The position numbers and the translations under genes are program-made. A stretch of DNA of 38,817 nt. Origin: a bacterium. Its GTDB lineage: Bacteria > Ratteibacteria > UBA8468 > B48-G9 > JAFGKM01. This document shows positions 1 to 38,817 of this stretch, in pieces. Under the pieces are notes generated by a model. It was not told where the DNA came from. It saw nothing but the letters and a program-made list of their open reading frames with translations, and searched no databases. Location of the stretch: assembly GCA_026414725.1 (NCBI GenBank), contig JAOAIL010000012.1, forward strand, positions 1-38,817, given 5' to 3'. Position 1 is the first letter of the stretch, and every line of letters starts with the position of its first letter.

Positions 1-19
1 AGATGTGTATAAGAGACAG
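1..19. other. Nextera transposase mosaic-end adapter
   Basis: The first 19 bases are exactly the Tn5/Nextera mosaic end, AGATGTGTATAAGAGACAG. This is library adapter and not genome. It supplies an in-frame ATG that makes a false N-terminus (MCIRDR) on the first ORF. True genomic sequence begins at about base 20. Confidence 0.97.
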
Positions 20-2540
20 ACATACAGGGGATAGTATTGTAGTTGCTCCTGCTCAAACATTGAGTACCCGGGAGTATGAGAATCTTGTAGAACTTTCAAA
101 AAGGGTGATAAGGAAGATAGGAGTTAATGGTGGAGCGAATATCCAGTATGCTGTAAATCCTGAAGATGGAGATGTGGTTATTATAGAAGTAAATCCTCGT
201 GTATCCAGAAGTTCTGCACTTGCTTCAAAAGCAACGGGTTTTCCTATTGCCAGAATAGCAACAAAACTGGCTATTGGTTATACCCTTGATGAGATAAAAA
301 ATCAGATTACAGGTAAAACAACCTGTTTTTCAGAACCAACAGTGGACTACTGTGTTTTCAAAATCCCGAGATTTACTTTTGAAAAATTCCCTGGTGCTGA
401 TACAACCATTACTACTTCTATGAAGGCAGTTGGTGAAGCAATGTCAATAGGTAGAAATTTCAGAGAAGTACTCCAGAAAGGTATCCGTTCTCTTGAGATA
501 GGCAGGTTTGGACTTGGTTCTGATAAAAAAGATAGATGGCATATAAACCACGAATTTACAGAGGAAGAAAAAGAGTTGATAGTAAGAAAGATAAGTGTTC
601 CAGATGATGAAAGGATATTTTATCTGAGATATGCAATACTTGCTAATTTCTCCATTGAAGAAATATATAAACATTCTGCTATAGACCCCTGGTTCCTTTA
701 TAATATAAAAGAAATTGTTGATGTTGAGAAGGAATTGTATAAATATAACATTAATACACTTCCATTGGAACTACTTAGAAAAGCAAAAAAGTCCGGTTTT
801 TCAGATAGACAATTATCTTTTATTCTGAAGTGTGATGAAAGGAAGGTAAGAGAAATGAGAAAAAAAGATGGTATAAAAGCAGTTTTCAAACCAGTGGATA
901 GTGTTGCTGGAGAATATAAGGCAGAAAAGCCATACTATTATTCTACATTTGAGAAGTCAAACACAGTCCCTGAAACCAGGAAGAAAAAAGTGGTAATTCT
1001 CGGAGGAGGTCCTAATAGAATAGGACAGGGGATAGAGTTTGATTACTGTTGTGTTCATGCCTCTTTTGCACTTAGAGAAGAGGGATATGAAAGTATAATG
1101 GTTAACTGTAATCCAGAAACAGTAAGTACCGACTATGATACATCTGACCGTCTATATTTTGAACCGATTACAGTGGAAGATGTTTTAAATATAGTAGAAA
1201 AAGAAAAACCAGAGGGAGTTATATTGCAATTCGGTGGACAGACGCCTCTTAATCTTGCAATACCATTACAAAAGGAAGGGGTTAAAATTTTAGGGACAAG
1301 TCCTGAAGCTATAGATATTGCTGAAGATAGACAAAAATTCAAAACCCTTCTTGAAAAATTATCGCTTAGACAACCTCCAAATGGCACAGCAACTTCATTC
1401 AAAGAAGCAGAGATAATAGCAGAACGTATTGGATATCCTGTACTGGTAAGGCCTTCTTATGTTTTAGGTGGAAGGGCGATGGAAATTGTTTACGATAGGG
1501 AATCGTTAAAGGCATTTATGCAGAAGGCAGTAGATGTTTCTTCTGAAAGACCTGTTCTTATAGATAAATTTCTTGAAGATGCAGTAGAGGTTGATGTAGA
1601 TGCTATCTGCGATGGGCAATGTTGTGTAATAGGAGGAATTCTGGAACATATTGAAGAGGCGGGTGTGCATTCAGGAGATAGTGCAATGGTTCTCCCCCCA
1701 TATAGTTTAGACATAAATATCATAAAAGAAATAATTACTGCAACAAAAAAACTTGCATTTGAGCTTAATATAAAAGGACTGATAAATGTTCAGTATGCTG
1801 TAAAAGATAATACTGTATATATACTTGAAGTTAATCCGAGAGCATCAAGAACAGTTCCTTTTATAAGTAAGGTAATAGCAGTACCCCTCGCAAAATTAGC
1901 AACAAAGATAATGGTGGGGAAGACATTGAAAGAACTTGGTTTTACTGAAGAGGTTAAGGTGGACTATTTTGCGGTCAAAGAATCTGTCTTCCCTTTTGTT
2001 AGATTTCCTGGTGTTGATGCTGTATTGGGTCCTGAGATGAAATCCACAGGAGAGGTTATAGGAATAGATAAAACATTTGAGATGGCATATGCTAAAAGTC
2101 AGATAGCCGCAGGACAGAAACTACCTCTTTCAGGGGCTGTATTTATAAGTGTAAAAGATAAAGATAAACAGGCAATAGTACCAATTGCAAGGGGATTTAA
2201 AGAAATTGGGTTTTCTATTCTCGCAAGTGCAGGAACAGGCAAACTCTTAAAAGAAAGTGGTATAGAGACGACAATAGTCCCCAAAATTTATGAGACAGAA
2301 CGTCCCAATGTTCTTGACTATATAAAGAACAATCAGATAACTCTTATTATTAATACACCTTCAGGTAAAAAACCTAAAAAAGATATTACTTCTATAAGAA
2401 GTATTGCAGTAAGTAGAAATATACCTCTTATAACTACAATTCCCGGTGCAAAAGCCACACTTGTTGCAATCAAAAAATTAAAAGAAAATGAAATAACTGT
2501 AAAGAGTATCCAGGAATATCATTCAGATATAAAAAAATAG
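20..2540 (+). CDS. carB: Carbamoyl-phosphate synthase large subunit, 5'-truncated
   Basis: CarB makes carbamoyl phosphate from bicarbonate, ammonia (passed from CarA) and two ATP, for pyrimidine and arginine synthesis in the cytoplasm. The visible part starts inside the first ATP-grasp domain (HTGDSIVVAPAQTL) and keeps its metal-binding E-x-N in IIEVNPRVSRSS. It then runs through the helical oligomerisation domain, the second ATP-grasp domain (again with EVNPRASR) and a C-terminal MGS-like allosteric domain of about 140 residues. By alignment from memory to E. coli CarB, about 240 N-terminal residues are missing because the contig ends there. The apparent start codon lies in the adapter and is not real. 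The reading frame is otherwise intact. No carA is in the window. hisH follows after 44 bases. Confidence 0.96.
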
Positions 2541-2584
2541 TAGAGTAGGAATATATCTTATAAAAAACTTTTAATTTTCTAATT

Positions 2585-3211
2585 ATGGATTACAGGGTTG
2601 GAATAATCAATTATGGGGCAGGTAATATAAGAAGTGTTTATACTTCAGTAGTTGCATGTGGAGGGTGTCCATTCATTATAGAGAAGGCAGATGACCTCAA
2701 TAAAGTAGATATTATTATACTTCCTGGGGTAGGTGCTTTTGATGATGGAATTAAGGGACTTTTCAAAAAAGGCATAAAAGATGTGCTTATAGAAGAGATA
2801 AATAATGGTAAGCCATTCCTCGGAATATGTTTAGGATTACAATTGCTCTTCTCTTATAGCGAAGAAGGAGCTTGTAAAGGACTGGATATTATCAGTGGTA
2901 AGGTGAAAAAGTTAAGGCTTGATAATAGATTTAAAGTTCCTCATATGGGATGGAGCAGGGTAAATCTTGTAAATCCAGATAATCTTTTATTTTCCAATAT
3001 TGGTGATAATAGATATTTTTATTTTGCTCATTCCTATTATGTAGAACCGGATGATATTTCCACTGTTGGGGGGAGAACTGAATATGGCATAGAGTTTACA
3101 TCCTTTGTAAGAAAAGATAATATAGTAGGCATTCAGTTCCACCCTGAAAAGAGTGGAGATAATGGTATAAGGTTTTTAAAAAATTTTCTGGAGGGAAAAT
3201 GGCTGCGGTAA
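2585..3211 (+). CDS. hisH: Imidazole glycerol phosphate synthase, glutaminase subunit HisH
   Basis: HisH hydrolyses glutamine and channels ammonia to HisF in histidine biosynthesis. The 208-residue protein is a class I glutamine amidotransferase of normal length. The catalytic triad is visible as Cys82 (in GICLGLQLLF), His186 and Glu188 (in GIQFHPEKSG). The oxyanion-strand sequence is LPGVGAF. The start shows no Shine-Dalgarno sequence. A TAATTT hexamer ends 7 bases before the ATG, so a leaderless transcript is possible but weakly supported. The 3' end overlaps hisF by 13 bases, which implies coupled translation of the two subunits. No other his genes are nearby. Confidence 0.96.
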   Translation: MDYRVGIINYGAGNIRSVYTSVVACGGCPFIIEKADDLNKVDIIILPGVGAFDDGIKGLFKKGIKDVLIEEINNGKPFLGICLGLQLLFSYSEEGACKGLDIISGKVKKLRLDNRFKVPHMGWSRVNLVNPDNLLFSNIGDNRYFYFAHSYYVEPDDISTVGGRTEYGIEFTSFVRKDNIVGIQFHPEKSGDNGIRFLKNFLEGKWLR

Positions 3212-3957
3212 GGATTATTCCATGTTTGGATGTAAAGGATGGTAAGGTTGTTAAAGGAGTACACTTTGAAAATTTAAGAGAGGCAGGGGACCCTGTGGAA
3301 CATGCGGACTTTTACAGTAAGGAGAATGCTGATGAAATTGTATTTTTAGATATCAGTGCTACTATTGAAGGTAGAAAAACGATGGTGGATGTAGTCAGGA
3401 AGGTATCGGAAGTTGTTTTTATACCTATGACAGTTGGTGGTGGAATAAAAAGTATAGAAAATATAGAAGAACTTTTAAAAGCAGGAGCAGATAAGATTTC
3501 TATAAATACATCTGCTGTAAGAACCCCGGAACTTATAACAGAAGGGGCAAAGAAGTTTGGGAGTCAATGTATTATAGTGGCTGTTGATGCCAAACGGTTA
3601 GGTAGTGATAAATGGGAAGTTTATGTAGAAAGTGGCAAAACACCTACAGGAATAGATGTAGTAGAGTGGGCTAAAAAAGTTCAGGATTTAGGAGCAGGAG
3701 AAATCCTTCTTACAAGTATAGATATGGATGGAACACAGGAAGGATACGATATAGAACTTACAAGGAAAGTAGCAGAAAGTGTTAATATCCCTGTTATTGC
3801 ATCAGGTGGTGCAGGAACTCTTGAACACATGTCAGATGTTATAATCAATGGTAAAGCAAGTGCAGTCCTTCTTGCTTCTCTACTCCATTTTAGAAAATAT
3901 ACTATCTCTCAAATAAAAAATTTTCTCAAAAACAAAGGTATTGAAGTCCGGCTCTAA
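3199..3957 (+). CDS. hisF: Imidazole glycerol phosphate synthase, cyclase subunit HisF
   Basis: HisF is the (beta/alpha)8-barrel cyclase that condenses PRFAR with ammonia to give imidazole glycerol phosphate and AICAR. It works as a heterodimer with HisH. The 252-residue protein has the two catalytic aspartates at their usual positions, Asp11 (IIPCLDVKDG) and Asp130 (IIVAVDAKR). It also has the phosphate-binding motifs TVGGGI and ASGGAG. The start lies inside hisH and is preceded by GGAGGG, a good ribosome site. The ELM1-like glycosyltransferase gene begins 2 bases after the stop, so histidine and glycan genes probably share a transcript. Confidence 0.97.
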   Translation: MAAVRIIPCLDVKDGKVVKGVHFENLREAGDPVEHADFYSKENADEIVFLDISATIEGRKTMVDVVRKVSEVVFIPMTVGGGIKSIENIEELLKAGADKISINTSAVRTPELITEGAKKFGSQCIIVAVDAKRLGSDKWEVYVESGKTPTGIDVVEWAKKVQDLGAGEILLTSIDMDGTQEGYDIELTRKVAESVNIPVIASGGAGTLEHMSDVIINGKASAVLLASLLHFRKYTISQIKNFLKNKGIEVRL

Positions 3958-3959
3958 TT

Positions 3960-5030
3960 ATGAAAATTCTTGTTCTTAATGATGGGTTTAAGGGAAATCT
4001 GAACCAGTCGTTAGGAATAGCACAGGCATTTCATTCAACAGAAATTGAAATTCTTGATGTCAAATTGAAAGGACCTGTATATCGTCTCCCTTTCAGAAAA
4101 GGGAGTTATCCCTTACTGAGTAAATTGCTTTCCATCCTGTGTGTTTTTAAATTATGGAGATGTGGCAAAGTTTTTTTAAAATTCCTATTGAAAGAACAGA
4201 AAGATATATTAAAAAAGGAATTTACTGTTATTATATCTGCTGGTTCTATTCTTGCTCCTGTTAATCTCATACTTGCGAGAGGACAGAAGGCAATTTCTGT
4301 AAATATAATGGTTCCTTCAATAATTCCTCTGAAACTTTTTGATTTTGCTGTTATTCCATACCATGACTTTATAAAATTAAGAGATAAAAAACAGAAAAAT
4401 CTAATAGTTACATTAGGAGCACCGAACTGTATAACAGAAGAGATGTTAAAGAAGGAAAGAAAAGAATTGAGAAAAGTCCTGACTTTGCCAGAAGAGAAAG
4501 AAATAATAGGTATTCTTATTGGAGGGAATGACCAGAATTATACAATATCCATAAGATGGATAAAAGAATTATTTAGGTCAATAGAGCCACTGAAAAGTAG
4601 ATATAATTTTATAATTACCACATCAAGAAGAACAGAAAAGGAAGTTGTCTCATTTATTTTAGAAAAAATACAATATGATAGAGCATTTATCTATGCAGAA
4701 TTTCCTGGTTATTCTAAACGGACATTTTATCCCGGGATACTTTCTCTATGTAGATATATTTTAGTTACTGAGGACAGTATAAATATGGTTTCTGAAGCCG
4801 CCACTTCAGGTAGCGGTGTTCTTATTCTCGGTGTGGAGAGGAGAAATGAGAAAAGATTGATATTTGATAAGACCCTTGAAAAACTTATAGAAAAAGGGTA
4901 TGCTGAATATCTACCAGTTGATAAAGTAAGATCTATTATAGAAAAGATCATAGGCATAAGTAATAAAAAATTCAACAAACTCAATGAGGCAGAAGAATGT
5001 GCCCAAAAGATATTGCAAAATATAATGTAA
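3960..5030 (+). CDS. ELM1-like (mitochondrial fission ELM1 family) glycosyltransferase
   Basis: This 356-residue protein resembles the bacterial ELM1-like family (Mito_fiss_Elm1), GT-B-like enzymes found in lipopolysaccharide gene clusters. The N-terminal LVLNDGFKGNLNQSLGIA, the central segment VIISAGSILAPVN, the linker IGILIGGNDQNY and the late nucleotide-binding region VTEDSINMVSEAATSG (about residues 265-282) fit that family. The start is 2 bases after hisF and the end overlaps the next gene by 34 bases. Two family-9 heptosyltransferase-like genes follow, so a role in core glycan assembly on the cytoplasmic face of the inner membrane is likely. The sugar donor and acceptor cannot be read from the sequence. 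Confidence 0.82.
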   Translation: MKILVLNDGFKGNLNQSLGIAQAFHSTEIEILDVKLKGPVYRLPFRKGSYPLLSKLLSILCVFKLWRCGKVFLKFLLKEQKDILKKEFTVIISAGSILAPVNLILARGQKAISVNIMVPSIIPLKLFDFAVIPYHDFIKLRDKKQKNLIVTLGAPNCITEEMLKKERKELRKVLTLPEEKEIIGILIGGNDQNYTISIRWIKELFRSIEPLKSRYNFIITTSRRTEKEVVSFILEKIQYDRAFIYAEFPGYSKRTFYPGILSLCRYILVTEDSINMVSEAATSGSGVLILGVERRNEKRLIFDKTLEKLIEKGYAEYLPVDKVRSIIEKIIGISNKKFNKLNEAEECAQKILQNIM

Positions 5031-6034
5031 AAAGGATACTTCTTATATGTCCAGGATGTTTGGGGGACAATCTCCTTCTAAGTCCTTCTATTAGAAAGAT
5101 AAGAGATACATTTAAGGAAGCCCAGATAGATGTAATTGTAGGAAAACGTGCAATTGAGTTTGCTGATGGAAATCCATGGTTTACAAACTATTATATATTC
5201 AGAGGGGGGAGAAGGTTAAACCGCTTTGTTAACGTGGTAAGATTGATTAATGAACTCCGGAGAGAAAGATATGACCTTATAGTTGATTTCAAAAACTCTC
5301 TTTTACCATTTTTTATAAGAGGTAGATACCGACTTACGTTTTTCTTAAAAGAATTCTTTTCAGAAAAAACCTTTACTCATGAAGCAGAGCGACTTTTGAA
5401 TTTTCTTATTCCTTTTTTTGGAAAGGAAGAAAACATATCCCTTTATTTCCCTGTTTCCAGAAAAGACAGGGAGGCGCTGGAGATATTCTTAAAGACACTC
5501 GGAATAAAATCATCAGATAGAATAGTAATTTTTAATCCAGGTGGTAGAGAGAAAAAACGACTATCTGAGGAGAAATTTGCTGATATAGGGAATGCTCTTC
5601 TTAATAGTTATGACTCATTGAAGATTATAATTACTGGTGCCCACTATGAAGAGCAGATTGGGAATAAGATAAAAGGACTTATTAACAGTGAGAATATATT
5701 TAATCTTGCAGGGAAGACAACTCTCAAACAACTTGCAGCACTTCTTGAGAAGGCATCTCTTATTATTACCAATGATACAGGAACACTTCATCTTGCAAGT
5801 GCAATGCACTGTCCTACAGTTGCGATATTTGGACCTACAAGTCCTTACAGATATGGACCTATTGGAACAAAAAATATAGTGGTTCATAGCGATATACCCT
5901 GTTTCCCTTGCAATGAGAAAAGAAGGTGTAGAAAGGACTATCTTTGTATAAAGCAGATTTCACCGGAAGAAGTTATAAAAGCAGCAATGCTATTTCTTGA
6001 TGAAAAAGAACAACCCCTCCTTTTTGACTTATGA
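4997..6034 (+). CDS. Glycosyltransferase family 9, heptosyltransferase-like
   Basis: GT9 enzymes transfer heptose from ADP-heptose to the lipopolysaccharide inner core. This 345-residue protein has the N-terminal CPGCLGDNLLLSPSIRKI signature and the donor-binding motif TNDTGTLHLASA (about residues 258-269), followed by VAIFGPTSPYRYGP. It ends with a cysteine-rich stretch, CFPCNEKRRC, seen in many WaaF-type proteins. The upstream GAGG and the lack of a later in-frame ATG support the start inside the previous gene. It overlaps the next GT9 gene by 4 bases (ATGA). ADP-heptose can come from rfaE1-rfaE2-rfaD at 18536-21008. Which heptose position it modifies is unknown. Confidence 0.88.
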   Translation: MCPKDIAKYNVKRILLICPGCLGDNLLLSPSIRKIRDTFKEAQIDVIVGKRAIEFADGNPWFTNYYIFRGGRRLNRFVNVVRLINELRRERYDLIVDFKNSLLPFFIRGRYRLTFFLKEFFSEKTFTHEAERLLNFLIPFFGKEENISLYFPVSRKDREALEIFLKTLGIKSSDRIVIFNPGGREKKRLSEEKFADIGNALLNSYDSLKIIITGAHYEEQIGNKIKGLINSENIFNLAGKTTLKQLAALLEKASLIITNDTGTLHLASAMHCPTVAIFGPTSPYRYGPIGTKNIVVHSDIPCFPCNEKRRCRKDYLCIKQISPEEVIKAAMLFLDEKEQPLLFDL

Positions 6035-7065
6035 AAGTCATTATTATAAAAACAGGTGCATTGGGAGATATAATAAGTGCTTCTTCTTTTTTCCGTACAG
6101 TTAAAATGAATTTTCCAGAAGATGATATATACCTTTTAACTCAGGATATCTATAAAGAAGTTGTTGAAGCATCTCCTATATTTACCCAAATTTTTCTTTT
6201 ACCAAAAAGACGAAGATTTTTCTCCTTTTTGAGGATATTTACAAAATTGAGAAGGTTAAAACCTGATATTGTTCTGGATATACAGGGAAATCTCAAAACA
6301 AACTTTTACTGTTTTCTTACAGGGGCAAAGAAAAGATATGGCTACTACAGAAGGAGGTTAGGCAGGATATTTCTTACTAAAGGAGTTAAAAGGAAAACAA
6401 AGAAAGAGCAGGCAAAGAATTCTTATAAAGATAAAAAACCATCTCAATCTGTTCTGGAATTACTCGGTATAAAAAATTATGTAAAACAGCCAGAATTGTG
6501 GATTTCTGAAGAGAAAAGAAAAAATTTCTGTAATCTTATAAAAAGATATAATCTTGATGAAAGTAAAAAATGGATAGTTGTACATCCACTCTCTACGAAA
6601 GGTTATATCGCAAAAAGGTGGTTAAAAGAACGATTTGCGGAACTTGCTGATAGGTTGATAGGGGACGGATATGAGGTTATTTTTATAGGTGTTGGTGAGT
6701 ATGAATATGTAAAAGAGATAATGTCTAAAATGAGATATATTCCTAAGAATCTTGTTGATAAAACGGATTTTCATAACCTTTGTCTTGTAATTGAAAGAGC
6801 ATCTCTTGTAATAACCACTGATTCCAGTCCGTTGCATATATCTACTGCAGTGCGGACAAAGACAATCGGTATATTTGGTTCTACAGACCCTTTTATGATA
6901 TGTCCTGAAGGGGCAGAGTATATATACAAAAAAGTTGAGTGTAATCCCTGTTATAAAAGAGTTTGTGATGATATGAGGTGTATGAAAGCAATTACAGTAG
7001 AGGATATATATAATAAAGCAAAGGAAATATTGAGCGATGAAAATAAACATTCTCTGTTCAATTGA
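6031..7065 (+). CDS. Glycosyltransferase family 9, second heptosyltransferase-like
   Basis: This is the second consecutive GT9 gene, of 344 residues. The N-terminus VIIIKTGALGDIISASSF and the donor-site segment TTDSSPLHISTA (about residues 262-273) identify the family. The latter has DSS where its neighbour has DTG. A C-terminal cysteine cluster, CNPCYKRVCDDMRC, parallels the preceding gene, so the pair may come from an old duplication. It probably adds a second heptose or a related sugar to the core. The start is fixed by the ATGA overlap. The end overlaps the next gene by 29 bases. The middle is lysine-rich (RKTKKEQAKNSYKDKK), consistent with lying on the inner membrane surface. Confidence 0.87.
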   Translation: MKVIIIKTGALGDIISASSFFRTVKMNFPEDDIYLLTQDIYKEVVEASPIFTQIFLLPKRRRFFSFLRIFTKLRRLKPDIVLDIQGNLKTNFYCFLTGAKKRYGYYRRRLGRIFLTKGVKRKTKKEQAKNSYKDKKPSQSVLELLGIKNYVKQPELWISEEKRKNFCNLIKRYNLDESKKWIVVHPLSTKGYIAKRWLKERFAELADRLIGDGYEVIFIGVGEYEYVKEIMSKMRYIPKNLVDKTDFHNLCLVIERASLVITTDSSPLHISTAVRTKTIGIFGSTDPFMICPEGAEYIYKKVECNPCYKRVCDDMRCMKAITVEDIYNKAKEILSDENKHSLFN

Positions 7066-8098
7066 TAAAAGACCGAGTGGTCCTAACAGACAGCTTTTAG
7101 AATATGGTAATTATCTGTACTCAAAAGGGCATAATGTTTCTGTTATAAAACCGGTCAGAAGAAGGTGTCCAAAGAATAGAAAAGATATTATTGAGATGAA
7201 ATTGGCAGAGATTGCTCACTACATTTCCGGAAAAAGAATAAGAGAAATTAAAAAATTACCCTGGATAGATGTTAGATGTCCGGTTAAGATTATTCCCTCA
7301 ATCGATGAGAAATATCTTGATTCTGCTGACATATTATTTTTTTCTATGCAAGCATCTCTCCCTCTGGTTGAAAAACTTTCTGAAAGATGTGGTAGAAAGG
7401 TAATGAGGGTATGTTCCGTTATCTACGCTGAAAATGTTGATTGCATCCCTGAAAATGTGTATATTGTTGCAATTTCATCTATTGTTAAGCAAATACTTGA
7501 GAAACAGTTAAAAAGAGAGATTTTTCTTTTACTTAATGGTGTTAATACTGGAACTTTTTATAACTCTATAAAAAGAAAGGAGCCAAAAACGATAGGAATG
7601 GTATATTATCCGAGTAATAAATATAAAGGAATGAAAAATGGTTTCTGGGTTATGGAGCAACTTTATATGAGATATCCATCACTAAAGTTCCATGTCATAG
7701 GAGAATGGGCAGAAAAAGACATTCCTCCTTTTGTAAAATTTATAGATGGGAATACAAGGGATAATTTAATAAATTTTTATAAAACCACAGATATTCTCAT
7801 ATTCCCAAGTGAAAAGGAAGCATCTCCTAATCCTCCTATGGAGGCAATGGCATCAAGGTGTGCTGTTGTTACAACAGAGGTAGGGGGTATTTCTGACTAT
7901 ACTATTCCCGGTAAGACAGCAATTGTAGTCAAGATAGGAGATAGAGAAGGACTTTTGAGAGGGGTCATAAACCTTATTGAAAATAATGAATACTTTAGAA
8001 CAATATCAGAAGAGGGCTACAAAAAAATTCAGGATTTCAGTGTAGAAAAACAGGGAGAAAAACTTGAACAGATTTTATTTGAGATTTTGAAAAGATAA
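7037..8098 (+). CDS. Glycosyltransferase family 4 (GT-B)
   Basis: This 353-residue protein is a retaining GT-B glycosyltransferase. Its C-terminal domain has the E-x7-E region FPSEKEASPNPPMEAMA (about residues 255-271), then TTEVGGISDYT, which binds the nucleotide-sugar diphosphate. The N-terminal acceptor domain opens with a GPNRQLLEYGNYL stretch, as expected for the glycine-rich first loop. It sits directly after the two GT9 genes and overlaps the second by 29 bases, so it likely adds the next sugar of the core. Its 3' end overlaps by 24 bases the 3' end of the convergent deacetylase-like gene. Donor sugar unknown. Confidence 0.85.
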   Translation: MKINILCSIDKRPSGPNRQLLEYGNYLYSKGHNVSVIKPVRRRCPKNRKDIIEMKLAEIAHYISGKRIREIKKLPWIDVRCPVKIIPSIDEKYLDSADILFFSMQASLPLVEKLSERCGRKVMRVCSVIYAENVDCIPENVYIVAISSIVKQILEKQLKREIFLLLNGVNTGTFYNSIKRKEPKTIGMVYYPSNKYKGMKNGFWVMEQLYMRYPSLKFHVIGEWAEKDIPPFVKFIDGNTRDNLINFYKTTDILIFPSEKEASPNPPMEAMASRCAVVTTEVGGISDYTIPGKTAIVVKIGDREGLLRGVINLIENNEYFRTISEEGYKKIQDFSVEKQGEKLEQILFEILKR

Positions 8099-9043
8099 TA
8101 ATATTTTCCAGTTTATAACCTTACCTTCTAATATACTCAAAAGTTTTCTGAGGGATTCATATCTGTCATTTATCTCTCTTGTCCAGTGTATAACAACAGG
8201 TAATATCACACATCTTTTTATTGACATAATATCAGAGCTTTTTATTGCTTTCACCAATCCGCTACACCGTTGATAGCTGGATAAAGGTCTATAAGAAGGG
8301 ATATATAAAGCACCCTCAAAATATGAAGGAGATACCTTATATCCTAAATATTTAGCAGATTCAGGTCCTCCTGTAATAATTTTAAAGTATTTTGAAAGTC
8401 CTTTATAAGAAGTTAAATCAACTTCGTCAAAGGGTGGAATAAAGGCAGTGGGATTTATATCAACTTCTCTGAGTATCTTTAACCCTTTTTCTATCTTTTC
8501 TTTCACCTCTTTCTCTTTCAGACCCACAAATTCCTGGTTCCTCTTAGGATTGTTTGTTTGATGTGTAAATCCATGCATAGCAATCTCTATTAAAGGATGC
8601 TTTATTATTTCTACTTCTTTTTCTTCTAATATTTTAAATCTATTGTTAAACGGATTATGTCTATCTAAAGAAAGGTATGGTGTTACACCTAAGAGATAAG
8701 GTGTTTCAAACTCTTCCATAATAGAATGGAATCTTTTGAAGTCATCTATTGATTTTTCCCAGTGAGGAAAGTCATCTACCCTTATAAGAAACATTGGCTG
8801 TCCTTCTTCCTCATCTGTCCCCTTAAATCTACAGAATCTCTCCCGTATGTTAAAGATATAACTGAGAAGATGATTTAACTGCAATGTTTTGTATTTTTTC
8901 AGGTTATAAAGTAATCGCCAGAGAGAGAAGGGAGAGATAAAGTCAATGGAGAATTCAAAAATTTTTAAAAACCTCTCTATCTCCTCCTCATTTTCATAAA
9001 TTCCATTTAACACGAACTTTAATGTATAAACTTTTTCTTTCAT
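8075..9043 (-). CDS. DUF2334 polysaccharide deacetylase-like protein
   Basis: DUF2334 proteins share the NodB-type (beta/alpha) barrel of polysaccharide deacetylases. In the 322-residue product the metal-binding aspartates appear at VDDFP (Asp90-Asp91), and the histidines at MHGFTH (His157 and His161). FIPPFDEVD (201-209) matches the usual substrate-groove motif. The ATG at 9043 is preferred over the ATG at 9088. It has a GGGG ribosome site, while the longer form would read through the 9051-9071 palindrome and into the divergent gene. It is the only - strand gene of the glycan locus, so it may be controlled separately. No signal peptide is visible. A cytoplasmic or membrane-surface deacetylation of a glycan intermediate is inferred. 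Confidence 0.75.
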   Translation of the reverse strand: MKEKVYTLKFVLNGIYENEEEIERFLKIFEFSIDFISPFSLWRLLYNLKKYKTLQLNHLLSYIFNIRERFCRFKGTDEEEGQPMFLIRVDDFPHWEKSIDDFKRFHSIMEEFETPYLLGVTPYLSLDRHNPFNNRFKILEEKEVEIIKHPLIEIAMHGFTHQTNNPKRNQEFVGLKEKEVKEKIEKGLKILREVDINPTAFIPPFDEVDLTSYKGLSKYFKIITGGPESAKYLGYKVSPSYFEGALYIPSYRPLSSYQRCSGLVKAIKSSDIMSIKRCVILPVVIHWTREINDRYESLRKLLSILEGKVINWKILLSFQNLK

Positions 9044-9050
9044 ATTTCCC

Positions 9051-9071
9051 CTGTGATAAAATTTATCACAG
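9051..9071. promoter_or_regulatory. Perfect 21-bp palindrome between divergent genes, putative operator
   Basis: CTGTGATAAA and TTTATCACAG form perfect 10-base arms around one central A. The site lies between the starts of the divergent deacetylase-like (9043) and P-loop kinase-like (9089) genes, where an operator would control both. TGTGA and TCACA are CRP half-site words, but they are 9 bases apart and not the usual 6, so CRP itself is doubtful. A one-base loop makes an RNA hairpin function unlikely. Confidence 0.6.
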
Positions 9072-9088
9072 CAAAAGAGATATGCCAA

Positions 9089-9775
9089 ATGGATAGTTTC
9101 AAAAGACCTTTAATTATTGACCTGTCAGGTAAGGCAGGAGCAGGTAAGACATATGTGAAGGATAAACTAATTCAATATCTTTCACCTGGATATAAATGTG
9201 TTGACCTTTCTGATTATATCCTGACTGAAAAGGACTTTTTAGATTTTGTTATTTCCAGACCAGTGTCTTTCTTTTTATCTATCCTGTTTGTCCTTCTTTT
9301 TATCCCTAAGGGATACAGATGGATGTGTACCTGTTTGAGGTGGTGGATTAAGATGCAGATAATGATAATAAAGGGCAAATCATTAAAATGTGATTTTGTA
9401 TTTATAGATGAAGGGCTGTTTAGAAGAATAAGTTTAATAAGGATGTATTCCTTCAGGAGAGTTCTTTTTGAAAATATCCCTGTATTATTCAGAAAACACT
9501 TTCTTTATCCGGATATAACTGTATTTGTAATGGCGAATTATGATATGTGTGAAAAAAGAAGGATGGAAAGAGATAGAAATACAAACAGATTTAAACTTCC
9601 TGGTAACAAAAGAAAGGGTTTGATAATTATAGATGACCTGGGAAAAGATATTGATTATGCTGAAAAAACAGGGATTGTTAAGGTTTTAAGATACAATAAC
9701 GAAAGAGAATTTGAAATGTCAGTGTTAGCAGAACTATTAAGAATGAAGGATGGGATATGCCGAAAGTATCAGTAG
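9089..9775 (+). CDS. P-loop kinase-like protein of unknown substrate
   Basis: A Walker A motif, GKAGAGKT, lies at residues 14-21. FVFIDEG near residue 105 could serve as Walker B. A thymidylate-kinase-like stretch, PDITVFVMANYDMCEKRRMERD, with a basic lid region follows. The 228-residue protein therefore looks like a small-molecule or nucleoside-type kinase. A strongly hydrophobic segment (about 53-73, FVISRPVSFFLSILFVLLF) between them is unusual and suggests membrane contact. The ATG at 9089 is chosen over a GTG at 9053, because the GTG lies inside the operator-like palindrome and has no ribosome site. It overlaps the next GT2 gene by 19 bases. The substrate could be a sugar, lipid or nucleoside. 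No named family is recognised. Confidence 0.6.
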   Translation: MDSFKRPLIIDLSGKAGAGKTYVKDKLIQYLSPGYKCVDLSDYILTEKDFLDFVISRPVSFFLSILFVLLFIPKGYRWMCTCLRWWIKMQIMIIKGKSLKCDFVFIDEGLFRRISLIRMYSFRRVLFENIPVLFRKHFLYPDITVFVMANYDMCEKRRMERDRNTNRFKLPGNKRKGLIIIDDLGKDIDYAEKTGIVKVLRYNNEREFEMSVLAELLRMKDGICRKYQ

Positions 9776-10668
9776 TGATACCACTTTATAACAAGGTAAG
9801 ATATATAGGTAGAGCGGTTGAATCCATATTAAGTCAGACGATGCAGGATTTTGAGTTAATCGTGGTTAATGATGGTTCTACAGATGGGAGTGAGAGGGTG
9901 GTGGAGGGTTATAAAGATAGCAGGATACGGATTATACATAGAGATAGTCCATCACCTGGGGGACATAAGGCGAGGAATGAAGGGATACGAAATGCGAAAA
10001 GTGATTTAATAGCATTTCTGGATGGAGATGATGAGTGGAGGGAAAGTTTTCTTGAGACAGTGTTAAGGTTAAGGGCGAGATTTTCTTCTGCAGGGGCATA
10101 TGCAACAGCGTATGAAGAGAGAGAAGGGGAGAAGATAAAGGTGCCTAAGTTCTGGTATATACCTGAAGGTGATTGGGAGGGGATAATACCTGACTATTTT
10201 AAGAGTTGTGTATATGGGACATCACCTGTATGGACAGGGGCAGTTGCTGTACCTAAGGGGGTATTTGAAGAGGCAGGATATTTTCCTGAAGGGGTGAAGA
10301 AGGGAGGAGACCTTGATATGTGGGCTCGTATTGCATTAAGGTATCCGATTGCATTCAGTAGGTATGTGGGGGCGGTATATTATAAAGATATTCCTGGGTC
10401 AGTTATAAAGTTGCATAAGGTTTTAGAAGGGTTTAAGGTAGTGGATACACTGGAAGAGTATTTAAGAAACAATCCTGATATTCCAGAAAGAAGAAAAAGA
10501 TATATAATAGAATATGCAAACAGGTTCAGATTGAGTTCTGCTTCACACTGTATTAAGGCAGGAGAGATTGAGTTAGCAAAGGAACATCTTAAAAATTGCC
10601 ACACAAGAAGGTTTATTATAAGGAAGTTGTATCTTCAGTTGAAAATAGTTTGGGGTGGTAATTTATAA
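9757..10668 (+). CDS. Glycosyltransferase family 2 (GT-A)
   Basis: This 303-residue inverting GT-A enzyme has the nucleotide-binding N-terminus VSVVIPLYNK, the VVNDGSTDG motif (residues 37-44) and the metal-binding DGDD (89-92). KKGGDLDMWARI later supplies the acidic acceptor-site motif. It has no transmembrane segment, so it acts at the cytoplasmic membrane face on a lipid-linked glycan. GGATGGGAT before the ATG is an acceptable ribosome site. Base use differs from its neighbours: the coding strand is visibly rich in G, with many GGG, GTG, GAG and AGG codons. For example, 30 of 60 bases are G or C at 10201-10260, against 16 of 60 at 11521-11580. This hints at recent acquisition. Confidence 0.88.
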   Translation: MPKVSVVIPLYNKVRYIGRAVESILSQTMQDFELIVVNDGSTDGSERVVEGYKDSRIRIIHRDSPSPGGHKARNEGIRNAKSDLIAFLDGDDEWRESFLETVLRLRARFSSAGAYATAYEEREGEKIKVPKFWYIPEGDWEGIIPDYFKSCVYGTSPVWTGAVAVPKGVFEEAGYFPEGVKKGGDLDMWARIALRYPIAFSRYVGAVYYKDIPGSVIKLHKVLEGFKVVDTLEEYLRNNPDIPERRKRYIIEYANRFRLSSASHCIKAGEIELAKEHLKNCHTRRFIIRKLYLQLKIVWGGNL

Positions 10669-10678
10669 GGAAAAAGCA

Positions 10679-10804
10679 ATGAAATTTATTTACTTTATAG
10701 TTGTGATAGTTTTGCTTAAAATCAATACAAAATCTATACATGGGTGTATAGAAATATCAAGAAATGATGATATGCTTTTTAGAGATATTAGGAACGAGAA
10801 ATGA
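10679..10804 (+). CDS. Small membrane or secreted peptide, 41 residues
   Basis: A short ORF fills the gap between the GT2 and the next GT4 gene. Its ATG follows an AAGGA ribosome site at a spacing of about 7 bases. Its TGA overlaps the next ATG as ATGA, the coupling used throughout this contig. The product begins MKFIYFIVVIVLL and continues with a polar tail ending RDIRNEK, so it has one hydrophobic helix or a signal peptide. It resembles no family I know. It could be a real small membrane protein, a translational-coupling leader, or a degraded gene remnant. Confidence 0.45.
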   Translation: MKFIYFIVVIVLLKINTKSIHGCIEISRNDDMLFRDIRNEK

Positions 10805-11946
10805 GGATAGCAATTGACTGTAATAGTATGGGAGAAGAAAGAACGGGGATTGGCTGGTATATATACTATCTTATCGGGAATCTTGTAAAGATTGATAAAC
10901 AAAATTACTATTTATTTTTTGATATTGCATCACGGGGTTATAAAGAAAAATACAATAAAATCAAATCTTATATCCCTGACCAGGAAAACTTCCAAGCAAG
11001 AATATACAGATTCCATTCGTATATAGGAAGAAAATATCTGCCTGTTGAATTATTTACTGGAAAAGTTGATATACTGCATAGTTATGACCATTCACAGGTT
11101 CTTTCTACTACATTTAAGGCAAAAAAAATTGTTACTGTTCATGATATTATTCCTTTATTACCTGAATTCAATGAAAAATTAAATTTATTGATGCCTGAAG
11201 AATGCAAAAGAGGAAGAAAATTCTTGAAGGAAGTAATACGGAAATCTGATAGAATTATAACAGTGTCAAATGCCGCAAAGGATGATATAGTAAAATACCT
11301 ATCTGTAAACCCATCAAAAATCAGTGTTACACATTTAGGTAAGGATGAAATATTTTATCCACGTGAAATTAATAAAGGTATTCTTAATAAATATAAAATT
11401 TTAAAAAGGTTTATTCTTACTTCCCCTGTTTATCCTTCCCGTAAAAATTTTGCAAGAATACTTTTATCTTTTGAAAAGATAAGAAAGAACAATAATTGTC
11501 AGTTAGTTTCATTTGGAAAGGTTAAAAAATATGGTGAATGGTATGCTATTTTTAATAGATTACCTGATTCTATAAGGGAAGATATTATATTTCTTGGCTA
11601 CATTCCTCATACAGAACTTCCTTATCTTTACAGTTCTGCTGAGTTTTTCATATATCCTTCCCTTTATGAGGGGTTTGGACTTCCACCACTTGAGGCAATG
11701 TCTTGTGGTTGTCCTGTAATAACTTCCAATACATCCTCTCTTCCAGAAGTGGTAGGAGATGCAGGTATTTTTATAGACCCTTATAATGTAGATGAGATGG
11801 CAGAGAATATGGAGAGATTGCTTACAGATGAGAAATTGAGAGAGCAGTTAAGGACAAAAGGGTTAGAAAGAGCAAAGCAGTTTACATGGGAGAAGACAGC
11901 GAGGGAAACACTTAAAGTATATGAAGAGGTGTATAATGGAAAATAA
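10801..11946 (+). CDS. Glycosyltransferase family 4 (mannosyltransferase-like)
   Basis: This 381-residue GT-B protein opens with [18 protein letters not shown], the glycine-rich loop typical of GT4 mannosyl- or rhamnosyltransferases. It contains [10 protein letters not shown] and HSYDHSQVL in the acceptor domain. Its donor domain has the canonical [16 protein letters not shown] (about residues 284-299), with both motif glutamates, and then [15 protein letters not shown]. The whole layout resembles WbdA/WbaZ-type enzymes of O-polysaccharide synthesis. The start is fixed by the ATGA overlap with the small ORF upstream. The end overlaps the next GT2 gene by 11 bases. Sugar specificity cannot be told from the sequence. 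Confidence 0.88.
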
Positions 11947-12781
11947 AAACAATCCATTAGTAAGTATAATTATTCCTGTATATAACAGAGCAGAATTATT
12001 ACCGAGAACACTTAAGAGTGTTGTGAACCAGACATATAGAAACATTGAAATAATAGTTGTTGATGATGGGTCAGATGAGGATATAAAAATTATCTGTGAT
12101 AGATTTAATGACCCGAGAATAAGGTATATAAGACATACTGAAAATAAAGGACTTCCATCTGCAAGGAATACAGGAATAAGGATGTCAAAAGGTGATTTTA
12201 TTACCTTTCTTGATTCAGATGATGAATATATACCAGAAAGAATTGATAAACAGGTAAAGTTCTTTACAGAAAATAGAGATATACAGGTTGTATACTGTAG
12301 TGTATTAGAAGAGAAAAAGGGGAAACAGTATTTAAGGAAAATAATAGGAGACAAATGGTTTGTATGGGTTCACCAGATTATGCTTAAAAAGGAAGTTATT
12401 GAAAAAGTAGGTTTCTTTGATGAATCTTTTATATCGTTGGAAGATGTTGATTATGTATATCGGCTCAGAAAATTCTATACATTCGGATTTATTGATGAAC
12501 CGTTGTTAATATACCATAATACACCGGGGTCTTTAGGTAAAGATATTGAAAAAAGGAATAAGGCAAGGGAATTATTTATTAGGAAACATAGAACTACTTT
12601 AAGCCGTAGGTCTATAAGCAAGATGTTATATAGTGCAGGAAAAGATTATCTCACTTTGGGTAAAGTGAAAAAAAGCATAAACTGTTTTTCAAGAGCATAT
12701 TTTATATATCCTTTGAATCAACAGGCATTAAGAAAGATGATTAAAACACTTCCTTTAATCTTGAAGAGTAAATTCCGATGA
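11936..12781 (+). CDS. Glycosyltransferase family 2 (GT-A)
   Basis: This 281-residue GT-A protein contains LVSIIIPVYNRAE at the N-terminus, VVDDGSDE (DDGS at 43-46) and the DSDD metal site (93-96). EDVDYVYRLRKF lies later, in the place of the acceptor-site ED motif. The ATG at 11936 is chosen over one at 11921, because GAGGTG sits just upstream at a suitable distance and the protein then begins as GT2 proteins usually do. The C-terminus is a helical, tetratricopeptide-like tail with no membrane segment. It overlaps the next gene by 4 bases (ATGA). It probably extends the same glycan as its GT4 neighbours. Confidence 0.87.
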   Translation: MENKNNPLVSIIIPVYNRAELLPRTLKSVVNQTYRNIEIIVVDDGSDEDIKIICDRFNDPRIRYIRHTENKGLPSARNTGIRMSKGDFITFLDSDDEYIPERIDKQVKFFTENRDIQVVYCSVLEEKKGKQYLRKIIGDKWFVWVHQIMLKKEVIEKVGFFDESFISLEDVDYVYRLRKFYTFGFIDEPLLIYHNTPGSLGKDIEKRNKARELFIRKHRTTLSRRSISKMLYSAGKDYLTLGKVKKSINCFSRAYFIYPLNQQALRKMIKTLPLILKSKFR

Positions 12782-13905
12782 AAGTACTTTTTATAGCAGG
12801 ATGGTTTCCTGAAGGTGGAAATTATAGTGGTATATTTATAAAGGAACATGCACTCGCTGTATCAAAATTTTGGGATGTTGCAGTTATACATGGAAAGGGT
12901 GTAAAGTGGCAGAGAACAAGATACAGGTCTTCTTTTTCAGATGAAGATGGATTAAAAATTTTAAGATTTACATATAGAGAAATTCCTTTATTACCTTCTT
13001 ATTCCAGTTATATAAAAGGGATTATACTCAGTTTTGAAAAATTTTTGTCAGATGGTTTTAAACCTGATATTATACATGCCAATATATATAAAACAGGTGT
13101 GCCTGCCTGTATAATAAAAGAAAGATATGGTATCCCATATGTTATCACTGAACACTATTCAGGTTACGCACGGAAGACAATGAATAAGAAGAAATTAAAA
13201 ATTGCGCGGCTCGGTATGGAAAATGCTGATTTGGTTCTACCAGTAAGTGAGTCCTTAAAAAATGATATTTTTTCTTATGGTATCAAAGGTAATTTTGAAA
13301 TAATTCCCAATACAGTTCCTGATTATTTTAATTGTAGTTCTGATATAAAAAATAAATCATATATAAAGAGAATTTTGTGTGTTGCGGCTATGCATCCTAA
13401 GAAAAATATACCTGTTCTTATAAATGCCTGTAAAGTCCTGCATAATATCCGACAGGACTGGGAACTTAATATAGTGGGTGAAGGTGAGAGATTGGAAGAG
13501 TATAAAAAGATGGTTCATGATTTTTCTCTTGATAAGTTTATCCATTTTCTTGGTGGAAAACAAAAAACAGAGATAGCATCTATGATGCAATCATCCGTAT
13601 TTTTTGTCCTGCCAAGCAAATTTGAAAATCTTCCGTGTGTATTATTAGAAGCATTATGTTGTGGATTATCTGTGGTTGCTACAAAAGTTGGGGGAGTACC
13701 GGAAATAATAAATGATACCAATGGAATTCTTGTAGAGCCAGACAATCCTGAAGCACTTGCAAAAGCAATGTTATATATGCTGGATAATCCAGAGAAATAT
13801 AACAGACAGAAGATATCTTATGAGGCAAGAAATAAATACTCTTATGAGGTAGTTGGGAAACGGATAGTGTCAGTATATGAAAAGATACTTCAACACCAAA
13901 ACTAA
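12778..13905 (+). CDS. Glycosyltransferase family 4 (GT-B)
   Basis: This is a 375-residue GT-B glycosyltransferase. The N-terminal VLFIAGWFPEGGNYSGIFIKEH is typical of the exopolysaccharide/teichuronic-acid GT4 subfamily. VITEHYSGY lies near the domain centre. The donor domain contains AAMHPKKNIPVLI and the paired-glutamate segment FENLPCVLLEALCCG, followed by ATKVGGVPEII. The start is an ATGA overlap with the previous GT2 gene and the end overlaps the next gene by 29 bases, so it belongs to the same operon. No signal peptide or membrane helix is present. Donor and acceptor are unknown. Confidence 0.88.
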   Translation: MKVLFIAGWFPEGGNYSGIFIKEHALAVSKFWDVAVIHGKGVKWQRTRYRSSFSDEDGLKILRFTYREIPLLPSYSSYIKGIILSFEKFLSDGFKPDIIHANIYKTGVPACIIKERYGIPYVITEHYSGYARKTMNKKKLKIARLGMENADLVLPVSESLKNDIFSYGIKGNFEIIPNTVPDYFNCSSDIKNKSYIKRILCVAAMHPKKNIPVLINACKVLHNIRQDWELNIVGEGERLEEYKKMVHDFSLDKFIHFLGGKQKTEIASMMQSSVFFVLPSKFENLPCVLLEALCCGLSVVATKVGGVPEIINDTNGILVEPDNPEALAKAMLYMLDNPEKYNRQKISYEARNKYSYEVVGKRIVSVYEKILQHQN

Positions 13906-14923
13906 AAAATATAGAGAAACTTTGAAAATGATATTTCCTTTTCTTATGATTTTTTTGAAACACCCGTTTAAAACAATAAGATATGCTATAAGTAATGTAA
14001 AGATAAGAAAAGATACTGTTAAAATCTTGAAGTACCAAAGATTATGTAGATTGAAAAAAGATATAAAACCAGTTTATTTCTTTGGTCCTTATAAATCCAT
14101 TTCTTTTAAGTTAGGTGGTTCATATATACTTGAAGCATTGAGACAGTCAGGCATTAAGGCATATTCAGGTTATTATACCAATGTTGATAGTATCTACGAT
14201 TCTATAGTTGTAATTGTGCAGAGGATATCTGAAGAAATTGATGTTATGAAATTGAAAAAAAACGGAAATAGGATAATTTTTGATATACATGATGCTTACT
14301 GCCTGTGGAAGGAAGAGACATACAGATTGATAGACATTGCCGACTTTATTATTTATCCAAACAGAACATTAGTAGATGAAATTTCAAAAGATAAGAAAAA
14401 AACATATACAGTTCTATATGGTTATGCAGACCCTGCTATTTATATCCTGTTTAGAGAGAAGAAATATAAAAATTTTGATACAATTAAATGCTGCTATTTT
14501 GGATATAAGAGAAATGCGGAGATGAAGATATTGAATAAGCTACAAAAAGAGATATCTCTGACTCTGCTCCCCTCTTCGTTAGAGAGTATAAAAAAACTTA
14601 CTGATTTTAATATGCATATAGATGTAAGGAAAGATAAAGTAAAGGATGATATATTATATAAGCCACTTACGAAAATACTTATTGCTGCTGAATGTAATTC
14701 TAATATAATTGTTGAAAAGACACCGAGAACTCTTGAGATATTACCAGAGGATTACCCATTTTTTATATCAAAAGATAAAATAGAAGAAGATATAAAAAGA
14801 ATAAAATCATTATTTGGGACAGAAAAATGGAGATATGGGTTATCTGTAATGGCGGATATTCGCAATAAATATACATTCAGTTACCATTTACAGTCATTTA
14901 TAAAAATACTGGAGGGACTATAA
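13877..14923 (+). CDS. Unrecognised protein, possibly a divergent GT-B glycosyltransferase
   Basis: I do not recognise this 348-residue protein. Its layout is that of a GT-B fold. An N-terminal Rossmann-like half contains KPVYFFGPYKSISFKLGG and NRIIFDIHDAYCLWKEE. A linker and a C-terminal half follow, with KPLTKILIAAECNSNIIVEK, where GT4 enzymes bind the nucleotide. The usual E-x7-E motif is not evident. The first 45 residues are basic and hydrophobic (MIFPFLMIFLKHPFKTIRY), suggesting membrane attachment. An ATG at 13928 is an alternative start, and neither start has a good ribosome site. It is followed by a TAATG overlap with the oxidoreductase gene, so it sits in the operon of the unusual trio. 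Confidence 0.5.
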   Translation: MKRYFNTKTKKYRETLKMIFPFLMIFLKHPFKTIRYAISNVKIRKDTVKILKYQRLCRLKKDIKPVYFFGPYKSISFKLGGSYILEALRQSGIKAYSGYYTNVDSIYDSIVVIVQRISEEIDVMKLKKNGNRIIFDIHDAYCLWKEETYRLIDIADFIIYPNRTLVDEISKDKKKTYTVLYGYADPAIYILFREKKYKNFDTIKCCYFGYKRNAEMKILNKLQKEISLTLLPSSLESIKKLTDFNMHIDVRKDKVKDDILYKPLTKILIAAECNSNIIVEKTPRTLEILPEDYPFFISKDKIEEDIKRIKSLFGTEKWRYGLSVMADIRNKYTFSYHLQSFIKILEGL

Positions 14924-16215
14924 TGAGAGAGATATATGAGGCATTGAAAGGACTAAAAAAAGAGGTTAATGTAGGAATTGTTGGTTGTGGCTGGTGGGGA
15001 ATTTGTTTTGTAAGTGCTCTTAAAAGATCGGGTTTTATGGTACCACGTCTCCTTATTGATAAGGATATCAATAAATGTAAAAAGGCGTACTTTGAATTTG
15101 GGATTAAAAAAGAAGATATTTTGTATATTGAAAGAACGGAAGATATTAAGAAGATAGATAGATATAAGTATATTGTTGCAAATGATGTAAATTTATTAGA
15201 GGATTTAGAGAAGTTTAATATAGATATTATTCATGAAAGTACAGGTGGTGTTATATCGGGTGCAAAAACAGCCCTTTTTTCTATTGAAAACAAGATTCCT
15301 TTTACAACAATTAATAGTGAAATGGATGCTACCATTGGACTGATACTTTCTAAAAAGGCATTAGAAAAGGGAATTATATATACAAATACAGAGGGGGACC
15401 AGCCGGGCTGTCTTGCAGAGATGATAGATACAGTTATATCCTGGGGATTTGAGCCGAGAATAGTCGGAAATTGTAAACTTTTTCTTGACCATTACCAGAC
15501 ACCTGAAGGAGTAATGCCATGGGTTCCAGAAGGTGGTAATCCTTATTCATACAGCGGCGCTGCAGATGGTTCTAAAATATCTATTGAATTATCAGTTGTT
15601 GCTAATGCTTTTAATTTCCCGCCATTTAAAAGAGGGATGTACGGTCCAGATACAAAGAAAATAGATATAGTAAAGACATTTCATAATCTTATAGACCTTG
15701 ATACTTTATCAGGAGGACATATTGACTATACATTTGGGTCAACAGAGCCAGATATGGGTGGTCCTGTATTTGTGATTGGCTATACTCAAAATGAGCGATT
15801 AAAAGCAGAAATGAAAAATTATAAAAAAGGTATTGGTCCGTATTATCTATTTTTTCGTGACCATCATCTCGGAAGTATTGAAGCACCTTTAACCATAGCA
15901 AAAGCCCTATTTTTTAATAGCCCTTTTCTATCTCCAAAGGTATGGTGTTCAGAGGTTATAACAGTGGCGAAAAGGGACTTGAAAGCAGGGATAAAACTTG
16001 ATGAAATCGGTGGATATGATTATTATGGACTTGTAGAAAAGGCAGACATATCATTCAGAGAAAAAATGTTGCCGTTAGGTTTAGCCAGTTTTGCTACACT
16101 TAAGAGAGATGTTAAAAAAGATGATATTATTACATATGATGATGTAGAACTTGAAGATAACCTTGCTGTTAAGTTAAGAAAGGAACAGGATTTATACTGG
16201 TTCGGTAAGAACTGA
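14923..16215 (+). CDS. NAD(P)-dependent oxidoreductase with C-terminal SAF domain (COG4091-like)
   Basis: The 430-residue protein has a Rossmann fingerprint, VGIVGCGWWG (residues 17-26), a homoserine-dehydrogenase-like middle and a C-terminal SAF domain (about 344-425). The SAF domain is recognised by KRDLKAGIKLDEIGGYDYYG and VKKDDIITYDDVEL, as in sialic acid synthases. This matches COG4091, annotated as predicted homoserine dehydrogenase with a SAF domain. Members occur in sugar metabolism and surface-glycan clusters. The start overlaps the previous stop by one base (TAATG). The ATP-grasp-GNAT gene follows after 11 bases and then a BKACE gene. Together they suggest oxidation of a sugar or amino-acid-like precursor. 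The actual substrate is not known. Confidence 0.75.
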   Translation: MREIYEALKGLKKEVNVGIVGCGWWGICFVSALKRSGFMVPRLLIDKDINKCKKAYFEFGIKKEDILYIERTEDIKKIDRYKYIVANDVNLLEDLEKFNIDIIHESTGGVISGAKTALFSIENKIPFTTINSEMDATIGLILSKKALEKGIIYTNTEGDQPGCLAEMIDTVISWGFEPRIVGNCKLFLDHYQTPEGVMPWVPEGGNPYSYSGAADGSKISIELSVVANAFNFPPFKRGMYGPDTKKIDIVKTFHNLIDLDTLSGGHIDYTFGSTEPDMGGPVFVIGYTQNERLKAEMKNYKKGIGPYYLFFRDHHLGSIEAPLTIAKALFFNSPFLSPKVWCSEVITVAKRDLKAGIKLDEIGGYDYYGLVEKADISFREKMLPLGLASFATLKRDVKKDDIITYDDVELEDNLAVKLRKEQDLYWFGKN

Positions 16216-16226
16216 AGGTCGGAAGA

Positions 16227-17663
16227 TTGGTCGGTATAATTTTATACAATTTATGGGAGAAAATTACGGGTTATAGAGGAGAAAAGAGGCGATTTAAAAG
16301 GGTAACAGGTTATGACCTGAATCTTAAAAATCCCCGTAGTTTCGGTGAAAAAATTGTATGGAAAAAAATTTATGATAGAAATCCTCTTATACCTGTAGTA
16401 GCAGATAAATATAAGGTTAGAGAGTATGTAAAAAGAGTTCTTGGAGTAAAGGAAGCAGAAAATATTTTAGTACCACTTCTTTATGTCACAGATAGACCTG
16501 AATCTATTCCTTTTGATAAACTGCCTGAAGAATACATTATAAAGCCCAATCATGGTTCTGGATGGCATATTATAGTTAAACAGGGGGAGGCATTTATTAC
16601 AAGGAAGGGAAAGAAAATTGAAAAGGGTGAAATTGTCTCACAATGTAGAAAATGGTTGAAAATAACCTATGGGGTTAGGGAGTATGAGTGGGCATATCAA
16701 CCGATAAAGAAGAGAATAATTATAGAGAAAATTATGAAAGATAAGGAAGGTAAATTACCAACGGACTATAAATTTTTTATTATTCATGGTAAGTGTCATC
16801 TTATTCAGGTTATATACAACAGATTTTCTGATAAATCACTTGGTATGTACACACCTGACTGGCAATATCTTAATGTAAAAGGGAAAGCAAAACAGGCCCC
16901 CCCTGATTCAAAACCACCTTCTCTTGAAAAGATGATAGATATGGCTGAGAAATTAGGAGGTCTTTTTGATGCTATCAGGGTGGATTTTTTTCTTGTTGAG
17001 GATAGAATATACTTCAGCGAACTTACAAATTATCATCAGACAGGCTATATTAAATGGGAACCTGTTTCATTTGATTTTGAATTGGGTTCTAAGTGGCAGA
17101 TAGAACCCGGTTACTGGGAAAAAAATGCTTATATAGAAAAATTAGCGAGAGAGATAGATGATGCATGTGATATAATTATAGAGAAAGCAACAGATATAGA
17201 TAGACCTGCTATTATGCGCCTTTTAAAACAGGCAAATATGCACTATATACCTTCACCAGAGATGCCATCTATCACATATGAAAATTACTTTGTGGCACGT
17301 CTTAATGGGAAGGTTGTGGGCTTCTGCGGATATAAAGTTCTTGATTCTACTACAGCAAAGACAGAACTGATGGTTGTAGATAAAAGATACAGAAGCAGAG
17401 GGATTGGTTATAAACTTCAGGTATGTAGAATGGAAGATATGTTTGCAAAAGGGATACAGAGGGTTATAACAAATACTGACCTTCCTGAAACAATTGCATG
17501 GTATAAAAGACATTTTGGGTATATAGAGGTGGGAAAAGTTAAAAAATTACATACATTTGGTGCTCCTGATATAGATTACTGGACTACTCTTGAAGTTGAC
17601 CTGAAAAAATGGAAGGACAGTCAAAATGAAAGAACTATTTCCACATCCTGTCACACCATATAA
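16227..17663 (+). CDS. TupA-like ATP-grasp ligase fused to a GNAT acetyltransferase
   Basis: The N-terminal two-thirds (about residues 20-300) match the TupA-like ATP-grasp family (TupA is implicated in teichuronopeptide synthesis). Markers are NPRSFGEKIVWKKIYDRNPL, YIIKPNHGSGWHIIV and FSELTNYHQTGYIKWEP. The last part (about 310-465) is a GNAT acetyltransferase with the acetyl-CoA loop RSRGIGYKL near residues 388-396 and ITNTDLPETIAWYKRHFGY. Such ATP-grasp enzymes form amide bonds between a glycan or sugar acid and an amine or amino acid. The GNAT part would acetylate an amine. No in-frame ATG exists near the start, so TTG at 16227 is used. CTG at 16212 is a less likely alternative. The end overlaps the BKACE gene by 38 bases. 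Confidence 0.8.
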   Translation: MVGIILYNLWEKITGYRGEKRRFKRVTGYDLNLKNPRSFGEKIVWKKIYDRNPLIPVVADKYKVREYVKRVLGVKEAENILVPLLYVTDRPESIPFDKLPEEYIIKPNHGSGWHIIVKQGEAFITRKGKKIEKGEIVSQCRKWLKITYGVREYEWAYQPIKKRIIIEKIMKDKEGKLPTDYKFFIIHGKCHLIQVIYNRFSDKSLGMYTPDWQYLNVKGKAKQAPPDSKPPSLEKMIDMAEKLGGLFDAIRVDFFLVEDRIYFSELTNYHQTGYIKWEPVSFDFELGSKWQIEPGYWEKNAYIEKLAREIDDACDIIIEKATDIDRPAIMRLLKQANMHYIPSPEMPSITYENYFVARLNGKVVGFCGYKVLDSTTAKTELMVVDKRYRSRGIGYKLQVCRMEDMFAKGIQRVITNTDLPETIAWYKRHFGYIEVGKVKKLHTFGAPDIDYWTTLEVDLKKWKDSQNERTISTSCHTI

Positions 17664-18489
17664 AAAACTTATTATCAATGCAGCAATCACTGGTATGGTT
17701 CCTACAAAAAAGGATAATCCACATTTGCCTGTAAGTGTTGAAGAGATTATAGAGGATAGTGTTAATTGTTGTCGTGCAGGTGCTTCTATAGTTCATATCC
17801 ATGCAAGAGAAGAGACAGGAAGACCGAGTTATAAAAAAGAGATTTATAAAAAGATAATTGAAGGAATAAGAAAGAGATGTCCTGACCTTATAATATGTGT
17901 ATCTACAAGTGGGAGAATCCATAACACATTTGAAAAACGTTCAGAATGTTTGGAACTTAAAGGAGATGTTAAACCGGATATGGCTTCTCTTACAATGGGA
18001 CCTTTAAACTTTCCACAGCAGATATCTATCAATACCATTGATATGATAGAAAAACTTGCGATAAAAATGAGAGAAAATAATATTATCCCGGAAATAGAAA
18101 TATTTGAACCAGGGATGATTCAGACAGCAAAAGTTCTGATTAAGAAAGGAATTTTAAAACCACCATTCTATTTTAACATTCTTCTTGGTTCCTTATACTC
18201 TACACCTGCAACTTTATCCGACCTTGTACATATGGTTCAGAGTTTACCTGAAGGTGCAGTATGGGGAGCAACAGGTATAGGACAGTTTCAAATAGTTATA
18301 AATTTTGCTGCAATACTTATGGGAGGAAATGTTAGGGTAGGGCTTGAAGATAATATATACTATGATATTCAAAAGACAAAACTTGCCACAAATGTAATGC
18401 TGATAGAACGTATAGTAAAATTTGCAGAAGAGATTGGTAGAGATATTACTTCCCCCTCAGAAGCCAGAGAAATTATAGGAATAAAATAA
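17626..18489 (+). CDS. BKACE family enzyme (beta-keto acid cleavage enzyme, DUF849)
   Basis: BKACE enzymes react a beta-keto acid with acetyl-CoA, giving acetoacetate and a new CoA thioester. The best known is Kce of lysine fermentation. This 287-residue protein has the zinc ligands His57 and His59 in VHIHAREETGRPS and Glu241 in RVGLEDN, the positions expected from Kce (His46, His48, Glu230). GATGIGQFQ and EIEIFEPGM are further family marks. It normally belongs to amino-acid or carnitine-type catabolism. Here it closes a glycan operon behind the oxidoreductase and the ATP-grasp-GNAT gene, which suggests supply of an acyl group. Substrate residues differ across the family, so specificity cannot be given. 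Confidence 0.88.
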   Translation: MKELFPHPVTPYKKLIINAAITGMVPTKKDNPHLPVSVEEIIEDSVNCCRAGASIVHIHAREETGRPSYKKEIYKKIIEGIRKRCPDLIICVSTSGRIHNTFEKRSECLELKGDVKPDMASLTMGPLNFPQQISINTIDMIEKLAIKMRENNIIPEIEIFEPGMIQTAKVLIKKGILKPPFYFNILLGSLYSTPATLSDLVHMVQSLPEGAVWGATGIGQFQIVINFAAILMGGNVRVGLEDNIYYDIQKTKLATNVMLIERIVKFAEEIGRDITSPSEAREIIGIK

Positions 18490-18499
18490 AGACCTCTGA

Positions 18500-18529
18500 T
18501 TGACTGAAATCCTCTATAAATAATATAAT
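18500..18529 (+). promoter_or_regulatory. Sigma-70-type promoter of the heptose operon, probably leaderless
   Basis: TTGACT (18500-18505) and a perfect TATAAT (18524-18529) are separated by 18 bases. The rfaE1 ATG begins only 6 bases after the -10 box, so transcription would start at or next to the ATG. No Shine-Dalgarno sequence is present. This gives a leaderless mRNA and makes 18536 the start of a new operon after the glycan locus. Confidence 0.7.
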
Positions 18530-18535
18530 ACCTTT

Positions 18536-19570
18536 ATGGAAAAAATTGCATTGAGGAAAGTTATTGATAAGGATAGATTTAACGAAATTATTGGTAGATA
18601 TGAAAAAACAAAGGTCCTTGTTACAGGAGACCTTATCCTTGATAGGTTTATCTATGGAAATGTATCAAGAATATCTCCTGAAGCACCTGTTCCTGTTGTC
18701 CTTGTTCAGAGAGAAGAACAGATGTTAGGTGGTGCAGGTAATGTTGCACTTAATATTAAGACACTCAATGGTATACCTTTTCTTATTGCTTCTATTGGTA
18801 GAGATAGCAATGGCAAGGTTCTTAAAGATATATTAGAAAAGAATGGTATAGATGTATTTCTTATTGAGAGAGATACTCCTACAACAACCAAAACAAGAGT
18901 AATAGCCAGAACACAGCAGGTTGTGAGAATTGATAGAGAAGAGATTAAAAAACTTATGGATGAGGATATTTTAAAGATAAAAAAAGTTATAGATGAATGG
19001 GGTAAGAATTCTTCAGGTGTGATTATTTCTGATTATAGTAAGGGATTTATTACTAAAAAACTTATAGGGGCATTTTTGAACTATACAAAAAAATATAATA
19101 AAGTTCTAACAGTTGACCCAAAGGTTGAACATTTTCCATATTACAAAAATGTTACCTGTATCACACCTAATAAAGCAGAGGCAAGTGAATTTCTGCATAC
19201 AAAAGAACCAGAGGGAATGGAAGGTATAAAGAAAATAGGAGAGAGCATTAAAAAACGACTTGGATGTGAACATCTCTTGATTACTCTCGGTAAGGATGGA
19301 ATGATGCTTTTTGAAAAGGGAAGAAAGATTATACACATACCTACAGTAGCAAAGGAGGTATTTGATGTAACAGGTGCAGGTGATACAGTAATAGCGGTCT
19401 TTACCCTATCACTTTCAGCAGGGGCTTCTGTGGTTGAATCAGCAATAATATCTAACATTGCAGCAGGTATTACAGTGGCTAAACTTGGAACTGCCTCTAC
19501 AAGTCAAAAAGAGTTGAGGGAAATATTTAGAGAGGTTTTGGAAAAAGAATATGTGAATATCTTACAATGA
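18536..19570 (+). CDS. rfaE1: D-glycero-beta-D-manno-heptose-7-phosphate kinase (HldA/RfaE1)
   Basis: This ribokinase/PfkB-family enzyme phosphorylates heptose 7-phosphate to the 1,7-bisphosphate in ADP-heptose synthesis. The 344-residue protein has the PfkB first motif, VALNIKTL with upstream GGAGN, and the second motif VTGAGDTVIAVF with the catalytic base Asp283. The motif RISPEAPVPVV is typical of the HldE kinase domain. In E. coli this domain is fused to the adenylyltransferase, whereas here the two are separate genes joined by a 4-base ATGA overlap. The gene sits directly behind a strong promoter. The preceding isomerase gmhA and the phosphatase gmhB are not in this window. Confidence 0.94.
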   Translation: MEKIALRKVIDKDRFNEIIGRYEKTKVLVTGDLILDRFIYGNVSRISPEAPVPVVLVQREEQMLGGAGNVALNIKTLNGIPFLIASIGRDSNGKVLKDILEKNGIDVFLIERDTPTTTKTRVIARTQQVVRIDREEIKKLMDEDILKIKKVIDEWGKNSSGVIISDYSKGFITKKLIGAFLNYTKKYNKVLTVDPKVEHFPYYKNVTCITPNKAEASEFLHTKEPEGMEGIKKIGESIKKRLGCEHLLITLGKDGMMLFEKGRKIIHIPTVAKEVFDVTGAGDTVIAVFTLSLSAGASVVESAIISNIAAGITVAKLGTASTSQKELREIFREVLEKEYVNILQ

Positions 19571-20046
19571 AAAAGAAAATAAAGAGTTTTCAGGATATAG
19601 AAAAGATAGTTAAAAGATTGAAGAAGGCAGAAAAAAAAATTGTATTTACTAATGGATGTTTTGATATATTACACAAGGGACATATCCGACTTTTAAAAAA
19701 AGCAAAGTCATTGGGAGATGTTTTAATAGTGGGGCTTAATACTGATAGTTCTGTAAGACGACTGAAGGGAAAAAAAAGACCTTTCTTGAAAGAGAAAGAT
19801 AGGGCAGAAATTCTTTCATCATTGGAGATGGTTGATTATGTGGTGCTTTTTCATCAGGATACTCCATATGAACTTATAAGAATAATCAAACCAGATGTTT
19901 TAGTAAAAGGTGGAGATTACGAAAAAGGAAGAGTTGTTGGTAGAGATATTGTAGAAGGTTATGGAGGTAAGGTCTATATATTTCCTGTGATAAAAGGTTT
20001 ATCAACAACAAAGATAGCGGAGAAAATAAGGAAAGCAGGGATATGA
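19567..20046 (+). CDS. rfaE2: D-glycero-beta-D-manno-heptose 1-phosphate adenylyltransferase (HldC/RfaE2)
   Basis: This nucleotidyltransferase joins AMP to heptose 1-phosphate, giving ADP-D-glycero-D-manno-heptose. The 159-residue protein begins its catalytic core with VFTNGCFDILHKGH, including the HxGH nucleotide-binding motif at His36-His39. It ends with the GLSTTKIAEKI motif, the counterpart of the usual ISTSKI. RPFLKEKDRAEIL and VKGGDYEKGRVVG are conserved family segments. It starts in an ATGA overlap with the kinase and ends in an ATGA overlap with rfaD, so the three proteins are probably made in step. Confidence 0.95.
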   Translation: MKKKIKSFQDIEKIVKRLKKAEKKIVFTNGCFDILHKGHIRLLKKAKSLGDVLIVGLNTDSSVRRLKGKKRPFLKEKDRAEILSSLEMVDYVVLFHQDTPYELIRIIKPDVLVKGGDYEKGRVVGRDIVEGYGGKVYIFPVIKGLSTTKIAEKIRKAGI

Positions 20047-21008
20047 AGATTATACTTACAGGAGGAATGGGGTTTATAGGAAGTTGTTTTTTGAGAAAAC
20101 TAAATGATGTGGGATATACTGATATTTTGATTGTGGATAATCCATCAGATGAAAAAGAAAAAAATGTTGCAGGCAAGAAATTCCGGGATATTGTAGAAAA
20201 AAACAGATTTTTATCCATTATAGAGGACAATAAAATAGAAATACCTGATATTTTGATACATCTCGGAGCATGCACTTCAACAATCAATAATGAATGTGAG
20301 TATATGTTTTACAATAACTATTACTACAGCCTAAAACTTGCAAAGTGGATATTATGTAGGAATAAAAGATTTATCTATGCATCTTCTGCTGCTACCTATG
20401 GAAATGGAGAATACGGTTTTTCTGATGAAGATGAAAACACAAAGAGATTAAGACCACTTAATGTATACGGGGTATCTAAACATCTTTTTGACTTGTGGTT
20501 GATTACCAATGGATTTGTTGATAAAGTGACGGGGTTTAAGTTTTTTAATGTATATGGTCCAAACGAATATCACAAAGAAGATATGAGAAGTGTTGTTGTA
20601 AAGGCATATGAAGAGATAAAGAAAACAGGGAAAAAGAAACTTTTTAAGTCATATAGAAAAGATATCAAAGATGGAGAACAAAAGAGGGACTTTATCTATG
20701 TAAAAGATGTGGTTGATGTAATGATGTTTTTTGTTGAGCATCCAGAAAAGAGAGGGATATATAATTTAGGAACTGGCAAAGCAAGGAGTTTTAAAGACCT
20801 TGTTTTAGCAGTATTTCATTGTTTAAAAGTTCCTCCTGAAATAGAATATGTAGATATGCCTTCTGAGATAGATAGGGATAAGTATCAATATTTTACTCAA
20901 GCGAATATAAGTAAAATAAGAAAAGCAGGTTTTACAGAGGAATTTACAGAACTTGAGGAAGGAGTGAAGGATTATATTGATTACCTGAAAAATGGAATTT
21001 ATATCTGA
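20043..21008 (+). CDS. rfaD: ADP-L-glycero-D-manno-heptose 6-epimerase (HldD/RfaD)
   Basis: HldD inverts carbon 6 of ADP-D,D-heptose to give the L,D form used by heptosyltransferases. It is a short-chain dehydrogenase-like epimerase of 321 residues. It has the NADP-binding TGGMGFIGS (residues 6-14), the SSAATYG serine segment (114-120) and the catalytic Tyr142-x3-Lys146 in YGVSK. NVYGPNEYHKEDMRSVV is a strongly conserved HldD region. The product feeds the two GT9 enzymes at 4997-7065. It is the last of the three-gene heptose operon, and 58 bases separate it from the lipoprotein gene. Confidence 0.95.
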   Translation: MKIILTGGMGFIGSCFLRKLNDVGYTDILIVDNPSDEKEKNVAGKKFRDIVEKNRFLSIIEDNKIEIPDILIHLGACTSTINNECEYMFYNNYYYSLKLAKWILCRNKRFIYASSAATYGNGEYGFSDEDENTKRLRPLNVYGVSKHLFDLWLITNGFVDKVTGFKFFNVYGPNEYHKEDMRSVVVKAYEEIKKTGKKKLFKSYRKDIKDGEQKRDFIYVKDVVDVMMFFVEHPEKRGIYNLGTGKARSFKDLVLAVFHCLKVPPEIEYVDMPSEIDRDKYQYFTQANISKIRKAGFTEEFTELEEGVKDYIDYLKNGIYI

Positions 21009-21066
21009 TAAGTGGGATAATATATATAATAGAGAAAATAAAACATTACCTTAGAGAGTCGGATTA

Positions 21067-22269
21067 ATGAGAAATTTAAGAGTTATATGGACAGTTATAG
21101 TATGTTTTTTGCTTGCTGGATGTATAACTTCACAGACCAGTGTTTCAAAAGAAAAATTAAGAGAAGAGATTGCCCAGACATCCCCGGGTGAGATACATAT
21201 TACACCAGAGATTTCTGAAGAGGGTACCAGTACGGTGAAATTACTTAAAAGAAGGCGTCCTTATAATATCTTTGGTTGGTTATTAAAAGAAGAACCCCAT
21301 TTACCTGATGAAACAAAAGAAAAGATTGCTGTACCAAAGAAGGGGAAAGAGGTGGTTGAAGAAGAGGTTGTAAAGGAAGAACTACCTGTTATAATTGCGA
21401 AGAAGGAACCTACTGTAGAGAAAAAAATTGTCCTTCCGAAGGTAGAGGAGAAAAGAGAAGTTGTAAATGAGAAGGTAAAAGAAGAGACACCGGTTATCTC
21501 CGGGTATCTCCCTGCGATTGAAATGTGGGATGGAGAGTGTCTTATATATGAGGTGTCATGGAACTCTATAGATATTGGAAAGGGACTACTTGTTTGTAAG
21601 GATGTAAAAAACAGTTTCGGAGATGTCTATCATATATTAGGACTTACTATACCTCAAAGAAGTATTATGGGGGCAAGTTTAAATTTATTCAGGATGGATG
21701 CATATCTTGATAAAAAAACACTTCAACCTTGTTATTATTATCAGTACAGTAAAGGAGACGACGAAAAAGAAGATATACTTGAGATACGGTTTGACTGGAA
21801 GAACAAGAAGTACTTTACGAAGTACAGAAAATATAATAAGGGAAAATTATACAGTATAAAAGAGAAAACACTGAATCTACCAGAAGGTGCGTATGATACC
21901 ATATCTGTATTTTATATTTTAAGGACATTGGACCTTGATAAGAAATCTTCATTTACTATTCCTATTGCTATGAGAGAGATATGGGACCTTAATATTCAAT
22001 CAATCGGGAAAAGAACGGTTAATATCCCCAGTAAAGGGAAAGGGGATGTTTATGTACTTAAACCACAAGCGAAAAGCAGTGAAGGATTTTTTACGAAAGG
22101 TGCGATGGATTTATGGCTTACTGCTGATAATAAACGGATTCCTGTGTACTTAGAAGGTAGAGTAACACTTGGGAAAGCACGGATGTCGCTTATGATAGAA
22201 AAAAAACTTCCACCAGGTGCGGTTTTGAATGCTGAAACAATAACCAATATCATTAGTGAGTGTAATTGA
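21067..22269 (+). CDS. Lipoprotein with DUF3108 domain
   Basis: A short signal peptide ends in the lipobox LLAGC, with Cys19 the lipidated residue, so the 400-residue product is probably anchored in the inner or outer membrane. A low-complexity linker rich in K, E, V and P spans roughly residues 90-150. It is followed by a beta-rich DUF3108 domain (from WDGECLIYEVSWNSIDIG to about residue 390). DUF3108 proteins are periplasmic or outer-membrane proteins of unknown function. The spacing linker could reach across the periplasm. The gene has only a weak ribosome site. A TATAAT at 21025-21030 could be a -10 box, but I see no good -35. The stop overlaps the tsaB ATG (TGATG). Confidence 0.78.
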   Translation: MRNLRVIWTVIVCFLLAGCITSQTSVSKEKLREEIAQTSPGEIHITPEISEEGTSTVKLLKRRRPYNIFGWLLKEEPHLPDETKEKIAVPKKGKEVVEEEVVKEELPVIIAKKEPTVEKKIVLPKVEEKREVVNEKVKEETPVISGYLPAIEMWDGECLIYEVSWNSIDIGKGLLVCKDVKNSFGDVYHILGLTIPQRSIMGASLNLFRMDAYLDKKTLQPCYYYQYSKGDDEKEDILEIRFDWKNKKYFTKYRKYNKGKLYSIKEKTLNLPEGAYDTISVFYILRTLDLDKKSSFTIPIAMREIWDLNIQSIGKRTVNIPSKGKGDVYVLKPQAKSSEGFFTKGAMDLWLTADNKRIPVYLEGRVTLGKARMSLMIEKKLPPGAVLNAETITNIISECN

Positions 22270-22907
22270 TGAAAGTCCTTTCTATAGAGACCACATCTAG
22301 TACTGGCAGTATAGCATTCCTCAAAGATGGGAAGGTGTATTCAGAATATCTTTTCAGAGATTCTGATATTTCTGTAAAGTTGTTATCAACTATAGATATT
22401 ATTCTCAAAGATAATAGATGTAGTCCTGAAGAACTGGAACTGCTGGTGGTATCTTACGGACCAGGTTTATGGACAGGGATACGACTCGGAATGGGAGTAG
22501 CAAAGGGAATTGTTACAGGGAATCAAGCAAAGATATTTTGTGTTGGAACAGTTGATAGTATATTTTTCGGGATTAAAGAATTTAAAATGCCTGCATTGTG
22601 TGTTGTAAATGCATATAGAGGACAGTTCTATCTTGCATCTTTTAATGGTAAGTTTGTTTACAAAAGAAACTATCCTGTCAGGATAGTTGAACTTGATGAG
22701 TTATACAGTATATGTAGTAAAAAGAAATTAATGCTTACAGGAACAGGTGTTTCTGTAATACCTGATAAAATTAGAAAGTTGAAGAATATTGTAGTACCTG
22801 ATGAAAAATTTTTATATCCATCTGCTGGTATTAATGGATTATTAGCACTGGAGAAAATACAAAGGGGAATACCATCTGCTCCAATGAAGCCATTTTATGG
22901 AAGATAG
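22269..22907 (+). CDS. tsaB: tRNA threonylcarbamoyladenosine biosynthesis protein TsaB
   Basis: TsaB is the non-catalytic ASKHA-fold partner of TsaD in making t6A37 on ANN-decoding tRNAs. The 212-residue protein shows the N-terminal LSIETTSSTGSIAF and the signature SYGPGLWTGIRLGMGVAKG (about 62-80), where most orthologues have GPGSFTGLR. The ATG at 22269 overlaps the lipoprotein stop by one base. A TTG three bases earlier is less likely. No tsaC, tsaD or tsaE is near. The end overlaps the next glycosyltransferase by 11 bases. Confidence 0.92.
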   Translation: MKVLSIETTSSTGSIAFLKDGKVYSEYLFRDSDISVKLLSTIDIILKDNRCSPEELELLVVSYGPGLWTGIRLGMGVAKGIVTGNQAKIFCVGTVDSIFFGIKEFKMPALCVVNAYRGQFYLASFNGKFVYKRNYPVRIVELDELYSICSKKKLMLTGTGVSVIPDKIRKLKNIVVPDEKFLYPSAGINGLLALEKIQRGIPSAPMKPFYGR

Positions 22908-24021
22908 GCAGAAACTTATAAGGATAGCATTTTTAATTCCGAGTTCAGAGATAGGTGGAACAGAAAGAATGCTCCTTTTGATGTTAGATAATCTGCCTGC
23001 CGATATGTTTTATCCTCCTGTGGTTTTTACTTTAAAAGGGTATGGGAAGTTTCCAGAAGAGTTGAAGAAAAGAGGGGTTAAAACATATACTTTCAATCTT
23101 AAATCAAGACCATTTGATTTTATAAAACTCTTCTACTGTATTAAAAAGGAATCTCCTGATATTCTTCACTCATTTCTTTTTTATGGAAATATAATAGGGA
23201 GGATAACAGGTAAGGTTTTGAAAGTTCGTGTTGTATTAAATTCTCAAAGGAGTACAGACCCATGGCGGAAAAAATATCACTGGTTAATAGACCATATTAC
23301 TGCTAACTGGACAGATATGATAATTTCAAACTCTTTCAAAGGCAAGGAGGTACTTATAACAGAAGGGAGGATATCTCCTGAGAAGGTTATAGTAATCCCG
23401 AATGGTATTAAACTACCAGAATTTGAAAGAGGTATAACAAAAGAACAGTTAGGTATATCTCCTTGTGAATATATTGTGGGTACTGTAGGTAATCTAAGAG
23501 AAGCCAAGGGACATATATATATTGTGAAATCAGCACCTTTAATTTTGAAAGAATTCCCGAATACAAAATTTATTATAATAGGGGAGGGAAGCCAGAAGAA
23601 TTTTCTTATGAAAGAAATAGAAAGATTAAGAATTTCAGACAGGTTTATATTTACAGGATTTGTAGATAACCCATACAGTATAGTTTCATTATTTGATGTA
23701 TTTGTCTTTCCTTCTCTATGGGAGGGATGTCCTGTAGGGCTTCTTGAGGCAATGATGTTGGGTAAGAGCTGTGTTGCTTTTCCTGTAGGGGATATTCCTT
23801 ACATCATTGAAGATGGTATAAGCGGGCTTCTGGTTGACTATAAATCTGTTGATAAACTTGCTGATGGAGTGATAAAACTTCTTAAAGACAAGGAGATGAG
23901 GGATAGATTAGGACAAGGTGCATATAAAAGAATAATTGGACAGTTTACCTTTGATAGTATGATGAAGAAGTATATATCGGTCTATGACGAATATATTGCT
24001 CTGAAAAGAAATAAAGGGTAA
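22897..24021 (+). CDS. Glycosyltransferase family 4 (GT-B)
   Basis: This 374-residue GT-B protein has the SSEIGGTERMLLLML loop near its start and DILHSFLFYGNIIGR in the acceptor domain. Its donor domain contains VGTVGNLREAKGHIYIVK and the paired-glutamate segment FPSLWEGCPVGLLEAMM, then FPVGDIPYII. It is the only glycosyltransferase outside the main glycan locus and sits between tsaB and lepB. It has no signal peptide or membrane helix. It may act on lipopolysaccharide, but the context (housekeeping genes) gives no clue to its substrate. Confidence 0.88.
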   Translation: MEDRQKLIRIAFLIPSSEIGGTERMLLLMLDNLPADMFYPPVVFTLKGYGKFPEELKKRGVKTYTFNLKSRPFDFIKLFYCIKKESPDILHSFLFYGNIIGRITGKVLKVRVVLNSQRSTDPWRKKYHWLIDHITANWTDMIISNSFKGKEVLITEGRISPEKVIVIPNGIKLPEFERGITKEQLGISPCEYIVGTVGNLREAKGHIYIVKSAPLILKEFPNTKFIIIGEGSQKNFLMKEIERLRISDRFIFTGFVDNPYSIVSLFDVFVFPSLWEGCPVGLLEAMMLGKSCVAFPVGDIPYIIEDGISGLLVDYKSVDKLADGVIKLLKDKEMRDRLGQGAYKRIIGQFTFDSMMKKYISVYDEYIALKRNKG

Positions 24022-24054
24022 AATGTAAATTCTATGTAAAATCCTGAAGGTTAT

Positions 24055-24597
24055 ATGGAAAAAAAAGATAGACAGAAGAATAAAACAGTAGAGTGGTTTA
24101 AGTCCCTTATCTGGGCTATAGTAATAGCACTTTTTATAAGGGCTTTTTTGATAGGAAATTTTAAAATTCCCTCAACTTCTATGGTGCCTACACTTAAAGT
24201 GGGTGACCGACTTCTGTCTAATAATGTCATATATAAAATTCGCTCACCAAAAAGGGGAGAAGTTGTAATTTTTAAGTACCCTGAAGACCCGAGGAGAGAT
24301 TTTGTAAAGAGGATGATAGGTCTTCCAGGGGAGAAAGTTATGATTAAGGAAGGTAGGATATTTATAAACGGAAGACCTGTTGAAGAAGAGATAATTGCCA
24401 GAAGATATTATTACAGCGAAGGTTATTATGGAAATGGAGAAGAGATAGAAGTTCCCACTAGCGGTTATTATGTTTTGGGAGACAATAGTATAAATAGCAG
24501 GGATAGTAGATACTGGGGGTTTGTTCCAAAGAGGAATCTTGTAGGAAAGGCACTTTTTATATACTGGCCTCCATGGAGGATGGGATTTATTCGTTAA
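24055..24597 (+). CDS. lepB: Signal peptidase I
   Basis: LepB removes signal peptides from exported proteins on the outer face of the cytoplasmic membrane. The 180-residue protein has one N-terminal transmembrane helix (about 16-33), the catalytic serine Ser42 in PSTSM and the general-base lysine Lys85 in FVKRMIGLPG. The box-E sequence VLGDNSINSRDSR is near the end. The compact size fits the one-helix type found in Gram-positive bacteria and many candidate phyla; the E. coli form is longer and has two helices. GAAGG precedes the ATG. Confidence 0.95.
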   Translation: MEKKDRQKNKTVEWFKSLIWAIVIALFIRAFLIGNFKIPSTSMVPTLKVGDRLLSNNVIYKIRSPKRGEVVIFKYPEDPRRDFVKRMIGLPGEKVMIKEGRIFINGRPVEEEIIARRYYYSEGYYGNGEEIEVPTSGYYVLGDNSINSRDSRYWGFVPKRNLVGKALFIYWPPWRMGFIR

Positions 24598-24656
24598 AAG
24601 AATGAGAGTAAAAGGTGTAGAAATAGATACGGATAGTCAACGGAGGTAGAGATGTT

Positions 24657-25250
24657 ATGAAGGGCAAGGAAGATAAAGTCATAATAAAAGTGGAGGACCT
24701 TAATAATTTGAGAGAAAGTGCAAAAAAAGTGAAAGAACTTGAAAAAAACTTAAAAAAAATGGAAGAAGATATAACTTTACTTAAGGATAAATATATACGA
24801 ATACTGGCTGATTTTGATAACTATAAAAAAAGAGTGGAAAAAGAGAAACAGGATATATTTAAGTTCGGAACAGAAAACCTTATATTACAACTACTTCCTT
24901 TTGATGATATATTTGAGAGTGTTTTGAAACAGATGGAAAATAACCCTTCCCCTGATATAATCCATAAAGGTGTGGAAATGTTGAAGCGTGAATTTACTAA
25001 GTTCCTTGAGGGTATCGGGGTTAAAAAAATAGATACAAAAGGAACACTTTTTAATCCCGAGATTCATGAGGCATCAGAGATAGTAGAAACGGATGAGTAT
25101 AAGGAAGGGGAAATTATAGAAGAAATAAGAAGCGGATATTCTTTTCATAATAGAGTCATAAGACCTGCACTTGTAAAAGTATCTAAGAAACCTCCGTCTA
25201 AAACAGCCATAAACAGTAATGATGGAAATTCTTGCTCCAGCAAAAATTAA
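24657..25250 (+). CDS. grpE: Nucleotide exchange factor GrpE
   Basis: GrpE releases ADP from the chaperone DnaK. The 197-residue protein has a long charged coiled-coil N-terminal half (about 10-75) with the ILADFDNYKKRVEKEK motif. The C-terminal beta domain contains GTLFNPEIHEASEIVE, EEIRSGYSFHNRVIRPALVKVS. GGAGGTAGAG lies upstream of the ATG. dnaK, dnaJ and hrcA are not adjacent, which is unusual because grpE normally sits with them. The end overlaps ispE by 32 bases. A good hairpin or heat-shock operator was not seen upstream. Confidence 0.93.
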   Translation: MKGKEDKVIIKVEDLNNLRESAKKVKELEKNLKKMEEDITLLKDKYIRILADFDNYKKRVEKEKQDIFKFGTENLILQLLPFDDIFESVLKQMENNPSPDIIHKGVEMLKREFTKFLEGIGVKKIDTKGTLFNPEIHEASEIVETDEYKEGEIIEEIRSGYSFHNRVIRPALVKVSKKPPSKTAINSNDGNSCSSKN

Positions 25251-26082
25251 TCTTTTTCTTGAGGTAGGTTCTTTAGAAAAAGGTCTGCATAGAATTGTCT
25301 CTCTCATAGATATAGTGAATATCTATGATACTATTGAAATGGAGAGGTCAGATATTACAGAAGTACAGTTTATCTCCAGATGGCATATACCTGAGGAAAA
25401 TACGGTTACAAAGGCAATAAGATTGGTTAAAGGTACTTTTAATATAAAAGAAAATGTAAGAGTAATTGTTAAAAAAAATATTCCACCTGGTAGTGGACTT
25501 GGAGGTGGGAGTTCAAATGCTGCATCTGTTTTGTTTGGACTTGTAAATTTATGGGATATCAGAACAGATGAAGAACAACTTATAAAAATTGCCTTACTTA
25601 TAGGTAGTGACGTCCCTTTATTTATCAAAAAGAAGAGGTGTATAGTAGAAGGTACCGGGGATAGGATAACAGATGAAGGGATATCCTCTGTACCTCTTAC
25701 CTATGGTCTTTTAATACCAGAGTTCGCTGTATCAACAGGCACTGTCTATAAAGAACTGGATGTAATTGGAGAGTATGGGGACTTGACAGAAGGAGCACGC
25801 AAGATTAAAATTCTTAATGAATATATTGCAAAACAGGATATTGAAGGTATAGAAAAAAGTATGTTTAACCGATTGGAAAAACCATATTTTACATTATATA
25901 AGTTAGGAAAGGAGGTGAAAGAAAAGGTAGAAAGGAAAACAGGGAAAAGATGTTTTGTATCAGGAAGTGGAGGCACTTTATTTTCTGTTTTTTTAGATAG
26001 AACAGAAGCAGAAAAAAGAACCTCTTTCCTGGATATGAGTGGTTGGAAGAGATATATTGTTGAGAGTATAAAAACTTCTTAG
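25219..26082 (+). CDS. ispE: 4-diphosphocytidyl-2-C-methyl-D-erythritol kinase
   Basis: IspE phosphorylates CDP-methylerythritol in the MEP pathway to isoprenoids. The 287-residue GHMP kinase has the catalytic lysine in APAKINLFLEV (Lys9). The glycine-rich ATP loop is PPGSGLGGGSSNAA (89-102), and the catalytic aspartate is in IGSDVPLF (Asp131). The third GHMP motif, VSGSGGTLFSVF, is near the C-terminus. Two tandem ATG codons (25219 and 25222) could each start it. Both lie inside grpE without a clear ribosome site, so translation is probably coupled. A SpoVG gene follows, recalling the ispE-spoVG neighbourhood of Bacillus. Confidence 0.94.
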   Translation: MMEILAPAKINLFLEVGSLEKGLHRIVSLIDIVNIYDTIEMERSDITEVQFISRWHIPEENTVTKAIRLVKGTFNIKENVRVIVKKNIPPGSGLGGGSSNAASVLFGLVNLWDIRTDEEQLIKIALLIGSDVPLFIKKKRCIVEGTGDRITDEGISSVPLTYGLLIPEFAVSTGTVYKELDVIGEYGDLTEGARKIKILNEYIAKQDIEGIEKSMFNRLEKPYFTLYKLGKEVKEKVERKTGKRCFVSGSGGTLFSVFLDRTEAEKRTSFLDMSGWKRYIVESIKTS

Positions 26083-26096
26083 AAAAGGAGGTTACA

Positions 26097-26480
26097 ATGC
26101 AGATTACTGAGACAAGGATATCACTTGTAAATAGACCAAATAGCAGATTAAGGGCATATGCTTCTGTGACTTTTGATGATGTATTTGTTGTTAGAGATAT
26201 CAGGATTATAGAAGGCAAAAAAGGACTTTTTGTGGCTATGCCGAGTAAGAAGATGCAGAGAAATTGTCCTCAATGTGGTTTCAAGAATGCTATTACAAAT
26301 AAGTTCTGTGGTTCCTGTGGTACAAAACTTAATCCAGTAGAGAAGAAAGAAGAGATCAGGACTGCGCCTTCTCAACAGCACAGAGACCTTGCACATCCTA
26401 TCAAAACAGAATTCAGGGACTATATCCAGGAAAAGGTTATTGAAGAATATAAAAAGAAAGAGCCATCTGATAAAAAATAA
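26097..26480 (+). CDS. spoVG: SpoVG family protein with an inserted zinc ribbon
   Basis: SpoVG is a small nucleic-acid-binding regulator, first known from sporulation and septation in Bacillus. The family core is clear: ITETRISLVN at the start, FVVRDIRIIEGKKGLFVAMPSKK (residues 30-52) and HRDLAHPI (95-102). Between the last two, where ordinary SpoVG has a few residues, this 127-residue protein carries a four-cysteine zinc ribbon: Cys57, Cys60, Cys71 and Cys74 in CPQC-x10-CGSC. A charged tail, EEYKKKEPSDKK, closes it. The ATG has a strong AAAGGAGGT ribosome site. The insert would extend the nucleic-acid or protein contact surface. It follows ispE as in Bacillus. Confidence 0.88.
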   Translation: MQITETRISLVNRPNSRLRAYASVTFDDVFVVRDIRIIEGKKGLFVAMPSKKMQRNCPQCGFKNAITNKFCGSCGTKLNPVEKKEEIRTAPSQQHRDLAHPIKTEFRDYIQEKVIEEYKKKEPSDKK

Positions 26481-26545
26481 ATAATAACGGATTGGGTAAT
26501 CTATAAGTTTCGGAAGAGAGAGTTGTAGTTGTTTAATTATTATTA

Positions 26546-27742
26546 ATGAATACCTATATATACACTGCTTTTGATAAAGAAGGCAATAAAGTTTCAGGTA
26601 AAATTACAGGGGAAGATATAAGAAAGGTCAAACAGGTACTAAAAGGAAATAATCTCTATGTAATAGAAATCAAAGAAGATACCCCTCCTGTTTTGCAGTT
26701 CAGAAGCAGATTAAAAGAAGAAGATATAACTATAGCAATCCGTGAACTATCAACTTTTGTGAGTTCCAAACTACCTCTTGATGAATGTCTTACAGGTGTA
26801 ATTTCTCAAATAAGACAGGTAAGATTAAAAAGGGTTTTTCAGGAGATACAGAAAAAGATAAGAGAAGGTAAAAGTTTTTCAGAGGCACTCAGGGACTTTC
26901 CTGCCATCTTTCCGGAAATGGTTATTTCTATGGTCCGTGCTGGAGAAGAAACAGGAACTCTCGATAAAATTCTTGTAAGGATATCTGACTTTCTTGAAAG
27001 AAGACATAGGTTTAGAAACCGTATTAAAAGTATAATGAGTTATCCCTTATTTATGCTTGTAATATCTGTAGTTGTATTTATCTTCCTCTTTTCTTTTGTA
27101 ACTCCCACCATAGTTAAAATGTTTACTCAGATAAATATAAAACTTCCGCTTCCAACTATCATTCTTATAAAAATCAGCAGATTTTTTAAGTACGGATGGT
27201 TATATATTATATCAGGTATATTCTTGATATACATAGGAAGTAGAAAACTATTTGCTTCTAAAAAAGGTGAGGAGATAAAGGATTTTATTAGATTTCATAT
27301 ACCAGTTTTAAATAATATACTTTTGAAGAGAGAAATAATTCTTTTTTCAACAACCACTGCTACTCTTATAGATGGGGGGGTAGATATAATAGAATCACTT
27401 CAGATAGCTAGGCAGGTATTATCAAGTCGGCTATTAAAAAAAGATGTGGATGATGTTATTGAACTACTTTCAAAAGGTAATTCCTTATCTGCTTCTTTCA
27501 GAAGTACCAGATATTTCCCTGTACTTGTCACACAACTTATAAGTGCTGGAGAGAAGAGTAGTTCTTTATCTGAAATGCTTAATAGAATAGGAGAAATTTA
27601 TGAAGAAGATGTTTCGCAGAGTTCTATACGACTGGCTAATTTTATTGAGCCGATGATGATACTTTGTATGGGTATGGTTGTAGGAATTATTGTTCTTGCT
27701 ATACTTTTACCTATATTCCAGATAAGTCAGTCCATAAGATAA
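26546..27742 (+). CDS. gspF: Type II secretion inner-membrane platform protein GspF
   Basis: GspF is the polytopic platform protein that works with the ATPase GspE to assemble the pseudopilus. The 398-residue protein has two repeated GspF domains (about 60-180 and 260-385). Three transmembrane segments lie near 167-188, 217-231 and 370-390. FPEMVISMVRAGEETGTLD and FPVLVTQLISAGEKSSSLSEML are the paired family motifs. No ribosome site is seen before the ATG. It opens the block gspFGHIJKLM. The ATPase GspE and secretin GspD are not in the window. A type IV pilus PilC is an alternative name, but the following genes favour type II secretion. Confidence 0.9.
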   Translation: MNTYIYTAFDKEGNKVSGKITGEDIRKVKQVLKGNNLYVIEIKEDTPPVLQFRSRLKEEDITIAIRELSTFVSSKLPLDECLTGVISQIRQVRLKRVFQEIQKKIREGKSFSEALRDFPAIFPEMVISMVRAGEETGTLDKILVRISDFLERRHRFRNRIKSIMSYPLFMLVISVVVFIFLFSFVTPTIVKMFTQINIKLPLPTIILIKISRFFKYGWLYIISGIFLIYIGSRKLFASKKGEEIKDFIRFHIPVLNNILLKREIILFSTTTATLIDGGVDIIESLQIARQVLSSRLLKKDVDDVIELLSKGNSLSASFRSTRYFPVLVTQLISAGEKSSSLSEMLNRIGEIYEEDVSQSSIRLANFIEPMMILCMGMVVGIIVLAILLPIFQISQSIR

Positions 27743-27770
27743 TAAAGAATTTAATACAGGAGATAAATAG

Positions 27771-28217
27771 ATGAGAAGAAAAGATAAAATTTGGAGAAGT
27801 GGTTTTACCTTTATAGAGTTGATGGTTGTTATTGTAATTCTCGGTACTCTTGCAATGATAGTAATGCCGAGGTTTTTTAGTAGGATTGATGAAGCACGTA
27901 TTACAGCCACTCAGGTACAGATAAAGAATATAGAACAAGCATTAAGACTTTTTTATCTTGACAATGGTTTTTATCCTGAAACAGAACAGGGACTTAAAGC
28001 CCTTGTGGAAAAACCCACTGTGGGAAAGGTTCCTAAGAAATGGAGAGAGGGTGGTTATCTTGAAAAGGATGTTCTCCCAAAAGATGCATGGGGGAATGAC
28101 TTTGTCTATATCAGCCCCGGAAGACAGGGTGAGGATTATGAGATAATCTCTTATGGTAGAGATGGCAGAGAAGGGGGCGAAGGTTCTGATGCAGATATTT
28201 CAAGTTCCAAAATTTAG
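27771..28217 (+). CDS. gspG: Type II secretion major pseudopilin GspG
   Basis: GspG is the main subunit of the pseudopilus. The 148-residue precursor has a prepilin cleavage site after Gly11 (RSG/FTFIEL), with the conserved Glu at +5 and a hydrophobic helix VVIVILGTLAMIV. The globular part contains LDNGFYPETEQGLKALVEKP and GGYLEKDVLPKDAWGNDF, diagnostic of GspG. YISPGRQGEDYEIISYGRDG follows, the calcium-site region. AGGAG precedes the ATG. The prepilin peptidase is not encoded here. The 3' end overlaps gspH. Confidence 0.95.
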   Translation: MRRKDKIWRSGFTFIELMVVIVILGTLAMIVMPRFFSRIDEARITATQVQIKNIEQALRLFYLDNGFYPETEQGLKALVEKPTVGKVPKKWREGGYLEKDVLPKDAWGNDFVYISPGRQGEDYEIISYGRDGREGGEGSDADISSSKI

Positions 28218-28716
28218 GAATGGATATACTTTTATAGAACTTCTTGTTGTTATTGTCATTATAGGACTTTTTTTCTATCTTACATTCCCTGTTGTAAGAG
28301 ATATTATCCCTCAAGAAGAAAATAAAACAATATCTACAATCGTAGATATTATAGAAGAAGCATCAAGGGATGCAATAGAGCAGAAACAAAAAGTTATTCT
28401 GACTATAGATATGGATACAAATTCCTATGCCATTACAAAAGAAAGTGATATAGAGCAGGAAAATATAGAAGAGAACGATTATAATGATAAAGAGGATATA
28501 TCCTTCACACAGGTGCCAATAGATTTTATTAAAGCACAGAATTCTATGTTAGAAACATCCACAGGGTTAATAACATTTTTGTTTTTTCCTGATGGGACAA
28601 AAGAATTTGGTGCAATATTTGTGGAGTATGTAGAAACAGGAGCTATTTATACCATCTTTCTGAATCCCTATACTATTTCCCCTGAGATAATAAAAGGAGA
28701 AAAGAGGTTTGAGTAA
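28189..28716 (+). CDS. gspH: Type II secretion minor pseudopilin GspH-like
   Basis: This 175-residue precursor has the prepilin signal FRNG/YTFIELLVVIVIIG, with Glu at +5, followed by a beta-rich minor pseudopilin domain. Its place after gspG identifies it as GspH; the globular part is too divergent to name alone. The ATG at 28189 is preferred over upstream ATGs at 28153 and 28162, because GAAGG lies 6 bases before it and the leader is then short, as expected. It overlaps gspG by 29 bases and gspI by 8. Residues 100-115 are unusually acidic (EQENIEENDYNDKED). Confidence 0.75.
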   Translation: MQIFQVPKFRNGYTFIELLVVIVIIGLFFYLTFPVVRDIIPQEENKTISTIVDIIEEASRDAIEQKQKVILTIDMDTNSYAITKESDIEQENIEENDYNDKEDISFTQVPIDFIKAQNSMLETSTGLITFLFFPDGTKEFGAIFVEYVETGAIYTIFLNPYTISPEIIKGEKRFE

Positions 28717-29110
28717 GGTTATATATTCTAAAAGTGGTTTAACACTTATGGAGATTCTGATTGCACTTGCTATATTTGCAGTAGCAGGTGTGATTTCTTT
28801 ACAGTCCTGTCTCATTTCAACAAGACATATTCAGATAGTCAATAATGAAAAAAACCTTGTTATGCTATCAAATATGAAGTTAGAGGAGTATAAGATAGAA
28901 AAGATAGATATAGAAAGAGAAAAAAATGGTTTTTTTGCTGAACCATTTGAAGATTATTACTGGGAATTTGAACTGGCGGATATAACTATCACAGATACAG
29001 AATATGGCGTTTCATTTACTCCTTATAAACTTACAGTAGGAACAAAAGGAGATGTATACTCAACACTAACCAGTTTTTTAAAATCAGATAGATTGGATGA
29101 AAAGAAATGA
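28709..29110 (+). CDS. gspI: Type II secretion minor pseudopilin GspI
   Basis: GspI is part of the GspIJK tip of the pseudopilus. The 133-residue precursor has the cleavage site KSG/LTLMEILIALAIFAVAG with Glu at +5. NMKLEEYKIEKI matches the conserved GspI NLAxxxxEE region. The start codon is TTG, with AAGGAG 9 bases upstream; no in-frame ATG precedes the leader. The end forms an ATGA overlap with gspJ. Confidence 0.82.
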   Translation: MSKVIYSKSGLTLMEILIALAIFAVAGVISLQSCLISTRHIQIVNNEKNLVMLSNMKLEEYKIEKIDIEREKNGFFAEPFEDYYWEFELADITITDTEYGVSFTPYKLTVGTKGDVYSTLTSFLKSDRLDEKK

Positions 29111-29655
29111 AGAATAAAAAGGGGTTTACACTTATTGAACTTCTTATAGCCACACTTTTAGTCCTTTTATTATTTGGTATCATGTATGCAACATTTTTTT
29201 CTGTAAGTAATACAATTGAAAAAGTTGAGAAGAAAATGAAGATATCGGAGATAATATTTAAATTTATAAGTAGATTTAAAATGGAAGTGAAATGTATGAT
29301 AAGAGAAGAAAAGAGTGAGCCATCTTTTGATATAAAAGAGATAACATTTCTTACAATAACAGAGACATCTCCATATCCTGTAAGGGTGACATATACTGTT
29401 GAAAAGACACCGGAGGGTCTTGAAAATCTTTTACGGAAGCAGGAATCTTTGCTTACCAATTATTCTTTTTTGTTTTCGGTAATAGATGGTTATGATAGTA
29501 TAAAATTTCTGTTTTATATAGATGGTATATGGCGTGAGTATGTAGATAAACCTGAAAAGGTAAGTGCAATTGGACTTGAGATAATGGAAGGTAATGAAAG
29601 GTTGTTTTTTCCTGTAAAGATGTATGGGACATTTGTTGATGAAGAAGAGAAATGA
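29107..29655 (+). CDS. gspJ: Type II secretion minor pseudopilin GspJ
   Basis: GspJ is the second tip pseudopilin. The 182-residue precursor has a six-residue leader MKNKKG/FTLIELLIATLLV with Glu at +5. A beta-rich region with ITFLTITETSPYPVRVTYTV and IKFLFYIDGIWREYV fits the GspJ fold. It starts in an ATGA overlap with gspI and overlaps gspK by 17 bases. GspJ is named mainly by gene order and the leader. Confidence 0.8.
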   Translation: MKNKKGFTLIELLIATLLVLLLFGIMYATFFSVSNTIEKVEKKMKISEIIFKFISRFKMEVKCMIREEKSEPSFDIKEITFLTITETSPYPVRVTYTVEKTPEGLENLLRKQESLLTNYSFLFSVIDGYDSIKFLFYIDGIWREYVDKPEKVSAIGLEIMEGNERLFFPVKMYGTFVDEEEK

Positions 29656-30553
29656 AGGTGTTGTTGTTATTTTTGTGCTGATATTTACCACAGCAATATC
29701 TATGATGGCTATTTTTTTGGGTGCTCGGGTAAAACAATATATTTCTCTATTTTCAGGGATAAAAAGAGAAAATGAAATGGAAAACATCGCAGAGATGGGG
29801 ATTGAAATTGGAAAGGTTTTACTTGATATATCGCAGAAGAAACATATGATTTCAGAAGAGGTAGGATATATAAAAAGACAGTATGAAGTAGATGGAATGA
29901 ATATAGAGATACTTATAGAGGATGAAAATGGAAAAATAAATCCTAACAAAATTTTCGGCTCTGAAAAAGGGGAAATACACACCTATCTCCTTGATGTATA
30001 TAAAAGATTCTTTTCTGTTATGGGATATTCGGAAAACTTATCTGATGCATTACTTGATTGGATAGATGAAGATAATATTCCCAGGGCAGGAGGAGCGGAG
30101 GCGAGTTTTTATATGTCATCAGGATTTTCTTATCTCCCTTCCAATAAACCTCTTTATAATCCAGAAGAGATGCTTTTAGTAGCAGGATTTACAAAAGATA
30201 TTGTTTTTGGAAATAATAATAAAAAAGGGTTGATAAATTTTATTACTACGTTCTCGGATGGTAAAATTAATGTGAATACATGCTATCCAGAGGTATTGAA
30301 TGCACTCGGTTTTTCAACAGTAGATGTTGAGAGGATAACAACAGAAAGAGCAAGAAGACCTATAGAAGAAAAGTTTATGGTTGAAGTAAATAAAGAAGTA
30401 TATCTGAAAAACCGTGCTGTTATTGTATTTAAAAGCAGTTATTTTACTATATCTTCTCGGGTAACAGATGAGGAGGGTAATAAAAAAGAATTAAAGGCAT
30501 ATGTAAGAAGGACAGATAAGACAACAGATATTATAAGGATGAATATAAAATGA
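29639..30553 (+). CDS. gspK: Type II secretion minor pseudopilin GspK
   Basis: GspK caps the pseudopilus and is the largest minor pseudopilin. The 304-residue protein starts MKKRNEG/VVVIFVLIFTTAISMM and lacks Glu at +5, which is the normal condition for GspK. It contains ALLDWIDEDNIPRAGGAE and the helix-hairpin-helix-like INVNTCYPEVLNALG, both typical. The ATG at 29639 is chosen over 29624, because the leader then matches the family. The end forms an ATGA overlap with gspL. Confidence 0.85.
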   Translation: MKKRNEGVVVIFVLIFTTAISMMAIFLGARVKQYISLFSGIKRENEMENIAEMGIEIGKVLLDISQKKHMISEEVGYIKRQYEVDGMNIEILIEDENGKINPNKIFGSEKGEIHTYLLDVYKRFFSVMGYSENLSDALLDWIDEDNIPRAGGAEASFYMSSGFSYLPSNKPLYNPEEMLLVAGFTKDIVFGNNNKKGLINFITTFSDGKINVNTCYPEVLNALGFSTVDVERITTERARRPIEEKFMVEVNKEVYLKNRAVIVFKSSYFTISSRVTDEEGNKKELKAYVRRTDKTTDIIRMNIK

Positions 30554-31800
30554 AAATATGTACCCTGTACCTAAAATATGAAAAGGTTATATACAGGATA
30601 ACAGGAACTAATATAGAAGAAGGAGCGTTTAATAGTGAAGAGGTTGAGGCTTTTCTTGATAAAAATCGTCCTGATATACTTAACATTATTATATCAAAAC
30701 CACATCTTATATTCAGAAGGGTAGAATTTCCCTTCAGAAACAAAAGGAAGATACGGATGGTTATTCCTTCAGAGATAGAAGAAACACTTCCTGACAATAT
30801 TGATAATTTCTTATTTTCCTTGGATTTTTTCCCGTTAAACAAAAACGGAATGGTTGTGAATATATATGGTGTTCCATCTGTACTGATTGATTTCTGGCGA
30901 AATATAGCAAACAAACACAGGACAAAATTATATTTCTTTTTAGACACACTTCTGTTATTGCAGTTTTTGAAACAATCAACAGATGAAAAAAATCATATAT
31001 CTATTTATGAAGAAGAGGAATATATTTTACTTAATATAGTAGAAAACGGTATTTTGACAGGTTCTTACTCTTATCATCTTACCGGGGCAGAGAATTTAGA
31101 AAACACAGAACTTATAAAAGAGATTATAAACAAGAAAGGACTGCCTTTGTTTATATGTGGTCCTGGTGTAAAAACTAAAGAACTTGCTATAAGTGAAAAA
31201 AATATACGGTATTTGGATCTACCGAGAGATATATCAAAGAAGTATCTATTCCATTATCTCGCTTCCATCAAAGCATTCAAAAGAGATTTTCTATCTTTAA
31301 AACATTCTATTGGGATTAAAATTCCTGTTTCAGATGTTGCTATTTTTGTGGTTTTTTTGTTTATCTCTTTTTTCTCTTTCTCTCCTTATTTTAAAGTTGT
31401 TGAGAAACAGAAGGAAATCAGAGGTATTGAAGAAGAGATGAAACAGATATTTGTCTCAACATTCCCGGATATTCAGAATGTAGTAAATCCTTTGATACAG
31501 GCGAGAGAAAAAATAATGAAAACAGATATTACAGATGTAAAAAAAGGGGTCCCTTCTGTTTTGAAGGTTATGGCAGATATAACAACTCTCTTTCCTGATA
31601 ATATGGATGCAAAGATTGATATTTTCAGAATTGCAGGCGATACCATTACTCTTTCAGGAACAGCGGACTCACTTAAAACATTAGAAAAGATAAAAGAAAG
31701 GATAGATAAATCAGAAAAGTTTAGTGTTACTGATATAGGGACAATATCCTTTGATACAAAGAACAGAGCAAATTTTAGCATAACATTAAAGGTACATTGA
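30550..31800 (+). CDS. gspL: Type II secretion assembly protein GspL-like
   Basis: GspL links the cytoplasmic ATPase to the periplasmic platform. The 416-residue protein has a cytoplasmic actin-like half (about 1-255), one transmembrane helix (about 262-280) and a coiled-coil stretch with KVVEKQKEIRGIEEEMK. A ferredoxin-like periplasmic domain ends FSITLKVH. Sequence is divergent, so the name rests on topology and on its position between gspK and the GspM-like gene. It could also be described as PilM-PilN fused. It starts in an ATGA overlap with gspK. Confidence 0.72.
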   Translation: MKICTLYLKYEKVIYRITGTNIEEGAFNSEEVEAFLDKNRPDILNIIISKPHLIFRRVEFPFRNKRKIRMVIPSEIEETLPDNIDNFLFSLDFFPLNKNGMVVNIYGVPSVLIDFWRNIANKHRTKLYFFLDTLLLLQFLKQSTDEKNHISIYEEEEYILLNIVENGILTGSYSYHLTGAENLENTELIKEIINKKGLPLFICGPGVKTKELAISEKNIRYLDLPRDISKKYLFHYLASIKAFKRDFLSLKHSIGIKIPVSDVAIFVVFLFISFFSFSPYFKVVEKQKEIRGIEEEMKQIFVSTFPDIQNVVNPLIQAREKIMKTDITDVKKGVPSVLKVMADITTLFPDNMDAKIDIFRIAGDTITLSGTADSLKTLEKIKERIDKSEKFSVTDIGTISFDTKNRANFSITLKVH

Positions 31801-32309
31801 TATATATGGATAAGAAGAAGATAATACTTATTATTCTTTTCCTTTCTTTACTTGAGATAAGATTTATTTATATTCCTGCAAGGAACAAAGTTGTTTCTCT
31901 TAATAAACTTATTACTGCCAAGCAGAAAGATAAAGAAACACTTTTAAAACTGTGTGAAGAATATAAAGAAAAAGGAGAGGGAGAAGAACCGTTGAGGATA
32001 ACAGATGAGGAATTTTCCTTACTTTCTTATACAGGTAATCTTATAGAAAGTAAGAATCTTGAAAGAAATATTACAGGGCTTCAACCTCTGAGGACTGAAG
32101 AGAAGGGGAATTTTAAAATTGAAAGTATCAGGATGGGGATGAAAGGGATAACATTATCGCAACTCTATGAGTTTCTTTATGATATTGAAAAGGCAAAATA
32201 TGGAATATATATCCCTGATTTCAGGATGCAGAAGCAGAAGGATTCTCCTCATCTTTTAGACATAGAGATAGAACTTCTTGTGGTAAAAGAAGCAGAAAAC
32301 AGTAAATAG
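31797..32309 (+). CDS. gspM: Type II secretion assembly protein GspM-like (PilO-like)
   Basis: This 170-residue protein has one N-terminal transmembrane helix (about 8-22, KIILIILFLSLLEI) and then a periplasmic coiled coil with a ferredoxin-like domain containing ITLSQLYEFLYDIEKAK. That layout is shared by GspM and PilO. It follows gspL and completes the block. A TTG at 31797 in a 4-base overlap with gspL, with AAAGG just before, is used. The ATG at 31806 is an alternative, three codons later. GspC and GspN are absent. Confidence 0.68.
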   Translation: MIYMDKKKIILIILFLSLLEIRFIYIPARNKVVSLNKLITAKQKDKETLLKLCEEYKEKGEGEEPLRITDEEFSLLSYTGNLIESKNLERNITGLQPLRTEEKGNFKIESIRMGMKGITLSQLYEFLYDIEKAKYGIYIPDFRMQKQKDSPHLLDIEIELLVVKEAENSK

Positions 32310-32328
32310 CGATTATTTTCTCCCCCGA

Positions 32329-32358
32329 TTAAAAAAAGGAAGAGGTGAAGGATATTAT
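32329..32358 (+). promoter_or_regulatory. Putative polA promoter, possibly leaderless
   Basis: TTAAAA (32329-32334) and TATTAT (32353-32358) are separated by 18 bases, and the ATG follows the -10 box after 6 bases. This is the same geometry as the rfaE1 promoter. The -35 box is weak, and a purine-rich GAGGTGAAGGA 13 bases upstream of the ATG is too far for an optimal ribosome site. Confidence 0.4.
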
Positions 32359-32364
32359 TTAACA

Positions 32365-34773
32365 ATGGCAGATATATATCTTGTAGATGGCAGTGCACTT
32401 ATTTATCGTTCTTTCTATGCGATAAAGGATTTAAGGACATCTACAGGTAGACCTACAAATGCAATCTACGGTTTTATTTCAAGTATTCTTAAAATTCTTA
32501 AGGATAAGAAGCCAGAATATATGTGTATTCTTTATGACCTGAAAGTTCCTACAATGAGACATATTTCTTTTGCGGATTATAAGGCACAGAGAAAACCGAT
32601 GCCAGAGGAACTGGTGGAACAGATTTCTACCATAAAGGAGATAACTGGATTTTTTGGAATAAGGCAGATAGAAAAGGAAGGTTATGAGGCAGATGACCTG
32701 ATTGCAACATTGTCAGAAAAATTCACTGTCAAACAGCACAGGGTATTCATAATTACAGGGGATAAGGATATGATGCAACTTCTTCAGGAAGGAGTAGTTG
32801 TTCTCCATCCTGATGGATTGAAGGCCTGTACTGTTGAGGATTTCCAGAGAAAGTATGGTATGGAACCATCGGTTGTTCCAGACATTATAGGACTGGCGGG
32901 AGATACATCAGATAATATCCCCGGTGTTTATGGTATAGGAGAAAAGACCGCTTTGAAATTACTTCAGCAGTGGGGCACAATAGAGAATCTTTATAAAAAT
33001 ATTGAAAAAGTAGAGCCGGAAAGGATAAGAAAACTTCTTATAACAAACAGAGAAAATGCTTTTTTAAGTAAGGAACTTGCTGTATTAAGGAGAGATGTTG
33101 ATATAGATATAAAAATAGAAGATATTAAAATTTCATCTCCTGAAGTTGGAAAAATCCTTCAGTCCTTTGAAGACCTTGAGTTTAAAAAACTTACAGTCCA
33201 GATTGAAGAGATATTCCCATCCTTTCGTTTGTCAGGTATAAATGAAGATATGCTTTTCTTATCCAGTGGTGAAACTATCCGTATTGAAGATGTTGCAAAA
33301 ACTCCTTCGTATTTTAAGAATATTTTGGAAGACAGAAGTATTAGAAAATACGGATTTAACCTTAAAGATATTATAGTAGAAGTAGAAAGAAAAGGTATAT
33401 CTTTTGAAAATCCTGCTTTTGATATTTCAGTTGCTAAATATCTTACAGGGAAGGTATTAAGTGATGATGATATTAATACCTTGATATCCAGATATGACTT
33501 AATTTTCAGAGAACTTAGGATGGAAGAACTTTTTTACAAAGTTGAAATGCCTCTTGTAAAAACACTTGCCTGGATGGAGATAAATGGGATAAAGACAGAT
33601 ATAAGTGTACTTGAACAGTTGAATAGAGAACTGGAAGGTGAACTTAAAATTCAGGAAAACAGGATATATCAGACAGCAGGAGAAGTATTTAATATAAACT
33701 CTTCTCAGCAGATTGCTAACATCCTTTTTGAAAAATTAAAACTCCCGGTGCAGAAGAAAGGGAAGACAGGTCCTTCCACAGATATCTCTGTTTTAAAGGA
33801 ATTATCTGTGAAACATCCATTACCAGCACTTATCCTTGAATACAGAGAACTCTATAAACTGAAATCAACCTATATTGAAGGGTTAATACCATTTATAGAC
33901 CCATTAACTGGCAGGATATATCCTAAGTTCAGTCAGATATCCACTGCTACAGGGAGATTGAGTTGTAATAATCCTAACCTTCAAAACCTTCCTGTAAGAA
34001 CTGAAAGAGGATGTAAAATAAGGAAGGCGTTCTGCTGTGAAAAAGGAAATGTGCTTTACTCGTTTGACTATAACCAGATAGAATTAAGGGTTCTTGCACA
34101 TCTTTCAGAGGATAGTTATCTGGTATCTGCATTCAAAGAAGGAAGGGATATACATACAGAGACCGCAAGTATATTGTTTTCAGGGGACTCTCTTTTTTCT
34201 CCTGTTCCTTTGGTATATAGCCAGAAGGATTTAAGAAGAGTTGCTAAGACAATAAATTTCGGGATAATCTATGGAATGAGTGCTTATGGACTTTCACAAG
34301 AGTTAGGGATTACTGTATCAGAGGCAGATAATTTTATAAAGGCATATTTTTCTAAATTTACAGGTGTAAAGGCGTACATTGATAAAATTCTATCTGCTGT
34401 AGAGAAGGAGGGGTTTGTGACAACTATCCTTAACAGAAGGAGATATATACCAGAGATAAGAAGTAATAATAAAAATCAAAAAGAGTTTGCTAAAAGGGCA
34501 GCAATCAATATGCCTGTACAGGGTTCATCTGCTGATATTATAAAGATGGCTATGAATAGTATTTATGAATTTTTTAAAAAAGAACGTCTGAAAAGTAAGA
34601 TGGTTCTTCAGATACATGATGAACTTCTCTTTGAAGTATTTTCTGAAGAGGAAGAGATAGTTGTAAGTGGTGTGAAAGAGATTATGGAGGAGGTTTTGAA
34701 ACTCAATGTTCCTCTGAAGGTTGATGTGAAAAGAGGTTTTAACTATCTTGAAATGGAGGATGTTTCTTTATAA
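32365..34773 (+). CDS. polA: DNA polymerase I, proofreading domain apparently inactive
   Basis: PolA fills gaps and removes RNA primers during repair and replication. The 802-residue protein has an N-terminal 5' nuclease domain (LVDGSALIYRSFYAI, EADDLIATL, ITGDKDMMQLL, GDTSDNIPGVYGIGEKTA). Its family A polymerase domain has motif A with Asp568 (SFDYNQIELR), motif B with Lys628 (RRVAKTINFGIIYGMS) and motif C with Asp752-Glu753 (QIHDELLFEV). The region between (about 290-375) is short and lacks the DxE metal motif of the 3'-5' exonuclease, so proofreading is probably lost, as in many other bacteria. It is shorter than E. coli PolA (928 residues) for that reason. Confidence 0.95.
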   Translation: MADIYLVDGSALIYRSFYAIKDLRTSTGRPTNAIYGFISSILKILKDKKPEYMCILYDLKVPTMRHISFADYKAQRKPMPEELVEQISTIKEITGFFGIRQIEKEGYEADDLIATLSEKFTVKQHRVFIITGDKDMMQLLQEGVVVLHPDGLKACTVEDFQRKYGMEPSVVPDIIGLAGDTSDNIPGVYGIGEKTALKLLQQWGTIENLYKNIEKVEPERIRKLLITNRENAFLSKELAVLRRDVDIDIKIEDIKISSPEVGKILQSFEDLEFKKLTVQIEEIFPSFRLSGINEDMLFLSSGETIRIEDVAKTPSYFKNILEDRSIRKYGFNLKDIIVEVERKGISFENPAFDISVAKYLTGKVLSDDDINTLISRYDLIFRELRMEELFYKVEMPLVKTLAWMEINGIKTDISVLEQLNRELEGELKIQENRIYQTAGEVFNINSSQQIANILFEKLKLPVQKKGKTGPSTDISVLKELSVKHPLPALILEYRELYKLKSTYIEGLIPFIDPLTGRIYPKFSQISTATGRLSCNNPNLQNLPVRTERGCKIRKAFCCEKGNVLYSFDYNQIELRVLAHLSEDSYLVSAFKEGRDIHTETASILFSGDSLFSPVPLVYSQKDLRRVAKTINFGIIYGMSAYGLSQELGITVSEADNFIKAYFSKFTGVKAYIDKILSAVEKEGFVTTILNRRRYIPEIRSNNKNQKEFAKRAAINMPVQGSSADIIKMAMNSIYEFFKKERLKSKMVLQIHDELLFEVFSEEEEIVVSGVKEIMEEVLKLNVPLKVDVKRGFNYLEMEDVSL

Positions 34774-34787
34774 GTTTCTTATCTTAG

Positions 34788-35474
34788 ATGAGCCAGAGAA
34801 ATCTTTTACGGAATACAATTCCAGAAGAGGCAAGTAAAATCCAGATTGCACTGAAACAACACGTCTGTTTGAAATATACTTTACCGAAAATAGAGAGGGT
34901 TGCTGGTGCTGATACTGCCTATTACAATGGAATGATAATAGGAGGTATTATTATTTTTGAATTTCCGCATTTAAGAATTATAGAAAGAAGATTTGCTACT
35001 TTACCGGTTACTTTTCCTTATATCCCTGGATTTCTTGCTTTTAGAGAAGGACCGGTTTTATTAAAAGTGTTTGAGAAAATAATAAATACTCCTGATGTAA
35101 TTATTTTTGATGGGCAGGGAATAGCACATCCGAGAAGGATGGGTATAGCCACACATCTCGGTATACTTCTTAATAAACCTTCTATTGGCTGTGCCAAATC
35201 AGTTTTAGTTGGTGAGTATCTGTTTCCTGAAAAAGAAAAAGGGAGGTATTCTCTCTTGAAAGATAAGGGAGAGTTTATAGGGGCAGTTTTACGGACAAAG
35301 GAAGGAGTAAATCCTGTATTTATTTCTCCAGGGCATAAGATAGACCTGCTGAACTCTATAGATATAGTACTCAAGTGTACCACCATATATAGATTACCTG
35401 AACCAGTAAGACAGGCACATATTTTTGTAAATGAACTAAAAAAAGAGATTGAAATTAAGAAAAAAAAGTTGTAG
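34788..35474 (+). CDS. nfi: Endonuclease V (deoxyinosine 3'-endonuclease)
   Basis: Endonuclease V nicks DNA one base 3' of deoxyinosine. The 228-residue protein has the catalytic acids Asp42 (VAGADTAY), Glu87 (FREGP) and Asp108 (DGQGIAHPRR), matching Asp43, Glu89 and Asp110 of the Thermotoga enzyme. Lys137 is in CAKS, and the wedge motif PYIPG is at 78-82. All key residues are present, so it should be active. It begins 14 bases after polA with no clear ribosome site, so the repair genes probably form one operon. Confidence 0.95.
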   Translation: MSQRNLLRNTIPEEASKIQIALKQHVCLKYTLPKIERVAGADTAYYNGMIIGGIIIFEFPHLRIIERRFATLPVTFPYIPGFLAFREGPVLLKVFEKIINTPDVIIFDGQGIAHPRRMGIATHLGILLNKPSIGCAKSVLVGEYLFPEKEKGRYSLLKDKGEFIGAVLRTKEGVNPVFISPGHKIDLLNSIDIVLKCTTIYRLPEPVRQAHIFVNELKKEIEIKKKKL

Positions 35475-35500
35475 AGTAGAATAAGACAGGGAGAGGGACT

Positions 35501-35836
35501 ATGGATAAAAAGAACCTGCCAAATCCGAGGATATCTGCTTTACTTTCTTTTCTTTTTAATGGTCTCGGGCAGATTTATAATGGAGAGATAAAGAAGGGAT
35601 TGACGTTGATATTTTTTTCTGGAGTTTCTCTGCTGATTTTAGTTATTGGTGCGGTCTTTATGTTCTATTTTATAAAGGGGCAATTCTCTCCGATGACGTT
35701 TTTTCTCTGGGGAATTATTCTTTTCTTCCTTGGACTTACTGGAATAATAATCATTGGGATTTACAGTATCTCGGATGCATATCACAAGGCGAAGAGGATG
35801 GTTGATGAATATGAAGAAGAAAGGCGTGATATTTGA
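35501..35836 (+). CDS. Small two-helix membrane protein
   Basis: This 111-residue protein has two transmembrane segments (about 33-58 and 66-88) and a charged tail, EYEEERRD. The N-terminal NGLGQIYNGEIKKGLTLI is the GxGQxYNGxxxKG pattern seen in TM2-like and related small membrane proteins. Function unknown. GGGAGAGGGAC precedes the ATG. It overlaps the HAD-HypE-like gene by 32 bases. Confidence 0.7.
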   Translation: MDKKNLPNPRISALLSFLFNGLGQIYNGEIKKGLTLIFFSGVSLLILVIGAVFMFYFIKGQFSPMTFFLWGIILFFLGLTGIIIIGIYSISDAYHKAKRMVDEYEEERRDI

Positions 35837-37439
35837 CTTTGATGGGACACTGGTAACATCTACCATTGACTTTAAAAAGATAAAGGAAAGGATTTTAGTT
35901 GAAGCAGAGAAACATAAGTTGAAAATACCTGATACAAAACTGCCTATACTTGAATTTCTTGAAGAAATTAATAATTTAAATGGCAAGAAGGGAATGAAAT
36001 TTTATTCTTCTGGACACAGGATTTTGAAAGAAGAGGAAGTCAAAGCATCTGAATATACAGAACCACAGGAAGGGGTGGTATCTTTGCTTGTAAAATTAAG
36101 AACAGGTGGTATAAAGGTCGGAATAATTACAAGAAACTGCAGAGAAGTTGTTGAAAAAGTTATAAACAAATTCAGGATTCCCTATGATGTTCTACTTACC
36201 AGAGATGATGTCAGAAAAGTAAAGCCAGATGTTTTACATATTAAGGAGTGCCTGAAACTTCTTGGGTTAAAGAAGGATGATGTTGTTCTCGTAGGTGACC
36301 ATCTTTTTGATGTAAGGGCTGGCAGAAAGATGGGAATATTGAGTGCAGGACTGAAAAATAACAATATATCTGAAGATACCTTTTTGAAAGAAGGTGCTGA
36401 TTTTGTGATAGAGGATATAAAAGAGATAGAGTATATTGTAGGTACAAAGGGCTTTAATGCAGGGAAACTTCCTAACAGATTTTTAAGGTTCCTTCTTGGA
36501 AAATATACAGAAGTAAAGGATAAAGATATTTTAGTTTCTTCAGGCATAGGTATTGACTGCGCTATATTTAAAATAAGCGACAATATTATATTTGCCAAAT
36601 CAGACCCCATAACACTTACATCAGAGGATATTGGATTTTATCTTGTCAATATCAATGTCAATGATATCTCTGTAATGGGAGGTATTCCTTCACATCTCTT
36701 AACAGTTATTTTATTTCCTGAAGGTACTACATTTTCAGAAATTGAAGATGTATTTTCCCAGATAAACAATGAGTGTAAAAGGTTTGATATAAAATGGATA
36801 GGAGGACATACTGAGATTTCAAGTGGAATTAAAACTCCTGTGGCTGTAGGTTTTCTTATGGGAAGAAAGATAAAAAAATTGAGAAGAAAAGAAATAAAAG
36901 TAGGGGACAGTGTTTTTCTTATAAAAGAGATAGGAATAGAAGGTGCATCAATTATAGCGAGGGGAAAATATAGTGAACTTAAAAAATATTTTTCCGAAGC
37001 ATTTATTACGAAGGTTAAAAAGGCAACTGTGTTTCCGGGGATAAGTGTATTTAATGAAGCGAAGATGTTATGGGAAAATTTGGACATAAAATATATGCAT
37101 GACCCAACTGAAGGAGGTATATCAACTGCACTTTATGAGATGGCGGAGGCGAATAATATTGGACTTCTGATTTTTCCTGAAAAATTGGTGTTCTATCCTC
37201 CTGTTATAAAGTTTTGTAAGATTTTTAATCTTGACCCTCTCGGGATAATATCATCCGGCTGTATAATAGGGATAATAGAGAAAAAAGAAGAAGACAACTT
37301 TCTAAAATTTTGTAAAAACAGAAACTTGAAGGGGAAAATCATAGGAGAGGTGGTAGAAGAAAAAGGTGTCTGTTATATGGAAAATAAAAAGATAAAATCT
37401 TTATCTACCTTTCAACGAGATGAAATCACCCGACTCTAA
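35805..37439 (+). CDS. Fusion of HAD phosphatase and HypE/AIR-synthase-like domain
   Basis: The N-terminal 205 or so residues are a HAD-family phosphatase of the phosphoglycolate-phosphatase type, with the nucleophile motif FDFDGTL (Asp11, Asp13), VGIITRN and the acidic VLVGDHLFDVRAG. From about 213 (AGKLPNRFLRFLLGKY) the protein is a PurM/HypE-like AIR-synthase-related domain with AKSDPITLTSEDIGFYLV, NVNDISVMGG, WIGGHTEI and DPTEGGISTALYEMAE. Those are the ATP-binding motifs of HypE. The C-terminal PRVC or PYC tail needed for HypE carbamoylation is missing; the end is FQRDEITRL. No hydrogenase genes are nearby, so the role is unlikely to be hydrogenase maturation. The ATG at 35805 has AGAGG 7 bases upstream. 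Confidence 0.78.
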   Translation: MNMKKKGVIFDFDGTLVTSTIDFKKIKERILVEAEKHKLKIPDTKLPILEFLEEINNLNGKKGMKFYSSGHRILKEEEVKASEYTEPQEGVVSLLVKLRTGGIKVGIITRNCREVVEKVINKFRIPYDVLLTRDDVRKVKPDVLHIKECLKLLGLKKDDVVLVGDHLFDVRAGRKMGILSAGLKNNNISEDTFLKEGADFVIEDIKEIEYIVGTKGFNAGKLPNRFLRFLLGKYTEVKDKDILVSSGIGIDCAIFKISDNIIFAKSDPITLTSEDIGFYLVNINVNDISVMGGIPSHLLTVILFPEGTTFSEIEDVFSQINNECKRFDIKWIGGHTEISSGIKTPVAVGFLMGRKIKKLRRKEIKVGDSVFLIKEIGIEGASIIARGKYSELKKYFSEAFITKVKKATVFPGISVFNEAKMLWENLDIKYMHDPTEGGISTALYEMAEANNIGLLIFPEKLVFYPPVIKFCKIFNLDPLGIISSGCIIGIIEKKEEDNFLKFCKNRNLKGKIIGEVVEEKGVCYMENKKIKSLSTFQRDEITRL

Positions 37440-37461
37440 AAATACGAATCTGGAAATTTTA

Positions 37462-38535
37462 TTATCTTTTAACCCTTGCATTACCTTCCCAGATACTCCA
37501 GATTTCTTCTTCATCAAGTGGCTGTGCGTAATCAGTGAGAAGTGTAACAGCCAGTGCTCCACATGCCCATCCAAACTGTACCCATTTTTCTGGTTCCCAT
37601 CCTTTAAGTATTCCGTAAAGCAGTCCTCCTACAAAAGCATCTCCACCACCAATTCTATCAAGAACTCCGATTTCTCTCGGATCAACTACATACCATTCAG
37701 AACCGACAGACATAATTGCACCCCATAGATGTTTCTGTGCACTTATAACCTCTCTAAGGGTAGTAGCATGCACCTCAGTTTCAGGGAAACTCTTTTTAAC
37801 TCTGTTTATCATTTCTTTAAAATTGTCTATCTGTGCCTTCAGGTCTTTACCGCCTGGTGGAGGTCCTTCTATTCCGAGGCAGAGTTGAAAGTCCTCTTCA
37901 TTCCCGACAAGGATATCAGATACACCTGCAATCCTTGTGAAGATATCCCGTAGTTCTTTTTCTCTTCCTTTCCAGAAGGACGCTCTGTAGTTTAAATCAA
38001 AGGAAATACATGTCCCATATTTTTTAGCAACCTTTGAAAGTTCAAGGCAGAACTGTCCTGTTTCCGGAGAAAGTGCAGCAAATAGTCCGGACATATGTAT
38101 TATCTGTACACCTTCTTTTCCCAAAATTCTCTCAAGGTCAAAATCAGAAGGGCTCAATGTTCTTCCTATTTCTCCTGCTCTGTCATTCCATACCTTTGGT
38201 CCACGAGCACCATAGCCAGTATCTGCGATATTAAACTGGTGTCTGAATCCCCAGGGACCTCCCTGAGAGACCTCTTTTGCTTCAACGTCCATTCCCCTGC
38301 TTTTAAGGTTTTCTTTTATAAATCTTGCTACAGGACTTCCTTTGACAAATGCAGTGAGAATTTTAACAGGCAGGCCTAGAGATGAACTTATACTTGCTAC
38401 ATTGGATTCAGCACTTGTTGCCTGCATTATAAAGGTATTGCTTGAGTGAACCGGCTGATTATTTACAGGAGTAATTCTTACTCCCATACTTGTAGGAACG
38501 AGTAATGCATATTTACTATCTTTTTTTAATTCCAT
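37462..38535 (-). CDS. kdgK: PfkB-family sugar kinase, 2-dehydro-3-deoxygluconokinase-like
   Basis: KdgK phosphorylates 2-keto-3-deoxygluconate with ATP in sugar-acid breakdown. The 357-residue protein is a PfkB kinase with the second signature DRIGGGDAFVGGLLYG and catalytic Asp299. NEEDFQLCLG is the usual NxxE metal-site motif. GYGARGPKVWNDRAGE resembles KdgK-type substrate loops more than ribokinase. The identification as KdgK is from overall pattern, so a related sugar kinase is possible. AGGAGG lies before the ATG, and a strong promoter lies upstream. It is convergent with the HAD-HypE-like gene, with 22 bases between the stops and no obvious terminator. Confidence 0.75.
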   Translation of the reverse strand: MELKKDSKYALLVPTSMGVRITPVNNQPVHSSNTFIMQATSAESNVASISSSLGLPVKILTAFVKGSPVARFIKENLKSRGMDVEAKEVSQGGPWGFRHQFNIADTGYGARGPKVWNDRAGEIGRTLSPSDFDLERILGKEGVQIIHMSGLFAALSPETGQFCLELSKVAKKYGTCISFDLNYRASFWKGREKELRDIFTRIAGVSDILVGNEEDFQLCLGIEGPPPGGKDLKAQIDNFKEMINRVKKSFPETEVHATTLREVISAQKHLWGAIMSVGSEWYVVDPREIGVLDRIGGGDAFVGGLLYGILKGWEPEKWVQFGWACGALAVTLLTDYAQPLDEEEIWSIWEGNARVKR

Positions 38536-38566
38536 CTTTTCCCTCCTGTTGAAAACAGCGGATATT

Positions 38567-38595
38567 ATTATAGAACTTTAATTATGAAATGTAAA
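38567..38595 (-). promoter_or_regulatory. Sigma-70-type promoter of the sugar kinase gene
   Basis: On the - strand, TTTACA (38590-38595) and a perfect TATAAT (38567-38572) are separated by 17 bases. A short 5' untranslated region with AGGAGG precedes the kinase ATG at 38535. An imperfectly placed small inverted repeat (CTGTT-TTC-AACAG) lies in this leader and could be an operator. The upstream partial ORF ends inside this promoter. Confidence 0.7.
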
Positions 38596-38791
38596 GTTCC
38601 CTTTGCTGAGATATAGTGAAAATGGTCTGTTGAGATGGAAATTGCTTAAAGATATAAATAAGAATTTCGTGAATTTGATATAGAAATAGAGAAATATTGG
38701 AATAGGGAAAAATTGTTGAGAAGTAGTTTGCTGGCTCAAAGAATACTCCTATAACTGGAGATACAGGTTTGTATTTATCAAGAAGTTCTCC
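38582..38791 (-). CDS. Partial ORF cut by the contig end, unidentified
   Basis: An open frame enters from the right contig edge and stops at 38582. The first 24 or so residues (GELLDKYKPVSPVIGVFFEPANYF) look like real coding sequence. The remaining 45 or so are low-complexity and not protein-like, so a frameshift, a degraded 3' end or a misassembly is possible. The apparent start MYKRQ is translated adapter. No family is recognised. It lies directly upstream of the kinase on the same strand, separated from it by the kinase promoter. Confidence 0.3.
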   Translation of the reverse strand, partial: GELLDKYKPVSPVIGVFFEPANYFSTIFPYSNISLFLYQIHEILIYIFKQFPSQQTIFTISQQRELYIS

Positions 38792-38817
38792 CTGTCTCTT
38801 ATACACATCTCCGAGCC
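38792..38817. other. Nextera adapter at the right contig end
   Basis: CTGTCTCTTATACACATCT is the reverse complement of the mosaic end. CCGAGCC after it is the start of the Nextera read-2 adapter. This is adapter read-through left in the assembly and is not genomic. Confidence 0.97.

Follow-up and report, generated by a model that had tools for sequence, protein, structure and literature searches.

A TupA-like ATP-grasp domain and a GNAT domain in a single reading frame of a surface-glycan locus

Does the reading frame at 16227-17663 (+) encode one protein in which a TupA-like ATP-grasp amidoligase is continued by a GNAT acyltransferase, and if so, could the two halves work on the same product? 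The frame lies in a stretch of 38,817 nucleotides, analysed here as a whole and referred to as the window. A sequence-only reading had described one intact frame in which ATP-grasp motifs are followed, from about residue 310, by a GNAT part, and had remarked that the gene has no ATG near its start. This description held throughout. The translation comprises 478 codons and a stop, with zero internal stops, and the motifs KPNHGSGWHI, ELTNYHQTGY and RSRGIGYKL are located at residues 106-115, 265-274 and 389-397, respectively. Pfam recovered both domains (ATPgrasp_TupA and Acetyltransf) in the one protein, each above its cut-off and in the same frame. The frame scan yielded no in-frame ATG upstream of residue 170.

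With the frame opening at 16209, its sole usable start is the TTG at 16227. Since the frame opens so close by and a Shine-Dalgarno-like GAAGG (16214-16218, +) precedes the codon by 8 nt, we consider it an ordinary TTG start. Codon bias favoured the fused frame in every interval scored between residues 41 and 450, the join included; at residues 281-330 it amounted to 0.44 bits per codon, with negative values in both other frames. Such a same-frame bias across the join gives no sign of a frameshift. In-frame start codons are lacking between residue 286 and residue 330, the latter already within GNAT helix 1, which makes separate translation of the GNAT part unlikely. A frameshift or two-gene reading of 16227-17663 was rejected on the basis of coding signal and start codons, and the two halves form, as far as the sequence can show, one polypeptide.

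The ATPgrasp_TupA domain (PF14305) spans residues 41-289 (16347-17093, +), with a score of 125.4 bits against a cut-off of 25 (E 3.6e-36) and a match to positions 1-239 of the 241 in the profile. All 15 alignment columns that are invariant across 12 homologues are kept, among them K106, E167, K182, R251, D253, E265 and T267. Four close relatives (L012-L015; 47-53% identical) stem from records titled Aminicenantes, Atribacteria, Bacteroidales and Actinomycetes, and all four proteins terminate opposite residue 297-299, with ends such as ...EPGYWKK and ...EPEYWENK. The linker of the fused protein (17121-17159, +) begins where these stand-alone proteins stop. In an AlphaFold model (AF2, five sequences) the TupA core, about residues 61-268, was obtained with moderate to good confidence, and a Foldseek search retrieved D-Ala-D-Ala ligases (E 2.7e-7), the TM being low since the remainder of the chain lacks a usable model. 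The model thereby predicts a D-Ala-D-Ala ligase-like ATP-grasp fold for the central part of the TupA half. As a side observation, L012 and L015 consist of near-identical gene blocks although their records are titled Aminicenantes and Actinomycetes, respectively, and one of them is probably misbinned.

The C-terminal half matches the GNAT families PF00583 and PF13508, and the GNAT domain is placed at 17160-17600 (+), which agrees with the start near residue 310 given in the sequence-only reading. Acetyltransf_1 was found at residues 352-432 with 41.3 bits against a cut-off of 20.7 (E 2.2e-10), and Acetyltransf_7 with 38.1 bits against 27; chance matches of this strength are not to be expected. 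The acetyl-CoA loop RSRGIG (residues 389-394; 17391-17408, +) conforms to the Q/R-x-x-G-x-G/A pattern, with R-x-x-G-x-G intact. One clear relative of this half was found in the sampled genomes, a stand-alone protein of 197 aa in genome G050 (36% identity, E 7.6e-27), which shares the motifs NTDxPExxAWY, GY, KL, FG and WTTxExDL. A profile made from these two sequences matched, among proteins of solved structure, amino-acid and N-terminal acetyltransferases. The G050 gene sits outside any TupA or BKACE neighbourhood; a PaaK-like ligase gene adjoins it on the opposite strand and overlaps it, and was set aside as evidence. The structure prediction that the sequence-only reading had called for thus succeeded for one of the two domains: the TupA centre was modelled as an ATP-grasp fold, whereas the GNAT half scored below 50 (pLDDT 41), since the alignment contained no homologues of this half. 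A Foldseek search with this poor model gave nearly exclusively GNATs among the top matches, but none of significance (E > 0.01). The profile evidence for a GNAT domain is firm, and the GNAT fold is a putative one.

How common is such a fusion? In PF14305 searches of roughly 500 genomes (a narrow sample, partly overlapping and with many loci from one family) no second TupA-GNAT fusion was found among about 60 other TupA loci. Every other TupA frame long enough for a C-terminal GNAT was inspected, and the longer frames in G389, G316, G067 and G130 carry no GNAT tail. TupA genes are absent from all sampled genomes that share the genus, family, order or class of the window. A plasmid search gave 139 matching records, and 88 Klebsiella plasmid records match the query; the matches listed are TupA-only, save one that extends into a neighbouring acyltransferase gene. 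That one, a Lactococcus match covering 81% of the query, was rejected as a fusion, as it consists of a TupA gene and then a separate acyltransferase gene. Phages and viral contigs yielded no TupA-GNAT fusion, the Brachyspira TupA proteins of 433 and 376 aa have no second Pfam domain, and no report of the combination was found in the open-access literature. At the sequence level the fusion is real; it is also rare, and unreported in the literature searched. Known domains are combined in a new way here, within a setting that is itself typical. Since the same fusion was seen in no second genome, there is no conservation to show that it was selected.

The setting is a locus of the lipopolysaccharide-core type. 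The genes, mostly on the same strand, are ordered as an ELM1-like gene, two GT9, GT4, GT2, GT4, GT2, GT4 and a family-less gene, then a DXR-II-like oxidoreductase, the fusion, a gene of the BKACE (beta-keto acid cleavage enzyme) family, an HldE-type kinase, a nucleotidyltransferase and HldD. The last four glycosyltransferase genes (GT2, GT4, GT2, GT4) and the family-less gene (13877-14923) cover 9757-14923 (+). The ADP-heptose genes (18536-21008, +) provide the context downstream: the HldE-type kinase (18536-19570, +) and the HldD epimerase (20043-21008, +), both of which pass their NCBIfam cut-offs, and the nucleotidyltransferase between them (19567-20046, +). A pair of GATase and His_biosynth genes (HisH/HisF-like; 2585-3957) immediately precedes the glycosyltransferase genes, and a DUF2334 gene (8075-9088) lies on the minus strand among the plus-strand glycan genes.

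Two genomes of the same genus, G001 and G002, retain the block hldE kinase - nucleotidyltransferase - hldD - DUF3108. In G001 this block is 67-84% identical and is followed by TsaB, GT4, signal peptidase and GrpE genes. The genes preceding the block in both genomes differ from those of the window and run on the opposite strand, and homologues of the TupA, oxidoreductase and BKACE genes above thresholds were found in neither (G002 being only 54% complete). The absence of the cassette from these relatives indicates that it is variable, as is usual for surface-glycan genes.

Both immediate neighbours of the fusion are enzyme genes. The DXR-II-like (DRL_cat) SAF-domain oxidoreductase (14923-16215, +) ends 11 nt upstream and is a probable partner gene. 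Its homologues (about 35% identity) occur in CDP-sugar or sugar-nucleotide clusters of Deinococcus and Persicobacter plasmids, and DXR-II-like oxidoreductases outside the DXR-II clade could not replace DXR (PMC3847144). Downstream, the BKACE gene (PF05853; 17626-18489, +) shares its first 38 nt with the end of the fused gene. In a tree it groups with the BKACE of G205, G049 and G196 in a clade marked by CVSTSGR (support 100/100), which stands apart from the BKACE genes adjoining Kdd and KamA-like genes, both of these assigned by reading the sequence. Assignment to the lysine-fermentation enzyme (KCE) was rejected, since the score against the NCBIfam equivalog NF052387 (3-keto-5-aminohexanoate cleavage enzyme) was 304 bits, below the cut-off of 382, and the clade is a separate one.

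Other loci of the CVSTSGR clade offer a hint as to its function. In L045 (5345-10062) the BKACE gene has as its neighbours genes for an SDR epimerase, a DegT aminotransferase, an acyltransferase of the NeuD/PglB/VioB family and a GT2; the BKACE, GT2 and SDR matches recur in L046. The BKACE gene of L044 (7035-10242) is accompanied by genes for a methyltransferase, for a GNAT and for another similar protein that has no Pfam match; kinship between this GNAT and the GNAT half in the window could not be detected. These contexts suggest that the clade may make acyl-CoA for sugar acylation, and the position of the BKACE gene beside the fusion suggests that the GNAT half may draw on a donor different from acetyl-CoA.

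What, then, would the fused protein do? We give a probability of roughly 0.5 to the reading that it is a single bifunctional cytoplasmic enzyme which decorates a surface (lipopolysaccharide-type) glycan, forming the amide and the N-acyl group of the same decoration. In the TupA half, ATP would serve to activate a carboxylate on the glycan precursor, most probably that of a uronic acid or sugar acid, which would then be joined to an amine through an amide bond. We infer this chemistry from the TupA-like ATP-grasp enzyme Cj1438C of the C. jejuni capsule, for which amide formation between the C6 carboxylate of glucuronic acid and either serinol-P or ethanolamine-P was shown experimentally (PMC11800379). 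The GNAT half would cap this decoration by moving an acyl group from acyl-CoA onto one of its amines, most simply one that belongs to the amine being attached by the TupA half. The acyl-CoA may come from the BKACE (beta-keto acid + acetyl-CoA giving acyl-CoA + acetoacetate), and a precursor from the oxidoreductase. The sequence-only reading had raised a coupling of amide formation with N-acetylation of the same group or of a linked amine. By analogy, a coupling to N-acylation is plausible: GNAT capping of ATP-grasp products was proposed for other families (PMC4431377), and the making of an acyl-CoA within a cluster for a GNAT was also proposed earlier (PMC2922099). Taken as a whole, the cassette of oxidoreductase, TupA-GNAT and BKACE might even produce an undescribed decoration, in which the TupA half joins an amine to a sugar acid and the GNAT half caps it with an acyl group, not acetyl, that the BKACE makes on site, but this we hold to be rather doubtful; the BKACE and the oxidoreductase could serve a different step.

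Another explanation would be that both halves are active in one glycan pathway but on different residues, the fusion merely securing co-expression without chemical coupling. Surface-glycan loci often contain GNATs for the acetylation of amino sugars; the GNAT half might be one of these and use ordinary acetyl-CoA, with the TupA half forming its amide on a different residue, a uronic acid. TupA domains are moreover promiscuous in their fusions, with GT2 in Cj1438 (PMC11800379) and with RgpF in Brachyspira, and in the window protein a short linker sets the two units apart. Nothing speaks directly against this explanation, yet the overlap of the BKACE gene with the fusion, and the further loci in which BKACE and acyltransferase genes occur together, hint at a linked supply of acyl-CoA, and we regard it as possible though somewhat unlikely.

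That the protein is seen in one genome only, and that the TupA relatives terminate exactly at the join, would also fit a chance event, in which a TupA gene recently lost its stop and came to be read on into the GNAT gene next to it, giving a product of little function, with one half decaying. The coding signal, however, is steady across both halves and the linker, the invariant TupA residues and the CoA loop of the GNAT are intact, and no start codon remains for a separate GNAT, so that we deem such a decaying product unlikely. More improbable still, to the point that we give it very little credence, is an artefact of assembly or sequencing, in which a lost stop or a frameshift merges two genes. 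The source is by its appearance a metagenome-type draft (76 contigs), but codon bias favours one frame on each side of the join, the linker has neither a start codon nor a ribosome site for a second gene, and the GNAT frame offers no other start before its first strand.

Several known systems come close to the fused protein. Fusions of GNAT and ATP-grasp domains exist, such as N-acetylglutaminylglutamine synthetase (Ngg), in which both parts act on one dipeptide product, and the GNAT/acetate-CoA ligase fusions. Like the window protein, these unite an ATP-grasp enzyme with a GNAT within one polypeptide, but they belong to other ATP-grasp families and another pathway, with neither TupA nor a glycan locus. 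The TupA-like proteins of PF14305 (L012-L015, and the teichuronopeptide TupA) are of the same family, but in the relatives compared the protein ends with this domain, where the window protein continues into the GNAT. Cj1438 of C. jejuni is likewise a multidomain protein encoded among surface-glycan genes, but its TupA-like ATP-grasp domain has GT2 as the partner domain instead of GNAT (PMC11800379). In the R2K ATP-grasp/GNAT operons ATP-grasp ligation followed by GNAT capping was also proposed, as a prediction only, but there the genes are separate and the ATP-grasp clade is another one (PMC4431377).

Should both halves act on one substituent, the protein would point to a route in which amide formation and N-acylation are coupled in the decoration of bacterial surface sugars, and would offer a single chain on which such a route can be examined. 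Coupling would also provide a biosynthetic role for a BKACE clade found within or beside glycan or acyltransferase genes in three contexts, and in the undescribed-decoration case a beta-keto acid cleavage enzyme would be feeding glycan acylation. General views of glycan chemistry would be unchanged, as each domain family is already known.

Finally, the searches brought up other arrangements of TupA domains. On the Klebsiella pneumoniae plasmid pLH13-d-A (L079, 4105-5804) a TupA-type ATP-grasp gene lies beside a divergently transcribed GNAT gene, with a Mig-14 gene and a two-component system nearby. A Brachyspira hyodysenteriae plasmid (L080, 167-1996) encodes RgpF (rhamnan synthesis) and a TupA domain in one protein, with two further TupA genes close to it. 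In L075 (G389:C2:72147-73268) the TupA protein of about 440 aa has a partly doubled domain, matching profile positions 1-188 and then 124-240.
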